Source: Deltaproteobacteria bacterium
GTDB lineage: Bacteria > Desulfobacterota > Desulfarculia > JACQYL01
Direction: 5' to 3'
NCBI GenBank assembly: GCA_016208165.1
Contig: JACQYL010000133.1
Span: forward strand, 1 to 64,000
Length of the DNA stretch: 64,000 nucleotides
A program made the position numbers and the translations under genes. Positions 1-64,000 of the stretch are shown piece by piece. The notes under the pieces were generated by a model. It was not told the DNA's origin. It saw only the letters and a list, made by a program, of their open reading frames with translations, and ran no database searches. The first letter of the stretch is position 1, and every line of letters begins with the position of its first letter.

Positions 1-852
1 GAGTCGGGCACTGGCAAGGAATTGTTCGCCCAAGCCATCCACCATGCGAGTCCGCGGAAACTCCGCCCCTTCGTCCGCATCAACTGTTCCGCCATACCCA
101 AAGATCTGTTCGAATCTGAATTGTTCGGCTATGAGGAGGGCGCCTTTACGGGCGCCCGTTCCGGGGGCAAGCCGGGCAAATTCGAATTGGCTCAGGGCGG
201 AACGGTCTTTCTTGACGAAGTGGGCGACCTGCCCAAGGAGATGCAGCCCAAACTGCTACGGGTGCTGGAAGAAAAAGAATTTGAACGGGTTGGGGGCACC
301 TCTCTCATTAAAGCCGACTTCCGGATCGTTGCGGCGACCAATCAGAACCTGGAAGAAATGCTGTCAACCCGCGCCCTCAGAAAGGATCTGTTCTACCGGC
401 TGAACGTTATCCATCTGCACATTCCTACCCTTAGAGAACGCCGCGAGGACATCATCCCGCTTGCCCGGCACCTCCTTGACCGGATTTCCGAGGATCTGCA
501 AACCCCGCGCATGAAACTGGCCCCCGAGTCGGAATGGATTCTCAGCGAGCACAACTGGCAGGGCAACGTGAGGGAACTCTCCAATGTCATGGAGCGGATT
601 GTCTGTACCTTCGACGGACACGGCGAGGTGGACGTTTCCGATCTTCCGTTTTCACTCAAGCGAAGCCGATATGCGGCTCTCGGGCCCGGTGATTTGAGAT
701 TGGAGGGGATCATGGCCGGCGCGGAACGCGAAGCTCTCATGAACGCTCTCAGACTGGCCAAGAACAACAAGGCGCGGGCCGCCGACCTGCTGGGTATTCA
801 TCGCACTCACTTGTACAAGAAGATGAAAAAGCACGGCATCTCCCTCTCCTAG
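1..852 (+). CDS. sigma-54 dependent transcriptional activator, 5' truncated
   Basis: This is the C-terminal part of an NtrC-family enhancer-binding protein; the frame is open from base 1, so the start and any N-terminal sensor domain lie outside the window. The first codons read ESGTGKE, the Walker A loop. The GAFTGA loop that contacts sigma-54 lies at about bases 157-174 and is followed by an SGGKPGKF insertion seen in some family members. Walker B is FLDEVGD, and the arginine-finger region follows. The C-terminal 45 residues form a Fis-type helix-turn-helix ([19 protein letters not shown]). It converges on the histidine kinase at 994, which need not be its partner. The family call is firm; the regulon and the input signal cannot be read. 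Confidence 0.93.
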
Positions 853-993
853 AGTCCGCGGCCCCCGCACTGTAGCCGTTTTGATACAAAGCCGATGTTC
901 TGGATGCTTGTCGCGATGTGTGCGGACCTTACCGCTCTCCAATGTGCTGAAACCGATTCCCGTAAGAGCTGGAAAACGCCTCCCAAGCTCTGT

Positions 994-2628
994 TTAACGG
1001 CGTCCGTCCAGCGCCGAGCGAATGGCATTCGAAAACTCGCTCATGGCGTAAGGTTTCATCAAGAAAGCCGTCGCCCCCGCCCTTGCCCTTTTGGACAGAC
1101 TCACCTGTTCGCTGAAACCGGAACATACGATGATCGGCATGTCGCTCCTGACTTTCGCTATCTCATCACACACCTTGTCTCCGGTCATCCCGGGCATCGT
1201 CATATCCGTGATGATAAGGTCAATGGCTTTGGGATCCTGTTTAAACCGGTCCAGAGCCTGCAACGGGTCCGAAAAAGTGACCACTTCATAGCCGAGATGG
1301 GTAAGCATGTCCTTCCCGATCTCCAGAAGGCTTTCTTCGTCATCCAAGAACAAAATCCGTTCGGTGCCTTTGGGCAGGGGCAGAACAGCCTGTTCGGCAT
1401 CCAAGGATTCGTCCACGGCGCTCAGAGGCAGGTAAACGTGAAAGGTCGTTCCTTTCTTGATTTCACTTTCCACCAGGATCGATCCCCCGTGGTTTGTGAC
1501 AATACTACGTACGGTGGAAAGACCCAAGCCCGTGCCCTTGCCTTTCGCCTTGGTTGTGAAGTAGGGCTCGAATATGCGTTGCATGTTTTCCGGGATGATG
1601 CCGATTCCCGTATCGCTCACGCTGAGACGGATGTACATACCCGGCTGGAGTGGAGGATTTCCTGAAACAAGTCCTTCCTGAAGATCCGCCCCCTCGAGGG
1701 TGATGCCTAGCACCCCGCCGCCATCCTGCATCGCATGGGCTGCGTTGATGCAGAGATTCATGAGGACCTGTTGAACCTGAGTCGGATTTCCCAATACCGG
1801 ATCCTTTGCGGAAATGTCGGTCCGAATCCCGATGCTCGACGGCAGAGCGGCCCTGAGAAGTTTCAACGTGTCCTCGATGATTAGATCCATTCGAATCGGC
1901 TTTCGTTCCTGGTCGCTTTCTCTTCCGAGTTTGAGTATTTGTTTGACCAGGTCTCTTCCCCTGTGGCTCGCGGAGAGAATTCCGGCGATTTTGGCATGCG
2001 CCTTTCCCGACTCGGAAGTTTCAAGTAGCGCCATTTCCGCGAACCCGACGATGGCCGCCAATATGTTGTTGAAGTCATGCGCAATGCCGCCGGCCAGAGC
2101 GGCTATGGATTCGATCTGCTGGGCCTTGATCAGCTGGTCTTGAAGAACTTCTCGCTCGTACTCGGATATCTTCTGGTCGGTCGTGTCTCTGACGATATGT
2201 ACGCTGCCGATGGGACGGCCGTGCCGACCCAATCTTGGGATTGACGTGATTTCAAAATGTTTCGAAAGAGACGACTGTGAAATCTCATCTACCATTTTGT
2301 AGCTCATATCCGGAGGTGAACCGTTCGATAGGACCGTACGATTCCTGTGGGCGGATTTGATGACCTCCTTAGACTTCTGAACGAGAGTATCGCGTAAAGG
2401 TTCGCTCAGCACTTTTGATGCCGCCCGGTTGTGTTTAATGATACCGCCATTCATATCAAAAACCACGATGGCATCGGAAATGCTGTTAAACGAATCCTCC
2501 CAGTCTCTGTTGGCAATATACAGGAGCCTTCCCAAACGATCCAACTTGAACAAGTGCGCCAAGACAAAAGCGATCAGGAAAGCCGGCAAAAACAATGCGG
2601 GAGAAATCCATACGTGGTGACGGTACAA
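994..2628 (-). CDS. hybrid sensor histidine kinase (PAS-HisKA-HATPase-REC), C-terminal part of a split CHASE2 kinase
   Basis: The product has a last transmembrane helix (about residues 9-28), a PAS domain (about 45-150), a HisKA box with the phospho-accepting His in GGIAHDFNNILA, an ATPase domain with DTGIGI and GTGLGLS, and a C-terminal receiver whose phospho-Asp lies in LIITDMTMPG. The listed start is TTG, but the frame is open upstream to a stop at 2758-2760. That extension encodes two more hydrophobic segments, the usual three-helix end of a CHASE2 sensor. The matching CHASE2 domain sits in another frame just upstream (2646-3392). This ORF is therefore probably the back half of one broken gene, although a separately translated kinase is possible. 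No Fis or other output domain is present, so output would pass through REC phosphorelay. Confidence 0.85.
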   Translation of the reverse strand: MYRHHVWISPALFLPAFLIAFVLAHLFKLDRLGRLLYIANRDWEDSFNSISDAIVVFDMNGGIIKHNRAASKVLSEPLRDTLVQKSKEVIKSAHRNRTVLSNGSPPDMSYKMVDEISQSSLSKHFEITSIPRLGRHGRPIGSVHIVRDTTDQKISEYEREVLQDQLIKAQQIESIAALAGGIAHDFNNILAAIVGFAEMALLETSESGKAHAKIAGILSASHRGRDLVKQILKLGRESDQERKPIRMDLIIEDTLKLLRAALPSSIGIRTDISAKDPVLGNPTQVQQVLMNLCINAAHAMQDGGGVLGITLEGADLQEGLVSGNPPLQPGMYIRLSVSDTGIGIIPENMQRIFEPYFTTKAKGKGTGLGLSTVRSIVTNHGGSILVESEIKKGTTFHVYLPLSAVDESLDAEQAVLPLPKGTERILFLDDEESLLEIGKDMLTHLGYEVVTFSDPLQALDRFKQDPKAIDLIITDMTMPGMTGDKVCDEIAKVRSDMPIIVCSGFSEQVSLSKRARAGATAFLMKPYAMSEFSNAIRSALDGRR

Positions 2629-2645
2629 AACGGCGAATGGAATCG

Positions 2646-3392
2646 TCAGTATCGAAAGAAAAAGGAATGCGGCGATAACGGCTTCTCCGTACCCTTTGAC
2701 ATGAACGAATAGGAACAGCAGAAAAAGTTGATATTCATCAAATGATTCTGGAGGATCTTATCATACGTGTTAGTCGAAAAATAGGACGTCTTCTCGTAGG
2801 TATTACTGATGCCGCCATTGGCATTCCGGCCGCCTAAAATACGGTACATTGCCGACGAGAACGACGGAACAGAGTGGTTCCTATAAGTTATATTGTGAAA
2901 GACAGATCTTACGATACTATCCACGTCCTGTTCCACATGAATATGGCCAACGGTCGCACCAAACAAGGATCGGTCAGGGGCATCCGTAAACAAATCATTC
3001 GTTATATATATGGGGAGAACGACTCTGGAATGTTTATCGATCGCAGAATTCAGGCCGGCATCATCAGGGGACGCTTCGGACATGATAATATCAAAACCGA
3101 CGCAGCCGGCATGTTCAAGCCTGTCCAGCAGGTCTGCATAATACTTTCTTCGGATCGGCCACCTACCCAATGTGTTAAGCGTTTTTTCGTCGATAGCTAT
3201 GATAACTATATGCCGATCATGCGGGATCGAACCGCGGAGTCTAAAGCCAAGATCGTATAAATATGAATCGACCGACGTTAGCAAACCGGCTTCCCCGGCT
3301 ATCCATATCGACGCCATACATAACACGACGAATAGGGCGGATCGGATAGAGGAGCCGGCAAGGTATTTTTTGTGGTCGGCCAAAGCGGTCAT
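2646..3392 (-). pseudogene. CHASE2 sensor domain, N-terminal fragment of a frameshifted sensor kinase
   Basis: An N-terminal membrane helix (residues about 17-37) is followed by the start of a CHASE2 extracytoplasmic domain (YDLGFRLRG, IVIIAIDEKTLNTLGRWPIRR, GFDIIMSE). The match runs to about residue 220 (FSTNTYDKIL) and then stops. The expected roughly 80-100 residues before the membrane helices are missing. The frame then runs through DNA whose other frame encodes the CHASE2 three-helix segment and the kinase at 994-2628. One out-of-frame deletion near 2740-2765 would explain both the missing segment and the frame change. ATG 3392 lies 8 bases after the FecR protein stop, so the two were an operon. 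A sequencing or assembly error could mimic the frameshift but not the missing segment. Confidence 0.7.
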
Positions 3393-3400
3393 AGCATCTC

Positions 3401-5065
3401 TTAGAAAAGAAGGGAAGCAGGCAGAATGATTGCCACGACGAAAGCGGCGAACAGGACGGCCGATAGAAGAGCGGATTCTTCTTTGACTTCGAAGCCGGCG
3501 GACGGAGAGAAGTCGCTTTGGAATCCCGGCAAATGGAGCGATGCGCGCACATAATAGGTCCCCGGATCCTCGGGTTTCTCCAGAATGATTTCGGGTACCT
3601 CGGTTGTTTTCGATACGATGATTTCCTGGAACCGTGGATCTTTGGAAATCTGAAACTCATACCGGAAGTGGTCTGCAACAGCGGGTGATGTGATTCGCAG
3701 CCGGTTCCCCTTCTTGTCCATTGGTTCGATCGCGGGCTCCGGAGGAGGTGGGACTACCCGGAAGGAAGAGACATTGGACCACAAACCCTCATAGTCGTCC
3801 TCGGCGATGGAACGAATTCTGACCTGATATACGGAGGGAGCGGCCGGTTGAAATTCGAAAGCCGGTTGCGTTGTCTCCGTTATCACTTTGTCGAACACCT
3901 GAAGCAACTCCCCTTTCCGCACCTGGATGCGGTATTTTTTCGCCTGCGGCACGCCGGCCCACGAAAAGTGAACCATGCCGCTCTTGAATACCCGATCTCC
4001 TTGTGCCCACGAAAGAACGGGCGGCCGTGGATGGACTCGGATGCGAAATTCGACCGGTACGGAGTCGATCCCCTCGATACCCGCGCGGTCGATGCTCCCG
4101 GCCCGCAGAAAATACGCGCCGTCAGCCATGTCGTCCAATCGGAACCTCTCGCGAGGCTCGACCATGGTTTCTCGGAGAATGCCATGGAAATCGGGATCCG
4201 CCGCAATCATGATTCGATATCGAAAAGCCCCTTCTATGTTCTCGAACTCGAGTTCCACCGGTAAATGGGTAATCAAGGGTGAAGGGATCGTAACCTCGGG
4301 GGGAGGAAGGAGTTCGGAAGGCGCCGAGGGGGCTTCGCCTTTTCGTACAAGACTGCCTTCGCCCTCCTTGACCTGAACTTCGGCTTCATTGGCTTTGAGC
4401 GACAGGCTCCCCTGGAGTACTTCGCATCGGGTGTCTTCGCTCGTGTCGACGGAGGCTCGAAATTCCGTGCCCCGGACAGCCGCCACCGCGGAAGGCGTTT
4501 CCACCTGAAAGCGTGCGTCGGCGCCCGTGGCTTTCTTGATCCTTGAGAGGACTCTTCCTATTCCCATCCATAATTGGAAGAAGAGTCGGGACTCTCTCTT
4601 GGTATTTGCCTGGATGATTCGGAGGTTGGTATTCGACCTTATTACGAAGGCGTACCCGTCCTGAAAACTCACTCTCACCGAACCGTCGTTACCGGTTGTG
4701 ATACGACTACCCTCACGAATTGAGTCGTTCAAATGGACGGGAATTGAGGTTTGATCCGTATCCTTGCTGATTTTTACATCTCCTTGAACGAAGGTTATTA
4801 CGCCGTTCAAGGGGATCCCCTTTAACATATCTATAGGCACAATAACTTTATCATTCGGATGTATCAGGTTTGGATTCTTTATGTTGTTCAATTCAGCGAT
4901 CTTCGGCCAGTCCTCCGGATATTGCAGCCATTTTCTGCATATTTTGATCAAACAGTCCCCGGTCTCGACGTTCAACTCTACGAATTGATCCGCATGAGAC
5001 ATCGAAATATTCAGCGAAATAAAAATCAGAGATAGGATCAGAATAGAATGAAAGCGAATGTTCAT
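3401..5065 (-). CDS. LysM-FecR domain envelope protein
   Basis: This 554-residue exported protein has a signal peptide (residues 1-25, ending SHA). A LysM domain for peptidoglycan binding spans about 28-78 (GDCLIKICRKW, HPNDKVIVP). A FecR domain at about 95-220 is recognised by GSRITTGNDGSVRVSF and AVAAVRGTEFRASV. Repeated fibronectin-III-like beta modules follow at about 260-520, and the C-terminus is a hydrophobic segment (ALLSAVLFAAFVVAIILPA) that may anchor it. It is the first gene of the operon with the CHASE2 kinase, 8 bases upstream. FecR domains relay envelope signals, so a role in feeding the CHASE2 sensor is a reasonable inference. No ligand can be named. Confidence 0.85.
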   Translation of the reverse strand: MNIRFHSILILSLIFISLNISMSHADQFVELNVETGDCLIKICRKWLQYPEDWPKIAELNNIKNPNLIHPNDKVIVPIDMLKGIPLNGVITFVQGDVKISKDTDQTSIPVHLNDSIREGSRITTGNDGSVRVSFQDGYAFVIRSNTNLRIIQANTKRESRLFFQLWMGIGRVLSRIKKATGADARFQVETPSAVAAVRGTEFRASVDTSEDTRCEVLQGSLSLKANEAEVQVKEGEGSLVRKGEAPSAPSELLPPPEVTIPSPLITHLPVELEFENIEGAFRYRIMIAADPDFHGILRETMVEPRERFRLDDMADGAYFLRAGSIDRAGIEGIDSVPVEFRIRVHPRPPVLSWAQGDRVFKSGMVHFSWAGVPQAKKYRIQVRKGELLQVFDKVITETTQPAFEFQPAAPSVYQVRIRSIAEDDYEGLWSNVSSFRVVPPPPEPAIEPMDKKGNRLRITSPAVADHFRYEFQISKDPRFQEIIVSKTTEVPEIILEKPEDPGTYYVRASLHLPGFQSDFSPSAGFEVKEESALLSAVLFAAFVVAIILPASLLF

Positions 5066-5170
5066 GATAGCACACAGAAGCCAAGCAGGATCGAATGGTG
5101 TATGTTTGTTTGATAGAAAAAGACCGATACAAAGGCTTCATCAAACGCTGAAAAACAGCGAACACACACT

Positions 5171-5481
5171 CTATGCCCCGTATATAGACCCGTTTCCGAG
5201 GCTCCACGGCATGGAAAAGCACATGATCTTCGCCACCAAACCAATGGCGTTGTTGCGGACCATGAAAGCGGCGGCCGGCTCCGTCGGCAGGAACCTTAAT
5301 CCGCGATTGGACAGGACATCTTTCAAGAGGGCCGGCACGGTCTCTGCCCCGTGGCAAACCTACATGGCCCGCCTAACGATACCGGGTATCTCCGCTTCCT
5401 CCCGACGCTCGAGCCCGGACGAGGTCACGCGTTCCTGGAAGCGACTAGCGCGCCGGTCTTCATGTCGCCGGATTTAAGCAT
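5171..5481 (-). pseudogene. possible decayed reading frame
   Basis: On the minus strand an ATG at 5481 opens a frame reading MLKSGDMKTGALVASR. After a one-base frame change this continues as protein-like sequence (ERREEAEIPGIVRRAM), is interrupted by TAG, and resumes as GAETVPALLKDVLSNRGLRF then TEPAAAFMVRNNAIGLVAKI before a TAG at 5171-5173. Composition looks coding (alternating charged and hydrophobic runs), unlike the other frames. The family was not recognised. A chance open frame remains possible. Confidence 0.3.
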
Positions 5482-5719
5482 GTGACTACTTTACACCTTT
5501 GGTGCATGGCCGGTAAAGAATTAAATTCAAGAATAGGGGGCGCTAATCCTTACCTGCCACAGCACCGGATCAGCAGCCGCCGGATCGTAACTCGACTTCG
5601 AAAGAGCACCCTCATTACGAATGAACCATGGTTGATAGAAGCAACAAACATGCCATGTATAATAACCCCTTTATTACATTGATAGTTTCCAGATCGGTCC
5701 ATTCACAGAGGAAGTAAAC

Positions 5720-5770
5720 TGCTCAAAAATTGAGCAATTACGTCATCGCTATTGTAATGAATTTGAGCAA
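5720..5770. promoter_or_regulatory. operator-like palindrome plus repeated half-site
   Basis: TGCTCAA-AAA-TTGAGCA is a perfect 7-bp inverted repeat at 5720-5736. Its right half, extended to TTGAGCAA (5730-5737), recurs exactly at 5763-5770, 33 bp away, about three helical turns. No T-run follows on either strand, so it is not a terminator. The arrangement looks like a binding site for a dimeric regulator, such as an activator of the NtrC class. The target gene is unknown. Confidence 0.4.
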
Positions 5771-6144
5771 CCGACGAGGTTAGGAATAACGAGCGCCAAG
5801 TGAACCGGTTTTCCCTTCCGGCAATAAGACGCCAAGCCTCGGCTCGTTCCTCTCAGTCGCTCGAATGGACGGATTGTGTCCCTAATTGCGCGGAAGCCAT
5901 AGATCCTGTTGTTCGGAACGGCGGACTGGTGATCGATACCGGAGATCAACTATTTTCTGAATTAAGGCCAATCGACTGAACCGGCAAGGATGGGCGTGAT
6001 CCTGAACGACTCCGTTTCCAGGAGGCCAAATAAGAGACGCCTGGCAGGCAGCGCGCCACACCGGTTCAGGTTTTTTCGCAGATGAAGGGGGGACGGCTCC
6101 TAGGGCAAAAGCAGTCCCCCGAAACATATGTTGGATTGAACCAA

Positions 6145-6540
6145 CTACTTCCCCAGCACGCCCTTAATGATTGAAGTCAGGCTGCTGGTGGTGTCGTTTT
6201 CCGCGCCTTTGGTTTTCAGGTATTCTTCACCTAGTTGAGCCAGGCTGCTCGAGGCCTTTTCTTCTACCGGCGTCTTCGCTTCCTTGGTCAGGCCGGTTAC
6301 CTTGTCCTTCCATTTGGCGAACTCGCAGCAATTATCAAATCCCACATCGTGGAATTTGGCGCTGTCTTTAAATCCCATCAGCTCTTCATACAGGCCCTTC
6401 AGTTTGTCGCTGTATTCGCCCATCTTGGTCACGGATTCGAGGGATTTCCCGATGTCGAGAGAATAAGCGGGCGATCCGGCGAACATGCCCGTGAAGACGA
6501 CACAAACCAAAACTAAGGCTGCTTTGTGAATTCCTTGCAT
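6145..6540 (-). CDS. small secreted protein of unknown function
   Basis: The start is taken at ATG 6540 because an AGAGGAGCG ribosome site lies 8 bases upstream and the sequence then begins with a good signal peptide (MQGIHKAALVLVCVVFTGMF...SPAYS, residues 1-27). The longer open frame upstream lacks these features. The mature part, about 104 residues, is charged and helical, with a vicinal Cys pair (DNCCEFAKWKDKVTG) and a hydrophobic C-terminal helix (SLTSIIKGVLGK). Family not recognised. It stands alone between gene-poor stretches. Confidence 0.7.
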   Translation of the reverse strand: MQGIHKAALVLVCVVFTGMFAGSPAYSLDIGKSLESVTKMGEYSDKLKGLYEELMGFKDSAKFHDVGFDNCCEFAKWKDKVTGLTKEAKTPVEEKASSSLAQLGEEYLKTKGAENDTTSSLTSIIKGVLGK

Positions 6541-6911
6541 AACGGCGCTCCTCTTCAAAAGGTGAATGATGCAGGCAACGCATGGGACAAACCTATGCAT
6601 CCCGATTTCGGGAACCCACAACGTTACCTCCCTGCCTAGGAACCCCCTCCGATGGATGCTACATAGGAACAACTATACCCATTTTGAACTGTCAACTCCA
6701 TCCGGGTCAAGCTCGTATATGAGCTTGCATGATCACGCTGCCTGTCGACGGAGCGATTTGAGGTAGGATGCTTTGGGGCCGGGGTCTCGAAGGGAAGCAT
6801 TCGGGAGAAGCGTCAGGCGAGTCACCCGATACCTCGAAGGGATATAAGGGATATAAAGGTCTTGGGGGGCGGATGCGCAAGCGCGTTCCTTCCCGGGGCG
6901 GGTTATCTTGC
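6541..6911. other. intergenic stretch, nothing firm
   Basis: Between the small secreted protein and ddl. It contains a short imperfect direct repeat (GATATAAGG then GATATAAAGG, near 6840-6858) and no frame with family resemblance. It should hold the promoter of the secreted protein gene (minus strand), but no consensus-like pair was seen. Confidence 0.5.
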
Positions 6912-7850
6912 CTACTCCAGTTCGCCCCCCAGCGCCAGATCCACCAATATTTCCAAGAGCTTGGAAAAGCTGATGCCCTCGGCCTGAGCGGCCTGCGGAA
7001 AAAGGCTGGTATCCGTCATTCCCGGAATGGTGTTGACTTCGAGCACTTTTACGGCGTCGCCGCAAACGAACATGTCCACCCGGCTGTAGCCTCGGCATCC
7101 CAGCGCTTCATGGGCTTTCAGAGCGGCGGCCTGAGCGCGCCGGGTAATGGGTTCGCTCACGCGGGCGGGACAGATTTCTTCCGTTGCGCCGGGCGTATAT
7201 TTGGCTGTCAGATCAAAAAACTCGTGGCTTTGGCCGGGTCTGATCTCTACGAGCGGCAATGCGCGAATCCGGCTGTTGCCGAGTACCGCCCCGGTGATCT
7301 CCACGCCGTTCAGGTACTCTTCGAGCAGCACGTGAGAATCGTATGAAAAGGCTTGCTCCAGGGCCTTCGACAGAATGGAAGGGTCGCGGACCAGGCTCAT
7401 GCCGATGCTGGACCCTTCACGAAGCGGCTTGACCATGATGGGGTACCCCAGGCGCTTGCCAACGAGGTCGGGATCCACCTTGTCGGATCGGGTCACCACT
7501 ATGTCGGCGGCCACATCCAATCCCGCTTGCCGGAACAGCAGTTTGGAAAGCTGTTTGTTCATGGCCAGGGCGCTGGCCAAAACGCCGGAGCCCTGATAAG
7601 GAAGGCCCACCTGCTCGAGGAAACCCTGAAGGACTCCGTCTTCGCCGCCGCGGCCGTGCAAACAGATGAACGCCGCGTCCAGTTTCGGAGCTCTGGTCAT
7701 AAGAACGGCGAGGTCCGTTTTCAGATCGAAGTGCTCGAGTTCGAACCGGTCGGGATCGAAATGCTTCCTGACCACCTTCCATCCCGAGATGGACACGTCG
7801 CGCTCACTCGAGGTGCCGCCATACAAGAGACCGAGCCTAAGGCGTTTCAT
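6912..7850 (-). CDS. ddl: D-alanine--D-alanine ligase
   Basis: Ddl joins two D-alanines using ATP for the peptidoglycan stem peptide, in the cytoplasm. The 312 residues match the usual family length. Visible features are the N-terminal LLYGGTSSERDVS loop, HGRGGEDGVLQGFLE, the ATP-grasp lysine and glycine-rich loop (PIMVKPLREGSSIGMS), and the C-terminal metal and substrate motif KVLEVNTIPGMTDTSLFP. Its ATG overlaps the end of the upstream HD-domain gene by 14 bases, so the two are translationally coupled. Confidence 0.95.
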   Translation of the reverse strand: MKRLRLGLLYGGTSSERDVSISGWKVVRKHFDPDRFELEHFDLKTDLAVLMTRAPKLDAAFICLHGRGGEDGVLQGFLEQVGLPYQGSGVLASALAMNKQLSKLLFRQAGLDVAADIVVTRSDKVDPDLVGKRLGYPIMVKPLREGSSIGMSLVRDPSILSKALEQAFSYDSHVLLEEYLNGVEITGAVLGNSRIRALPLVEIRPGQSHEFFDLTAKYTPGATEEICPARVSEPITRRAQAAALKAHEALGCRGYSRVDMFVCGDAVKVLEVNTIPGMTDTSLFPQAAQAEGISFSKLLEILVDLALGGELE

Positions 7851-8439
7851 AAAGTCTCTCTTTCAGATCCTCCGGGTTCAGATCCAGCCCTGTAAATACC
7901 CTTCGTTCCACTTCCCTGGACACCGTGTGGTTGCTGCTTAAAAGACGAATGTGCGCGGGAGTGTGCGCATACCGCTCCAGAAGGTCCCTGTATCGCTCTT
8001 CGAGGCTCACCAAAAGGCTGTGTTTTACGCGCTTGTCCGAGTAGTAGACCAGCTCCGCCTCGGTGACGAAAGCGGTTTTCAGGGGTTCGTCCGCCAGGTG
8101 GACATGCAGGCCCACGATATAAGCCACCTCCGGATACCCCATTTCTCTCAGAAGCTGCTCGCCGGTGGCGTCATGGCGCTCCCGGGTCTGAATGGACCGG
8201 GTTTTGGTGATGTCGTGCAGCAGCGCTCCAGCCTGTACCAGTTTCAGGTTCAGCACGCTGCCGTTTTCGTTCAGCGCCCGGCCCAGAAAGAGGGCGACTC
8301 GAGCCACCAGTTCGCTGTGTTCGAAGATGTTCGGAAGCATATGATGGCTCCGCATGATGCGGAAACACGCGTTCCGGTCCGGGATGACGGTTCTTGTGGG
8401 CACATTCGCCGTGTATTCCGGCGCATTGTTCCTATTCAT
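7837..8439 (-). CDS. HD-domain phosphohydrolase-like protein
   Basis: The HD metal site is visible as HSELVARVA, then LLHDITK, then HDATG and GLHVHL, the order expected of a small HD hydrolase. The substrate cannot be told. ATG 8439 (MNRNNAPEY) is preferred over an in-frame start at 8565, because the extra 42 residues are low in information and the first conserved part starts about residue 25 (IPDRNACFRIMRSHHML). No strong ribosome site marks either start. The 3' end overlaps ddl by 14 bases. The C-terminal 30 residues (REVERRVFTGLDLNPEDLK) are helical. Confidence 0.8.
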   Translation of the reverse strand: MNRNNAPEYTANVPTRTVIPDRNACFRIMRSHHMLPNIFEHSELVARVALFLGRALNENGSVLNLKLVQAGALLHDITKTRSIQTRERHDATGEQLLREMGYPEVAYIVGLHVHLADEPLKTAFVTEAELVYYSDKRVKHSLLVSLEERYRDLLERYAHTPAHIRLLSSNHTVSREVERRVFTGLDLNPEDLKERLYETP

Positions 8440-8803
8440 TGGAATGATGCACTCACTTTCAGAAAAGTTGTGTTCACCGGCGGCCTCGGAGCTACCCTTT
8501 ACCGTACCCTGCGTGGATAACTGGTTATTACGATGGAAGCTCGTGGAGGGTGAAATCGGGGACACAGTTATGTCGAATCATAGGTCCGATCGATTCGGCT
8601 GTCAAGCCGGGGCAAGGATAGCATAACTGATAAAAAATATTTGACTTTTACGTATAGTTTTGATACAAAATTAACTATAGTAACCGGTTACGCTCTGGCG
8701 CCCCCAAGAGAAGCCGGCGTTTTCCGGACTACGCTTCCTTCCTCCAGGCAGAGTTGCCGCGATCGCCCTCCGCTGCAACTCTGTCGAGGAGAAGGGGAGG
8801 TTT
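8440..8803. other. divergent intergenic region
   Basis: Separates the leftward HD/ddl pair from the rightward UROD-like gene. The right part holds a near-consensus promoter (8641-8669). The left part may be coding if the longer HD-protein start at 8565 is used. Confidence 0.5.
8641..8669 (+). promoter_or_regulatory. sigma-70 type promoter of the UROD/MetE-like gene
   Basis: TTGACT at 8641-8646, a 17-bp spacer and TACAAA at 8664-8669, preceded by a TGN extended -10 element. Flanking DNA is A/T rich compared with its surroundings. It is followed by the ribosome site and start of the gene at 8804. Confidence 0.6.
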
Positions 8804-9868
8804 GTGCGCAGAACAAACGCGGGTGCGATCATGAAACGACTCAAAGGTGTCTTTCCATTGGCCATCGGCAGCTTTCCCCATGTGGCTGCGGAGGCGGCGC
8901 TGGACCTCATCTTCGAGGCGTTTCCCGATATACCGATCTGGCCCCAGCTTCCCAAGTCCCGATTCCTGGAGAACATGTACGTTCAATACAGTCACCCTGT
9001 CCCAGGGGTGCGTCTGGACGAGGAAAAGCAACGAATTTTCGTCGACACCGAAACTCGGATCGAACGGGAACTGGAACGATTCTATACGCATGTCCTGGAA
9101 GAAGACCTGGACTATTTCAAGCTCCCGGAAACGTACGCTGCAGGGTTTTATGCGTTACTGGAACGCTTAAAACGTGCGGAGAACGCGCCGCTCCGGGCGC
9201 TCAAAGGACATGTCACCGGCCCTTTCAGTTTCGGTCTTACCGTCCCGGATCAAAACGGCAGGGCGATCTTTTATCATTCCGAAATTTATGAAGCGGTCGT
9301 AACCGCGCTGAGTTTGAACGCCCGCTGGCAGGTTCAGCAGCTCAAGCGCTATGCCTCCGAGGTCATCGTGTTCATTGACGAACCCTATCTCGTGTCTTTC
9401 GGGTCCGCTTTTGTGGCTGCGAACAGGGAAAACGTCATCAGCAGCCTCAATCAAGTTGTGGAGTCGATTCATCAGGAAGGCGCCGTGGCCGGCATTCATT
9501 GTTGCGGTAATACGGACTGGTCGCTGGTGCTGCATTCGGATTTGGACGTGTTGAGTTTCGATGCATTTCGCTTCTTCCCCAATCTATTGCTGTACCTCAA
9601 CGACTTGACACATTTCTTCCGAAGAGGAGGCAGCATCGCCTGGGGCATCGTTCCTTCTTCGGACGAGGTCTTCGAACAGTCCGCCCGAGCCTTGACCGAG
9701 CTCCTTTCCTCGTACCTGGCGGAACTCGAGTCCAAAGGAATGGAAGGCGAGTGGCTGACGGGATGCGCGTTCGTCACCCCCGCTTGCGGGGTGGGTTCCG
9801 AGACCGAAGCCGTTGCCGAGGAAGCCGTGCGAAAAACACAGATCGTGGCCCGCGAGATCCTGAGCTGA
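8804..9868 (+). CDS. uroporphyrinogen decarboxylase / MetE-like TIM-barrel protein
   Basis: A 354-residue member of the UROD/cobalamin-independent methionine synthase superfamily. Supporting motifs are the N-terminal LAIGSFPHV, the mid-chain VIVFIDEPYLVSF, the Zn-site-like AGIHCCGNTDW, SFDAFRF, and the C-terminal cysteine motif FVTPACGVGS. His and two Cys in these motifs would form the zinc thiolate site used to activate a methyl acceptor. The substrate (a corrinoid methyl donor or a thiol) cannot be told. GTG 8804 has GAGGAG 12 bases upstream; ATG 8831 (MKRLKGVFPLA) is a credible alternative and has a poor ribosome site. The gene is a single unit behind its own promoter. Confidence 0.8.
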   Translation: MRRTNAGAIMKRLKGVFPLAIGSFPHVAAEAALDLIFEAFPDIPIWPQLPKSRFLENMYVQYSHPVPGVRLDEEKQRIFVDTETRIERELERFYTHVLEEDLDYFKLPETYAAGFYALLERLKRAENAPLRALKGHVTGPFSFGLTVPDQNGRAIFYHSEIYEAVVTALSLNARWQVQQLKRYASEVIVFIDEPYLVSFGSAFVAANRENVISSLNQVVESIHQEGAVAGIHCCGNTDWSLVLHSDLDVLSFDAFRFFPNLLLYLNDLTHFFRRGGSIAWGIVPSSDEVFEQSARALTELLSSYLAELESKGMEGEWLTGCAFVTPACGVGSETEAVAEEAVRKTQIVAREILS

Positions 9869-9990
9869 CAACAAGAATTCACCCGGCGCCTCGAAGCCTT
9901 TCCCTGCCGGGACAACCATCACACCGGAGCCTGTCCTGAAGGTAAAACTGCGATCAGGGAAAAGGCTCACATAGATCCGGAGTCATCCAC

Positions 9991-11382
9991 GTGCGATCCT
10001 TGCTTCATACGATGAGCATTCGAAATCTCTTCCGGCCCTGCTTCGTGACCTTGCTCGCGATCGTCCTCATCGGGCTTCCCGATCTTTCCGAGGGAACCCG
10101 GCCGCAACGTCCCAAGAGTCGGCACCAGTTTACACCCAAAGTTATCGACATCGAGCACAAGCTGAGTGACTGCTTCAAACTGCGTCCACGGGCGGAAACC
10201 CGCTTCGTTATCGTGCACACTTCCGAAGCCGGTCTGGAAAGCACCTTACGAACCCTCAGCCAAGGCAAAGTCCGTGGTTGCCGCTTGACCACCTGCGGAG
10301 GGCACGCCAATTACGCCATCGCGAGAAACGGCGATGTCTATCGGATACTGGGGCACCGTTTTCGAGCCGATCACGCAGGCATTTCCATGTGGAACGGTTA
10401 CAGGGACGTCAGCTCGTACTCGGTGGGCATCGAACTCATAGCCTATCACTACAGCACCATTACCGACTCCCAATACCGATCCCTCGAATGGCTGCTTCAG
10501 ATGCTCCGGAAAGCTTACGGGATTGACGAAAGGGATGTGCTCACCCATGCGCAGGTGGCTTACGGTCGGCCCAACCGCTGGCATCCAACGAAACATCGCG
10601 GCCGAAAACGTTGCGCCAAGAATTTCGATCGTCAGAAGGCCGGGTTGAAAACCGCCTGGACCTTTGATCCCGATGTTCGGGCCGGGCGGCTGACAAAGGA
10701 TGACCACCTGGCGGAAATTTTCTACGGTTCGGCAAGCCTCTTGGCAAGTAATGATGCCGTTCCGTACTTGGCAAGCGATAAACCCGTTCCGTCCTTGGGA
10801 AGCAATGAAGCCCTTCAGTCCTCGGCGAGCAATGAAGCCCTTCAATCCAATGTGATCTCTCTCAGGAATACTGCCTGGAACGTGGCAGGAGAAGACTACG
10901 ATTCCTGCAACACCGTATACGTCCTGCCCGGAGGAACCACGCTGCCGGGTGATCAGGTCGAGAAGAAGCTGGGATGGAGTCGTCTGCCTGCGGGGACCCG
11001 TGTGCTTCTCAATGTGGACACCGATCAGAAGGTGGAAGAAGGGCCCATCAAGACCCTGGAACACGGGAAAACGGCCTGGAGTCTGGCCGGACCCAACTAT
11101 CGGAACAAAAACACTTTCTATTTTCTTCCAGACGGCAAGGTTCTGCCCGGCCACAGGGTTTCCGACTGGGATTCGCTTCCCGAACACACTCGCATGATCA
11201 TGGGATATCGGGGGCCTTACACGCTTCGTCAAGGCAGACACCCCAAGAATGTGGTAGGTTCCGTCTATCGAAATGAAAACACCCTTTACTTCTACCCGGA
11301 CAACAAGCTCCTGAGCGCCGTAGAGATCGACAACTGGTCGGGTGTACCGGCGGGAACCCGCCTCTTCGTCAAGCTGAACTAG
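9991..11382 (+). CDS. N-acetylmuramoyl-L-alanine amidase (Amidase_2) with a triple repeat tail
   Basis: The product is exported (hydrophobic signal, about residues 12-35) and is expected to cut the amide between MurNAc and L-Ala. The Amidase_2/PGRP fold is shown by FVIVHTSE (His76), DHAGISMW (His128), SVGIELI, and the zinc-site segment WHPTKHRGRKRC (His198, His202, Cys208). A low-complexity linker of repeated ASNEALQS-type units (about residues 250-285) follows. After it come three copies of a 44-48 residue unit (about 294-341, 361-404, 420-463) with the pattern AW.LAG..Y...NT.Y.LP.G..LPG..V..W..LP..TR. This may bind cell wall or another surface polymer. The start is GTG 9991 with GGAG upstream; ATG 10012 is possible. 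Confidence 0.85.
   Translation: MRSLLHTMSIRNLFRPCFVTLLAIVLIGLPDLSEGTRPQRPKSRHQFTPKVIDIEHKLSDCFKLRPRAETRFVIVHTSEAGLESTLRTLSQGKVRGCRLTTCGGHANYAIARNGDVYRILGHRFRADHAGISMWNGYRDVSSYSVGIELIAYHYSTITDSQYRSLEWLLQMLRKAYGIDERDVLTHAQVAYGRPNRWHPTKHRGRKRCAKNFDRQKAGLKTAWTFDPDVRAGRLTKDDHLAEIFYGSASLLASNDAVPYLASDKPVPSLGSNEALQSSASNEALQSNVISLRNTAWNVAGEDYDSCNTVYVLPGGTTLPGDQVEKKLGWSRLPAGTRVLLNVDTDQKVEEGPIKTLEHGKTAWSLAGPNYRNKNTFYFLPDGKVLPGHRVSDWDSLPEHTRMIMGYRGPYTLRQGRHPKNVVGSVYRNENTLYFYPDNKLLSAVEIDNWSGVPAGTRLFVKLN
10738..10857 (+). repeat. short in-gene repeats encoding the amidase linker
   Basis: Four degenerate units of roughly 30 bases (for example AGCAATGAAGCCCTTCAGTC, repeated almost exactly once) encode the Ser/Asn/Ala-rich linker of the amidase. 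Repeats of this kind can expand or contract by slippage or recombination. Confidence 0.7.
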
Positions 11383-11535
11383 CCTCCGGCATTCAGGAAG
11401 GGATAGGAGGACAACAAGGAGCGTTACGAACCAAAACCGCACGACGCCCGATTTCGACAGCCGGATGCCCTTGACGTAGTCGCGTCACTCTCGCATGGGA
11501 CGTTCCCGATAATAGCGTCGGGACCCAAGCGCGGG

Positions 11536-11913
11536 TTATTCCGCTTTTTTCTGCAGTTTGTCTGCCAGTTTCTCGCAGTAATGCTGGGGGATTTCGAAGT
11601 CCGCACGTCTGTTCTTGAGCATGTTGATTTTCATGATCCGAAAATTCAGTCTTTTTACCAGCCGGTATTTCTCCTGCTCGTCCTTGACGTGTTCGAGCAA
11701 GTCCTCGGCCTGTCGAATCTCTTTCAGTTCCGACACTTCCGGAGGGACGCAATTGGCGTTCTTCAATATTTTGTAGGCCATCCTTAGATCTTCCGGGATC
11801 CGGCTTTCGTCCTCGTATGCGATCGGAGATCCCGCACCGGGAAGCCCGTCCAATTCGCCCCGTTCGATCGCCTCCAATATTCGTTGCTCGGCGATTTTTT
11901 GAAAATCAAACAT
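11536..11913 (-). CDS. DUF1992 family protein (DnaJ C28-like domain)
   Basis: A small (125-residue) cytoplasmic protein with the DUF1992 signature: an N-terminal FQKIAEQRILEAIERGELDG, then LPGAGSPI, RIPEDLRMAYKILKNANCVPPEV, then a helical charged region to a short C-terminal KLADKLQKK. The family is conserved but of unknown biochemical role. Length is usual. It is the last of three leftward genes (12355-13329, 11992-12291, this one). Confidence 0.85.
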   Translation of the reverse strand: MFDFQKIAEQRILEAIERGELDGLPGAGSPIAYEDESRIPEDLRMAYKILKNANCVPPEVSELKEIRQAEDLLEHVKDEQEKYRLVKRLNFRIMKINMLKNRRADFEIPQHYCEKLADKLQKKAE

Positions 11914-11991
11914 CTAAACCATCATCCTTTGTCTTCAGATACGTCCACCTCTCGGGTGGCGGGAACCGGATGGAACAGCCGCGGTCCCAAA

Positions 11992-12291
11992 CTAGTGCTC
12001 AAAACGCAGCTTCTCGACAATATGGCCTTCTCCGTCCAGTTTGTATAACGAGAAACCGTTTTCCTTTGCATAGTCGGTCAATTCTTCGAAAAGCATGGCC
12101 TGTAAAGCGTAATCCGGGCCTTGTTCTTTCTTGAACGCATGTTTACAGGCCAAGCCGTCTTCTTTGACTTCGAAGAAGGGAATGAATTGTTCCCCGTTTT
12201 GTTCATCTAGCCGGCCGACCATCTTGTCGCCCTCGAAGTACTGCTGGATAAAGACCCACACCCAGTTCGATTCGTTTCCTTGTTTGGCCAT
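11992..12291 (-). CDS. hypothetical protein, 99 residues
   Basis: Not recognised. The sequence is acidic and rich in aromatic residues (NWVWVFIQQYFEG, FIPFFEVKEDGLACKH, ELTDYAKENGFSLYKL), with no signal peptide, membrane helix or metal motif. It looks like a compact alpha/beta cytoplasmic protein. An AGAGGA-like site lies close upstream of ATG 12291. It lies 63 bases after the prenyl synthase gene and 78 before the DUF1992 gene, in the same direction. Confidence 0.7.
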   Translation of the reverse strand: MAKQGNESNWVWVFIQQYFEGDKMVGRLDEQNGEQFIPFFEVKEDGLACKHAFKKEQGPDYALQAMLFEELTDYAKENGFSLYKLDGEGHIVEKLRFEH

Positions 12292-12354
12292 AAGCCTCGT
12301 CCTCTCTTCTTCCGGAACTCGCCGAGCGGAACTGAAGGAATCCCGACGCTTCGA

Positions 12355-13329
12355 CTAGAAACGGCGTTCCACAACAAAGTCCGCCAAATCAATCAGCAGT
12401 TGGCGTCCTGGAATATCGGGAAAGGCGAGCAGATTGGTTCGGGCTCGGTCTTTGTACTCTTTGGCTCGCTCCAGACTATACTCGACCCCGTTATAGCTCC
12501 TCACCAATGTTTGTATAGAAGAAAAATGTTCAGGTTTAAAGGTATCCTTGTCACACCATTCGATGAGTTTTCGGCGCTCTTCCGGGGTACAGATTTCTAG
12601 AGTGCGGAGCAGGGGGAGCGTTATCTTCCCCTCTTCTACGTCCTTTCCCACAGGCTTTCCGAATTCTTTTTGGCTGACGCTGTAATCCAATGCATCGTCG
12701 ACCAGCTGAAAGGCGATGCCCAAATCCATGCCGAAATCACCCAGGAGTTTCTCCTGTTCCTCCGTTATGTTGCCCAGCATGCCTCCGATGCGGCATGCGG
12801 CGGACATGAGCACTGCGGTCTTGGATATGATTACCTCCAGATAATCTTCCATGCGCATGTTGAAATCAAAGGAGTGGATCAGTTCCAAGACCATGCCTTC
12901 GGCCATACGGTTGGTCGTATTGGACAGGACCTCCAAAACACGAAGGTTACCCATCTCGACCGCCATGTTGAACGATTTCGAATACAGAAAATCCCCCACC
13001 AATACGGCGGCGGAATTACCCCAGAGCACATTGGCCGTTTCGGTTCCCCGTCGGACTTCGGCGCGGTCAATGACGTCGTCATGTAAGAGTGTCGCCGCGT
13101 GAAGATATTCAAACACCGTCGAGAAGTAGTATTCGGATGTGCCTCCGTAATCCGCCAATCGTGCGCAAAGAACAAACAGCATCGGCCGAATCCGTTTCCC
13201 CCCTCCCAACAGGATATGTTCTCCTATTTTGGATATCAGACCCACGTGGGATTCCAAGTTCGCCTGGAGGTAATGATTGATCTGTTCCGCATCTTTTTCG
13301 ACGGCGATCAGAAAGCTCTGTTGTGTCAT
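12355..13329 (-). CDS. trans-polyprenyl diphosphate synthase
   Basis: Condenses isopentenyl units onto an allylic primer to make a long prenyl chain, probably the quinone side chain (octaprenyl synthase/IspB-like). Motifs are GGGKRIRPML, the first Asp-rich motif LLHDDVID, GDFLYSKSF, and the second Asp motif FQLVDDALDY. The 324 residues match the usual family length. No small bulky residue analysis was attempted, so chain length is not assigned. A spaced 63-base gap leads to the 99-residue protein gene. Confidence 0.93.
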   Translation of the reverse strand: MTQQSFLIAVEKDAEQINHYLQANLESHVGLISKIGEHILLGGGKRIRPMLFVLCARLADYGGTSEYYFSTVFEYLHAATLLHDDVIDRAEVRRGTETANVLWGNSAAVLVGDFLYSKSFNMAVEMGNLRVLEVLSNTTNRMAEGMVLELIHSFDFNMRMEDYLEVIISKTAVLMSAACRIGGMLGNITEEQEKLLGDFGMDLGIAFQLVDDALDYSVSQKEFGKPVGKDVEEGKITLPLLRTLEICTPEERRKLIEWCDKDTFKPEHFSSIQTLVRSYNGVEYSLERAKEYKDRARTNLLAFPDIPGRQLLIDLADFVVERRF

Positions 13330-13485
13330 GTACCTGTTCCCATCGTAGTGAAATAACCCCTTGTGATTCCCTGGAGCGCCGTCGAGGTGTTTACTCGGAT
13401 GTCCATATCATGCACGCGACCGTTCGGCACAACATAGGCGCGTGTGGCGGCAGCCACGGGAATCTTCTTATGGTTTATTATGTTA

Positions 13486-13525
13486 AAAAAACGTAAAATG
13501 CAAACCGCGATTTCCGGAATCGCGG
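13486..13525 (-). terminator. intrinsic terminator of rimO
   Basis: CCGCGATT (13505-13512), a 5-base loop and AATCGCGG (13518-13525) form a perfect 8-bp stem 12 bases after the rimO stop. On the minus strand it is followed by TTTGCATTTTACGTTTTTTT. Confidence 0.75.
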
Positions 13526-13537
13526 CGCCAACCCTCT

Positions 13538-14869
13538 TCAGAGACGGTCGATCATGCGTCCAAACAAGTCATGTTCGGACGCTTTTGTTATCCGGACCCG
13601 GACCCACTCTCCGGGGCCCGCTTTCCCTTGAAAAAACACGGCGCCGTCGATCTCGGGCGCGTGCCACCAGGCCCGGCCCTCGAGCAAGCCGGGATATTCG
13701 TCCGAGCGGCCTTCCACCAGGATCGTTACATCGGATCCGATCCTGGCTGAATTCTTTGCTCGTGAAATGTCCGCCTGGAGTTGCATAAGGCCCTCCAAAC
13801 GCCTTTCCCGTTCGCCGCGGGGTACCTGATCCGGCAGCCGGGCTGCAGGAACCCCCTCCTCCGGATAAAATGTGAATCCTCCAACGTGTTCCGGACGCAC
13901 CCGATCTATGAACTGCACCAACTCGTCGTAGTCCCGGGTCGTCTCGCCCGGAAATCCCACCATAACCGTCAATCGAATGACAGCGTCCGGGACTCGGTCG
14001 CGAATGCGATCGATCAAACGATAAGGATCCCAGGACGGCCGCCACCGCCCCATTCGTTTCAATACAGGCTCGGACACATGCTGCAAAGGGAGGTCGAAGT
14101 AGGGCAACAGGCGCTCGTTTGCAGCGACGACGTCGAGAAGCTCGTCCGCTACCCGTTCCGGGTAGAGATACAGCGCGCGTATCCATCTGAAATCGCCAAC
14201 CCTGGCCAGCCGTTCCATCAAACCGGGAAGGCGCACCTCACTCTCCAGATCCTCGCCGTAACGGGTCGTGTCCTGCGCGACTACGTTCAGCTCGACAACT
14301 CCTTCCGCTGAAAGGCTCCCGGCTTCACGAAGCAGATCTTCGACGAGCACGCTCCGGTAAGGACCCCTGAGGCTGGGAATCAGACAAAACGTGCAGGCGT
14401 TGTCACACCCTTCCGCGATCTTCAGATACGACGTGAAAGGGGGCGTGGACCTGAAACGGCCGGTCGTGACACCCGCTGACTCCTCGCGCTCCATGACCGC
14501 CAATCCCGATTCCAGCAGCTTCTTGCCGATGGTTTGAAACTCGTCGGTTCCGACAAACAGATCCACTTCGGGAAGGCTTTCTTTCAAGGCTCCGCCAAAT
14601 CGGCTGAACAGGCAGCCGGCCACCACCAGGGCCTTGCATTGTCCTGTCTTCTTGTATTCCGCCAGCTCGAGAATGGTCTCCGCGGACTCCCGCACGGCAG
14701 GTTCGATGAAACTGCACGTATTGACCAGAATAAGCTCCGCCTGCTCCGGAGAAGGGACCCATCGAAATCCGGACTCTTGCAGGATAGCTGCCATGCGTTC
14801 GGTGTCCACAAGGTTTTTTGGACATCCCAACGTTGCATAATAGACTGTTCGCTCGAAACGGTTTGACAT
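13538..14869 (-). CDS. rimO: ribosomal protein S12 methylthiotransferase RimO
   Basis: A radical SAM enzyme that adds a methylthio group to Asp of ribosomal protein S12. Domain order is UPF0004 (GCPKNLVDTERM, LILVNTCSFIEPA, VVAGC with three cluster cysteines), radical SAM with CDNACTFC, and a C-terminal TRAM domain (VTILVEGRSDEYPGLLEGR). With ATG 14869 it is 443 residues, the normal length. The longer frame to 15055 only reads into the upstream gene. The start overlaps the stop of the upstream membrane protein gene by one base (TAATG), so the two are coupled. Confidence 0.94.
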   Translation of the reverse strand: MSNRFERTVYYATLGCPKNLVDTERMAAILQESGFRWVPSPEQAELILVNTCSFIEPAVRESAETILELAEYKKTGQCKALVVAGCLFSRFGGALKESLPEVDLFVGTDEFQTIGKKLLESGLAVMEREESAGVTTGRFRSTPPFTSYLKIAEGCDNACTFCLIPSLRGPYRSVLVEDLLREAGSLSAEGVVELNVVAQDTTRYGEDLESEVRLPGLMERLARVGDFRWIRALYLYPERVADELLDVVAANERLLPYFDLPLQHVSEPVLKRMGRWRPSWDPYRLIDRIRDRVPDAVIRLTVMVGFPGETTRDYDELVQFIDRVRPEHVGGFTFYPEEGVPAARLPDQVPRGERERRLEGLMQLQADISRAKNSARIGSDVTILVEGRSDEYPGLLEGRAWWHAPEIDGAVFFQGKAGPGEWVRVRITKASEHDLFGRMIDRL

Positions 14870-15828
14870 TAGGACCCGAACGACACGATGGTATGCGTGT
14901 CGATTTGATAAAACGAAAAAACCCAGAAAAGCACGTTCCCAAGGGCCGCCACGCCTGTTGAAAGAACCCGACGAACGTTCGAACATTCCGGTTCTCCGGA
15001 AGGCTTTGAAGCCCAGGTGTAAAACAGTTTTATGGCGGAGACCATGACGAAGCACTCCAGCGCAAACGGAGGAAAGCCAAGAAAGCCCAATATGGGCATT
15101 TCAAATACCTTCCAGTGTCCCACAAAAGGCACTGTGTACTTCCACTTGGCCCCGGCCCAGAAGTTCCAGAATTCCCAAAGCAGCCCGCATACGGCCCCGG
15201 CGCACAGCAGATTCAGAATCGGCCGGATACCCGCCTGTTGCCACCTCCGAATCAGTGAATCACCCTCCAGAGCATGCACTAGGGGTTCCAGAATAAGGGT
15301 CGGACCGGCCCACACCAGGGGGAAACAATAACGTGGCCATACAACCGCAAGGACGGTACTGAGGAGTCCCAGCGCGAAGCAGGGTTTCCTCCAACCCGAT
15401 CCCTGGGTCAACTTCCGGGGACGGATCGTTCGGAACAATCCTAGTGCATTCAGCAGATCAAAGGTTTCCAGAATGCCCGGAAGCACGGTCGAGTAAGCCA
15501 GTACGTAGCCGGGCCACCGGAGCCAGACCTCGGGGGGTACGTTTACGTATTGCCAGTTCTTGAGCGCCAGGTTAAACAGTTCGAAGATCAGCCAGCAGGT
15601 GACGGACCATGGAACCAACATCCAGAATTCACGCGGTCGATTCCGAATGAGCGATCGCCCCTCCAGGCACTGCACCACGCTGTCGGCGATCAGAATATAC
15701 GACCACCATGCAAAAGAATAGAACCAGGAGAAAAAAGGCTCCACCCTGAAATACGTCAGCACCTGGGCGCCGGCGAGGATGGCCACGCCCAGCAGGCCGG
15801 TTGCATACGAGCCCTTCCTGCATTTCAT
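14869..15828 (-). CDS. polytopic membrane protein with duplicated halves
   Basis: A 319-residue protein with about eight hydrophobic segments. It has two related halves: residues about 42-97 (ADSVVQCLEGRSLIRNRPRE, then CWLIFELFNLALKNWQYVNV) and about 177-235 (LEPLVHALEGDSLIRRWQQ, then CGLLWEFWNFWAGAKWKYTV). Each half holds the pattern LEG.SLIR followed by a W/L-rich helix with a conserved E-[LF]-[FW]-N and then W.Y. The conserved Glu, Asn and Trp in membrane helices suggest an enzyme or a transporter with pseudo-twofold symmetry. Family not recognised. It is translationally coupled to rimO. Confidence 0.75.
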   Translation of the reverse strand: MKCRKGSYATGLLGVAILAGAQVLTYFRVEPFFSWFYSFAWWSYILIADSVVQCLEGRSLIRNRPREFWMLVPWSVTCWLIFELFNLALKNWQYVNVPPEVWLRWPGYVLAYSTVLPGILETFDLLNALGLFRTIRPRKLTQGSGWRKPCFALGLLSTVLAVVWPRYCFPLVWAGPTLILEPLVHALEGDSLIRRWQQAGIRPILNLLCAGAVCGLLWEFWNFWAGAKWKYTVPFVGHWKVFEMPILGFLGFPPFALECFVMVSAIKLFYTWASKPSGEPECSNVRRVLSTGVAALGNVLFWVFSFYQIDTHTIVSFGS

Positions 15829-15921
15829 GGGTGATCCCTATTTTCCCGGATACGAGCGTAAACGCATTCCGGCCGGCAGGCCCCATCGGCTCCCGCTCTC
15901 ATGGCGACTGATCCGCGGCCG

Positions 15922-16716
15922 TCAATCTTTCATCAGAGACGCCATTGTCCGGTATACCCCTCCGGCGGCCCGCGCCACCTGAGGCCCGTAACCAAAAGCC
16001 AGTGGGTCATCCTCCGTATCGATGAACACGAGGGCCGTTCGGTTCTGAGCCACGCGCTCCGCCACCATCAGCGCCTCTTCGAGGGGATCTCCTCCATGCA
16101 GACTCAAGTTGGGCTTGCCATCGGAAACCAGCACCATGACGGTGTCCGTTTCCGGATTGCGATACCGCTCCTGTAGCAAGGCCCGAAGCCCCAAAGCGAT
16201 GCCCTCGGCCAACGGCGTCTTACCGCCTAAAGCAAGCTGCTCCACCACATGCTCGGCGCGCCGCATGTTCGGAGTCAAAGGCAACGCCAGGCGGGACCGA
16301 TCATGATGGAAAGCCACCAACCCCACCCGGTCACGGCGTAGATAGCTTTCTTTCAGGTAGGCATGGAGTAGCGCCTTCGCATGCGACATGCGTCCCTTTC
16401 CCCGCATGGAAGAACTCGCATCCACTACGAACAGAATCGTGTATCCGGCGCGCCGCTCCCGAACTTTCTGTTTCAGATCGGATGGAATGATTCGGATCCT
16501 GTCGTTCGGGCCTCGTGAAGCCGCTCTGACGGCGGCTGCTTTGAGCGTGGCCAAAAGAGCTATCTCCGAAAAGCTGCGACCCTCGAAAGGCGCATCGGTC
16601 ACCGATGCGCCCTCACCTTTCCGGAAAAGCGATCTTTTTCTGCGGCCCGGCGAGGACGAGCGGATCAGGTCCTCGAGGGGAATGGAGGGCCGTCGATTCT
16701 CCGGATGCGAAGCCAC
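15922..16716 (-). CDS. BchD/ChlD-like VWA domain protein
   Basis: This matches the C-terminal part of the magnesium chelatase D subunit. A basic linker (residues 20-60) precedes a VWA domain (about 90-264) whose metal (MIDAS) motif is VVDASSSMRGKGRM, followed by GGKTPLAEGIALG and VLVSDGKPN. It lacks the AAA+ half of full BchD. The BchI-like ATPase is immediately upstream (26 bases). Such I/D pairs can serve magnesium or cobalt chelatases; no H subunit or CobN is in the window. The protein works with the ATPase in the cytoplasm. Confidence 0.85.
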   Translation of the reverse strand: MASHPENRRPSIPLEDLIRSSSPGRRKRSLFRKGEGASVTDAPFEGRSFSEIALLATLKAAAVRAASRGPNDRIRIIPSDLKQKVRERRAGYTILFVVDASSSMRGKGRMSHAKALLHAYLKESYLRRDRVGLVAFHHDRSRLALPLTPNMRRAEHVVEQLALGGKTPLAEGIALGLRALLQERYRNPETDTVMVLVSDGKPNLSLHGGDPLEEALMVAERVAQNRTALVFIDTEDDPLAFGYGPQVARAAGGVYRTMASLMKD

Positions 16717-16742
16717 CGGTGGGACTACAGTATCGACATTTT

Positions 16743-17840
16743 CTAAACGAGCGTAAGCTTTTTTTTTTCGTGCCCGGACGCCGTCTCCGGTGAAGCTTTC
16801 TCTTCCTCGAATGCTTCAGCCAGTGTCTCCAGCTTCTGTACGTTCAGTTCCGCATGACGCAAGCCATGCTTCTTGAAGCGATGGGGTAAGGCCAGTTCCG
16901 CAGCCTGCACGAGCTCTTTTGAAGTCACCTCCGGAGTCCCGTTCAGAGCACTCAGAGCCATAGCCGCCTTGACCATGGTGATATCGCTCCTGTGGCCCTC
17001 GGTTTCAAAGCTCAACGAGAAGCGCGCCGCCAGTTCCCAAATTTCATCGGGCACGGTAACGTGCTTCAACCGCTCGGTGGCCTGAGCGAGGTCGAGAGAC
17101 AGTTTCCGCTCCTCGGCGGCCCACTGTTCCGCAAACTTCGCCGGCTCGGATTCGAACCTCAGACGCCGTCGTGCAATTGCCGAGCGTTCAGCTGCGTCCT
17201 TGCTTCCCGAAACCTCGACACAGAGGCCGAAGCGGTCCAGAAGCTGAGGTCTGAGGTCTCCCTCCTCGGGATTCATGGTGCCGATGAGCACGAATCGGCT
17301 GGGATGGCTGAATGACAGCCCCTCTCGTTCGACGAAGTTCACCCCCATGGCCGCTGCATCCAACAGGAGATCCACCAAGTGGTCGTTTAACAGATTAACC
17401 TCGTCCACGTAGAATAGGGCGCGATTGGCCTCGGCCAGCAAGCCCGGTTCAAATCGGCGTTCTCCCCTGCTGAGGGCTCTTTCCAAATCCAGGGAACCCA
17501 ACAGACGGTCTTCCGTAGCCCCGATGGGCAGGTTCACCAGGGGGCTCGGACGCTCAATCCAGTCCAGCACTTCCCCTGCCTCGAACCTCTCGAGACACCG
17601 GTCGCACATCCTTTGCGGGTTCTCAGGGTCGCAGTGAAAGGGGCAGTCCGAGACAACCCGAATGAACGGCATGACATTCACCAGACCCCGGACAGCGGTG
17701 GACTTGGCCGTGCCCCGATGGCCCCGGATGAGCACCCCCCCGATTTCGGGGTAGATGACGTTCAGAAGTAGGGCCAGTTTCATTTTCTGCTGGCCTACGA
17801 TGGCGGCAAACGGATATACAGGATGAGTCATTTGGGTCAT
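16743..17840 (-). CDS. BchI/ChlI-like AAA+ ATPase
   Basis: A 365-residue AAA+ motor like the I subunit of magnesium chelatase. Walker A is IRGHRGTAKST, Walker B LFYVDEVNLLND, sensor 1 VLIGTMNPEEG, and the Arg finger region LRPQLLDRFGL. An unusual cysteine cluster (DCPFHCDPENPQRMCDRC, about residues 65-82) sits in the N-terminal insertion, able to bind zinc or an iron-sulfur cluster. It is the first gene of the pair, behind a promoter at 17883-17910. The substrate metal is not known; the role in cobalamin or heme-type chelation is inferred from the family. Confidence 0.88.
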   Translation of the reverse strand: MTQMTHPVYPFAAIVGQQKMKLALLLNVIYPEIGGVLIRGHRGTAKSTAVRGLVNVMPFIRVVSDCPFHCDPENPQRMCDRCLERFEAGEVLDWIERPSPLVNLPIGATEDRLLGSLDLERALSRGERRFEPGLLAEANRALFYVDEVNLLNDHLVDLLLDAAAMGVNFVEREGLSFSHPSRFVLIGTMNPEEGDLRPQLLDRFGLCVEVSGSKDAAERSAIARRRLRFESEPAKFAEQWAAEERKLSLDLAQATERLKHVTVPDEIWELAARFSLSFETEGHRSDITMVKAAMALSALNGTPEVTSKELVQAAELALPHRFKKHGLRHAELNVQKLETLAEAFEEEKASPETASGHEKKKLTLV

Positions 17841-17882
17841 CGAAAGTAACTATCTTAAATTGTTGGAAAGTAAGGATCTGTT

Positions 17883-17910
17883 ATCTTACCCGATTTGACG
17901 TGTCTGTCAA
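17883..17910 (-). promoter_or_regulatory. promoter of the bchI/bchD-like pair
   Basis: On the minus strand TTGACA (17905-17910), a 16-bp spacer and TAAGAT (17883-17888), 42 bases before ATG 17840. The -35 box is also part of an inverted repeat TTGAC-N6-GTCAA (17895-17910) that could be an operator. Confidence 0.6.
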
Positions 17911-17986
17911 TGCCTAACCCCCCGTCGCGGCCGATAGCGTTGACGGCACACATTTCTCCCCTTAATATACAAAAAAGGGGTTCGTT

Positions 17987-19102
17987 ATGACAGACGGAAA
18001 CGCAGCGCAAGTTGTAGAAAACAACATTCCCCGGAATGGTAAATCCGGCGTCGCCTCAAAAAGTGGGAAAACCGCGGCTTCAGCGAACGATGCCCCCTGT
18101 TCGATGATGGAACAAGGGTTCGCCCGTTCGGTGTCCATGAAAGATCGCCTGAAACGCCTGCGGGCCCTCCTGAATCATGAGGACCGAGTGGCCATACTGA
18201 TCACCGCCGACCCGGACGCTATCGCCAGCGCCATGGCGCTGAAGAGGCTACTTTGGAGAAAAGTGAAAGGCGCCGCCATTTACAACTCCCATCCGGTGAA
18301 AAGAGGGGACAATTTGGCCATGATCCGCCTGCTGGGTGTTACGCTGAACCCCATCAAAGAACTCGAAGCCGCCGCATTCACCAAGTTCGCCTTAGTGGAT
18401 TCCCAGCCGTCTCACAATCCGGACTTTGGGAAGATGAATTTTGACATCGTTATTGATCATCACCCCCTCACGAGCGGGCTGAAAGGGGCCTTTCTGGATA
18501 TACGGCCCGAGTACGGAGCAACCTCCACGATTCTGACGGAATACCTCAAGGCCGCCCGAATCCGGCCTTCTGCCCAACTGGCCACCGCCCTTTTTTACGG
18601 AATTAAAACCGACACGCTGAACTTTGTTCGTGGGGGCATGCAAGGCGATATGCTCGCTTTCCGCTACCTCTTTCCCCTGGCAAACAAGAGTATTATCCAG
18701 AAGATCGAACACTCTGAAATCACCAAGAAATCCCTGACGTATTATCGAAAGGCCATGCAGAACCTAAGGCTGTGGAAACATACGGCGTACGCGCATTTGG
18801 GAAGAATCTCGAACTCGGATATCTGCGTGCAGCTGGCGGATTTCTTCCTGAAACTCGGGGAAAGTTCCTGGAGCATCGTCAGCGCCGTTGAGGGACAGAA
18901 GCTCATCGTCATATTCCGAAGCATCGGATATCGTCGTAATGCCGGCAAGTTGGCCGAGAAACTGCTAGGCAAATACGGGTCCGCCGGCGGCCACAAAACC
19001 ATGGCCCGGGCGGAAGTCCCCTTGACAGCGCTCAAGCCTCTTATCAAAGACGAAAATGAAATTGGGAAATTCGTCTACAAGTTAATTCGAAAGCACTCCT
19101 GA
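17987..19102 (+). CDS. DHH-family phosphoesterase
   Basis: A 371-residue DHH/DHHA1 protein of the NrnA/PAP-phosphatase-like group that cuts short oligonucleotides or nucleotide phosphates. After a poorly conserved basic N-terminus (about 50 residues) come ITADPDAIASAMA (motif I), LVDSQP (motif II), DIVIDHHPL (DHH motif III), YGATSTILTEYL, and near the C-terminus the DHHA1 glycine motif KYGSAGGHKTMARAEVP. Whether it acts on nanoRNA, cyclic dinucleotides or pAp is not readable. It is divergent from bchI and followed by rtcB 34 bases on. Confidence 0.85.
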   Translation: MTDGNAAQVVENNIPRNGKSGVASKSGKTAASANDAPCSMMEQGFARSVSMKDRLKRLRALLNHEDRVAILITADPDAIASAMALKRLLWRKVKGAAIYNSHPVKRGDNLAMIRLLGVTLNPIKELEAAAFTKFALVDSQPSHNPDFGKMNFDIVIDHHPLTSGLKGAFLDIRPEYGATSTILTEYLKAARIRPSAQLATALFYGIKTDTLNFVRGGMQGDMLAFRYLFPLANKSIIQKIEHSEITKKSLTYYRKAMQNLRLWKHTAYAHLGRISNSDICVQLADFFLKLGESSWSIVSAVEGQKLIVIFRSIGYRRNAGKLAEKLLGKYGSAGGHKTMARAEVPLTALKPLIKDENEIGKFVYKLIRKHS

Positions 19103-19136
19103 ACTCACAGGTCGTCTGTTTACATAAGGAACGGAT

Positions 19137-20585
19137 TTGGCAACGCACCATATCCATTTACGCAAACTGGATGAATGGCGATGGGAAATACCCAAAAGCG
19201 GCCCCATGCGAGTTCCGGGTATCATCTATGCATCCGAAGAAATCCTCCCCGCCATTCGATCGGACGAAAGCCTGCAGCAGGTGGCCAATGTGGCTCAACT
19301 GCCGGGTATTGTGAAGAACTCTCTGGCCATGCCGGACATCCATTCGGGATACGGTTTCCCCATCGGGGGAGTAGCGGCGTTCGACCTTGAGGGAGGAGTA
19401 ATTTCGCCCGGCGGCGTGGGATACGACATCAATTGCGGATGCCGTCTCTTGGCCACGGACCTCAAACGCGGGGACCTGAAAGATCGAATAGAGGAATTGG
19501 TGCTGGCCTTATATCAACACGTACCCACCGGAGTCGGCAGCAAAGGTCCTCTCAAACTCAGTGCATCGGACGAGAAGAAACTGCTGGCCGAGGGAGCCCA
19601 GTGGGCTGTAAACAAAGGGTTCGGGATTTCCGATCACTTGATACACACCGAAAGCCATGGCCGCATCGAGGATGCGGATCCCGACGTGATCAGCGATCGG
19701 GCACTCAAACGGGGACAGCAACAATTAGGCACACTGGGATCGGGCAACCATTTCCTCGAGGTAGGCTTGGTGGAAGAAGTGTACGACGAAGAAACGGCCC
19801 GGATGCTGGGGTTGGAACGGGATCAGGTGACCGTTCTGATCCATTCCGGATCCAGAGGGCTGGGGCATCAGGTATGCAGTGATTTCCTCGTTCGCTTGCA
19901 GGAAGAAGCCCAGAAAAAAAAGATCGCGCTTCCGGATCGCCAACTTGTCTACGCGGAGTTGGGAACCGCCACGGCTCGGGATTACCAGGCGGCCATGGCA
20001 TGCGCGGCCAACTATGCCTGGGCTAACCGGCAGTTACTCATGTACTGGACGATCGAGGTATTCGAGCAGGCATTGGGGCTGTCCCCTCGAGAACACGGCA
20101 TGCGGCTGGTCTACGATGTGTGTCACAACATCGCCAAGATCGAAGAACACGCTATCGACGGAAAAAAAAGAAAGGTTTGCGTGCATCGGAAAGGCGCCAC
20201 ACGCGCTTTACCGCCGGGGCATCCCGATCTGCCGCCGGTCTTCAAAAAGACGGGGCAACCCGTGCTCATACCGGGTGATATGGGCACGGCTTCCTATGTC
20301 CTGGTGGGGGCGCCGGGGGCCATGGAGCACACCTTCGGCTCGACATGTCATGGAGCCGGGAGACTCCTTTCCAGGGCCGCCGCCAAGAAAACCGCCAAAG
20401 GCAGAGCCATCGTACGGGAATTGGAAGACCGGGGCATTTTTGTCCGCTCCGCGGGCCGCGCCACCCTGCTCGAAGAAATACCCGAAGCGTACAAAGACGT
20501 CGACCAGGTGGTGGATGTGGTCCACAATGCGGGGATATCAAGAAAAGTTGCGCGATTGCGACCTTGGGGAGTCATCAAAGGATAA
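19137..20585 (+). CDS. rtcB: RNA-splicing ligase RtcB
   Basis: Joins RNA 2',3'-cyclic phosphate or 3'-phosphate ends to 5'-OH, using GTP and Mn2+. Motifs include GGVGYDINCGCR (metal Asp and Cys), LGSGNHFLEV, IHSGSRGLGHQV, GDMGTASYVL and the guanylated-His loop STCHGAGR. The 482 residues match the family. The start is TTG 19137 with AAGGA 7 bases upstream. No archease or rtcA neighbour is present. Downstream is a Nudix gene 5 bases on. Confidence 0.95.
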   Translation: MATHHIHLRKLDEWRWEIPKSGPMRVPGIIYASEEILPAIRSDESLQQVANVAQLPGIVKNSLAMPDIHSGYGFPIGGVAAFDLEGGVISPGGVGYDINCGCRLLATDLKRGDLKDRIEELVLALYQHVPTGVGSKGPLKLSASDEKKLLAEGAQWAVNKGFGISDHLIHTESHGRIEDADPDVISDRALKRGQQQLGTLGSGNHFLEVGLVEEVYDEETARMLGLERDQVTVLIHSGSRGLGHQVCSDFLVRLQEEAQKKKIALPDRQLVYAELGTATARDYQAAMACAANYAWANRQLLMYWTIEVFEQALGLSPREHGMRLVYDVCHNIAKIEEHAIDGKKRKVCVHRKGATRALPPGHPDLPPVFKKTGQPVLIPGDMGTASYVLVGAPGAMEHTFGSTCHGAGRLLSRAAAKKTAKGRAIVRELEDRGIFVRSAGRATLLEEIPEAYKDVDQVVDVVHNAGISRKVARLRPWGVIKG

Positions 20586-20590
20586 TAGGT

Positions 20591-21127
20591 ATGGAAAAAC
20601 GACTGCGAACGTTGGCCACGATTTCTACCAGACATTTCTCCGCTCATCTGGACCAGGTGCTCTTGCGGAACGGTAAGCTCACGGAACGAATGAGGATCCA
20701 ACATCCCCTCGCCGCCGCTGTGGTGCCGTTTGTGGACGAGAACCACATCGTGATGGTAAAACAATACAGGTATGCCATCGGGCAGGAAACCCTCGAGATT
20801 CCCGCGGGCAAACTGGATCCGGGCGAAACGGCCGAAAACTGCGCCCGGAGAGAACTCCTGGAAGAAACCGGCTACAAGGCGACCGATATTAGGCGCATTT
20901 TCGAATACTATCCGGCCATCGGATACTCGGATGAAGCCATCGAGATTTACGAAGCGCATCATTTGACCAAGATGACAAACGTCGTGGACGAGAATGAGAT
21001 ATCGAGGGTGGAAATACTTTCCATGGATGAGGTCCGGGAGCAGATAGCCAAGGAGAACATCCGGGACGGCAAGACCATTCTCGCCCTGTGCATCCTGTCC
21101 GGTTATTTTAACGGAAAGCCCAAGTAG
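20591..21127 (+). CDS. Nudix hydrolase, ADP-ribose pyrophosphatase type
   Basis: A 178-residue Nudix protein. The Nudix box reads GKLDPGETAENCARRELLEETGYK, with the catalytic glutamates in RELLEETG. Preceding sequence (VKQYRYAIGQETLEIPAGKL) is characteristic of ADP-ribose or nucleoside diphosphate sugar pyrophosphatases. Start ATG 20591 lies 5 bases after the rtcB stop; an open frame upstream to 20345 overlaps rtcB and is not real. Confidence 0.9.
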   Translation: MEKRLRTLATISTRHFSAHLDQVLLRNGKLTERMRIQHPLAAAVVPFVDENHIVMVKQYRYAIGQETLEIPAGKLDPGETAENCARRELLEETGYKATDIRRIFEYYPAIGYSDEAIEIYEAHHLTKMTNVVDENEISRVEILSMDEVREQIAKENIRDGKTILALCILSGYFNGKPK

Positions 21128-21144
21128 GAGGAGAATCTACTTGG
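21120..21144. terminator. shared hairpin between convergent genes
   Basis: CCAAGTAG (21120-21127), a 9-base loop, CTACTTGG (21137-21144): a perfect 8-bp inverted repeat that contains the 3' ends of both the Nudix and VTT genes. There is no U-run on either side, so termination is uncertain. Confidence 0.4.
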
Positions 21145-21883
21145 AAGAATGAGATTTCTCCCAACGCTCCGACCACTGGTAGATTCGATCTCTGAGGAGG
21201 TAGGCCGGACCCAGGAAAGCCAGGGCCAGTGCGCTTACAATGATAATCTGCAGATAGCGCCCGGCCTCCAGGCTCGCGCCCTGAAGTGAAAGGATCAACG
21301 TGCCCGGAATACGCCCCACGGCCGCCACGATCAGAAGCAGGCGGAGCGGCAATCGACTCATTCCGAGAACCAGACAAAGGTAATCCTTTGGAAAACCGGG
21401 AATTAGGAAAAGAATAAAAATAACAAAAACCGCTTTGGCCCGCAGTAGATGGTCAAAACGCGCCAGAACGGAAGCAGGTAGAACTCGCTCCACCAGCCCC
21501 CGGCCGACATACCGTCCAATGCCGAGATTGATCAACGATCCCACCGTCAAGCCGACAGAAGAGTACAGAAAACCCGGAAGAAAGCCGAAAATGAATCCGC
21601 CGAGGAAGCCCGTGGCTTCTCCGGGAACGGGAGCGAAAACCACTTGGAGAGCCTGAAGAGAAGTAAATACGAACGGCGCCCAGGGGCCCCAGGAAAGCAC
21701 GTACTCCTTGACGTCCTTGGGTTTCTTCAGCACCAGGTCCATGTAGGCTTGAACTTGAGGCCTGTACAGGTAAACCAGCCAGCCCAGGAGGCCCAACAGC
21801 AATACGAGCAGTCCCCAAAAGAGCCACACTTTCCAGGAGATTACTTTCCGATCGTCTGACGCAACGCTGTTCGTCTGAGCCAT
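21137..21883 (-). CDS. TVP38/TMEM64 (VTT domain) membrane protein
   Basis: A 248-residue inner-membrane protein with about five to six helices. The VTT core runs from about residue 75: FAPVPGEATGFLGGFIFGFL (a re-entrant loop with conserved Pro and Gly), then GSLINLGIGRYVGRGLV, then LIPGFPKDYLCLVLGM, the typical PGxPKD loop. Family members act in lipid or undecaprenyl-phosphate handling. It ends a leftward operon, 26 bases after the FMN lipoprotein gene. Confidence 0.9.
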   Translation of the reverse strand: MAQTNSVASDDRKVISWKVWLFWGLLVLLLGLLGWLVYLYRPQVQAYMDLVLKKPKDVKEYVLSWGPWAPFVFTSLQALQVVFAPVPGEATGFLGGFIFGFLPGFLYSSVGLTVGSLINLGIGRYVGRGLVERVLPASVLARFDHLLRAKAVFVIFILFLIPGFPKDYLCLVLGMSRLPLRLLLIVAAVGRIPGTLILSLQGASLEAGRYLQIIIVSALALAFLGPAYLLRDRIYQWSERWEKSHSSK

Positions 21884-21909
21884 GGGAAACCGGTTCTGCG
21901 CCGGTCGTG

Positions 21910-22347
21910 TTATTCCGGCGCTTCTTTGCCGCCGGCCAGAGACGCATCCAGCGCGTCCTGTACGGCCTGCATGATTGCTATAGAACTGCCGGTGGCTCCG
22001 CTCACAACGTCGACTTCGGTGGACTGGGCTGAAACGATTCGATGAGGGATGGTAGGATTGGCAGCGCCTCCCAGCATGTTCACGTGACGAATGACGTCAA
22101 TGCGGATGACGGCTCCGTTCAGGACGGTAACGTCCACCTCGGCGATCACAGGGCCCACGCGCGATGCGCCGCGAAAAACCCCGTCACTGAGCGAATTCGG
22201 ATCCACGGGACCCAGCCTGATGGTCTTTTGAGCTCCCGCACAAGCCGACAGTATGAAACAGAAAAGGGATAAGCAAAGCCCAAGTCGCCGAAGCGCACGC
22301 TTGTGGCCCTCGACCGTTTCTTCGAACCCTGATGAAACGGTGTACAA
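21910..22347 (-). CDS. FMN-binding domain lipoprotein
   Basis: A 145-residue protein with a lipobox (FCFILSACAG, Cys at about residue 37) and an RnfG/NqrC-like FMN-binding domain. SGATGSSIAI near the C-terminus fits the SGATxSS site where ApbE attaches FMN covalently. The start is TTG 22347 with AGGA 9 bases upstream; no ATG precedes the lipobox. It probably carries electrons in the envelope. It lies 11 bases after the small membrane protein gene and 26 before the VTT gene. Confidence 0.8.
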   Translation of the reverse strand: MYTVSSGFEETVEGHKRALRRLGLCLSLFCFILSACAGAQKTIRLGPVDPNSLSDGVFRGASRVGPVIAEVDVTVLNGAVIRIDVIRHVNMLGGAANPTIPHRIVSAQSTEVDVVSGATGSSIAIMQAVQDALDASLAGGKEAPE

Positions 22348-22358
22348 TCGATCCGTTC

Positions 22359-22529
22359 CTAATCCTTGCGTTTACGCACCGCCTCCATGGTGTACGCCAT
22401 AATCAGCAGCAAACAGGCCAGTCCGATCCTCGCGTACCACGAGTCGCTCTTGAGGAACACGTGCGTCAGAAACAGGGAGGCCGCCAATGCCAGCACCACT
22501 CGCAGTAACAGTTTCACACCGGGATGCAT
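22359..22529 (-). CDS. small membrane protein, 56 residues
   Basis: Two hydrophobic segments (LLLRVVLALAASLFLTHVF and IGLACLLLIMAYTME) separated by a short charged turn, and a basic C-terminus (VRKRKD). ATG 22529 is chosen because an AGGA site is 8 bases upstream; the longer frame to 22622 overlaps ruvB. Function unknown. Confidence 0.65.
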   Translation of the reverse strand: MHPGVKLLLRVVLALAASLFLTHVFLKSDSWYARIGLACLLLIMAYTMEAVRKRKD

Positions 22530-22582
22530 TATCGTGATTCCTGAAGTCCTTCCGCCGAGAACGGAGTTCCGGCTAATGTGTC

Positions 22583-23614
22583 CTAATACAGGGCCTTTTG
22601 CCCGGAGTGCGGATACGGGCATTTCAAATGTTCGTAAGCCAACCGGGTAGCCACCCTTCCTCTGGGAGTGCGTTTCAGAAATCCCATCTGGATCAAAAAG
22701 GGTTCGTAGACATCCTCGATGGTATCTTTTTCTTCGCCGATGGCCGCCGCCAGGGTGTCCAGTCCGAGCGGACCGCCCTCGTACTTTTCGATGATCGTCA
22801 AAAGGATGCGGCGATCCATTTTGTCGAACCCGCGATCATCCACCTCGAGCATGACCAACGCCTCGTCGGCCACCTTTCTGGTGATCACTCCGTTCGCCCG
22901 AACCTGGGCATAATCGCGGACCCTGCGTAATAGCCGGTTGGCCACTCTGGGCGTTCCCCGGCTGCGACGAGCGATCTCGACCGCTCCTTCGGGATCGATG
23001 GGCACTTCGAGTATGCGCGCCGCCCTCGTCACGATGGTGGTCAGATCCTCGGTCCGGTAAAAATCCACTCGCAGTACAACGCCAAATCGATCCCGTAGCG
23101 GAGGGGTCAGCAGGCCGGCTCTGGTGGTTGCACCCACCAAAGTAAAAGGCGGCAAATCGATTTTGATGGAGCGGGCCCCCGGCCCCTGGCCGATGATAAT
23201 ATCCAGCTGAAAATCCTCCATGGCCGGATACAGAATCTCTTCCACTACATGACTCAGCCGGTGAATCTCATCTATGAACAGAACATCGTTGGACTCCAGA
23301 TTGGTCAGAAGCGCGGCCAAGTCACCCGCCCGCTCGAGCACGGGTCCGCTGGTGGTTTTCAAATTCACGCCCAGTTCCCGGGAAATAATGTAGGCCAGAG
23401 TGGTCTTTCCCAACCCCGGATGACCGTGGAACAAGACATGATCGAGAGCGTCGCCCCGCCTCATTGCCGCGTCGATGGCCACCTCGAGATTCTCTTTGAG
23501 GGCGTCCTGTCCCACATACTCCGCCAGGCTTGCCGGGCGCAAACCACTCTCGATCCGGTCTTCACCGGGTTCGGCCAATGGATTTAACACTCGGCTCTCA
23601 TCCACAGGAATCAA
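22583..23614 (-). CDS. ruvB: Holliday junction branch migration helicase RuvB
   Basis: The hexameric AAA+ motor that drives branch migration with RuvA. Walker A is [12 protein letters not shown], Walker [10 protein letters not shown], sensor 1 LVGATTRAG, and the winged-helix end has [20 protein letters not shown]. 343 residues, normal length. ATG 23614 overlaps the ruvA stop by four bases. Confidence 0.97.
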
Positions 23615-24216
23615 CCTGATCGATCAATGGATTGAAGGACTTGTCGGATAGCCTCCTCCACACCGGGGCGGTCGCCCAACGCATGAACGACCTCACGGAC
23701 GCGCTTTTCCACACTGCCCCGCTTATATCCCAGGTTCGTCAGAGCGGAAATGACGTCTTCCGCGATCCGGTCCGCGGAAATCGCTCGCGGGGGTTCCAAG
23801 GGTATGGATATGCACTTTCCAATTCTTTCGGCAAGCTCGACGACGATCCTCTCCGCAGTCTTCTTTCCAACGCCTGGAATGGCTCTAAGCCGGGTTACAT
23901 CACGGCTGTGAATGGCGGATCGAAGCTCATCCTGGGGAATTCTGGAAAGGATGTTCAACGCGATCTTGGGTCCTATGCCGCTGACCGCAATGAGATGCAG
24001 AAACAACTCCTTTTCGAGCAGCGAATGGAATCCGAACAGATGGATGGCGTCGTTGCGAACTTGAGTGACCACGTTCAGAAACACTCGGGATTCCTGTTCG
24101 GGAAGTTTGCACAGCGTTTCGAGAGAAACCCAAACCCGGTATCCCACACCTTGCACGTTCACAACGATGTGATCGGTAAACTTGGCCGCCAGTACGCCTT
24201 CCAGGGAAGCGATCAT
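23611..24216 (-). CDS. ruvA: Holliday junction binding protein RuvA
   Basis: 201 residues with an OB domain ([27 protein letters not shown]), a helix-hairpin-helix region ([33 protein letters not shown]) and a C-terminal RuvB-binding domain ([20 protein letters not shown]). ATG 24216 overlaps the ruvC stop by four bases (ATGA), and the longer frame to 24273 would run into ruvC. The reading order ruvC-ruvA-ruvB is canonical. Confidence 0.97.
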
Positions 24217-24716
24217 ACTCTTGCGTTCGTCCGATAGCCGGACAGGGGTGATCCCGACGAGAGTAAGTGACATATGGCTATCGCAAGGGCGTCGGCCGCG
24301 TCCCGGGATCGTCTTGTCCGGCTGTTTAGAAGGGTTCCGACCATCAACTGGACCTGGTCTTTGCCGGCCCGCCCATATCCCACAACAGCCTTCTTGACCT
24401 CCAGAGCACTGTACTCGAACACCGGAAGCCCTGCGTTTACCGCCGCCAGCAAGGCCACCCCGCGGGCCTGTCCGAGTTTCAGGGCGCTCTGGGGATTCCG
24501 GGCGAAAAAGAGGGATTCGACGGCCACTTCTTCGGGCCTTGTTGCTTCGATGGCGCGCGCCAACTCGTCGTAAATTCTCTTAAGGCGCACACTCAGGGAT
24601 TGGCCTCGGCTTTGACGAATCACGCCATCCGCCATCAGGGCCATTCTGTTTCCGACCTTTTCAACCACCCCAAACCCGGTGGCGTTCGAACCTGGATCCA
24701 CTCCCAGAACCCGCAT
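24213..24716 (-). CDS. ruvC: Holliday junction resolvase RuvC
   Basis: 167 residues of the RNase H-fold resolvase. VLGVDPGSNATGFGVVE holds the first catalytic Asp; EEVAVESLFFARNPQSALKLGQARGV is the second acidic and Asn/Arg region; RRSRDAADALAIAICHL has the C-terminal Asp. The start codon abuts the yebC stop. Confidence 0.96.
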   Translation of the reverse strand: MRVLGVDPGSNATGFGVVEKVGNRMALMADGVIRQSRGQSLSVRLKRIYDELARAIEATRPEEVAVESLFFARNPQSALKLGQARGVALLAAVNAGLPVFEYSALEVKKAVVGYGRAGKDQVQLMVGTLLNSRTRRSRDAADALAIAICHLLSSGSPLSGYRTNARV

Positions 24717-25463
24717 TCACTCAATCGACTCCATGATTTCGTCCGAAATATCAAAGTTGGCATAGACGTTCTGTACATCGTCGTTGTCTTCGAGCACGTC
24801 CATCAACTTTAACATTTTCACCGCATGGTCCCGGTCCAGCGAAATCGTGGTCTGCGGCAACATGGTGATTTCCGCCGTCTCGACGGGAATGCCCGCTTTT
24901 TCAATAGATTCTTTCACGGTTTCAAGTTCTTCCGGCGCGGTGACCACTTCGAACTGTTGATCTTCCCGGCGCACGTCTTCCGCCCCGGCCTCGAGAGCCA
25001 CCTCCATCAGTTTGTCTTCGTCCGCAGCGTCCTGATTGACGGCGATGAGCCCTTTCTGATGGAAAATCCACGCCACGGAACCGGCTTCCCCCAGACTCCG
25101 GCCGTACTTCGCGAATGTGTGGCGAACTTCGGCAACGGTCCGATTCCGGTTGTCCGTCAGGCTTTCCACCAGTACCGCTACTCCGCTGGGCCCATACCCC
25201 TCGAGTGTTACTTCTTCGTAATTGACTCCTTCCAGCTCACCCGTTCCCTTTTTGATAGCCCGTTCGATGTTGTCTTTGGGCATGTTTTGCCCTTTGGCTC
25301 CGGCAATGGCCGCTCGCAATCGAGGGTTCCCATCGGGGTCTCCTCCCCCTACTCGAGCAGCGACCGTAAGCTCCTTGATTAATTTGGTAAAGATTTTGCC
25401 TCGCTTGGCGTCGGCGGCGCCTTTTTTGTGCTTTATCGTGCTCCATTTTGAATGACCGGACAT
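24717..25463 (-). CDS. YebC/PmpR-type transcriptional or translational regulator
   Basis: 248 residues with the universal start [31 protein letters not shown], then [24 protein letters not shown] and [12 protein letters not shown], and the later [21 protein letters not shown]. YebC proteins bind DNA or act on ribosome translation; the exact role here is not readable. The usual neighbour of ruvC, stop next to its start. Confidence 0.94.
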
Positions 25464-25478
25464 TGTAACATCCTCCTC

Positions 25479-26066
25479 CTAAATCCGTTTGTTGATTCCC
25501 ACCACAAAGGTCTCCCTGCTCGCCTTCCTGGAAGAAGGAGGTTTAAATACACGGGTCGTTTCATACGCCCTACGGACATCCGTCAAAAACACGTCGAATT
25601 CTCCGCTCTGAAAAATCTTGCAAAAAAACCGTCCACCCGGTTTCAGCAAGGCATCCGCTATGTCCAACGCCCTATTGGCCAGTTCATACGACCGCACACC
25701 GTCCACAAACCGGTCACCCGTGGTGTCCGGCGCCAAATCGCTCAATACCAAGTCAAACTCAGGGAACGCTTGCCGGATGGTTTCCAGATCCATCACATGC
25801 ACGTCCCCTTGAATAAACGTCACTTCGCCGGGAAGGGATTCCGGTTCTTTCCGGTCCACTCCCACCAGAACGCCTTTCTTGCCGACCCGTTCCGCACAGT
25901 ATTGGAGCCAGGATCCGGGATAGCATCCGAGATCAAGGACAGCGTCGCCCTTGCGGATCAGGTTGTATTTGAGGTCAGCGGTCTTCAGTTTGTAGGCGGA
26001 TCTGGCTAAGTAACCTTCTTTCTTGGCTAAATTAAAATAGTAGTCGTTTCTGTTCTTTCTTATCAT
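25479..26066 (-). CDS. rlmE: 23S rRNA 2'-O-ribose methyltransferase RlmE (FtsJ)
   Basis: 195-residue Rossmann methyltransferase for U2552 of 23S rRNA. The SAM-binding loop is VLDLGCYPGSWLQY, and the catalytic tetrad candidates are the Lys of ARSAYKL, the Asp of VLSDLAPD, the Lys of GGRFFCKIFQ and the Glu near the C-terminus (SRETFVVG). First gene of the run leading to yebC-ruvCAB. Confidence 0.92.
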   Translation of the reverse strand: MIRKNRNDYYFNLAKKEGYLARSAYKLKTADLKYNLIRKGDAVLDLGCYPGSWLQYCAERVGKKGVLVGVDRKEPESLPGEVTFIQGDVHVMDLETIRQAFPEFDLVLSDLAPDTTGDRFVDGVRSYELANRALDIADALLKPGGRFFCKIFQSGEFDVFLTDVRRAYETTRVFKPPSSRKASRETFVVGINKRI

Positions 26067-26168
26067 ACTCTGTCGACCCGTTCAAATAAATCCAAGGACC
26101 CACCCGGTCTATTTGTGCTCTTACATGATGCGTCGCAGAACCTTACATGCCGGCTTTTCCGCCTGCTT

Positions 26169-27527
26169 CTAGGTTATGTCGTATTCCTTGATCTTATTCT
26201 GAAGCGTTTTGCGGGTAATCCCCAGGATTTCGGCGGATCGCGTCCGGTTTTCTCCCGTGAATCTCAGCGTCTTCTCGATGAGTTCTTTTTCGGCTTCTTT
26301 CAGGCTCACCCCGACCCGACGGATAATGCCGTCCTCGTCCGTCTTTCGAGAAATGCTTCGAGGAAGGCACTCTTTTGTAATCCAATCCGAACGGCACATG
26401 ATTACCGACCGCTCGATGGTATTCTCGAGTTCCCGGATGTTTCCCGGCCAGCCGTAGCGCTGAAGCATCTCGGCGGCTTCCGCTTCTATGCCCTTGATCG
26501 TTCTGTTGTTCTTTCGAGTGTACACTCCCAGGAAGAAGTCGACCAAAAGCTGAATGTCCTCCGGCCGAGCACGAAGCGGAGGAAGATGGATCGGGACCAC
26601 GTTGAGCCGGTAGTACAGATCGTTTCTGAAACCGCCCTCCTGAACTTCCTTTTCCAGATCCTTGTTGGTGGCGGCCATGATCCTGACGTCCACCGAGATT
26701 TTGCGCGCACTTCCCAAAGGCTCGAATTCCCTCTCCTGCAAAACCCTGAGCAGCTTCACCTGAGTTGTAGGCGTCATCTCTCCGATTTCATCCAGAAACA
26801 TGGATCCGCCGTCGGCCAGCTCGAATCGCCCCTTCTTTCGTGATACCGCCCCGGTAAAAGCGCCCTTTTCGTGACCGAACAATTCGCTCTCGAGCAGCGT
26901 CTCGGGCAATGCCGCGCAGTTGACCTTGATGAAGGGACGACTGTTCCGGGGGCTGTTTTGATGTATGGCATTGGCAACCAATTCCTTGCCGGTTCCGCTT
27001 TCGCCGAGAATGAGGACAGTGGCGTCGGAAGGCGCCACCAGGGCCATGGTCTCGAAAACCTCCCTCATGGCCATGCTCTCGCCGATGATGTTAGAGAAAT
27101 CGAAACGTTGGTTCAGCCGCTCCTTCTGCTGGGCGTTTTCAATCTCGAGATTTCGAAAAAACAGCGCCCGGTCCACTTTGATGAGCAGCTCTTCCATGTC
27201 CAGAGGCTTTTGCAGATAGTCCAGTGCTCCCGCCTTCAAAGCGTCCACCGCGGATTCGATGGTCCCGAAGGCCGTCATCATGATCACCGGTAACACATGG
27301 TGCTGTTTCCTTATCTCTCTTAACACATCGATCCCCGATATGCCGGGCATGCGTATATCGAGCACCATCAGATCCGGCGACGCCTCGGCCACGGCCGCCA
27401 GTGCGGCACTGCCGTTCTCGGCCTCGATCACTTCATACCCCTCGTCCTCGAGGTGAGCGCGGATCATAACCCGGTGTGAGGGTTCATCATCCACCACCAG
27501 AACGGTCTTATCTTTCGGTTCGGCCAT
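26169..27527 (-). CDS. NtrC-family response regulator (ZraR/AtoC-like)
   Basis: 452 residues with three domains: a receiver (residues 1-125; phospho-Asp in LMVLDIRMPG), an AAA+ sigma-54 activation domain (Walker A ILGESGTGKE, GAFTGA in HEKGAFTGAVSRKKG, Walker B MFLDEIGEM) and a Fis helix-turn-helix (RSAEILGITRKTLQNKIKEY). The paired kinase gene ends 4 bases upstream of its ATG, so they form one operon. The product activates sigma-54 promoters for a target not visible here. Confidence 0.95.
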   Translation of the reverse strand: MAEPKDKTVLVVDDEPSHRVMIRAHLEDEGYEVIEAENGSAALAAVAEASPDLMVLDIRMPGISGIDVLREIRKQHHVLPVIMMTAFGTIESAVDALKAGALDYLQKPLDMEELLIKVDRALFFRNLEIENAQQKERLNQRFDFSNIIGESMAMREVFETMALVAPSDATVLILGESGTGKELVANAIHQNSPRNSRPFIKVNCAALPETLLESELFGHEKGAFTGAVSRKKGRFELADGGSMFLDEIGEMTPTTQVKLLRVLQEREFEPLGSARKISVDVRIMAATNKDLEKEVQEGGFRNDLYYRLNVVPIHLPPLRARPEDIQLLVDFFLGVYTRKNNRTIKGIEAEAAEMLQRYGWPGNIRELENTIERSVIMCRSDWITKECLPRSISRKTDEDGIIRRVGVSLKEAEKELIEKTLRFTGENRTRSAEILGITRKTLQNKIKEYDIT

Positions 27528-27531
27528 GGTG

Positions 27532-29232
27532 TTACTCCCGCGACACAGGCAACCGTATGAAAAAGGTGGAGCCCCTACCCGGACTGCTCCAGGCCGAAAG
27601 AGAACCTCCGTGATCTTCCATGATGCGATGGGCCACTGCCAGCCCCAGACCCATACCCCGGTCCTTGGTGGTGAAGAACGGATTGAAGATCTGTTTCAGG
27701 GTTTCCGGATCCATGCCTTGTCCATTGTCCGCGATCCGGATCTCTACCGTATCGTCGTTCGCCTCAGCTTCCACACGCAGAAGACCGCCGGTATCCATGG
27801 CGTCCACCGCGTTGAGGTACAGGTTCAACAGCACCTGGATCAGTTGGTCCGGGTCCGCGCGAACGATCGTTCCGTTCTCACATCGGTTCTCGACCTTGAT
27901 CTGCTTTCGTCCCAAATCATCGCGCACCACCTGCAGCGCATGATCGAGCAGTTCTTTGACATCCACGGACCGGATAACGGGCTTTTTTGGGCGCGCAAAG
28001 TCCAACAGCGCGGAAATGACCCTATTGAGGCGTTCCACTTCAGTCACCATGACACGAGCATACTCGTATTCGCGGGCTTCCGGAGAAAACTTCTTCATGA
28101 AGAGCTGCGCGAAACCACGTATGGAGCTTAACGGATTTCGTATTTCGTGCGCCACGCCGGCCGCAAGGCTGCCAACAGCGGCCAGCCGCTCGCTTCGAGC
28201 GGTCCTTTCCCTCAGCTCTTTAATCTCTCTCAGATCTTGAATCAGCAGCACGGTCCCCATAGGTGAGTCGTCGGGACCGGTAACGAGGGATCCGAAGACC
28301 GAAACCGGCACCATCCCTCCATCGCGGTTTGCAGCCGATTCCTCATCCCCCAGGATCCGACCCTTTTCTTTCAACTCCTCAAGGAGATGTTCGGCGCGCT
28401 CATGAAAGATCAACTCGAGTCCGGAGTTATGAAACGCCCGAAGATCGTACCCGAACAGTGTTTCGGTCGAGGGATTGATCGTGACCACCCGATCCGCTCC
28501 ATCGAGAGCGATCAGACTGTTCGGCATGGATCGTAGTATCAGGGCGTGAAAGGCCTGCACCTGCTCGAAGGCGCGGTGAATGAGATACGTGTTCTGAATG
28601 AAGAAGATCACCAGAAACGCCCCGCAACCTACCAGGAAGAGCACAACCCCCATGAAGAGCGCATGCCAAATGTCCTCTCGGCGCGCCTGGTTGTAAGAAG
28701 TAAGGTCCAGGCCTACCAGGATCATCATGGGCGGCGACTCCGCCTGGAACCCCATCATGCCCATGCCCCGGCCGGAACCCGGGAAGCCGGACTTCAAAGG
28801 GGAGAACCGTTTATAGACCGCCAGGGTGTTCTCATCCGGATAATACGCGGTCGCGTTCTGAGCCTCGAATTGGGATGCAACCCGATCCCAGTGGGGAAAT
28901 GGCTTCCCTACAAGTTTCTCATCGCTGTGAAAGCGGATGACGCCCTCTCGGTCCACCAGGGCTATGAATGTCAAATGGGACTCTTTCGCCACCTCTTCTA
29001 TAAGGCTCTGAGTCCGGATCCCACTCCACCCCATCCCCATCATATGAGCGCGTGTTCCGGCCTGAAGTCCCTCTATGACCACTTTTCCCTGGGTCTGGAG
29101 GAGCTGTTCGACCAGGTCTCGTTCCCTATTGAGGTTTCGAATGGTGGAAATGGACAGGATGGCCAGTAACAGGAAAGTGGCTGTAGCTATGGACAGGGCG
29201 GATACAAAGAACCGCTGTTTTGGAAACTTCAT
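27532..29232 (-). CDS. ZraS-like sensor histidine kinase
   Basis: 566 residues. TM1 is at about residues 8-30. A periplasmic sensor of about 150 residues contains a Met/Gly-rich insertion (PGSGRGMGMMGFQAESPPMM). TM2 is at about 190-215 (GVVLFLVGCGAFLVIFFI). A PAS domain, HisKA (SLAAGVAHEIRNPLSS) and HATPase (DNGQGMDPE, GMGLGLA) follow. It would phosphorylate the receiver of the regulator 4 bases downstream. ATG 29232 is chosen by homology at the N-terminal helix; an in-frame ATG at 29304 gives 24 extra residues and is 13 bases after the mnmE stop. The signal is unknown; the insertion suggests a soft metal. Confidence 0.9.
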   Translation of the reverse strand: MKFPKQRFFVSALSIATATFLLLAILSISTIRNLNRERDLVEQLLQTQGKVVIEGLQAGTRAHMMGMGWSGIRTQSLIEEVAKESHLTFIALVDREGVIRFHSDEKLVGKPFPHWDRVASQFEAQNATAYYPDENTLAVYKRFSPLKSGFPGSGRGMGMMGFQAESPPMMILVGLDLTSYNQARREDIWHALFMGVVLFLVGCGAFLVIFFIQNTYLIHRAFEQVQAFHALILRSMPNSLIALDGADRVVTINPSTETLFGYDLRAFHNSGLELIFHERAEHLLEELKEKGRILGDEESAANRDGGMVPVSVFGSLVTGPDDSPMGTVLLIQDLREIKELRERTARSERLAAVGSLAAGVAHEIRNPLSSIRGFAQLFMKKFSPEAREYEYARVMVTEVERLNRVISALLDFARPKKPVIRSVDVKELLDHALQVVRDDLGRKQIKVENRCENGTIVRADPDQLIQVLLNLYLNAVDAMDTGGLLRVEAEANDDTVEIRIADNGQGMDPETLKQIFNPFFTTKDRGMGLGLAVAHRIMEDHGGSLSAWSSPGRGSTFFIRLPVSRE

Positions 29233-29317
29233 GGGGCCGGGGTTGCCTCCCGATCGGCGCCGGGAGCCGCTCCCCGGAGTATCCGGATGCCTCGCCTTTA
29301 CCATGGGGCGACCGATC

Positions 29318-30700
29318 CTATTTTCCGATGCAGAACTGGCTGAAAATCCGATCTAACACCTCTTCGGGGGTGGTCTCTCCTGTGAGCACATCGAGTGCTT
29401 TCAGCGCCCATCCGATATCGGCGGCCAGCATATCCAGACCTCCGCCCTGCTTAAGATTGGCAACCGCCTCAGCCACGTGTTCCGAGCATCGTTCAAGGGC
29501 CTCCTTGTGCCGGAATCGCGTCAACATGATTTGTGATCCGGGCTCGAGTCCGGGACGGACGAACTCCTCCACCATACTCTTCTTGAGTTCGTCCAGGCCC
29601 GTACTTTCCAACGCTGAAACCGGCACAATCCGATGATCCTCAAACACGCGCTTCAAGGGATCCAGAGATGCACCGTTCCATAAATCCTGCTTGTTGGCTA
29701 CTACAATTAGAGGCTTCGCTTGGATCTGCCGAAATACGGATTGATCTTCGGGCGTCAGGTTCTCTGAATAGTCCACAACGAAAAGCGCCAAATCCGCCCG
29801 TTGAATGCGATCCTTCGTGGTTTCGAGACTCATTCGCTCGATTTCATCATCCGTATCTCTTAGCCCAGCCGTATCGATGATACGCATTGGAACGCCGCTC
29901 AGGTTGATCACTTCCTCGACGGAATCACGGGTGGTGCCCGGATAGGGTGTAACGATGGCCCGGTTCTGCTGGAGCAGAGCGTTCAGGAGGCTGGACTTGC
30001 CCACATTGGGACGCCCCACAATAACAACCTTGATTCCGTCCCTGAGCAGGCGTCCGGATTCAAAAGATTCCATCAACCGGACCAGTTCCGGGAGCACCGT
30101 TTCCTCGAGAATGGGAATCGCCTCTTCCGGAGCCAGGATTTCCACATCGTCTTCCGGAAAATCGATGGCCACTTCCACTCGAGCTTTCAAGTGGGCCAGA
30201 TGAGTACGAAGAATCTCGAGTTTCTCGGAAAGCGCTCCCTGCAACTGGCTCGAGGACACGGCCAGCGCTTCCCGTGTCTGGGCTTTCACAACGTCTATAA
30301 CGGCCTCGGCGCGAGCCAAGTCCAATCGACCGTTCAGAAAAGCCCGTTTTGTGAATTCTCCAGGTTCGGCGGGACGCACTCCGTTGTCGAGCACCAACCC
30401 GAGAATGCGCTCCAAAACAGCTCTTCCGCTGTGGCACTGGATTTCCAGGACATCTTCACGAGTGTACGTTCTAGGCGCACGCATCAACGCCAACAGCACC
30501 TCGTCGATCCGCTCGCCCGTGTCGGGGTCCACAATGTAGCCGTAGTGCAGGCGATGAGATTCAATGGTCTGATCCCGGCCCGATCTTCGAAACAACCGCG
30601 CCGTCAAATATCCACAGCGGTCCCCGCTCACCCGAACAATGCCGATCGCGCCCTCTCCCGGAGGAGTGGCCACAGCGGCAATGCTATCGCTGTCCGACAT
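29318..30700 (-). CDS. mnmE: tRNA modification GTPase MnmE
   Basis: 460-residue GTPase that, with MnmG, adds the carboxymethylaminomethyl group at U34 of tRNA. A tetrahydrofolate-binding N-domain (DSIAAVATPPGEGAIGIVR) is followed by a helical domain and a G domain: GRPNVGKSSLLNA (G1), DTAGLRDT (G3), VANKQDLWN (G4). The C-terminus ends in the conserved CIGK motif. It ends the rpmH-to-mnmE cluster. Confidence 0.96.
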   Translation of the reverse strand: MSDSDSIAAVATPPGEGAIGIVRVSGDRCGYLTARLFRRSGRDQTIESHRLHYGYIVDPDTGERIDEVLLALMRAPRTYTREDVLEIQCHSGRAVLERILGLVLDNGVRPAEPGEFTKRAFLNGRLDLARAEAVIDVVKAQTREALAVSSSQLQGALSEKLEILRTHLAHLKARVEVAIDFPEDDVEILAPEEAIPILEETVLPELVRLMESFESGRLLRDGIKVVIVGRPNVGKSSLLNALLQQNRAIVTPYPGTTRDSVEEVINLSGVPMRIIDTAGLRDTDDEIERMSLETTKDRIQRADLALFVVDYSENLTPEDQSVFRQIQAKPLIVVANKQDLWNGASLDPLKRVFEDHRIVPVSALESTGLDELKKSMVEEFVRPGLEPGSQIMLTRFRHKEALERCSEHVAEAVANLKQGGGLDMLAADIGWALKALDVLTGETTPEEVLDRIFSQFCIGK

Positions 30701-30726
30701 GCCCTTTTACGTCAGCCGCGATTTGA

Positions 30727-31686
30727 TCACGACCGCTTCTGACCTCTCCCTCTGGAGATACGCTGCGGTAGTATGACGATGCGCTTGAGCAGTCCCTCGC
30801 CTTTACTCCTGGTTTTCAGCTGCTTGTCACTCTGGAGGGCGAGATGAACGACTCTGCGATCGTGCGCATTCATCGGGCTTATGGTGATGGGTTTCCCCAC
30901 TTTCTTCGCTTTTTCTCCTAAACGGATGGCCATCTCGGCGAGAGACTTCTTCCTCCGTCCCCTATAGTCCTCTGAATCCACTACGACATAGGCTCTTTTG
31001 CCCAACTTCTTGCTGACCATTTTGCTCAAAATGTACTGTATGGCGTCGAGGGTCTTGCCTTTCTTGCCGATCAGCAGTCCGGACGATTCTCCTACCACAT
31101 TGATGACAACACGGTTTTCCGATACTTCACCTTCGACCTTGGCGTTCATACCCGACAGCTCGATCATCTTGGCAAGGTGTTCTTTGGCGATTTCCAGCGC
31201 CTGCTGAACATCCTCCAGGGAAGCGGCAGGTCGAGGCTCTTCTTCGAGTTCGTCTTCGGTCTCCAGATCCAACTCTTCTTCCTCGGCCGCTTTCTCTTCC
31301 CGAGGCTCCTCGGTGGCTTCGACTTCAGCCGTTACCAACGGTTCGACGGCAGGGGGAGCCTCCCTCCTAACCTCCTGCTTAACCTCCTCCTTAACCTCCT
31401 CGGGCGCGGCCGCTTCAGCCACTTCAGGCTCCGGAAGCTCGGTCAACTGTTCCCCTCGAATCTCCTGTTCGAGGTCAGTAAGGTCAACGAGGGGTTCCTC
31501 CGGAGGCTGCTCCTTAAAGAAGGCTCTGATCTTGGCCTTCCTGCCTCCTACAAGGCCGAAAATGCCAGTAGACCCGGTCGAGAGAATCTGGATGTCCAGT
31601 TTTTCGGGTGTCGTATCAAAATGTTTGCATGCTTTGTAAATGGCCTCCTCTGTGTTCTTTCCCTCGAATTCTAATGCTTCCACCAT
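30727..31686 (-). CDS. jag: Jag/KhpB RNA-binding protein with long acidic linker
   Basis: 319 residues in order: Jag-N (FEGKNTEEAIYKACKHFDT, GLVGGRKAKIRAFF; residues 1-55), an acidic linker about 110 residues long with runs of Glu, a KH domain (GLLIGKKGKTLDAIQYILSK) and an R3H domain (AHDRRVVHLALQSDKQLKTRSKGEG). It binds RNA with KhpA in other bacteria. The linker is longer than usual, and its DNA contains 12-15 base near-repeats around 31363-31400. Position between yidC and mnmE is canonical. Confidence 0.92.
   Translation of the reverse strand: MVEALEFEGKNTEEAIYKACKHFDTTPEKLDIQILSTGSTGIFGLVGGRKAKIRAFFKEQPPEEPLVDLTDLEQEIRGEQLTELPEPEVAEAAAPEEVKEEVKQEVRREAPPAVEPLVTAEVEATEEPREEKAAEEEELDLETEDELEEEPRPAASLEDVQQALEIAKEHLAKMIELSGMNAKVEGEVSENRVVINVVGESSGLLIGKKGKTLDAIQYILSKMVSKKLGKRAYVVVDSEDYRGRRKKSLAEMAIRLGEKAKKVGKPITISPMNAHDRRVVHLALQSDKQLKTRSKGEGLLKRIVILPQRISRGRGQKRS
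31363..31400. repeat. tandem 12-base repeats in the jag linker
   Basis: CTCCTAACCTCCTGCTTAAC then CTCCTCCTTAACCTCCT: near-identical units of about 12 bases encoding KEEVKQEV-type acidic repeats. A slippage-prone tract. Confidence 0.5.
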
Positions 31687-31704
31687 ACTTTCCTCCGCAT
31701 GAGG

Positions 31705-33342
31705 TTAGGCCTTCCTATTGACGTAATATTGTTGGCCTATGGATAAGATGTTGTTGACCAACCAGTAGAGGACCAGGCCGGATGGGAAATTGATGAACAG
31801 AAATGTAAAAAAGACCGGAAGCAGCATCATCATCTTGGCCTGTGTCGGATCGCCTGGCGTTGGCGTCATTTTTTGCTGGATAAACATGGACAGCCCCATG
31901 AGAAGCGTTAGTATCGGAAGCCCTCCGGTGTAAGGAATATGGAATCCTACGGGCAACCGATCCGGTGCGGAGAGATCGTTGATCCAGAGCATAAACGGTG
32001 CGTGTCTCATTTCAATAGATTGGCCTAGTATCCGGTATAGAGCAAAGAACACCGGGATCTGAATCAGCATAGGAAGACATCCCCCCATGGGATTTACCTT
32101 ATTTGACTTGTATAAAGCCATCATCTCGCTATTCAGCCGTTGTTTATCGTCCTTGTACTCCTCCCGCAATTTGTTGATGTGGGGCTGAAGCGCCTTCATA
32201 CCTTTCATCGAATTGTAACTCTTCTGAGTCAATGGCCAGAATAGAATCTTAATGAAAATGGTGACAATGATAATGGCCAGTCCATAATTCTTGAGACCCT
32301 TGTGGAGCCACTTAAGTAAAAACAGGATCGGTTTCGCGATGATGTCAAAAAAACCGTAATCGACGGCCCGCTCCAAACCAAGATTCAGGGCTTTGAGTGT
32401 TTCCAGTTGACGAGGGCCGAAATACAGATGGTAACCATATAGGGTCTCCATGTTGTTGGGTAATTTGACGGGAGGGGTGACCAGATCCACGCGGATCTGG
32501 TTCCCTTCGGCAGGATTCATACGAACGCTACCCCGCACGGCGCCATCAGGGACCACAGCCATCATGAAATAATTATCGTGATAGGAGACCCAATGAATCT
32601 CGCCGGAAAGAATTTCCTGCTTCTCTATGGAACTAACCTCTTCGGCATCGACCTCGTTATTGATCAACGTGAGAATCCCCGGATTGTTGTAATAACCGGG
32701 GACCGCCTCAAAAGGCGCACCATTGAGCTGGACCTCCATATTCTCGTCCAACAGCCCCCCGGAAAGATTTCGAAGCGTCACATCCATGTCGATGAGGTAA
32801 GAATCCGGATGAAACGTGTAACGCTTGATAATTTGCACTCCATTGGCTGAGGTCCAGTTAAACGTCAAAGTTTGAGGACCGCCTTTTGATGTAAGGTCCA
32901 CATTCGATTGGTCCGCCGCAAAGAGAGCAAAAGAGATGTCGGGCACCGTCTTATTAAGAAAACCCAGAGTGATAACCGGGTCTTTCGACTTGCACAGTTC
33001 CAGCATTGGAGAATTCGTGTCCACTGTCTCCGTGAACAGCCTGAGCTTGAAGCTCTCAATCGTGGCCCGTTGTTCAGTGAACTTCGCCACGTACAGAGGA
33101 TGGTCCACCTCGATTATGCGGGGAACACGACCGGACACGGTAGCAGGCGGGGTTACGGATCCGCTTTCCGCAACGGGAGCCTGCGCCTGCGGCGCAGAAG
33201 ATGGAGGAGGAGTGGCCGATGGCTGTTCCCCCTGTTCGACGACCTGTTTTGGGGTCTCCGCTTTTTCCGGTTCGAAAAGAAACGACCACGCCAAAAGGAC
33301 CGCCATAGACAACACTATGGCTATTAGAGTATTCTTTTCCAT
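31705..33342 (-). CDS. yidC: membrane protein insertase YidC
   Basis: 545 residues with an N-terminal membrane anchor, a proline- and alanine-rich linker and a large periplasmic beta domain, the Gram-negative form of YidC. The insertase core begins at about residue 355 (KWLHKGLKNYGLAIIIVTIFIKILFWPLTQ, with the conserved hydrophilic-groove Arg/Lys region) and continues through NPMGGCLPMLIQIPVFFALY to a basic C-terminus. It lies 23 bases after yidD. Confidence 0.95.
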   Translation of the reverse strand: MEKNTLIAIVLSMAVLLAWSFLFEPEKAETPKQVVEQGEQPSATPPPSSAPQAQAPVAESGSVTPPATVSGRVPRIIEVDHPLYVAKFTEQRATIESFKLRLFTETVDTNSPMLELCKSKDPVITLGFLNKTVPDISFALFAADQSNVDLTSKGGPQTLTFNWTSANGVQIIKRYTFHPDSYLIDMDVTLRNLSGGLLDENMEVQLNGAPFEAVPGYYNNPGILTLINNEVDAEEVSSIEKQEILSGEIHWVSYHDNYFMMAVVPDGAVRGSVRMNPAEGNQIRVDLVTPPVKLPNNMETLYGYHLYFGPRQLETLKALNLGLERAVDYGFFDIIAKPILFLLKWLHKGLKNYGLAIIIVTIFIKILFWPLTQKSYNSMKGMKALQPHINKLREEYKDDKQRLNSEMMALYKSNKVNPMGGCLPMLIQIPVFFALYRILGQSIEMRHAPFMLWINDLSAPDRLPVGFHIPYTGGLPILTLLMGLSMFIQQKMTPTPGDPTQAKMMMLLPVFFTFLFINFPSGLVLYWLVNNILSIGQQYYVNRKA

Positions 33343-33365
33343 TCAATGAACTCCTGAACGAACGC

Positions 33366-33587
33366 TTATTTCTCGAGGTCGACGGGATCGTAACCACCGG
33401 GATGAAACGGGTGGCACCTGAGCACGCGCCGGACAGCCCGGAATGCCCCTCGCACGGCGCCATACTTCCGCACTGCTTCCAATGCATACTCGGAGCACGT
33501 AGGAGTGAACCGGCAAGATGGAGGGAAAATAGGGGAAATAACCCAGCGATAAAGCTGGATCAGAACAATCAACGTATACTTAATCAT
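33366..33587 (-). CDS. yidD: YidD, membrane protein insertion efficiency factor
   Basis: 73 residues of the YidD family: [19 protein letters not shown] then [16 protein letters not shown] then [11 protein letters not shown], with the three conserved cysteines. ATG 33587 gives the standard family N-terminus; upstream sequence belongs to the rnpA region. It helps YidC insertion. Next gene yidC starts 23 bases later. Confidence 0.9.
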
Positions 33588-33600
33588 CAACAGTCGACAT

Positions 33601-33933
33601 TCAAACCAAATGCCCGGATATGTCCTTCTGCACTCCCCAGAAATCCAGCAAGGAAGCACTAGGCTTGGCGACCAGAATCACGTCAGTGGACTCAGGAAAA
33701 CTTGATTTATTCAGCCGGAAAAATTCTCTAACCAGTCGTTTGACGCGATTTCGTGTTACTGCGTTGCCGATACGCTTACCGGCAACCAATCCGAGTCGAG
33801 TGATGTTCAAGTCGTTTGGGCAAAAAACAATGGTAAAATGCTTTGTCTGGACCCTTCGTCCTTTTTTGAACACCCTGTGATAGTCCGATTGCCGTAACAG
33901 CCTCTCCGGCTTGCTGAATCCGTACCTATTCAC
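33601..33933 (-). CDS. rnpA: ribonuclease P protein component
   Basis: 110 residues from GTG 33933. The C5 protein signature is visible: [23 protein letters not shown] then [34 protein letters not shown]. This start gives the family N-terminus ([11 protein letters not shown]); a longer frame reaches 33984. The nearby GAGGGCC is a weak ribosome site. The gap back to rpmH is about 165 bases, longer than usual. Confidence 0.9.
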
Positions 33934-34098
33934 CTCAGGACGGCCCTCGTGGGCACAACAAAACCGCGCTTTGCAGCACAACACCTACGCCACTTTCGCG
34001 CGGTACCTCACGTACCATTTCGCATCGACACCTCACCCTCGGGCAGTGTCTATCACTACTGCAGGTATCGGGGAAGGTTGGGAAACAATCCGTCAAGG

Positions 34099-34233
34099 TT
34101 AAACGGCCAGTAGTTTTCTGCCCTTTGCCCTCCTCCGTCTAAGGACGTTCCTACCCCCTCTGGTACTCATCCTTACAAGAAAGCCGTGCGTGCGTTTACG
34201 TCTTATATTACTTGGTTGGTATGGTCGTTTCAT
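34099..34233 (-). CDS. rpmH: 50S ribosomal protein L34
   Basis: Read directly: ATG 34233 to TAA 34099-34101 gives 44 residues, beginning [20 protein letters not shown] and ending KGRKLLAV, a clear L34. An AGAGG site lies 8 bases upstream. It is followed by rnpA and preceded by a consensus promoter, the normal order. Too short for simple gene calls. Confidence 0.95.
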
Positions 34234-34262
34234 AAGAAGCCTCTGTCAGATAAATTTTTACC

Positions 34263-34290
34263 ATCATACATCCGGCCCGAGTTTTGTCAA
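34263..34290 (-). promoter_or_regulatory. promoter of the rpmH-rnpA-yidD-yidC cluster
   Basis: On the minus strand TTGACA (34285-34290), a 16-bp spacer and TATGAT (34263-34268), about 30 bases before ATG 34233. Almost consensus, as expected for a ribosomal protein gene. Confidence 0.75.
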
Positions 34291-34496
34291 GTTTGTTTTT
34301 GGGAGCTGATTTTCCCTGCCCCCGGATAGAGCCGTTTCAGCATGGCTTGAAATCACATCAGAAATTGGTAAGTTTGCGGATACACGAAAAGCGGTCCTTG
34401 ACGGCCCATGGGGTCAACCTGTACTACGGATTGATGGCGTAATAGGCACGGATCGAACGAATCTGAAACGTATTTGCTCCGCCGAGGTGAGTATAC

Positions 34497-35498
34497 GTGT
34501 TTTTGAAAGAGCTGGGCGAGTTTGGGCTCATCGACCTGTTCAAAAACGGTTGGCCCCCCGAAACCGCCGATGTAATCAAAGGCATAGGTGACGATTGCGC
34601 CGTATTGGATCCGGGCGGCGATCGGTTGCTGCTCGTGACAACGGACATGCTCGTCGAAAACATCCACTTCTCCACGAAGGATTTCTCTCCATACGATTTG
34701 GGAGTTCGCTCCATCGCTGTAAATCTGAGCGACATTGCCGCAATGGGATCCACCCGCACCTTTTCATTCCTCTCTTTTGGAGCGCCGCCCGGTATGGAGG
34801 TCGCATTTGCGGAATCATTTATGGATGGTTTCCGGGAATGCAGTCTGAGGTACGACAGCCTTCTGCTCGGCGGAGACACGGTTTCCTCCGATCGCATGGT
34901 CATCAATGTGTGCCTCCTGGGAATGATCGAACGCGAACGGGTGCTGTACCGCGGCGGCGCCAAAGTCGGAGATCGAATCTATGTGTCCGGCTTTCTCGGA
35001 GATTCCGCTGCCGGCCTGGAATTGATCAAGAACCCACGAACCACCCTGGGACCCCGGGATCGCGACTACTTGTTAGCCAGGCATCGCACGCCCGAACCGC
35101 GGATTGGCATGGGTCGCCTTCTATCACAAAGCGGATACGTTCATGCCTGCATCGATCTGAGTGATGGTATTGCGTCCGATTTAGGCCATATCTGCAGGGA
35201 AAGCGGCCTCGGCGCCCGCGTCCATGCTGAGAGCATCCCGATTTCGAGGGCTTGCCGAATGCTGGCTCAGGAAAGGACGGTGGATCCTCTCACCTGGTCG
35301 CTGTTCGGCGGAGAAGACTTCGAGCTCCTGTTCACCGCTTCTCCCGAGATGGGTCGAAGCCTCCAGGCCGGAGCGAAAGCCGAGTTGGGCCTCGTTGTCA
35401 CGGAAGTGGGGGAAATGATTTCAGGGCAGGGCGTACGACTCGTCCGCAGGGACCAAGAAGAGGACATTACATCCAAGGGCTACAACCATTTCCGGTAG
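34497..35498 (+). CDS. thiL: thiamine-monophosphate kinase
   Basis: ThiL phosphorylates thiamine monophosphate to thiamine pyrophosphate. The 333 residues carry IGDDCAVL (metal site), LLVTTDMLVENIHF, SIAVNLSDIAAMGSTRTFSFLS, LLGGDTVSS and DLSDGIASDLGHI, all family motifs. The GTG start has GAGGTGA 8 bases upstream. Divergent from rpmH. The usual dnaA neighbour is absent here. Confidence 0.94.
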   Translation: MFLKELGEFGLIDLFKNGWPPETADVIKGIGDDCAVLDPGGDRLLLVTTDMLVENIHFSTKDFSPYDLGVRSIAVNLSDIAAMGSTRTFSFLSFGAPPGMEVAFAESFMDGFRECSLRYDSLLLGGDTVSSDRMVINVCLLGMIERERVLYRGGAKVGDRIYVSGFLGDSAAGLELIKNPRTTLGPRDRDYLLARHRTPEPRIGMGRLLSQSGYVHACIDLSDGIASDLGHICRESGLGARVHAESIPISRACRMLAQERTVDPLTWSLFGGEDFELLFTASPEMGRSLQAGAKAELGLVVTEVGEMISGQGVRLVRRDQEEDITSKGYNHFR

Positions 35499-35562
35499 TC
35501 AATGCGTTCATGGCCCATCGCCGTTTTGACACGAACCTCATGCGCTGATACAATAAGATCCT

Positions 35563-36714
35563 ATGAAAGAGGCGGTTTCAACTCGATTTTGCAGACATGT
35601 CCCATTCAAGTGGGTGTTCATCCTTTTCATTTTCGGCGCCTTTGCACTGAGCGGCTGCGGGAGCACGATTTTTATCCAAATCAAGGATTCCCCGGAACAG
35701 CATTTCCACAACGGTATGACCTTTTTCGTCTGGGGTAAAATGAAAGAGGCCGAACGCGAGTTCGCCGCCTCTGCGCGTTTAACCCCCAACAATCCGGAGG
35801 CGTTTACCGCCTTGGGTATGCTCGAGGCAAAGAATCTCCATTTCCTGAGGGCGAGACTCAGCCTTTCCCAGGCGTCGGCCCTGGCAACAGAGGACTTCGA
35901 TCGGGGATTCGTTCAATGCGGATACCTCTATTTGCATACCTACCAGCAAGGCAAGGACTGGCTCGACAACGCATTGAAAGCGTTCAACGAGGCACTGACG
36001 CTCATGCCGGAAAGCGGCGACCCCTATTTCCTCATGGGGGAAGCCTACAAGGCGTCCTACAATTTCAGAGACGCTGAAACGCTGTTTCTGGAAGCTTCGA
36101 AACGGACCGGTTTTTTTGTGGCCCTGGCGGAAAAAGAGGCTGGCGTGGTTCGCAACATCCTGGCTGCCGCACCCGAAACCCTGGCCGGGAGAAAGGCCGC
36201 GCTCAAGGACCCCCTGGACAGAGCGGATTTGGCATCGCTACTGATACACGAACTGAATATACAGGAACTCCTCGATGTCCCGATGCATTATCGAGACGTC
36301 CAAACCGAAGAAACCATCGAGGACATTACGGATCGGCTGGACGCGCAGGACATCGATTTTGTCGTAAGTCTGCGACTGGAAGGCATCAGCCTGTATCCGG
36401 ACCATACGTTTCGGCCCGAAGAAGCGGTCACCCGAGCGGATCTGGCGCTCGTTATTCAAAGCATTCTTGTCCAGGTTACCAAAAAACCGATTCTTAGCAC
36501 CCGCTTTATCGATCGTCCGCCCCGATTTCCCGACGTACCCAAGAACGGTTCACTTTATAACGCGGTCAACTTGGCCGCCCACTGGGAAATCATGGACGCA
36601 GGCATCGAGAAGACCGGCGAGTTCGATCCGTTGGGGAGCGTATCCGGTCCCGAAGCACTGCGGACCATCCGAAGACTCAAAGAAAAAATCACCTACATCA
36701 CGGAATCTCTGTAG
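35563..36714 (+). CDS. TPR lipoprotein with C-terminal SLH-like domain
   Basis: 383 residues. A lipobox (FALSGCGS; Cys about residue 31) anchors it in the envelope. TPR units follow (GKMKEAEREFAASARLTPNN, ALKAFNEALTLMPESGDPYF, FRDAETLFLEASKR) at about residues 55-190. The last part (PDHTFRPEEAVTRADLALVI, FPDVPKNGSLYNAVNLAAHW) has the repeats of an S-layer homology (SLH) domain, which binds pyruvylated cell wall polymers in Gram-positives. The function of an SLH domain on a lipoprotein in this lineage is uncertain. Confidence 0.75.
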   Translation: MKEAVSTRFCRHVPFKWVFILFIFGAFALSGCGSTIFIQIKDSPEQHFHNGMTFFVWGKMKEAEREFAASARLTPNNPEAFTALGMLEAKNLHFLRARLSLSQASALATEDFDRGFVQCGYLYLHTYQQGKDWLDNALKAFNEALTLMPESGDPYFLMGEAYKASYNFRDAETLFLEASKRTGFFVALAEKEAGVVRNILAAAPETLAGRKAALKDPLDRADLASLLIHELNIQELLDVPMHYRDVQTEETIEDITDRLDAQDIDFVVSLRLEGISLYPDHTFRPEEAVTRADLALVIQSILVQVTKKPILSTRFIDRPPRFPDVPKNGSLYNAVNLAAHWEIMDAGIEKTGEFDPLGSVSGPEALRTIRRLKEKITYITESL

Positions 36715-36738
36715 ATTTCGGTCTTGATTGAGTACCTT

Positions 36739-37368
36739 ATGGCCCGATCAAAGGAAAACGAATCCTTTTCCCAAAAAACTCGGAACCAAGTAGGTTTTTC
36801 CTCGTGGTTGGGCAGTCTCGGAATATTTTACCTCATTTTACTGGGTTTGATCAGTATTCCCCTTGTAGTGGTCATGGTCGTTCTTTTCATTCGCACCATG
36901 TTCGCCTACAGAGCATGGATCATGGCAGGTTTTGGATGCTTATTGCTCCTGGCTATCGTTTTCGTCATTCGGCGTAGGCGGCAGATCGCCGGCCGTTATG
37001 ATCGTGAAAAGGGAGACTTGATGGAGATCATTCGAGCTGCGGCGCGCGAAGGTCACAACGTGAATGTTTCCTTCATGCACGGTCTGATTCGTTTAGATTA
37101 CGAAGGCCGCGTCGAACACGAGCATCCTCTTATCCAAGCGCGTGCACGGTCCCCCATCCAGGCCCTGCCCATGAAATCCGGCGGCAACACGAGCGCTGCC
37201 GGGCAGCTCGACGCTAAGCCTCTCCGTGTGGCCGACGAGCTGGAAAAGCTCCATGACTTGTTGAAACGGGGTATTGTCAGTGAAGCGGAATTTCAGGAGT
37301 TGAAGGAACAACTTCTGAAAGAATCGCGCTCTCGGCACGCGCGGCTCCAAGAAACAACCGACGGATGA
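36739..37368 (+). CDS. membrane protein with SHOCT domain
   Basis: 209 residues with two membrane helices (LGIFYLILLGLISIPLVVVM and WIMAGFGCLLLLAIVFVI), a cytoplasmic basic segment and a C-terminal SHOCT motif (LEKLHDLLKRGIVSEAEFQELKEQLLKES). SHOCT domains are found in many unrelated oligomerising membrane proteins. The chosen start is ATG 36739; no strong ribosome site is seen and an in-frame TTG at 36724 is possible. Function unknown. Confidence 0.75.
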   Translation: MARSKENESFSQKTRNQVGFSSWLGSLGIFYLILLGLISIPLVVVMVVLFIRTMFAYRAWIMAGFGCLLLLAIVFVIRRRRQIAGRYDREKGDLMEIIRAAAREGHNVNVSFMHGLIRLDYEGRVEHEHPLIQARARSPIQALPMKSGGNTSAAGQLDAKPLRVADELEKLHDLLKRGIVSEAEFQELKEQLLKESRSRHARLQETTDG

Positions 37369-37525
37369 ATTGTCCCCCCGGACCTTCGAATTTCCCGCTC
37401 GAAGCGTTTGCGATGGGAACGTTGTTTCAGGGCAATCAAGCGGATTAACGCGTAGGTTTGCGCCGCGAGCCCGATAAGCCGGCCGGTGGGAATGTCCGGC
37501 GAGACAGAGGGGCCGGGCTGCGGGT

Positions 37526-38281
37526 TCAGTTTCCGGTGCGACGGGAAGAATCGTTCGAGCCCGGGGCGCAGGGGGCGTCCGCCGTGTCCGCTCCGCGCTG
37601 GGCTCCCGCCCTGTGATGGGCGCGCCGAAGCGGCTCGGGAAGACGCATGCCTCTCACGCACTGCAGGATCACCCGGACCGCGGAATCGGCGTCCATCAGG
37701 TGACCCGGCGATACGTAGACAGGCTTGACACCGGAACGAGTGCGCAGGGCGTACCCTAAAACGGCTCCGTTTTCCATGATGGCGGTTCGTTCTCCGAACT
37801 CCTTCCCCGGCGCTTCCACTTCCCGATATAGAGCCGATTTGGCGCATCCGACCGTAGGCTTTTCCAGAAACAGACCCATATGGCTCGCCATACCAAGCCG
37901 CCGCGGATGCAGCAGGCCGTGACCGTCGAAAATCAGCACCTCCGGATCGCTGCGGATACGTCGGCACACTTCCAGGAGAGCCGGACCCTCCCTGAAAGCC
38001 AGCAACCCCGGACGATAGGCCGTCTTGACGCAATCTCGCACGGTCAACTCTTCAATAATCCGATCTTCCTTCAAATCGAACACAACGGCCGCGGCCCAGA
38101 GACGGTCGCCCCGAATTTCGTAGGCCGCTTCCACTCCGGCTACCAGACGGGGCGTCTTTTCGAAAGGCCGGATCATAACGCGTCGGCTCAGCCGCCGCTG
38201 GAGCTCCAATGCTTCCGGGAGTTCTACGTCCCAGCCATGTAACTGCCGTATGCGCACCTGTATCACCCGGGCAGTTTGCAA
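37526..38281 (-). CDS. nfi: endonuclease V with altered metal-ligand residue
   Basis: 251 residues of endonuclease V, which cuts DNA near deoxyinosine. Conserved parts are AYRPGLLAFREGPALLE (Glu98), VLIFDGHGLLHPRRLGMASH (Asp119) and PTVGCAKSALY. The first metal ligand, Asp35 in E. coli (AGADVGF), is here Glu51 in AGVEAAYE. The extra C-terminal tail (from about residue 218, Gly/Asp/Ser-rich) is low complexity. A shorter or altered metal site might change activity, or Glu may replace Asp. The call of the family is firm. Confidence 0.88.
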   Translation of the reverse strand: MQTARVIQVRIRQLHGWDVELPEALELQRRLSRRVMIRPFEKTPRLVAGVEAAYEIRGDRLWAAAVVFDLKEDRIIEELTVRDCVKTAYRPGLLAFREGPALLEVCRRIRSDPEVLIFDGHGLLHPRRLGMASHMGLFLEKPTVGCAKSALYREVEAPGKEFGERTAIMENGAVLGYALRTRSGVKPVYVSPGHLMDADSAVRVILQCVRGMRLPEPLRRAHHRAGAQRGADTADAPCAPGSNDSSRRTGN

Positions 38282-38483
38282 AATCGTTCGTCACTCTGAT
38301 TCATTTTAACTGCAACCCGTTCACTTGAAATAAACACTGCATTTGGAAACATGCCCTGGAGCATTCGAGACCCGAGCGGCTCCTGCGAGAGAAGTCGCCC
38401 TTCGAGTTCGTCAGAAGGGTCTGCCGTTCACGAGATCGGAACTGCCGTTACAGCTTTCACGGCTTCGCCCGTGCCAAGCCTGA

Positions 38484-38521
38484 CCTGAGTGGTCCAGCCG
38501 CCTCCCGCCGGACCACTCAGG
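38484..38521. other. perfect 12-bp inverted repeat with alternative pairing
   Basis: CCTGAGTGGTCC (38484-38495), a 14-base loop and GGACCACTCAGG (38510-38521). AAGCCTGA (38476-38483) can also pair with TCAGGCTT (about 38517-38524), so two mutually exclusive stems are possible. No U-run follows on either strand, which argues against a simple terminator. Confidence 0.55.
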
Positions 38522-38568
38522 CTTCGTGCATGCCCCCGCCTTGCCTGAAAAACCTTCCAGCCACCTGC

Positions 38569-38597
38569 TTGAAATCCGAACCGGTTTCACGTATGTT
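38569..38597 (+). promoter_or_regulatory. promoter of ndk
   Basis: TTGAAA (38569-38574), a 17-bp spacer and TATGTT (38592-38597), about 82 bases before the ndk ATG 38679. Spacing is optimal. Confidence 0.55.
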
Positions 38598-38678
38598 CTT
38601 CATCAGTCTATGTCCGCAGTCCGCGCACTGGCGCCCGGCAGAGACGGATTATCCTGTTTATCGACTGGAGGAACAATT

Positions 38679-39098
38679 ATGGAACGAACGCTGTCCATCA
38701 TCAAGCCGGACGCGGTATCCAAGAATGTAATCGGTGATATCATTCGCCGTTTCGAAGCAGATGGCTTGAAAATTGCTTCTATGAAAATGGTTCATCTGTC
38801 CAAGAAACAGGCCGAAGGGTTTTATGTCGTACATAAAGCGAGACCTTTTTATCATAGCCTCACCGGCTTTATGTCCGAGGGGCCTATTGTGGTTATGATC
38901 CTGGAAGGACCCAACGCCATCGCCCGGAACAGGGCATTAATGGGGGCTACGAATCCCGCGGAGGCTGCTGATGGCACCATTCGAAAAGACCATGGAACCA
39001 ACGTGGAACGCAACGCCGTACACGGTTCCGACGCTCCCGAAACGGCCGCTTTCGAAATCGGCTTTTTTTTTTGCTTTATGGAAATCCCTTTTCGATAA
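38679..39098 (+). CDS. ndk: nucleoside diphosphate kinase
   Basis: 139 residues, full length from ATG 38679 with AGGAGGAAC upstream (GGAGGAAC at about 38667). It contains [22 protein letters not shown], the [17 protein letters not shown] region, and the catalytic His in [17 protein letters not shown]. It moves a phosphate from ATP to other NDPs. Near the 3' end a run of 9-10 T residues (about 39062-39071) encodes FFF. An in-frame upstream extension to 38526 is not needed. Confidence 0.94.
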
Positions 39099-39129
39099 TT
39101 TCTTTTTGGGACCGAAGCATCGCATATCC

Positions 39130-40218
39130 GTGAGGCGGTGCGCGACGGACCGCGCCCTTGGAACGCTTTTTTTCCTGATTTGCTTGGTCCTGCCCGCATC
39201 CACGTCCTATGGAGAGGTTCCGGAAGCGCTCCGATACTGCCCCGTGTATCAGCTTCCCGAAAAGCTGGACCTGTGCGGTGAACCCGTACCATTATCCAAC
39301 CCGGATGTATGGGAGCGGCTGGATCGGGAATTTCTGGTGGCCGTTTACGACCACGCCCAGGTGTTTCTCTGGCTCCGTCGGAGCTCCAGGTTTTTCCCTT
39401 TGATCGAAAAAGAACTTCGCGCCCGTTCTCTGCCGGATGATATCAAATACCTAGCCGTGGCCGAGAGCGCCCTGATTCCGCAAATACGGTCCTATAAAGG
39501 CGCTCTGGGCTGCTGGCAGTTTATCAAACCAACGGCGGAACGCTACGGATTACGCAGCAATGTTTTGTTTGAAGACCGATTGGACTTCGAGCGCGCCACG
39601 CAGGCCGCCCTTTCCTATCTTTCGGATTTGCACGAACAGTTCGATTCCTGGCCTCTGGCCATGGCGGCTTACAACTGCGGAGAGCAGCGAATTGAAAAGG
39701 AGATCAACGAACAGGGCGAAAAGAACTACTGGCGTCTGGATCTGCCCCCGGAAACCGAACGCTACATTTTTCGAATTCTGGCCGCAAAGCTGATCCTCAG
39801 CGATCCGGAAAAATACGGATACTGCCTTCTGGACCCCCGCGCCCAGTACGAGCCCGTGGAGTGGGAGAAGGTTCAGGTGAACTTTGATGAATCCGTCCAC
39901 ATCCGTACTGTTGCGCAGGCCTGTGGAACCTACTTCAAGGCCATTAAGGATCTGAATCCTGAAATCAAGGGATACTATTTCCCTCAGGGTACACATGAAA
40001 TACGGATCCCCAAAGGCTCCGGCAAAGATTTCGCGAAGTTTTACCGGGAATACAAGAAAGAGGCCCGGGAGGAGAAATACCAGGTACACGTTGTGAGAGA
40101 GGGCGAAAACCTCACCATGATCGCCGATCGATTCGGAGTTTCCGTAGATTCCCTGAGGAAGTGGAACGGTCTATCTAAGAACGTCATTCGTCCCGGTCAG
40201 AAACTGCGGGTTTACTAG
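39130..40218 (+). CDS. MltD-like membrane-bound lytic transglycosylase with LysM
   Basis: 362 residues from GTG 39130. A signal segment (GTLFFLICLVLPASTSYG) is followed by an SLT lysozyme-like domain with the catalytic Glu in LAVAESALIPQIRSYKGALG and CWQFIKPTAERYGL, DWPLAMAAYNCG-like WPLAMAAYNCGEQRI, and YIFRILAAKLIL. A LysM motif ends the protein (YQVHVVREGENLTMIADRFGVS, GQKLRVY). It cleaves glycan strands. The true start may be further 5', but ORF ahead of 39098 overlaps ndk and would precede the signal. Confidence 0.85.
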   Translation: MRRCATDRALGTLFFLICLVLPASTSYGEVPEALRYCPVYQLPEKLDLCGEPVPLSNPDVWERLDREFLVAVYDHAQVFLWLRRSSRFFPLIEKELRARSLPDDIKYLAVAESALIPQIRSYKGALGCWQFIKPTAERYGLRSNVLFEDRLDFERATQAALSYLSDLHEQFDSWPLAMAAYNCGEQRIEKEINEQGEKNYWRLDLPPETERYIFRILAAKLILSDPEKYGYCLLDPRAQYEPVEWEKVQVNFDESVHIRTVAQACGTYFKAIKDLNPEIKGYYFPQGTHEIRIPKGSGKDFAKFYREYKKEAREEKYQVHVVREGENLTMIADRFGVSVDSLRKWNGLSKNVIRPGQKLRVY

Positions 40219-40263
40219 AGCGCGCCGGCGCCGAGAACGGTTGGACCGAGTCCGTGTTTTTGC

Positions 40264-40292
40264 TTGACAAGAAAGTCGAATGTTGTTACTCC
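40264..40292 (+). promoter_or_regulatory. promoter of the tRNA-Val gene
   Basis: TTGACA (40264-40269), then a 16-17 bp spacer to TTACTC or TACTCC (40286-40292), then GC-rich DNA, as often seen for stable RNA promoters. The -10 box is poor, so confidence is moderate. Confidence 0.5.
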
Positions 40293-40307
40293 GGGCAGAC
40301 TATTAAT

Positions 40308-40382
40308 AGGCGCGTAGCTCAGTGGGAGAGCGCTACCCTGACACGGTAGAGGTCACGAGTTCAAGCCTCGTCGCGCCTACCA
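40308..40382 (+). tRNA. tRNA-Val (anticodon GAC)
   Basis: Cloverleaf read by eye. Acceptor AGGCGCG (40308-40314) pairs with CGCGCCT (40372-40378). D arm GCTC...GAGC, anticodon stem CTACC/GGTAG with loop CTGACAC (anticodon GAC, positions 34-36), a five-base variable loop and T arm ACGAG-TTCAAGC-CTCGT. The CCA end is encoded. GAC reads the valine codon GUC. Confidence 0.93.
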
Positions 40383-40625
40383 TACATATCACCCGCTTGC
40401 AACATCCCCGGAATCGGCTCTGCCCATCCGCCGCCATTGTCTGCAACCACTTTGCCGAGCCCCTTGTGGCTTCGGCAGGGAGGCTTTCAAACTCATATCC
40501 ATCCATGCCGCCGGTCGTGTACTTCATACGATTATCCTGCCCGAGAGGACGCATGACGTGGTGTCCTCGACATAGGACGAACGTGGACCCATTAAGTTGT
40601 TGACGGGGCGGATAAGGAAGACCTG

Positions 40626-42935
40626 ATGCGACACGATAGGAAAAGATCCATCCTGTTCAGCATCTTTATAAGAGGGTTCGTTCCGCTCCTGCTGCTTGCC
40701 CTGTCCGCCCTCGTCATTTATGGCTATTCGATTTCAAAAGATATCGACAAGCGTTTTTCCGGAAGGCTGTGGCGCATTCCCTCCACGGTTTATTCGGATT
40801 CCACCCTCCTCTATCCCGGCCAAAGGGTGAATGTATCCCTCTTTCTTGAGAAGCTGGAACATCTTGGATATCGACAGGTCCCTCTTCGGCCCCGCCAAAA
40901 AGGCCACATGCATGTGCAGGACGGATCCATCGACCTCTTTCTAAAAGACGTACGACTGCCATTTCTGGAGAGAGAAGGATTTCCCGTCAACATCACCATA
41001 CTGGAAGGCGCCATCAAGGCCATTTCTCACCTTTCGAGCGGCGAACCCATGTTCATTCTGGAACTGGAGCCGGAGGAACTCATGCGCTTCTTTGGCCCTG
41101 AACGGGAGCAGAGGCGCCTCATTTCCATTACGCAGATTCCGGAACACGTTGTGCGTGCATTTCTGGCCGCTGAGGATACCCGCTATTATCATCATCACGG
41201 CTTTGACCCCTGGGGTATTCTCAGGGCCATCTACGTCAACCTTAGACACGGAGAGATGCGTCAGGGCGGATCCACGATCACTCAGCAACTCGCAAAGAAT
41301 TATTTCTTGACATCGGAAAAGACCTTTTCCAGGAAATTCAAGGAAATGCTGCTGGCGATCGTATTGGAGCTCATGTTCGAAAAAGATGCGATTCTGGAGA
41401 TTTATCTTAACGAGATTTATTTCGGTCAGAAGGGATCGGTGGCTGTCAATGGACTGGGCGAGGCTTCCTATTTTTATTTCGGGAAACCGGTCGAAGAGCT
41501 CCGTCCGGATGAAGCGGCTCTGATCGCCGGCATCGTCCGGGCCCCAAATCATTATTCGCCCTATGTGGACAAGGAGCGATGCAGGGCCCGCAGAAACCAG
41601 GTCCTAAATACCATGGCGAGCCATGGCTGGCTCTCGAACGACGATTTCCAAAAGGCCGTGGAAGAGCCCATTGAACCCGTTGGATTCCAAACCCACATAG
41701 AAAAGGCGCCCTACTTTATTGACTATCTTTCCGGACAGATGGAGGCGCTCTACTCAGCCGAGGACCTCTCCCGGTTGGGCCTTTCCATCTTCACTACCCT
41801 CGATACCCAGGTGCAGACGGCGGCCGAGAGGGCTCTTTCAGGAGGTTTGGAGCGTCTCGAGAAATCGAATCCGGCGTTACGCCGAAAGGAACCGGGGAGG
41901 AAACTCCAAGGGGCCATTCTGGTTATCCAACCCAAAACCGGATATATCCTTGCAATGGTCGGCGGTCGCGATTACGGCGCCAGCCAGTTCAATCGCGTCA
42001 CCCAGGCCGAACGTCAACCGGGGAGCGCCTTCAAGCCTTTTATTTTTCTTGCCGGGTTGGATCAAGGCTTTAACCCCACCTCGCAACTTTCCAACGTCCG
42101 GAGAACCTACGAGCTGAATGGGAAGATTTGGCAACCCCGAAATTTTACGCCCATGGGAGATGAAAACGTTCGCCTGAGGACCGCCCTGGCAAAGTCCATC
42201 AATCTGGCAACCATTGATTTGGCCGCGAAGGTCGGCATGGAAGAAATCATTCGAAGCACCTCGGGTTTCGGATTCTCGACGCCCTTAAGGCCTCTTCTTT
42301 CCATTGCTCTGGGCGCCCTGGAGGTCATTCCTCTGGATCTCGCCCGAGCCTATTGCGCCTTTGCGGCGGACGGGATGCTGCCCCACCCCCTTTCCTTAAA
42401 GGAAGTAGTGGATGAAAAGGGCGGAATTCTCGAGCGCAGACACATGAATGTAAAACAGGTCATATCCCCGGCCCATGCATTTATCATGAGTTCTCTGCTG
42501 AGAAGCGTGGTGGACGAAGGAACGGCGCAATCTTTGCGCGAACTAGGCCTGACTGAACCTATTGCCGGAAAGACCGGCACCACCAATAACTCACGGGATG
42601 CCTGGTTTATCGGGTATACCCCTGATCTCCTTACCCTGGTCTGGGTCGGATTCGATGACGGAGCTCCGATTCATGGCACGGGGGCCTCAGCCGCCCTCAC
42701 AGTCTGGGCCGATCTCATGAAGAATATCCCGCAACACCTGTCCGGGAGCTGGTTCCGAATGCCGCCCGGTGTCGTGAAAAAAGCGATATGTACGGAAAGC
42801 GGCCAACCGGCCATTCCAGGACGATGTCCAAATACGTATCAAGAATATTTTCTTGAAGATCATGTACCGACAGAATCATGCCAACAACACGGTACCCACG
42901 ATTTCTTGAGGAGGCTTTTTGACCATGCGGAATAG
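40626..42935 (+). CDS. class A penicillin-binding protein (PBP1b-like)
   Basis: 769 residues: TM at about 15-35, a UB2H-like domain, a GT51 glycosyltransferase domain (AAEDTRYYHHHGFDPWGILR, RQGGSTITQQLAKN, EIYLNEIYFGQ), then the transpeptidase domain with SAFK (QPGSAFKPFIFL), SIN (KSINLATIDLA) and KTGTT (IAGKTGTTNNSRDAWFIGY). A bifunctional cell-wall synthase on the outer face of the inner membrane. It overlaps the downstream lipoprotein by 11 bases. Confidence 0.95.
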   Translation: MRHDRKRSILFSIFIRGFVPLLLLALSALVIYGYSISKDIDKRFSGRLWRIPSTVYSDSTLLYPGQRVNVSLFLEKLEHLGYRQVPLRPRQKGHMHVQDGSIDLFLKDVRLPFLEREGFPVNITILEGAIKAISHLSSGEPMFILELEPEELMRFFGPEREQRRLISITQIPEHVVRAFLAAEDTRYYHHHGFDPWGILRAIYVNLRHGEMRQGGSTITQQLAKNYFLTSEKTFSRKFKEMLLAIVLELMFEKDAILEIYLNEIYFGQKGSVAVNGLGEASYFYFGKPVEELRPDEAALIAGIVRAPNHYSPYVDKERCRARRNQVLNTMASHGWLSNDDFQKAVEEPIEPVGFQTHIEKAPYFIDYLSGQMEALYSAEDLSRLGLSIFTTLDTQVQTAAERALSGGLERLEKSNPALRRKEPGRKLQGAILVIQPKTGYILAMVGGRDYGASQFNRVTQAERQPGSAFKPFIFLAGLDQGFNPTSQLSNVRRTYELNGKIWQPRNFTPMGDENVRLRTALAKSINLATIDLAAKVGMEEIIRSTSGFGFSTPLRPLLSIALGALEVIPLDLARAYCAFAADGMLPHPLSLKEVVDEKGGILERRHMNVKQVISPAHAFIMSSLLRSVVDEGTAQSLRELGLTEPIAGKTGTTNNSRDAWFIGYTPDLLTLVWVGFDDGAPIHGTGASAALTVWADLMKNIPQHLSGSWFRMPPGVVKKAICTESGQPAIPGRCPNTYQEYFLEDHVPTESCQQHGTHDFLRRLFDHAE

Positions 42936-43386
42936 CTGTTGCAAAAACGACAGTTTTATCTTTTGCTTCCTTTTCTTGCTAGTTCTTATACTGTCCGGAT
43001 GCGCGGCCCGACCCGTGGACGAATCCCCTCCTTTCCCGCCGACATTGGAATCCGATCAAAGTCCTCCCCCGGCGGAAGCGGAAAAAGCTGAAGAATTCAT
43101 TGAACCGACCCCCCGCGTCCTGGCGTCCCTGAGGCTCTCCGAACAGGCAAGTCTATACCTCGAGTCCGGCCGGCCGGACCAGGCCATCCGGATCCTGGAG
43201 CAGGCCGTAAACCTCGACCCACAGAATGGCCAAAGTTATTATTTCCTGGCAGAGGCTTGGCTTATGAAAGGCTCCGTTGAGCAGGCCCGGGAGTTTAATC
43301 GGCTGGCCGGCCTGTATCTCGAGAATGAAGATTCTTGGAGGGAAAGGGTAAAAACACAAAAGGAGAGGATCGGTCGCACTTATTGA
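42925..43386 (+). CDS. small TPR-containing lipoprotein
   Basis: 153 residues from ATG 42925, which has AGGAGG 10 bases upstream; TTG 42919 is less likely. A lipobox (LVLILSGCAA; Cys about 25) and a proline/glutamate-rich linker lead to two TPR units (YLESGRPDQAIRILEQAVNL, GQSYYFLAEAWLMKGSVEQA). The gene overlaps PBP1b, so the protein may help that synthase as LpoB does in E. coli; this is inference. Confidence 0.8.
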   Translation: MRNSCCKNDSFIFCFLFLLVLILSGCAARPVDESPPFPPTLESDQSPPPAEAEKAEEFIEPTPRVLASLRLSEQASLYLESGRPDQAIRILEQAVNLDPQNGQSYYFLAEAWLMKGSVEQAREFNRLAGLYLENEDSWRERVKTQKERIGRTY

Positions 43387-43485
43387 GCCATAGCCGTAAA
43401 TCACAGCCTGTCCAATGTGCATCCGGCCACCGAAGCGGCTTGCAGCGCCGCACGGGCAGCCGGAATGCCTGAGGTGTGCAATACC

Positions 43486-44811
43486 CTATGTAGGAATCCT
43501 GAAAAACGATTCGTCGAACTCGGGCTTTCCCTCGTACTTTCTCATCAGGAAGCCCATGTTCTCCTCCCACTTCTCGAGGAAGACCGGGTCCACCTTGATG
43601 CCGGCGTCCTGCAACGCTTTCACCAGTGCTTTCGGCTGAGGCGGGCACCCTTTGACGGCGATCATGTTCTGAATATCCGGGTTTTCCTTGTTCGCCTGGT
43701 ACATGCACTTGCCTATGAGTATGGACTTCTTCTTACCGGGTGTGGGCTTCATGATCTTCCCGGTGAGGATTTCCACATCATCCCAAGGTTCCCCGTTCCA
43801 CGCCTGCATGACGGAAGCCATGATCAGCGGGTACAGACCTGCGCAATAGGTGCAAATCGAGAGATCGTACTTACGAAAGTCCAAACCCTGGATGCCCATC
43901 TTTACCATGGCGCCGGGTAGGGTTTTAGCCTCGTTATAGGGGAAATCGTAATCGTACGAAGACGCCTCGTCTTCTATGTTCAGTCCCACGATCTCGACGT
44001 CGGACATATCCGAGGGCCTCGCCCGATCCTGGGCCGCATGGACCAGATGCGGAACCTGGGAGGGTTCGAACCCGAGCAGTCTCGCGCCGACCTTGTCCGC
44101 GGAAAGCAGATCCGCCGACCCCACCAGAAGGTCGCTCCTCCGGATCTTCCCGTTAACGCTCGGTCCACGTTCAGCCGTGTAAATCCCGTCAAGAATGGTG
44201 AACGAAGGCGGCAGCTTGTTCCCCAGCCGGGCAATCATGTAGTTCAGATCCTTTACCGGGTCCGCGCTGTGGCACTTTTTTCTGGACGGGATATCGATCA
44301 TGCCTTTAATGTTTTTGATCCCTAGGCTGACCACGGAAAGATGATGGGTCTTGAGGACCGGGATGTTGACCACAAAATCGCTGTCCAGAATGTCGGTGTT
44401 GAAGTTCAGGACCACGCCCGCCCCAAGGTCCACTTTTCGAAACGGCCGGTCATGGATGTCTATGCACCTCACCCCGTACCGCTTTTGAAGATCCAGATAG
44501 CCAAGAGTTTCGAAGGCATGTTTTGGGGTGATCTTGTCTTTGAGATCGAACAACACCATGCCTTCGCCGATGGCAATGTCGTCAACGCCACGCTCCTTGA
44601 GGAGAACCACCATATCCTCAATGACCCGCGACGTCGTGATCACGCCCCATTTGGGGAACACCGATTTGCGGGTCCACATGACGATGTTGGGCTTGATGAA
44701 TACCTTGGCTTTCCGGGGAAGGTGATCCAGGCCGTTGCACAGATCGACGGTTTTGCGGACGGACTCCAACGGTTTCTCGTAGCGGACGATGGAAACAAGC
44801 GATTTGGTCAT
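43486..44811 (-). CDS. DUF362 protein with cysteine-rich C-terminal tail
   Basis: 441 residues. The DUF362 core has KAKVFIKPNIVMW near the start, KTHHLSVVSLGIKNIKGMI and RKKCHSADPV. The C-terminal part contains CTYC at about residues 318-321, GKCMYQANKE at about 370 and KGCPP at about 388, a cysteine pattern suggesting an iron-sulfur cluster or metal. DUF362 proteins are mostly uncharacterised and common in anaerobes. The gene converges with the lipoprotein at 43386 and lies downstream of the chemoreceptor. Confidence 0.8.
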   Translation of the reverse strand: MTKSLVSIVRYEKPLESVRKTVDLCNGLDHLPRKAKVFIKPNIVMWTRKSVFPKWGVITTSRVIEDMVVLLKERGVDDIAIGEGMVLFDLKDKITPKHAFETLGYLDLQKRYGVRCIDIHDRPFRKVDLGAGVVLNFNTDILDSDFVVNIPVLKTHHLSVVSLGIKNIKGMIDIPSRKKCHSADPVKDLNYMIARLGNKLPPSFTILDGIYTAERGPSVNGKIRRSDLLVGSADLLSADKVGARLLGFEPSQVPHLVHAAQDRARPSDMSDVEIVGLNIEDEASSYDYDFPYNEAKTLPGAMVKMGIQGLDFRKYDLSICTYCAGLYPLIMASVMQAWNGEPWDDVEILTGKIMKPTPGKKKSILIGKCMYQANKENPDIQNMIAVKGCPPQPKALVKALQDAGIKVDPVFLEKWEENMGFLMRKYEGKPEFDESFFRIPT

Positions 44812-44928
44812 GGAAGGGTACCTCCGTTATTGAATCAAGTGCGGTCTCTCGGCTCGAAACATTTCGAACACGGGGTAACCGTATTCTATGTACCACATGG
44901 AATCCGTTTATGAAAGCCCAGCGCAAAC

Positions 44929-44978
44929 GTATTCGCCCATCGCGCTTCTTATTGGCCGGAGGCGGGATGGGCGAATAC
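44929..44978 (-). terminator. 13-bp inverted repeat after the chemoreceptor
   Basis: GTATTCGCCCATC (44929-44941) and GATGGGCGAATAC (44966-44978), perfect over 13 bp with a 24-base loop holding a further small stem. It lies 27 bases after the chemoreceptor stop. No long U-run follows, so it may be a terminator, an RNA-stabilising stem or an operator for the DUF362 gene. Confidence 0.5.
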
Positions 44979-45004
44979 AACACCTGAGACTTCGGGACCC
45001 TTGA

Positions 45005-46909
45005 CTAGGCGTCTACCTCCTTCTCTTCCCTGCCGGCGCCGCCCACGAGGGCCATGAGATCATCCACGAATTCCTTCATCGATTTAGCCTGGCGGTTCAG
45101 CTCCTCGGAAGCGGATGCAGACTCTTCCGCACTGGCAACGTTTTGTTGAACCACTCGATCCATTTCAGCCACGGCTTTGTTGATCTGCTCGATCCCTTGA
45201 GCCTGTTCAGTGGAAGCCGCCGCGATTTCGGTCAGGATTTCGCCCACCTTGGAAGAGCTGTCGATCACCCTGGTGAAAGCTTCGTTCGCCTTTTGCACGA
45301 AAATGGAACCATCATTCACTTTTTTAACCGTTTTTTCAATCAGTTGAGCCGTATTTTTCGCCGCCTCCGCCGCTCGCATGGCCAAATTCCGAACTTCGCC
45401 GGCCACCACGGCAAATCCGGACCCCGCTTCACCGGCACGGGCCGCCTCGACCGCTGCATTCAAGGCCAAGAGATTCGTTTGAAACGCAATTTCGTCGATG
45501 GTCTTGACGATTTTCTGGGTTTCCGAGCTGGCCTCGGAGATGGCGTTCATCGAGTCCGTAAGCGCTCGCATGGATTCGTTGGCCTCTCCCACGACCCTGT
45601 TCGTGTCTTTCATGAGTGCGTCGGCCTTGCCTGCGTGCTCCGCGTTTTGTTTGGTCATGGAAGCCATCTCCTCCAAGGACGAGGACGTCTCCTCGATGGA
45701 GGCGGCCTGCTCCGACGATCCGCTGGCCAGCGTCTGACTGGCGGATGACACCTGCCCGGACGCGGATGTGACCTGGTTCGCACCTTCGGCCATCTCACTC
45801 GAGATATTCCTCAAAACCTTGGTTATTCCTTTTGATATTAGAAAGATCGAAGGAATAATCACCAGCACGGCTATAAGAAATACGGTCATGCCTTTGGCGA
45901 AAGTCGATCTCTGGGTGCCGGTGAGAGACTGAACGGCCTCTTCAGACTCGGTCTTGCTCGTATCCGCTATACGATCCAGCATCGAACCGACTTCGGAGGC
46001 GCTCTGATTTAACTCATTCTCCATGCTCTGGAAGGCTTCTTTGATCTGCGAGGTTTCTGAAGCCCCCTTGGCGATCACGGAGCCAAGATCCTCTTTGATC
46101 ATACGAGTCAGACCCTCGGTGTCGCTCCTCAAGGTCTTTACCATCTGTTTTTCGTCATCGGATTCGGCATACTTCTCAAGTTTCGGGGCGTTCTTTTCGA
46201 GGTAGCCGGCGTCCCTCTCGATCTTTTTCATTCGCTTTTCCGGTATCGTACCCGATTCTTTCTCGATGACCGACTCGAGCGCGGCAATGACCAAGTTGTT
46301 TACCGCTCTCCGTATGTAACCCAGAAGCTCGTTCGCTTCCTTGAATTTGTTGGACTCCGCTTCGGATCCAGCCATGTTGATCTTGAACTGAAGAGCCGCA
46401 TCTAAGGTGCCAATCGAATTCTCCACCCGGCCGCTGTAATCCTCGACGACGGATTGAATTCTCTTAAACTCCTGATTGATCTCACCGAACTTCCCGGCGC
46501 TCTCTTCAATGAGTTGGACGAGATCCTTTTTGACGATCGTATCCAGACGTTCCAACTTCCGAGCCAATTGTGCAAAGGATGCCCGCTCCTCTTCGATGCG
46601 CAACCCCTGGGTGAATTGTTCTATATCGTCGCTCAACTGAGATGAGGTCTTATTTACAACGGCCATTCGTTCCTCGGAAACCTTCCCGCTGTCTTTATCT
46701 ATGATCGATTCCATCGCAGCGAGGAGCAACCCGAGTTGCTCGGATTTCATGTCCAAGGCCATTTCCATCTGTTTAATACGTGAGGTCCCTTTGTCCATGG
46801 CAACTTCAACAGCGCGATAACTCATGAAATTCACGCCGGCAAGCATTGCGAGCGCAACCAGAACCCCCAACCCCATGCCGAACATTTTCTTTTTTATAGT
46901 CCAGGTCAT
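45005..46909 (-). CDS. methyl-accepting chemotaxis protein with duplicated helical sensor
   Basis: 634 residues from ATG 46909, chosen because AAGGAGG is 9 bases upstream. TM1 at about 9-31, an extracytoplasmic sensor of about 300 residues, TM2 at about 340-362 ([19 protein letters not shown]), then the signalling domain. The hairpin tip [20 protein letters not shown] and [13 protein letters not shown] is conserved; a full HAMP is not evident. The sensor contains two related halves: [18 protein letters not shown] (about 66-83) and [18 protein letters not shown] (about 210-227), each in a four-helix-like region, like an HBM sensor. No CheR/CheB pentapeptide at the C-terminus. It is 500 bases from a Cache protein gene in the same direction. 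Confidence 0.92.
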
Positions 46910-47233
46910 GGTCAATGACCTCCTTATATGTCGTATTACTCGAGAAATCGTACGGGAACGGGCGGAGGAAAGACTTTCTTTCAAATCTCTCCAAAGATCG
47001 CGTTCCATTCTTCAAGTGCGCATTCACAGGGTCCGACCGGGCCTCTTGGCCAGGCTGAGGGTAAGGAGCAGAGTCCCGTCTTCGACTCCTCCCGATCCGT
47101 CAAAAACTCCAATTCCGAACGCGCTGAACATCCGTTGAAAAACGATGGTCCGGGACACCTGCGCTGATCTGGAACAACTCACAACCGTTTGCGCGAATAC
47201 ACCTGATGCGAACTCAGCAATTCCGGGAAGGGT

Positions 47234-47268
47234 CCTCGAGGAGAACCCTGCGCCAGGGTTCCCCGAGG
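47234..47268. other. strong intergenic hairpin
   Basis: GAACCCTG (47243-47250), loop CGC, CAGGGTTC (47254-47261), flanked by CCTCG and CGAGG (47234-47238 and 47264-47268) that extend the stem. No U-run follows on either strand. Confidence 0.45.
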
Positions 47269-47365
47269 CTATCCCTAAATACAATAGAAGCCAAACCGGT
47301 ATCGATGTGGTGACGGAGAAAACCGAAATTCATGTTTCTATATTGTGGATGAATCGTCTATCTGA

Positions 47366-47401
47366 TTATTAAGCGGGAACAGCCGTCAATGCTGTTCCCG
47401 C
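47366..47401 (-). terminator. intrinsic terminator of the Cache protein gene
   Basis: GCGGGAACAGC (47373-47383), a 7-base loop and GCTGTTCCCGC (47391-47401): a perfect 11-bp stem. On the minus strand it is followed by TTAATAATCAGA, a weak U-rich tail, 8 bases after the stop. Confidence 0.65.
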
Positions 47402-47408
47402 CCGAAGA

Positions 47409-47864
47409 TTACTCCTTGAAAAAACCACATCCGATGAGAGCGTCCATCCCCTCAACGGGCATGATGTAGGACTCCTTGGTCATCAGTTTCTTCTTGTAGT
47501 CGTGCATCCACTGATACTCCAGCCATCCGCCGCCCTTCTTGGAGAGCTCGATAATGTCTTGTATCAGATACGTTCCGGTGGGGGTCTTCAAATTCCAGAG
47601 GTTCTTTCCCACCAACTGAGGGCTTGCACCCTGCGCCAGGCAGGTGCCCGTGTAATCATAGGCAAACAGATAGAGGTCGCCCTTCTTGAACTCATCTTTG
47701 GTAAACGCCTCGGCCGCCTTTTCAGGGCCGTTGTTTTTCAAATACTCGGCTCCTTTTTTCACCAGAGCCAGGGAATCTTCCCTGGGATCGGCGGAAGCCA
47801 TGCCGGCAACAAACATACTCATAACAACCATAACCGATAGAAAAGCTAATATTCTTTTAGCCAT
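47409..47864 (-). CDS. secreted single Cache domain protein
   Basis: 151 residues from ATG 47864. A signal peptide (AFLSVMVVMSMFVAGMASA) is followed by a single Cache fold: helix DSLALVKKGAEYLKNNGPEK, FKKGDLYLFAYDYTGTCLAQ, GKNLWNLKTPTGTYLIQDI, GGGWLEYQWMHDY, KESYIMPVEGMDALIGCGFF. It lacks any output or membrane domain, so it is a free periplasmic small-molecule sensor or carrier. It is 500 bases upstream of, and in the same direction as, the chemoreceptor, but a terminator lies between them. Confidence 0.82.
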   Translation of the reverse strand: MAKRILAFLSVMVVMSMFVAGMASADPREDSLALVKKGAEYLKNNGPEKAAEAFTKDEFKKGDLYLFAYDYTGTCLAQGASPQLVGKNLWNLKTPTGTYLIQDIIELSKKGGGWLEYQWMHDYKKKLMTKESYIMPVEGMDALIGCGFFKE

Positions 47865-48698
47865 CTCACAAACTTCCTTTCTACATACCATTCAGAATAA
47901 AACCTAAATATTAGGCCCGATACCAATGCTACCCGTCACTTCGATTTCCGGTTCGCCTCCTTTCTTTGATTCCACCGCTGGTTCCGATCTGCCGGCTGAA
48001 CACCTCTTTGGGGTGACATCCGCGAGCAGACCCGCCACGCCGTTCCGGATGGAAATCATATCGGATTTCCGTCAAAAAACTTTAACAAATACGTCGGACC
48101 AACAGCTCAAAAGCAGTCCGATCATTTGAATGGGCCGCTTACGTTCAAACGAATGCGATTCCGAATGTACCTAACCTTACGGGCCGAGGCATGAAACTTC
48201 TTTGCACCGGTCGTCGGTTATCTGGTTGCGTTTTTCAATTTGAATCGGTATTCCTTCAGAGGCTATCCGGAGTGGCATTGATTGCAGGGCGATTCAGCCG
48301 TTTTTTGAGTAGCAAAGCGTATACGTTCACCATGAAAGCACTCGGCCTGGCATTGCTGGTGTTCGCGTTTCTGTTTTTCAGGGACGGGCTCGCGCTCGTG
48401 GGATTCCTGTAAGAAGCTCGGGGCTGTTCTCGGGGAAATCGTCCTCGGAACCGTCCGAGGCGACCTGCACAACATCGGCAAGAACCTGGTGGGAACCCTG
48501 TTCAGAGGAGACGGATTCGAGGTGATCGACGTCGGCATCGACATTTTTAGGCAGCGTTTCCTGGAAAGCCTTCATCACGAGTTCGCCGAACGGGTTGGGG
48601 CTGACGGCTAAGCGGACGACGCCGGAGCCGCCATTCAGGTTGCCAAGGCGTTGCCGGGATTCCCGAACGGCAGGCAGCGACCGAAAACTCTCTTGTTC
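47865..48698. other. gene graveyard with corrinoid and transporter remnants
   Basis: About 800 bases without an intact gene. It includes the corrinoid protein remnant (48405-48655). Upstream of it on the plus strand, 48191-48412, a frame ends in a hydrophobic segment (SKAYTFTMKALGLALLVFAF, LFFRDGLALVGFL) that resembles the last helix of a LysE-type transporter. That fragment has no ribosome site and a short N-terminus, so it is probably dead; identity is a guess. Confidence 0.5.
48405..48655 (+). pseudogene. remnant of a corrinoid (B12-binding) methyltransferase protein
   Basis: The frame reads GEIVLGTVRGDLHNIGKNLV then GTLFRGDGFEVIDVGIDIF, containing the cobalamin-ligand signature DxHxxG (DLHNIG). 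After ERVGADG there is an in-frame TAA (48608-48610) and then ADDAGAAIQVAKAL, the normal C-terminal end. The middle, about 60 residues with the SxL and GG motifs, is missing. The N-terminal half is also absent. Family known from MtbC/MttC-type methyl carriers. Confidence 0.8.
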
Positions 48699-49547
48699 TT
48701 ATCTCTCACCGGTAGATCGAGCTACAAACCAGTCGATCAGTTTGCGGGCAATGCTGATTTTCGGAGGTATCTTTGGCAGGTTATCGGCCGTGAACCAACC
48801 GGCGTCCATGATTTCGTCGTCGTCCACCGCGATCTCACCACCGGCGTATTCGGCGATGAATCCAATCATCAGGGAATGCGGAAACGGCCAGGGTTGACTC
48901 CCGAAGTAGCGAATATCCTTGACGTTAACGCCCGTTTCCTCCTTGACTTCTCTCTTCACACAGTCTTCCAGCGTTTCGCCGGGCTCCACAAATCCGGCGA
49001 TAACGCTGTACATGCCGGACGGATGCCGGTGGGCCCGGGCCAAGAGGAGTTCTTGATTCCGGATCACAGCTACGATGATGGCCGGCGAAATCGGCGGGAA
49101 ATGGCTCAGCCCGCATTCCGGACAGGTCTTGCCCGTGGATTCGGAGTTTTGTTCAAGCCGGCTGCCGCAGTGGCCGCAAAAACGACGAATGCGATGCCAA
49201 TTGACGATCTGAAACGCCAAACCGGCCTGATTGAACACCTCCTCGTCCCAGGTCTCCCACATTTGCCTCAGAGTCTGAAACACCCATCGCTCCGGCGGCT
49301 CCACATTTATATCCAGGTCCGCCGAGTAACAGCTCCGGCCGGAAAAGAGGCCCAAATAATGCTTCTCCGAAGAACTCCTTTTGAGCAGGGCGACATCCGA
49401 AGTCGTCGGCAAGGTTCCCGTTGTTCTTTCGACAAGGAGCCTGTCCCCTCGAAACAGGAACCAGTTCGCGCCATCCGCGCGCTCTTCCCGTTCGTGTGTT
49501 TCAGGTTCGGGTGATCGCTCTTCCCGTTTTCCCGAGTGGTCCTTCAT
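48699..49547 (-). CDS. NADH pyrophosphatase NudC-like
   Basis: 282 residues from ATG 49547 (GGGAGCC site 7 bases upstream). A zinc ribbon (CGHCGSRLEQ, CPECGLSHFP) precedes a Nudix box GFVEPGETLEDCVKREVKEETG and the NudC-specific SQPWPFPHSLM. It hydrolyses NAD(H), and can act in de-capping NAD-RNA. TTG 49580 gives 11 more residues and is less likely. Convergent on the pseudogene. Confidence 0.9.
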   Translation of the reverse strand: MKDHSGKREERSPEPETHEREERADGANWFLFRGDRLLVERTTGTLPTTSDVALLKRSSSEKHYLGLFSGRSCYSADLDINVEPPERWVFQTLRQMWETWDEEVFNQAGLAFQIVNWHRIRRFCGHCGSRLEQNSESTGKTCPECGLSHFPPISPAIIVAVIRNQELLLARAHRHPSGMYSVIAGFVEPGETLEDCVKREVKEETGVNVKDIRYFGSQPWPFPHSLMIGFIAEYAGGEIAVDDDEIMDAGWFTADNLPKIPPKISIARKLIDWFVARSTGER

Positions 49548-49668
49548 GAGTCGGCTCCCGCTCCTCGTTAAGATGTTCAACGCAAGAAAGAAACTCTGTC
49601 AACGACCCCGAGTGTCGAATCGCCAACAAGGGAAACACCCTAGAGCTTCCCTCAGCCGGGTAGTCGCT

Positions 49669-50682
49669 CTATCGCCGGCAATCGTCGGGGTCGGCGGGAT
49701 CCCCTCCCGGCTCCATGGGCTTTTCCGCCGGCTCCCGGAATGCCGGACCCCTCTCCTCCATCACGGTCCGGGATGACCGATCGATCCTTAGGCTGAGGAT
49801 ATCCGGGCGTGCGTAATGCCCCGCCGTGTCGAGGACGTTCTTCTGCCGAATAATCGCCTTGAGGTTGATCTCCGCCACGGCCATATCCTCACCTTCGCCC
49901 AGAGGACCGGCTATATATTTTCCATAAGGCGTAACAATACCCGTGCAGATACCGCCTCTCAGGTATCGTACAAACGATTCGTCGGAACAAATCTCGGATT
50001 TTTGTTGGTCCGTCAGCCATCCGGTCGAGTTGACGACAAAGGCTCCAGCCTCGAAGGCATGATGCCGGATGGCCGCATCGATCTGCTGAGACATCAAGTC
50101 CCCACCCATGGAGCCCGGGAAATGAGAGCAGTGGATCTGTTCTCCCTGAGCCATGAGGGCGTAGCGCGCCAGCGGCATGTAGTGTTCCCAGCAAATCAGG
50201 GCCCCCACACGGCCTACCGCCGTATCGTAGACCTTTAATCCGCTGCCGTCTCCCCACCCCCAGATCATCCGTTCGTGAAAGGTGGGCATGATCTTGCGTC
50301 TCTTTCCAAGAAGAGATCCGTCGGAATCGAAGATCAATTGCGTGTTGTACAAGGTGCCGCCCTCTCTCTCGTTCACTCCCAGAACCACCACGGCGCCGGA
50401 TTTTTTGGCCGCCGATGCCACCGCCTCCGTGACCGGCCCCGGAACTACGACAGCCTGCTCGTACAGCTTCACAAACAACTCGGTAATGGCCACGGGGGGT
50501 CGCAACCAGGCGAAGTAGGGGAACACGGGAATCAGGCTCTCCGGAAAAACGGCCAACTCGACGCCCTCTTTTCCACATTTCTCAATCGTCTTGATCACCT
50601 TCTCCGCCGTAGCATCCCGGTCGAGCATCACCGGAGCAATCTGAACAGCCGCAGCCTTAAACGTTTTCTTCTCCCGGTTCAT
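49669..50682 (-). CDS. nitrilase
   Basis: 337 residues from ATG 50682 (AAGGAG 8 bases upstream). Catalytic triad: Glu in LAVFPESLIPVFPYF, Lys in KRRKIMPTFHERMIWGWGDG, Cys in ALICWEHYMPLARYALMAQG. The pattern GDG near the second motif and CWEHYMPLARYALM near the Cys fits true nitrilases rather than other family branches (amidases). It turns a nitrile into a carboxylate and ammonia. The C-terminal tail (from about 300) is Asp/Pro-rich. Substrate unknown. Confidence 0.9.
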   Translation of the reverse strand: MNREKKTFKAAAVQIAPVMLDRDATAEKVIKTIEKCGKEGVELAVFPESLIPVFPYFAWLRPPVAITELFVKLYEQAVVVPGPVTEAVASAAKKSGAVVVLGVNEREGGTLYNTQLIFDSDGSLLGKRRKIMPTFHERMIWGWGDGSGLKVYDTAVGRVGALICWEHYMPLARYALMAQGEQIHCSHFPGSMGGDLMSQQIDAAIRHHAFEAGAFVVNSTGWLTDQQKSEICSDESFVRYLRGGICTGIVTPYGKYIAGPLGEGEDMAVAEINLKAIIRQKNVLDTAGHYARPDILSLRIDRSSRTVMEERGPAFREPAEKPMEPGGDPADPDDCRR

Positions 50683-50967
50683 CCTTTCGACTCCTTTCCA
50701 TGATTTCGGCACGGGTAAAAACAACACATACGGAGGTACACTCCACTCACAAAAGAACTCCTCGGAGCCCGCGACTACAGATCGGGCTTTGCCTATACGC
50801 CTTTACTTCGAGGCTATCTGATTCATAAACGAATTCCATTCCACGGATCGAGAACTTGCCGGATCTTCATTCGGATCGTTGCGGAGGGTTGGATTTCGTT
50901 TCCGATCAGGGTATCCTACCGTGGATCGGTCGTTGTGTCGGCTTTGAACATTTAACGGAGCACTTCG

Positions 50968-51612
50968 ATGCGCACGGAAATTCGACCGGCCCGGCCGGGT
51001 GACGCCGCTTTTCTTTCGTGGGTCATTCTCACAGCCGGAAGGGCCCATGTCAAACGCGGAATATGGGAGGTAGTCCTTGGAGAGCCGGAAACAGCCTGCC
51101 TCGCCTTTTTGAAACGGCTCGCCGTCACCGTGAAGCCCCATCTGTTTCACCATGCGTGCTACCTCATCGCGGAGGCTGACGGCAACCCGGCAGCGGGACT
51201 GGGAGGATACGACCCGCGGGTCATGGGATACGACGCCCTGCGCCTGGCCCTACAGGAAGTGATGAAAGAACGGGGAGACATCGCGCTCCGGGAGAAGGAA
51301 ATGAATCGCCGGGCGGCGCGGGTTTTGGGCTGCATTCCCGACGACGTTCAGGGGGCCTGGATTATCGACAGCGTGGCCACCCTGCCGGAATTCCGACGTA
51401 AAGGCATCGTCAGCGGACTCCTCGAAGAAATCATGGAAAAAGGCCGGCGTTTGGGGTTTCGATGCGCCCAGATCAATATGTACATCGGCAACACGCAGGC
51501 GCAGCGCGCCTATGAAAAACACGGATTCCAGATACTGGACGAGAAACGGGACCCCGATTTCGAGGCTGAAATCGGGTCGCCGGGAATGGTTCGGATGGCG
51601 CGAACGCTGTAA
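50968..51612 (+). CDS. GNAT family acetyltransferase
   Basis: 214 residues. The GNAT fold is clear in its C-terminal half: WIIDSVATLPEFRRKGIVSG (motif A with RRKG) and LGFRCAQINMYIGNTQAQRA followed by YEKHGF. The N-terminal half (IRPARPGDAAFLSWVI) is also typical. ATG 50968 has ACGGAG close upstream. Substrate unknown. Divergent from the nitrilase gene. Confidence 0.88.
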   Translation: MRTEIRPARPGDAAFLSWVILTAGRAHVKRGIWEVVLGEPETACLAFLKRLAVTVKPHLFHHACYLIAEADGNPAAGLGGYDPRVMGYDALRLALQEVMKERGDIALREKEMNRRAARVLGCIPDDVQGAWIIDSVATLPEFRRKGIVSGLLEEIMEKGRRLGFRCAQINMYIGNTQAQRAYEKHGFQILDEKRDPDFEAEIGSPGMVRMARTL

Positions 51613-51725
51613 AGGCCCTCTACTACTGCTCAGAAAAGGCGACACTCCCTTGTCGATTCCTGAAGCAGGATTTACTCCATACCGGTTCCCGATCGCTCGG
51701 TGCACATCCGCCATGCGCCGGCCGC

Positions 51726-54700
51726 CTACCGTTCGAGCCGGTACTCGAAGAGCGTATCGGACTTGATACGCATCCGGGACAGCTCCAGCAAATGGGTGTG
51801 GTGGGTGAAAAATACGACCTGGGTCTTTTTCGATAGATCCGCCAGCAGATCGAGAGCGGCGCCGGCGCGTTCATCGTCAAAATTGATCAGTGCGTCATCT
51901 ACAACAAAAGGGATCGGCTCGTTGGCTCCCACGTGCTGCTCGATGCCCGCCAGCCGGAGCGCCAGGTAGAGCTGGTCGCAACTACCCGCGCTCATGCCGT
52001 CCACGCGGACTCGCTCGCCGCTGGGACGCACCCCTACTATGATCGGAGTGTCTTTCCGGTCGTAATCCGTCGAAAGTCCTTCGAAGGAACCAAGGGTTAG
52101 ATGCCTGAAGAGTTCGCTGGACCGGGCGAACAGCGGCCCCTGACTTTTTTTGCGGTAGAATTCCAGTTCTCTCCGGAGAATGGCGGCGGCCAGGCGGACT
52201 TGGGAATACTGCTCCGCCGCGTCACGAACGGCCGCGAGAACCGACTGGGCATTTTCCCATGTTTCCGCGGCGTCGTGTCGGCCATCCATTCGATCGAGAG
52301 CCAGACGCTCGGAAATAACGGTTTCACTCAGATCTCGAATGCGCTGCTCTTTTTCCTCGACACGCTGCCTGGTGTTTCGAATCAGCACCGGAATCGCATC
52401 TGCGTCCGTTTGCTCGAGTTCGGTCAGGAGATCCTCCACCGTGCCTCCCCTGCTGTGGGTTCGCAGTTGGGCTTCGAGTTCGCTGAGTTTTTGTCTTAAC
52501 CCCCTTGCCTTGATGGACCTCTGCTCCGCCGTTTCCAGATGTTCGGCCGAATCGACACCGGCTGAAGTACACATTTCCACAATGGCGGACTGGTGCTCTT
52601 CAGCCTGATGCAGCAGCGCTTCGAGGGTTTTCTTTTTTTCGCCGAATTGACGGCGGATCTGTTCCAGGGACGCGGCGTTCTTCTGTGATCTCGAAAGCCG
52701 CGCGTTGAGTTCGGACACGATCTGTTCCGCGGGCGCATCCGTAAGATCCGGAGCGCATCGTTTCGCCATTTCATCAACGCGCTTATCGAATCCAAGTGTA
52801 TATGCAGTCATTTTTTCGACGCGTTCGCCGTTGCTGCGGGACAGCTTGACGTTCTCCTGGAGCCTCCGGATACTCTCGACCACCATGTTGGCTTCCTTCG
52901 GGCTCATCGTTTCCTCAAGTCCCGCATCCTTTAACACGGACCGCCATTCCCGGTTCCAGGATTCCAGATGGTCAACAACCTGACGTTGTTCGTTCAAGGC
53001 GGCTTCCAGCGCTATTCTGCCTTTCGTTATCCGTTCCTGAAGGGCCTTCCGTTCCCGTTCCAATTCCGCCGCGTTTTCAAGGAGCTTCTCGGCAACCTCC
53101 AAAAGGCCGTCCAGGCGTGTCACTTCCGGAACCGCCCGGCCCACGCGCTTCAAGGCGTTCGATACGGCGGATATATGCCCGGACATTCGATTTCGCAGGT
53201 TTTGAACTCGAGCACGGCTCTGTCGGAGTGATTCCGCTTTCTGAACAAGGCCGGTTTGCCGTTGCAGCCATCGTCTCATCTCGCGAGGCGAAAGCGGTTC
53301 TCCGTCGAGTTCCCTCCAGCAGGCGTTCCATTCCTGTCGGAGAGTATCGAGGGCGGCGGACCATTTCTCCTTTTCCAAAAGAAGGGCATCCATCATACGT
53401 TTACCGCTGTTCAGATCCGATGTCAGGCGGGCGTGCAAGAGCACCCGATCCGCCTCCCGCCGGAGACGGTCGGCGATAGCGTCGGTCTCGGCCACACTCT
53501 GTTCGTAAGCGTGTGACAAGGTAGTCTCCGAACCGTCGGCTGCTTCCACACCCGGATCACCGATCCCCTCCAACCAGGCTTCTCGAACCCTCGCCCAAAC
53601 CGCGTCCCTGTGTTGGCGGGCTTTATTCAGTTCTTCCTCGGTAGGCGCCTCACCGGCAAGCGCCGCCTCCTCTTTACGCCGCAAAGTCTCGGCACGGCTT
53701 CGGGCGGTTTCTTCGAAGCGTTCCCGCGCCTGTTCGATGCGCCTGTTCACCTCCGAGAATTCTTCATCGAACCGATCTATGGTCTCCGGCGCGGGAGCAG
53801 CGAGCGTTTCGAGTCGCTCCAGTCCGCCGGACCACAAGGACAACCGCTTCAGTTCAAGGGAAACCTGCTCGGAAAGACGCTCACAATCCGCCGCCGCCGT
53901 CTCGAGGTCCCGGTCCAGCGGTCCTTCCGCGCGCGCCGGTCGAATAGCCGACACCAGAGCGGCCGTGTCCATGGATCCGGGCAGGGCCGCCAGACGCTGC
54001 TCGGCTTCCTTCAGCTCTCTACTGTGTTCGCTTACATTTTTCTCAGCCGCTTCTCTCTTTTGAGCAAAGGCTTGATACCGGCCCGCCGTATCGCTGATCT
54101 TGACGCGTTGAGCCACGGTCAAGCGTAGTTTTTCGGCTTCGTCGGGTTTAGCCCCGGGCCGCAGCTCTTCCAGTATGGAAAGGGCCTCTTTCCAAAATTG
54201 CTCCATGGACGAGCGCACGTCAGGCAAGTCTCGCCTGGCCTGTAGATATTTACCGAGATCCTGGTGGAGTTCCGCTATGACCTTCTCTCGAGCGAGCAGA
54301 TCTTCGGAAACCTCCAGCCTCGTCATCCTCTCTTCCAGGTCTCCGATCTCGATACCGATCTGATCCGCGGTCCTTCTCGTCCGATCGAGGTCCCGAAACA
54401 ACTCTTTGCGATGCTGCGGAAAATCCTCGTCCAGAACAATCACTTCACCCATGGCCTCGACGCGGGCCTGGACTTCCTTTCTTTCCGCAACAATGGGAAG
54501 AACGGCCTCGAGGTGTCTCAACCGCTCGAGTTCCACACGATCGTCATTCAGTGCGGTTTCAAGATCCTTCTTCCCGGCAAGCGCCTCTTGCCACGCTTTC
54601 GAGTGATGCTGCCAGTCGCTGGATGAAAGGGACATTTCCTTCATTCTTTTCGAGAGTTCGAGGTACTCGCGGACGTTTGCATTGACGGTCTGGTTCTGGC

Positions 54701-55229
54701 CCCGGGGCCGGAAAAGCTGGTCCGCTTCCGAATCCAGATCTTCAAGGATACGGCGCAGTCGCGCGCCCCCCATGCCGGCGGAAAACAGCGCCTCGCCGAG
54801 GTCGCCTCCGCCGGCGACAATTTCATTTCCCCCTCGCACGAGTTCCGAATGGCTGATCCCGAACATGGTCTTGAAGATCTCCAACGGAACGCCGCCCAGA
54901 AAGGGTTCGAGAGTTCGATCGTCCAGCGGGTTTTCACCCGCGTCCAGCAGAGTGTTCTTGTTGCCTTTCCTGCGAATGAATCGAACTTCCGTTCCGTCCG
55001 AACGCCGCAGGCATGCTCCTATGCGGAGGTCCGGGTTTGCGTGAATGAAATTATCGGACGTATCGCGGGGTATGCCGTACAAAAGGCTGGATAAAGCCCT
55101 CAGGGCCGAGCTTTTTCCCGCTTCGTTAGGACCGTATATGATATGGACTCCCTCCCGTCCTCCGGAGAGATCGAGCGAAAGATCGGAAAACGGGCCGAAC
55201 GCCTGGAGATCGATACGGCATAATCTCAT
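51726..55229 (-). CDS. SMC-like ATPase, YhaN family
   Basis: 1167 residues. An N-terminal ATPase head (IDLQAFGPFSDLSLDLSGG, Walker A IIYGPNEAGKSSALRAL) and C-terminal head (GMSAGSCDQLYLALRLA signature, Walker B FVVDDALINFDDERAG, FFTHHTHLLEL) flank about 800 residues of coiled coil. This layout is like SbcC/Rad50. The partner nuclease gene overlaps by 4 bases upstream. Acts in DNA end processing or repair. ATG 55229. Confidence 0.9.
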   Translation of the reverse strand: MRLCRIDLQAFGPFSDLSLDLSGGREGVHIIYGPNEAGKSSALRALSSLLYGIPRDTSDNFIHANPDLRIGACLRRSDGTEVRFIRRKGNKNTLLDAGENPLDDRTLEPFLGGVPLEIFKTMFGISHSELVRGGNEIVAGGGDLGEALFSAGMGGARLRRILEDLDSEADQLFRPRGQNQTVNANVREYLELSKRMKEMSLSSSDWQHHSKAWQEALAGKKDLETALNDDRVELERLRHLEAVLPIVAERKEVQARVEAMGEVIVLDEDFPQHRKELFRDLDRTRRTADQIGIEIGDLEERMTRLEVSEDLLAREKVIAELHQDLGKYLQARRDLPDVRSSMEQFWKEALSILEELRPGAKPDEAEKLRLTVAQRVKISDTAGRYQAFAQKREAAEKNVSEHSRELKEAEQRLAALPGSMDTAALVSAIRPARAEGPLDRDLETAAADCERLSEQVSLELKRLSLWSGGLERLETLAAPAPETIDRFDEEFSEVNRRIEQARERFEETARSRAETLRRKEEAALAGEAPTEEELNKARQHRDAVWARVREAWLEGIGDPGVEAADGSETTLSHAYEQSVAETDAIADRLRREADRVLLHARLTSDLNSGKRMMDALLLEKEKWSAALDTLRQEWNACWRELDGEPLSPREMRRWLQRQTGLVQKAESLRQSRARVQNLRNRMSGHISAVSNALKRVGRAVPEVTRLDGLLEVAEKLLENAAELERERKALQERITKGRIALEAALNEQRQVVDHLESWNREWRSVLKDAGLEETMSPKEANMVVESIRRLQENVKLSRSNGERVEKMTAYTLGFDKRVDEMAKRCAPDLTDAPAEQIVSELNARLSRSQKNAASLEQIRRQFGEKKKTLEALLHQAEEHQSAIVEMCTSAGVDSAEHLETAEQRSIKARGLRQKLSELEAQLRTHSRGGTVEDLLTELEQTDADAIPVLIRNTRQRVEEKEQRIRDLSETVISERLALDRMDGRHDAAETWENAQSVLAAVRDAAEQYSQVRLAAAILRRELEFYRKKSQGPLFARSSELFRHLTLGSFEGLSTDYDRKDTPIIVGVRPSGERVRVDGMSAGSCDQLYLALRLAGIEQHVGANEPIPFVVDDALINFDDERAGAALDLLADLSKKTQVVFFTHHTHLLELSRMRIKSDTLFEYRLER

Positions 55230-56488
55230 GAATGTTCTTCCTCCAACAGTCGTGACAGCAGAAGGTCTCGCGCACTTTGCAGGAGCGATCGAAGTACCTC
55301 GGGCCTTTTGGGATCAAAGGCGTCAGGTCCGTCCAGGAGGTCATGGGGCAGCTTATCCTGCAGCGGCTCCAATTCACCGGCGAGTTGGGCGAGCTTATTC
55401 TCGTCCCTGCAGAGTTCGTTCACATGTTTTACAATGTCCCCGATGGGGTCGTCTCTTTGGGAAAGCATACTCAGATCCATGGCCGGGACCGTCCGCAGGG
55501 CAACCTTCTCGACCCAGGCGAGTCCTCCGCTCGAGTCCGTCACGGCCTCCCGAACTTCGTTGATCCACCGTCCCTGATTACGCGACAACCTGTCATGAGC
55601 GCGGCAAGCGCCGACGAGCACAATTCGGACGGCCAGTGGTTTACCGCCGTTTCCGTCCACCTCTTTTTGCACGTTCCCGGCTACCATGGAAACCAGTCTT
55701 TCAGGACTTTCGACGCCCTCGACGTTCACGTGACAGATTCCCCAGCGAAAAACATCGAGTGTTCTTTGCTCGACGGCGACGACCTCCCCATTGTCGACTT
55801 CCACCAGAGCGCATCCTTTCAACCCGGCTTCCCGAACATTTCGCCCTTGAATGCAACCGGAAAAGACGATCCACGGATCTCTGCTGACGATTTCCCATTG
55901 ATGAACGTGACCCAGGGCCCAATAATCATACTTCTTGGAGGCCAATCCGTTGACGGAGCAGGGGGCGTAATTCTCGTGACCGGGTCGTCCCGTGAGGCTG
56001 GTATGGAGCATCCCAATGTTGAAGCACCCGGGCACGGCTTCGGGAAACGCCTTCGATAGATCCTCACGAACGGAAGCATGGGCGAATCCCTGACCGTGAA
56101 TCGCAACTTTTAGATCGTTCAAAACAACGGTTTCCGGCCTTCGAGAAGAGAGCATCCGGACGTTTTCGGGCATGTTCAGGCTTCGTGTAATCCGGCTTTC
56201 GGCGTCATGATTTCCCTTTACCCAGAAAACCCGAATATCGGCTTCCTTGAGACGACGCATGACGTTTGCAAGAAACAGAGCTGTATTGTAATCTTTCCAA
56301 TCACTGTCATACAGGTCTCCTGAAATGCAGACGAACGAGACGGATTCCTCGATGGCCAGGTTGGCGAGGTTTTCGAGAGCTTTGCGCGTGGCCCCCCGGA
56401 TTTCGCTGACGGGCGCGCCGGGATACTGCTGCAGTCCGCGTAGCGGACTATCCAGGTGGATGTCCGCTGCATGCACGAATGAGATCAT
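55226..56488 (-). CDS. DNA repair nuclease, YhaO/SbcD-like metallophosphoesterase
   Basis: 420 residues. The calcineurin-like metal site is shown by VHAADIHLDSPL, CISGDLYDSDWKDYN, VKGNHDAES, MLHTSL and WALGHVHQWE. The C-terminal cap region (from about 270) is helical and probably binds DNA or the ATPase. Overlap of ATGA with yhaN shows coupling. Together they resemble the SbcCD/Mre11-Rad50 complex. Promoter at 56549-56576. Confidence 0.9.
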   Translation of the reverse strand: MISFVHAADIHLDSPLRGLQQYPGAPVSEIRGATRKALENLANLAIEESVSFVCISGDLYDSDWKDYNTALFLANVMRRLKEADIRVFWVKGNHDAESRITRSLNMPENVRMLSSRRPETVVLNDLKVAIHGQGFAHASVREDLSKAFPEAVPGCFNIGMLHTSLTGRPGHENYAPCSVNGLASKKYDYWALGHVHQWEIVSRDPWIVFSGCIQGRNVREAGLKGCALVEVDNGEVVAVEQRTLDVFRWGICHVNVEGVESPERLVSMVAGNVQKEVDGNGGKPLAVRIVLVGACRAHDRLSRNQGRWINEVREAVTDSSGGLAWVEKVALRTVPAMDLSMLSQRDDPIGDIVKHVNELCRDENKLAQLAGELEPLQDKLPHDLLDGPDAFDPKRPEVLRSLLQSARDLLLSRLLEEEHS

Positions 56489-57215
56489 TGGAGTGCTCCT
56501 TCTATATGGGATCTTGCGGCTTCCGATTCCCCCCTCGTCGGCTCCTGAATCATACCCGAAGAAACGGATCTTTCAAACAAACTCCTGTTAAAAGCTTGAA
56601 AAGCAACCCCCCGGTGTTTCATGGTAAGCGCTGACGTGCTTCCACTTCGCCGACGGACCCGCGCAGGAAGGAACCGTGCCCGAAGGCGGTCTCGCGTCTC
56701 AAAATTCCCTTGACTTTTTCGTTCATTCGGTAGAAACATTCGCGTTCAGACGTCCGGCAGGTAGAAATCGACCGGTTTTCTGGTTCACCGGACGCTCCCG
56801 TAATGATCCCATCGGCCGACACAACACGGCGTAGGAGTCAGCGTCTTCCCTTTCGAGTGCTCCTGCGTTTCCCCTTCCCCCAAAAATACCCCATCTGAGG
56901 GAGAGATTTCATCCTTTTGAGGGATACAATTTGACGGAGTGTTGTGCTCTTATGGGAATGTGTCCTTGTCGGGTCGTGGGCCGACACCGGTGAGGGAGAT
57001 CCAACCAGACAGATCGGCAGCGTTGTTCAGTACGTCGGATGCCCTACACGGCCAATCGCTTGACGTAGGGTCGTTTTTCGATAGTGGTGAAGCTGAACCG
57101 ATTTCCATTCCCCAAAAAGCGTTTCAGCCGAACCAGCATGGACACCAGGGACAAGTAAACCGAAAGTCCTGGTTTATCCGTACCTCGAAACAATAAACCA
57201 TAAGGGAGGGACAAC
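56489..57215. other. 727-base divergent intergenic region before the microcompartment operon
   Basis: Left part holds the yhaO promoter. TTGACT (56710-56715) with TAGAAA 15 bp on, and TTGACG (56931-56936), are weak rightward promoter candidates. Two TGAGGGA direct repeats lie at 56895-56901 and 56917-56923. No cobalamin riboswitch core was identified by eye. A small plus ORF (56939-57196) lacks features. Confidence 0.5.
56549..56576 (-). promoter_or_regulatory. promoter of the yhaO-yhaN pair
   Basis: On the minus strand TTGAAA (56571-56576), a 16-bp spacer and TATGAT (56549-56554), about 60 bases before ATG 56488. Confidence 0.6.
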
Positions 57216-58319
57216 ATGAGCCGAATGCTGATTGCACCTGGTCGGTACGTTCAGGGCGCCGGCGCCATCAAGGAAATTGGTGTGCATGCGGCAAGAATGG
57301 GAACCAAGGCTTTGGTAACGGGTGGCAAGAAGGCTCTAGCCACCTGCGGAAGCGCGATCAAAGCCAGTTTGGACGCCAACGGCGTCGGGAGCCATCAGGA
57401 AGCTTTCCTGGGCGAGTGCTGCGACAAAGAGATCAACCGCCTCGTAGGCATAGCCAAAGCGAACGGCGCCAACATCATTATCGCGGCGGGCGGCGGCAAG
57501 GTCATCGATACCGGGAAAGCGACGGCCCACGAAATGAAGATACCCATCATCGTCGTTCCCACCATAGCGGCTACGGATGCGCCCTGCTCGGCCCTGTCCG
57601 TGATCTACACGGAAAGCGGCGTGTTCCAACGATATTTGGTGTTGCCCGCCAATCCGAACTGTGTGCTGGTGGACACGGAGGTTGTGGCCAACGCACCCGT
57701 GGAATTCCTGGTGTCGGGCATGGGAGACGCGCTGGCCACTTTCTGGGAAGCAGACACGTGCAACAAGAGCTGCAAGCCCAATGTGTTGACCGGGGGATGC
57801 CCCCCCACCCTGTCCGCGTACACCTTGGCGCGGCTCTGCTATGACACCTTGCTCGAGCACGGTCTGTCGGCGAAACTGGCGGTCGAGCGCAAGGTGGTAA
57901 CGCCGGCGGTGGAAGCGGTTGTCGAAGCCAACACGCTTCTGAGCGGACTGGGATTCGAGAGCGGAGGCCTCGCCGGAGCCCATTCGGTACACAACGGCTT
58001 CACCGTGCTCGAAGCCTCTCACCACAAACTCCACGGTCAGAAAGTGGCTTTCGGGACCCTCACCCAGTTGGTGATGGAAGGGAGGCCCAAAGATGACATC
58101 GAAGAAGTGATCTACTTCTGCAGCACCGTTGGACTCCCCATCTGTCTCGCGGACATGGGCGTACACAACCCGACACGCGAAGAGATCAGGAAGGTGGCCG
58201 AGGCCACAACGGCGCAAGGCGAAACCATTCATGCCACCTGGTTCCCCGTAACGGCGGACGCGGTCGAAGCGGCGATCTGGGCTGCCGATGCCCTCGGAAC
58301 CTATTACAAGGGTCTTTAA
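57216..58319 (+). CDS. gldA: glycerol dehydrogenase
   Basis: A 367-residue iron-type alcohol dehydrogenase of the GldA family, NAD-dependent, interconverting glycerol and dihydroxyacetone. Visible are the Rossmann part (ALVTGGKKALA), IIAAGGGKVIDTGKA (NAD), VPTIAATDAPCSA, GMGDALATFWEADTC (metal Asp), the metal His of GAHSVHNGF and of KLHGQKVAFG. The start is ATG 57216 with GGGAGGGAC upstream. It heads the microcompartment operon, with a large hairpin before pduA. Its N-terminus shows no targeting helix. It may reoxidise NADH or use glycerol made in the pathway. Confidence 0.9.
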   Translation: MSRMLIAPGRYVQGAGAIKEIGVHAARMGTKALVTGGKKALATCGSAIKASLDANGVGSHQEAFLGECCDKEINRLVGIAKANGANIIIAAGGGKVIDTGKATAHEMKIPIIVVPTIAATDAPCSALSVIYTESGVFQRYLVLPANPNCVLVDTEVVANAPVEFLVSGMGDALATFWEADTCNKSCKPNVLTGGCPPTLSAYTLARLCYDTLLEHGLSAKLAVERKVVTPAVEAVVEANTLLSGLGFESGGLAGAHSVHNGFTVLEASHHKLHGQKVAFGTLTQLVMEGRPKDDIEEVIYFCSTVGLPICLADMGVHNPTREEIRKVAEATTAQGETIHATWFPVTADAVEAAIWAADALGTYYKGL

Positions 58320-58335
58320 ACCGTTCGTTATTAGC

Positions 58336-58381
58336 GGCAGCGTCCGTCGAGGCGATCCTCAAAGGATCGCCGGACGCCGCC
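58336..58381 (+). promoter_or_regulatory. large hairpin between gldA and pduA
   Basis: An inner stem GGCGATCC (58351-58358), loop TCAAA, GGATCGCC (58364-58371), and an outer stem GGCAGCGTCC/GGACGCCGCC (58336-58345 and 58372-58381, one mismatch) separated by a bulge. There is no U-run after it. It may stabilise or trim the gldA end of the message, or act as a partial terminator. A TATACAAT box near 58480 could be an internal -10 element. Confidence 0.6.
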
Positions 58382-58584
58382 CATTATTCCGAAATCCGGG
58401 GACATTGCCGATTGAGGTGGGAGACGCGGACGTTCCGCAGGAGCACTCGACGGCTGTGAACCCCTGTTTCGGGACTATACAATAGAGGCGCTCGTGGTAA
58501 TCCCGTCCGAGAAAGAGGGGGAGAAATCGAAGACGGTCCCTTTCGGGGACGGTGCGATCGTCTGAATGGCCAGGAGGATTTCAT

Positions 58585-58875
58585 ATGATTAAGGAAGCAC
58601 TCGGAATGATCGAAACTAGAGGCCTTGTCGCCAACATCGAGGCTGCGGACGCCATGGTAAAAGCGGCCAACGTGATTCTTGTGGGTCAGGAAAGGATAGG
58701 CGCCGGCCTCGTTACCGCCATGGTGCGAGGAGACGTTGGCGCCGTCAAGGCAGCCACGGACGCCGGAGCCGCCGCAGCCGCAAAGGTCGGCGAGGTCGTC
58801 TCCGTGCACGTGATCCCCAGACCGCATCAGGATGTGGAGCAGATCCTACCCCAGCCCCAGCCCACAAAACCGTAA
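58585..58875 (+). CDS. pduA: bacterial microcompartment shell protein (BMC-H, PduA-like)
   Basis: 96 residues: [20 protein letters not shown] then [39 protein letters not shown], and [15 protein letters not shown]. It forms hexamers that tile the shell; the residues after VHVIPRPH fit the pore-lining family. ATG 58585 has AGGAGG 9 bases upstream, and the longer open frame from 58552 has no such site. Confidence 0.95.
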
Positions 58876-58928
58876 CCATCGGTCCTGGGTCGTCTTGCGA
58901 TTAGGACAAAACCAGGAGGAGGCAGTAC

Positions 58929-59741
58929 ATGCAAGATGAATTGATCAACAGAGTCATGGCCGAAGTTATGAAGCGGGTTGGTTCCGCTCCCGCCAAGGAG
59001 GCCGCAAAAAAGGAAGTCGCGAAGGCCAATCCAGGCCCATCGGCGCAAGATCTCATTCAAGTGACCGAGTACGTGGGCGTAGGCCTGGGCGAAACTTTGG
59101 GGATCGTGATCGCCAACCTGGACCCCATTATTCACGCAAACATGGGTATTGATCCCAAGTACCGATCCATCGGCGTCATCGGCGGCCGCGTGGGAGCCGG
59201 ACCGCAAATCATGGCGGCGGACGATGGCGTCAAAGCAACGAACACGGAGATCGTGGCTGTCGAGATGCCCAGGGATACCAAGGGCGGCGCAGGCCACGGT
59301 AACTTGATCATCTTCGGAGCCGAAGACGTGTCGGACGCCCGGCGCGCGGTCGAGGTGACCCTCGAGGTCTTACCTAAATACTTCGGCGACGTCTACGCCA
59401 ACGATCAGGGCCACCTCGAGCTGCAGTACACGGCCCGAGCCAGCAGATGTCTGAATCACGTGTTCAAGACTCCGGAGGGCAAGGCTTTTGGTCTGATCCT
59501 CGGGGCGCCTGCCGTGATCGGCGTGCTGATGATCGATACGGCCGTCAAAGCGGCGGACGTGGAGGTGGTCGGCTATGCATCTCCGGCAAAAGGAACCAGT
59601 TTGACGAACGAGGTGATGATCTGGGTCTCGGGCGACTCGGGAGCCGTGAGACAGGCTGTAATGTCCGGTCGCGAGGTCGGAGTGAAACTATTGGGCGCCT
59701 GGGGCCAAGAACCCAAATCCGTGACCACGCCCTACATTTAG
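58929..59741 (+). CDS. pduB: trimeric shell protein (BMC-T, PduB-like)
   Basis: 270 residues with two tandem BMC folds (residues about 45-155 and 160-265). The N-terminal helix (MQDELINRVMAEVMKRVG) matches the PduB N-terminal segment that ties the enzyme core to the shell. It is followed by a linker and GLGETLGIVIANLDP. No good internal start was seen for a shorter B' form. Starts 53 bases after pduA. Confidence 0.93.
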   Translation: MQDELINRVMAEVMKRVGSAPAKEAAKKEVAKANPGPSAQDLIQVTEYVGVGLGETLGIVIANLDPIIHANMGIDPKYRSIGVIGGRVGAGPQIMAADDGVKATNTEIVAVEMPRDTKGGAGHGNLIIFGAEDVSDARRAVEVTLEVLPKYFGDVYANDQGHLELQYTARASRCLNHVFKTPEGKAFGLILGAPAVIGVLMIDTAVKAADVEVVGYASPAKGTSLTNEVMIWVSGDSGAVRQAVMSGREVGVKLLGAWGQEPKSVTTPYI

Positions 59742-59757
59742 GCGAGAGGAGGCATCC

Positions 59758-61425
59758 ATGAGTAAGAAGCAAAAACGCTTCCAAGTGCTCGCTGAACGTC
59801 CCGTTAATAAGGACGGATTCATCAAGGAATGGATCGAAGTGGGCTTGGTCGCCATGAACAGCCCCAACGATCCAAAGCCCGGAATCAAGATTGAAAACGG
59901 GAAAGTGGTGGAACTGGACGGCAAACCCCGCGCGGAGTTCGATCTCATCGAGGCGTGGATCGCCGATCATTGCGTCGATACTTCCGTGGCGGAAGAAGCC
60001 ATGGCCCTCGATTCCGAAAAATTCGCTCGGATGCTGGTGGACATCAATGTGCCCCGATCGGAGATCGTACGTTTGTCCGTGGGCATGACCCCGGCCAAGA
60101 TCGTCGACACTCTGAACCGGATGAACGTCGTCGAACTCATGATGGCCATGCAGAAGCTCCGACCGCGCAGAACCCCGTCCAACCAGGCCCACGTAACCAA
60201 CCTCAAGGATACGCCCGTGCTTCTGGCTGCGGATGCGGCGGAGGCGGCGTTCCGGGGATTCAGCGAACTGGAAACTACTGTTGGTGTTGGAAGATACGCG
60301 CCGATGAACGCCCTGTCCATTCTGGTGGGCTCCCAAACGGGCCGCCCGGGGGTGATCACCCAGTGCGCCGTTGAAGAAGCGCTCGAACTCTCCATGGGCA
60401 TGCGGGGATTGACCGCCTATGCGGAAACGGTGTCGGTCTACGGTACGGAGCAGGTTTTCGTCGACGGGGACGACACACCCTGGTCTAAGGCTTTTCTGGC
60501 GTCCGCTTATGCTTCCCGCGGGATCAAGATGCGATTTACCTCGGGAACGGGTTCCGAGGTGCAGATGGGCTACGCGGAAGGCAAGTCCATGCTGTACAAC
60601 GAAATCCGTTGCGTGATGATCGCCAAGGGAGCGGGAGTACAGGGACTGCAGAACGGCTCCATCAGTTGTATCGGCGTTCCCGGAGCGGTTCCTGCGGGTA
60701 TTCGCGCCGTGCTGGCGGAAAACGTGGCCACGGTGTTGATGGATCTGGAGGTGGCCTCGGGTAATGACCAGACCTTCACCCATTCCCCCATTCGCAACAC
60801 CGCTCGTATGCTGATGCAGTTTCTGCCTGGAACCGACCTCATCGTTTCGGGCTACAGCAGTGTGCCGAACTACGACAACATGTTCGCCGGATCCACCCAC
60901 GACTGCGACGACTACGACGACTGGCTGGTCTTGCAGCGGGATCTTCAGGTAGACGGCGGATTGCGACCGGTAACGGAGGATGAAGTCATCGAAATCCGTA
61001 ACAAGGCGGCTAGGGCCATCCAGGCCGTGTTCAAGGAACTCGTCTTGCCGGCCATCACGGACGGAGAAGTCGAAGCAGCCACGTATGCGCACGGAAGCAA
61101 GGACCTGCCGGATCGTAACGTTCCGGAGGACTTGAAGGCCATCGAGAGTTTCATGAAGCGCAACGGAAACGGGCTGGATGTTGTGAAGGCTCTGGCAAAA
61201 CACGGATTCGAAGATGTGGCCCAGGGCGTTCTTACCATGCTGAAGCAGAAAGTTTCGGGCGACTATCTCCATACCTCGGCCATCTTTGATGATCGTTTCG
61301 AGGTGTTGAGCGCGGTCAACGACCCCAACGACTATGAGGGCCCCGGCTCCGGGTATCGACTCGAAGGCGAGAGGTGGGAAATACTGAAAAATATCCCACA
61401 GGCCATCAGTCCCGAAGATGTCTAG
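59758..61425 (+). CDS. pduC: B12-dependent diol/glycerol dehydratase large subunit
   Basis: 555 residues of the TIM-barrel alpha subunit that dehydrates 1,2-propanediol or glycerol with adenosylcobalamin. Characteristic stretches are RFQVLAERPVNKDGFIKEW, RLSVGMTPAKIVDTLNRMN, TRGPSNQ-like RRTPSNQAHVTN, SGTGSEVQMGYAEGKSMLY, and AGSTHDCDDYDDW. The residues that decide diol or glycerol preference were not assigned. A GAGAGGAGG site is upstream of ATG 59758. Confidence 0.96.
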   Translation: MSKKQKRFQVLAERPVNKDGFIKEWIEVGLVAMNSPNDPKPGIKIENGKVVELDGKPRAEFDLIEAWIADHCVDTSVAEEAMALDSEKFARMLVDINVPRSEIVRLSVGMTPAKIVDTLNRMNVVELMMAMQKLRPRRTPSNQAHVTNLKDTPVLLAADAAEAAFRGFSELETTVGVGRYAPMNALSILVGSQTGRPGVITQCAVEEALELSMGMRGLTAYAETVSVYGTEQVFVDGDDTPWSKAFLASAYASRGIKMRFTSGTGSEVQMGYAEGKSMLYNEIRCVMIAKGAGVQGLQNGSISCIGVPGAVPAGIRAVLAENVATVLMDLEVASGNDQTFTHSPIRNTARMLMQFLPGTDLIVSGYSSVPNYDNMFAGSTHDCDDYDDWLVLQRDLQVDGGLRPVTEDEVIEIRNKAARAIQAVFKELVLPAITDGEVEAATYAHGSKDLPDRNVPEDLKAIESFMKRNGNGLDVVKALAKHGFEDVAQGVLTMLKQKVSGDYLHTSAIFDDRFEVLSAVNDPNDYEGPGSGYRLEGERWEILKNIPQAISPEDV

Positions 61426-61449
61426 GATCGGCCAGGGAGGTAGTAACAG

Positions 61450-62088
61450 ATGAATATTTCCGAAGAATTAGTGAAAGAAATTATTCTCGAAGTTCTGCAG
61501 CAGATGCAGGGAGAGAAGAAGACGGCGTCCACGGAAGTCGCATCTCCCTTGAACTTCAAGGAACTTGGCCCGGCCAGGCGCGGGACGGACAGAAACGAGG
61601 TGGTCATCGGTTTGCCGCCCGCATTCGGTACGGTCATGACACAAACCATTATCAAAATTCCTCATCGAGACGTACTTCGAGAGGTGATGGCGGGCATTGA
61701 AGAAGAGGGACTCAAGTCTCGTCTCGTCAAAGTGAACAAAACGGCGGACGTTGGTTTTGTAGCCCATGAAGCCGCCAAACTGAGCGGATCGGGGATCGGC
61801 ATCGGGATTATTTCCCGTGGAACCACGGTCATCCACCAAAAAGATCTCCCCCCGCTCCAAAACCTCGAGCTGTTTTCTCAGTCGCCGCTCGTGGAGCGGG
61901 AGACCTTTCGCGCCATCGGACGCAATGCCGCCAAGTACGCCAAGGGAGAGAGTCCCGCTCCGGTGCCGGTGCGAAACGATCCCATGGCTCGACCCAAGTA
62001 CCAGGGCCTCGCCGCCTTGCTTCACAACAAGGAGGTCCAGTACGTAAAGGGCGGCGCGCCCAGCGTCGAGATGCAGGTTCAGCTCTAG
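61450..62088 (+). CDS. pduD: diol/glycerol dehydratase medium subunit
   Basis: 212 residues. The body from about residue 40 (GTDRNEVVIGLPPAFGTV, HRDVLREVMAGIEEEGLKSR) matches the beta subunit. The first 19 residues (MNISEELVKEIILEVLQQM) form an amphipathic helix like the known PduD encapsulation peptide, which sends the enzyme into the shell. GGGAGG lies upstream of ATG 61450. Confidence 0.95.
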   Translation: MNISEELVKEIILEVLQQMQGEKKTASTEVASPLNFKELGPARRGTDRNEVVIGLPPAFGTVMTQTIIKIPHRDVLREVMAGIEEEGLKSRLVKVNKTADVGFVAHEAAKLSGSGIGIGIISRGTTVIHQKDLPPLQNLELFSQSPLVERETFRAIGRNAAKYAKGESPAPVPVRNDPMARPKYQGLAALLHNKEVQYVKGGAPSVEMQVQL

Positions 62089-62187
62089 GCCGGGCACGAC
62101 GTTCCTCTATCGAGGAGGCCGTGTTTCGACCCGCAACCACGGACGCACACGACGAGTGAGCAACAACTATCCAAAGAGGTAAAACGA

Positions 62188-62721
62188 ATGGCCGAGACGA
62201 AAGGACTCAATGTTACGCCCGATCAAATCGCGGAGGCTGTGAAGCGAGTTATGGCCGCTTTACAGGGCGGCTCCGGGAAGGCGGTTTCCGGAAAACCATC
62301 CGGAGACAAACTGGACGCCGGCCGCGATTACCCTCTGGCAATTAAAAGGCCGGATCTGGTCAAGTCCGCCGGTGGAATGGGTCTAGACGACATTACCCTG
62401 GAAAAGGTGATCTCCGGGAAAATCCAGTTCGATGACGTCAAGACGCGTCCCGAGACCCTGGAATACCAAGCCCAGATCGCGGAAAGCGTGCACCGTCCCA
62501 GGCTGGCTTCAAACTTGCGGAGAGCCGCCGAGATGACCCGGATTCCCGATGCGCGGGTGCTGGAAATGTACAATGCCCTGCGACCGTATCGGTCCACCAA
62601 ACAGGAATTACTCGATATCGCCAAGGAGTTGGAAACCGAATACCAAGCGAAAGTCTGCGCCAGTTTGGTCCGGGAGGCCGCGGAAGCCTACGAAAAACGA
62701 GGGCGCTTGCGTAAGGATTAA
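62188..62721 (+). CDS. pduE: diol/glycerol dehydratase small subunit
   Basis: 177 residues. The core (RDYPLAIKRPDLVKSAGGMG, RPETLEYQAQIAESVHRPRLA, RAAEMTRIPDARVLEMYNALRPYRST) matches the gamma subunit. An N-terminal helix (NVTPDQIAEAVKRVMAALQG) resembles encapsulation peptides. It lies 100 bases after pduD. Confidence 0.95.
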   Translation: MAETKGLNVTPDQIAEAVKRVMAALQGGSGKAVSGKPSGDKLDAGRDYPLAIKRPDLVKSAGGMGLDDITLEKVISGKIQFDDVKTRPETLEYQAQIAESVHRPRLASNLRRAAEMTRIPDARVLEMYNALRPYRSTKQELLDIAKELETEYQAKVCASLVREAAEAYEKRGRLRKD

Positions 62722-62734
62722 AGGCTGAAAACGT

Positions 62735-64000
62735 ATGGCTTACATCGCGGGAGTTGACGTAGGTAATAACACGACCGAAGTTGCCATAGGCCTGCTTACC
62801 CCGGGACAGGACATGCGGTTTCTGTCCAGTTCCCTCGTCAGGACCGTGGGAATGAAGGGCACGATTCAGAATGCCATGGGCGTCATCCATGCGCTGGATG
62901 AAGCTCTGGCTCCTCTGAACCTTTCACGCAAAGACCTCGGGCGTATCCTGCTCAACGAAGCCACCCCGGTTATCGGCGATGTGGCCATGGAAACGATTAC
63001 GGAAACCGTGATCACCGAATCGGCAATGATAGGACACAATCCGGCGACCCCCGGAGGATTAGGGCTGGGTCTCGGAGCCACCATTCCGCTGGAACACCTC
63101 GATTCCGCGGTATCCGACCGGCATTGGATCGTACTTGTTCCGGGCACGGTGGACTTCAGGGAGGCCGCCTCCAGGATCAATCAAGCCATGGCGGACGGCC
63201 TCGCCATCGCCGGAGCCATCGTCCAAAACGACGATGGTGTTCTCATTGTCAATCGACTCAAGCGCCCCATACCCATCGTGGACGAGGTCAAACTCATGGA
63301 CCGCGTACCCGTCGGAATGCTCGCAGCCGTCGAAGTGGCGGGGCCGGGAAAGTCGGTGGACAAGCTCTCCAACACGTACGACATCGCCACCCTTTTTGGA
63401 CTCGATCCTGAAGAGACCAGGCAAGTCGTGCCCGTTGCGAGGGCCTTGATGGGAACTCGAAGCGCCGTGGTGATCAAAACCCCTCGGGGGGAGATCCAGG
63501 AGCGAAGAATTCCGGCGGGAACGCTCGGACTTGTGGGACACAAGCGAAAGACGGAGGTCCGAGTGGAAGAAGGGGCTGAAGCCATCATGCAACGGGTGGC
63601 CGAAGTGGCCCCTCTCGAGGAAATCCGGGGTGAGCCGGGAACCAACGTGGGGGGTATGATCGAGAACGTACGGTGCCTAGTGGCCGAGCTCACGGATCAA
63701 CCTGCGAGCGCCATTCAGGTGCGGGACATTCTGGCGGTGGATACCCTCAAACCCCAGAAAGTGCTGGGAGGTCTGGCAGGGGAGTATACCATGGGAAACG
63801 CCGTGGGTTTGGCGGCCATGGTGGAAACTCATCGACTTCCCATGCAGCGACTGGCGACCCGGCTCGAGGATGAAATCTCGGTGCCCGTTGCCGTGGGCGG
63901 GGTCGAAGCGGAGATGGCTATACGGGGCGCCCTCACGACCCCCGGCACCAGGGCCCCCATCGCCGTTCTCGACCTTGGAGGAGGCTCCACCGATGCGTCC
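62735..64000 (+). CDS. pduG: diol dehydratase reactivase large subunit (partial, runs off the window)
   Basis: ATG 62735 opens 422 codons to the window edge with no stop. The N-terminus (YIAGVDVGNNTTEVAIGLL) is a phosphate loop of the actin/Hsp70-like ATPase fold, and the last codons give LDLGGGSTDAS, the second phosphate motif. PduG with PduH swaps damaged cobalamin out of the dehydratase. It starts 13 bases after pduE, as in the canonical order. Confidence 0.93.
   Translation, partial: MAYIAGVDVGNNTTEVAIGLLTPGQDMRFLSSSLVRTVGMKGTIQNAMGVIHALDEALAPLNLSRKDLGRILLNEATPVIGDVAMETITETVITESAMIGHNPATPGGLGLGLGATIPLEHLDSAVSDRHWIVLVPGTVDFREAASRINQAMADGLAIAGAIVQNDDGVLIVNRLKRPIPIVDEVKLMDRVPVGMLAAVEVAGPGKSVDKLSNTYDIATLFGLDPEETRQVVPVARALMGTRSAVVIKTPRGEIQERRIPAGTLGLVGHKRKTEVRVEEGAEAIMQRVAEVAPLEEIRGEPGTNVGGMIENVRCLVAELTDQPASAIQVRDILAVDTLKPQKVLGGLAGEYTMGNAVGLAAMVETHRLPMQRLATRLEDEISVPVAVGGVEAEMAIRGALTTPGTRAPIAVLDLGGGSTDAS

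Follow-up and report, generated by a model that had tools for sequence, protein, structure and literature searches.

The stretch of DNA analysed here (the window) spans 64,000 nucleotides of a contig from a Deltaproteobacteria bacterium and harbors, on the forward strand, the gene of a putative cell wall amidase terminated by a tail of three related units. The reading frame extends from 9991 to 11382 with a GTG start, or from 10012 to 11382 with an internal ATG; the latter start is more likely and yields a product of 456 amino acids. From its N- to its C-terminus, this product comprises an apparent export signal, an Amidase_2 domain, a linker encoded by a DNA repeat, and the three C-terminal units (Table 1). 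Hydrophobic N-termini are also found, by eye, in most of the relatives described below. An earlier note, made from the DNA sequence alone, had set the start of the feature at 10738, a position that falls at the linker, while the enzyme itself starts at 10012. The gene directly upstream (8804-9868, + strand) is by eye of the methionine-synthase or uroporphyrinogen-decarboxylase type, and no link to the cell wall was seen for it.

Table 1. Features of the amidase gene and of its product, in window positions; residue counts refer to the alignment of 75 sequences
Feature	Position	Strand	Basis
Hydrophobic segment at the N-terminus (residues 1-28), apparent Sec signal peptide	10012..10095	+	translation, by eye
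Amidase_2 (N-acetylmuramoyl-L-alanine amidase) catalytic domain	10195..10572	+	PF01510, 62.2 bits; model aligned to AmpDh2 4bol_A
H69, presumed zinc ligand	10216..10218	+	75/75 aligned sequences, window included; in the aligned 'iilHtt' of AmpDh2
E141, presumed catalytic glutamate	10432..10434	+	75/75; aligned with 'sigiE' of AmpDh2
H179, presumed zinc ligand	10546..10548	+	75/75; same alignment position as a His in AmpDh2 and AmpD
K199-x-C201, presumed catalytic Lys and third zinc ligand	10606..10614	+	K199 75/75, C201 73/75
Linker from a 27-base tandem repeat, 4.0 copies	10740..10848	+	tandem repeat at the DNA level, 80% matches
C-terminal unit 1	10849..11013 (about)	+	shuffle test, conservation, model
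C-terminal unit 2	11047..11217 (about)	+	shuffle test, conservation, model
C-terminal unit 3, end of the protein	11218..11379 (about)	+	shuffle test, conservation, model

Amidase_2 is the sole Pfam family matched by the window protein (E 8.2e-17, with a bit score to be compared to a cut-off of 26; 65.2 bits in a whole-genome scan), which bears out, at the level of the family, the peptidoglycan amidase proposed in the earlier note. The genome to which the window belongs contains one Amidase_2 gene. The best PDB profile match is the Pseudomonas aeruginosa amidase AmpDh2 (1.3e-20). A full-length AlphaFold2 model was calculated from 75 aligned sequences, namely the window protein and 74 of its best 80 relatives (see below), and exhibits a mean pLDDT of 84.1; the best structural match of its catalytic part is again AmpDh2 (Z 18.6, rmsd of 2.3 Å over 156 residues), and E. 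coli AmiD yields a Z of 17.3. The His, Glu, and His residues are found at equal positions in the alignment with AmpDh2, their roles being those that we take over from AmpD. The K199-x-C201 motif was assigned by inspection, the PDB profile alignments ending before K199, and presumably corresponds to the K-x-C arrangement of T7 lysozyme; AmpD possesses K-x-D at the corresponding place.

These comparisons place the window protein among several known amidases without making it identical to any. AmpDh2 and AmiD share its catalytic fold, and both are exported, as the window protein apparently is; they differ from it by a K-x-D motif, and its three-unit tail lies outside the alignments, in which the model range stops at residue 225 or before. 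Its likeness to AmpD, the cytoplasmic 1,6-anhydro-MurNAc-L-Ala amidase (NF008758), extends to all 75 sequences, which match at E ≤ 1 (best 5.4e-20). However, the window protein reaches only 53.6-53.8 bits with this equivalog model, under its cut-off of 143, and differs from AmpD by its apparent export signal and its tail. T7 lysozyme (Z of 13.5) and PGRP-type amidases (Z of 14-16 in most rows) have the fold of the same superfamily and, presumably, the K-x-C ligand arrangement; they are not known to possess such a tail. Judged from its sequence, the enzyme falls within a known family, as a predicted zinc-dependent N-acetylmuramoyl-L-alanine amidase of the AmpD/AmpDh2/AmiD kind.

The linker following the catalytic domain had already been described as repetitive, and it is indeed a tandem repeat at the DNA level. 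This repeat is absent from the three relatives first aligned with the window protein, and the model is unconfident at this place (pLDDT < 50 for residues 217-251, window 10738-10842), so the linker looks like a local, disordered spacer. The three repeats that had been recognized beyond it are firmly established. Local alignments of the unit pairs score 107 (1-2), 75 (1-3), and 98 (2-3), as compared to means of about 21 (SD about 4) for shuffled pairs; none of 2000 shuffles reaches any of the observed scores, and a chance repeat was rejected on these grounds. The units are longer than the 44-48 residues initially given: about 50-58 once the strand preceding the 'AW' motif is included. Eleven columns are invariant across the three units of the window protein and, in unit 1, residues W289, Y303, P306, G308, G313, and T329 are each conserved in 75 of 75 sequences. 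These invariant residues may be structural rather than ligand-contacting.

The 225 units of the 75 proteins also inform on the age of the repeat. Mean identities between units at the same position across species are 45, 42, and 37%, as compared to 34, 32, and 29% between different positions within one protein. On a tree of all units, the position label changes three times, while at least 95 changes are counted in each of 200 shuffles. As the units group by position, the sequences indicate that the triplication is old and predates the spread of the gene.

The annotation of the tail cannot be borrowed from any family in the libraries used. The last 175 residues of the window protein do not match any Pfam or NCBIfam model at E up to 10, and this holds for SH3b, SPOR, CW_binding_1, PG_binding_1, and the other Pfam wall-binding domains; the earlier remark that the units are not recognizable as SH3b, LysM, SPOR, or CW_binding is in line with this result. 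When 12 units, the tails of the 75 proteins, and a further 10 units were compared to Pfam, only scattered matches were obtained, with no coherent family. At E up to 1, the 75 tails match 27 families, with details from 25 of the 27. A high-scoring match to a known family, the check set beforehand, was not found: the best one is K1-lyase_N (E 0.00062), in a single tail out of 75. The matches to CODH_A_N (0.0082, one tail), CopK (0.0092, two tails), and Tcp10_C (nine tails, best 0.025) were judged to be due to chance, like the others, in view of their scatter. Among the 25 families, the only wall-related match is Choline_bind_3 (one member, E 0.014). PDB profile searches with the tail returned nothing useful.

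Phage records yielded three weak matches (best E 0.4) and viral contigs 14 pattern stretches with no relative, and a phage origin was rejected on this basis. In PHROGs, matches concern the amidase part, save one in the tail at E 0.12, and in plasmid records they are confined to the amidase part among the 20 listed of 43. No defence genes were found. Among the binding domains accompanying this amidase type, a section of a review on wall hydrolases includes PGB1 and SPOR (PMC6403190). Full-text searches of an open-access collection retrieved papers on AmpDh2, and among the papers listed none concerns this tail, judged by title or start of abstract.

Modelled alone, the tail reaches a pLDDT of 89.8 and a pTM of 0.66. 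Each unit is predicted to fold as a strand, a helix, two strands, a short helix, and a final strand. The first strand is 1 residue long in unit 1, 2 in unit 2, and 6 in unit 3. A Foldseek search of the PDB library did not return any match at E 0.001 (best 0.57), and the best match in the viral library has an E of 0.061. In the realigned fold list, the best Z is 4.2. A similarity of single units to an RNA polymerase segment was discarded, with Z values of 4.2 and below, under the level that the tool considers informative. According to this model, the tail would be without a recognized relative in the PDB and viral libraries, which does not in itself prove a new fold.

LysM (PF01476) deserves closer consideration, as it is also a short module of wall hydrolases and as its first strand and helix resemble by eye those of the units. 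The latter might be strongly diverged LysM modules in which the second helix has turned into a pair of strands: their first half is LysM-like by eye (a strand and a G-x-T-x-W-x-I-A motif), most clearly in unit 1 of Kiritimatiellae, and LysM chains 4uz3 and 4uz2 are present among the lower rows of the fold lists. These rows are poor, however (E 3.9; Z 2.3 at an rmsd of 10.9 Å), and the strand-helix-strand-strand-helix-strand order of the predicted structure departs from the strand-helix-helix-strand core of LysM, two strands standing in place of helix 2. LysM does not match 12 units at E up to 10, nor 10 more (one with an inexact start), and is not among the 25 of 27 Pfam families detailed for the 75 tails. 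The unit profile, compared to the five LysM motifs of the window's genome, gives a probability of 0.46%, a value reached by 26 of 100 column shuffles with this small LysM set. A LysM origin of the units is hence very unlikely.

The order of the elements in the model also brings to mind a variant of the β-grasp (ubiquitin-like) fold, where each unit would pair its last strand with the first strand of the following one. In the model, the last strand of unit 2 is directly followed in sequence by the first strand of unit 3; strand pairing itself was deduced from the order of elements. The P-[DN]-G turn between strands and the end pattern resemble, as we see them by eye, those of β-grasp proteins, and the weak Foldseek list includes a PB1 domain as well as a multi-ubiquitin protein. 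These rows have E values of 0.65 and 3.9 and probabilities of about 0.1 or less, and we consider a β-grasp variant possible, though rather unlikely.

The distribution of the amidase-plus-tail protein emerged only from profile searches. The window tail, searched in 60 genomes including that of the window, gave weak matches only outside its own gene (best E 0.042), and a first scan of genome contigs with a single protein as query gave 12 pattern stretches with no relative. Searching the whole protein in the 63 genomes of the window's class retrieved the window itself and no copy in the other 62. Taken alone, such single-sequence searches would be misleading. A three-unit profile applied to 395 genomes of the phylum identified eight with matches at E 0.01; three of these besides the window (G276, G361, and G283) possess three units each in one frame, with the same amidase-plus-tail plan as the window protein. 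Single partial matches in G254 and G388, inside or across other proteins, and in G164, where the region reads as an RNA helicase on the opposite strand, were set aside. The eighth genome, G214, has a single match of half a unit, described below.

A scan of genome contigs with a profile of four full proteins produced 194 pattern matches, 164 of which encode relatives. The matches of the best 80 all extend at least to query residue 451; as the search patterns lie in the amidase, the tail is demonstrated for these best 80 of the 164 only. One of them (L113) has a broken frame. They are mostly assigned to Desulfobacterales, together with Kiritimatiellota, Verrucomicrobiota, and Lentisphaerota, with further labels such as Nitrospirota, Acidobacteriota, and Latescibacterota; many are metagenome bins, whose taxon labels may be wrong. 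The idea of a single-genome oddity was abandoned in view of the phylum profile search and of these relatives. On the tree of the 75 proteins, the window protein lies at the base of a clade otherwise mainly composed of Desulfobacterales (34 rows including the window, support 100/96), and its long branch (0.92) makes its exact place unsure.

Unit profiles document how frequent the tail is within larger groups. Among the 155 genomes in the class of G361, which is related to Smithella, a 12-unit profile matches 9, eight with three matches and one (G214) with half a unit. A 42-unit profile matches 1 of 8 genomes in the class of G276, 46 of 291 in the Desulfosarcina class, and 65 of 387 in the phylum of the Kiritimatiellota isolate B12222; in the last two groups, at most 23 and 17 candidates per genome, respectively, were scored, and other copies could be missed. 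Three matches are found in 45 of the 46 genomes of the Desulfosarcina class, and the remaining genome has a single match, located at a contig edge. Among the 65 genomes of the B12222 phylum, 44 have three matches, 6 have two, 14 have one, and 1 has five, two of which are on a contig edge piece. To note, amidase and tail are also present in a contig labelled Woesearchaeota (L075), an archaeon; as archaea are not known to possess murein, a binning error or a transfer is more likely. At another locus (L140:994-2384, - strand; G544), the amidase and the tail are split over two overlapping frames, and the gene looks broken or affected by an assembly error.

In nearly all the loci that were read, the tail is associated with this amidase. 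In the ten genomes in which every candidate was scored, exactly three matches in one frame are found (10/10), and the amidase motif is detected in 30 of 30 loci. Twenty unusual loci of the B12222 phylum, that is 15 of the 21 whose match number differs from three, plus 5 whose frames are exceptionally long, all have the match and the amidase motif within a single frame (20/20). Out of 8 further loci of this phylum and of the Desulfosarcina class, 7 match the amidase pattern, and in the eighth (L175) the amidase is present with A-I-E replacing G-I-E. In the class of G361, the motif is missing in G488, where the match is located at a contig end, and in G214. The latter is the only case seen without an amidase: its half-unit match (L019:1008-1223, E 1.9e-4) lies in a 71-residue frame and may be due to chance or to a distant relative. 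From these sequences, the module looks private to this amidase, a statement that covers the loci read. The proposal of a possibly new binding module retains its first part, as no known family was matched. A general module of wall hydrolases is disfavoured: a unit profile was searched, as the earlier note had advised, and in the loci read the module sits on orthologues of one amidase, with one MltB-type fusion of the whole protein, the half unit of G214 being the one match without an amidase.

The number of units is variable. In seven of the 15 odd loci, only a unit resembling unit 3 is present after a long linker, rich in Pro/Lys/Ala in most; the last-unit-only relatives are L182, L183, L185, L187, L192, L193, and L194. 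The other odd loci comprise two proteins ending after unit 1, four with two units, one running off its contig, and one with three diverged units. This make-up suggests that units can be lost one by one, and the relatives that keep only one suggest that three units are not strictly needed.

A natural fusion occurs at one locus (L076:4804-7143), where an MltB-type SLT_2 domain (116.8 bits) precedes the amidase and its three units within a single frame of 780 residues. A similar case in G456 was not counted as a second fusion, since it most likely represents the same genome. In another relative (L071), the adjacent upstream gene encodes a Peptidase_M23 (101.9 bits), and genes clustering with it occupy the same place in L070, L078, and L082. 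No conserved operon was found beyond small clades, neighbourhoods being mostly not conserved across phyla. An upstream neighbour group common to 10 loci looks by eye like phosphoglycerate mutase, a downstream group common to 7 loci like asparaginase, and the largest neighbour cluster (11 loci) appears to consist of antisense reading frames. The window's genome possesses one separate SLT_2 gene. Two other genes of the window harbor LysM motifs. The first (38971-40218, + strand, 415 residues) encodes by eye an MltD-type lytic transglycosylase with a C-terminal LysM (40087-40212, 52.4 bits); the second (3401-5065, - strand, 554 residues) encodes a protein with an N-terminal LysM (4835-4969, 28.9 bits) and a part that is FecR-like by eye.

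The restriction of the tail to one enzyme makes a dedicated arm a serious rival to a wall binder. The tail might be a regulatory or partner-binding arm private to the amidase. It would then gate the active site, mediate oligomers, or dock the enzyme to a single partner, for instance a transglycosylase or a protein of the outer membrane. A single kind of module on a single enzyme, with a fixed order and position-specific sequences, would be expected of such an arm, and the fusion to a transglycosylase domain is in keeping with it. Conversely, the loss of units down to one in several relatives and the long low-confidence linker of the window protein are more easily reconciled with a binder on a tether than with a rigid gate. 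We regard this alternative as possible, if somewhat unlikely.

The reading that we prefer, with a probability of about 0.6, is that of an exported zinc amidase acting in the periplasm, with a tail that most likely holds it on the sacculus. The N-terminus suggests that the protein would be exported to the periplasm, and the invariant residues point to an enzyme that would cleave the MurNAc-L-alanine bond. Its substrate would probably be glycan ends or fragments released by lytic transglycosylases, a connection suggested by the one fusion and by the M23 endopeptidase gene beside one relative. The three-unit tail would anchor the enzyme on the sacculus, as known binding modules do in other wall hydrolases; such wall binding is probable from the company that the tail keeps and by analogy. 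Several observations count against a sacculus anchor: among the loci read, no other wall hydrolase was found to carry the tail, while LysM, SPOR, and SH3 modules are reused; the neighbourhoods are mostly unconserved; some relatives possess one unit; and the gene is absent from the 62 other genomes of the class. A bolder version of the anchor would see in the tail a new fold of wall-recognition module, an ancient triplet fixed on one enzyme lineage. It would recognize a particular trait of the wall, such as the anhydro-MurNAc ends that MltB-type transglycosylases leave on strands, and would thereby direct the amidase to just-cut strands. This version is speculative and, in our opinion, doubtful.

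The enzyme thus belongs to a known family and its tail, at the level of sequence, fits no family tested. Cultured as well as uncultured bacteria, labelled as several phyla, possess this tail, for which the versions of Pfam and NCBIfam that were searched contain no model. A formal definition would name a domain that is shared by the best 80 relatives and that occurs, in the two groups sampled, in 46 genomes out of 291 and in 65 out of 387. Its apparent restriction to one amidase, with one gene per genome in the ten fully scored genomes, makes its function testable. The natural transglycosylase fusion, in turn, hints at the substrate that this amidase follows. Our impression is that few studies have addressed how the wall is recognized in Kiritimatiellota and Desulfobacterales.
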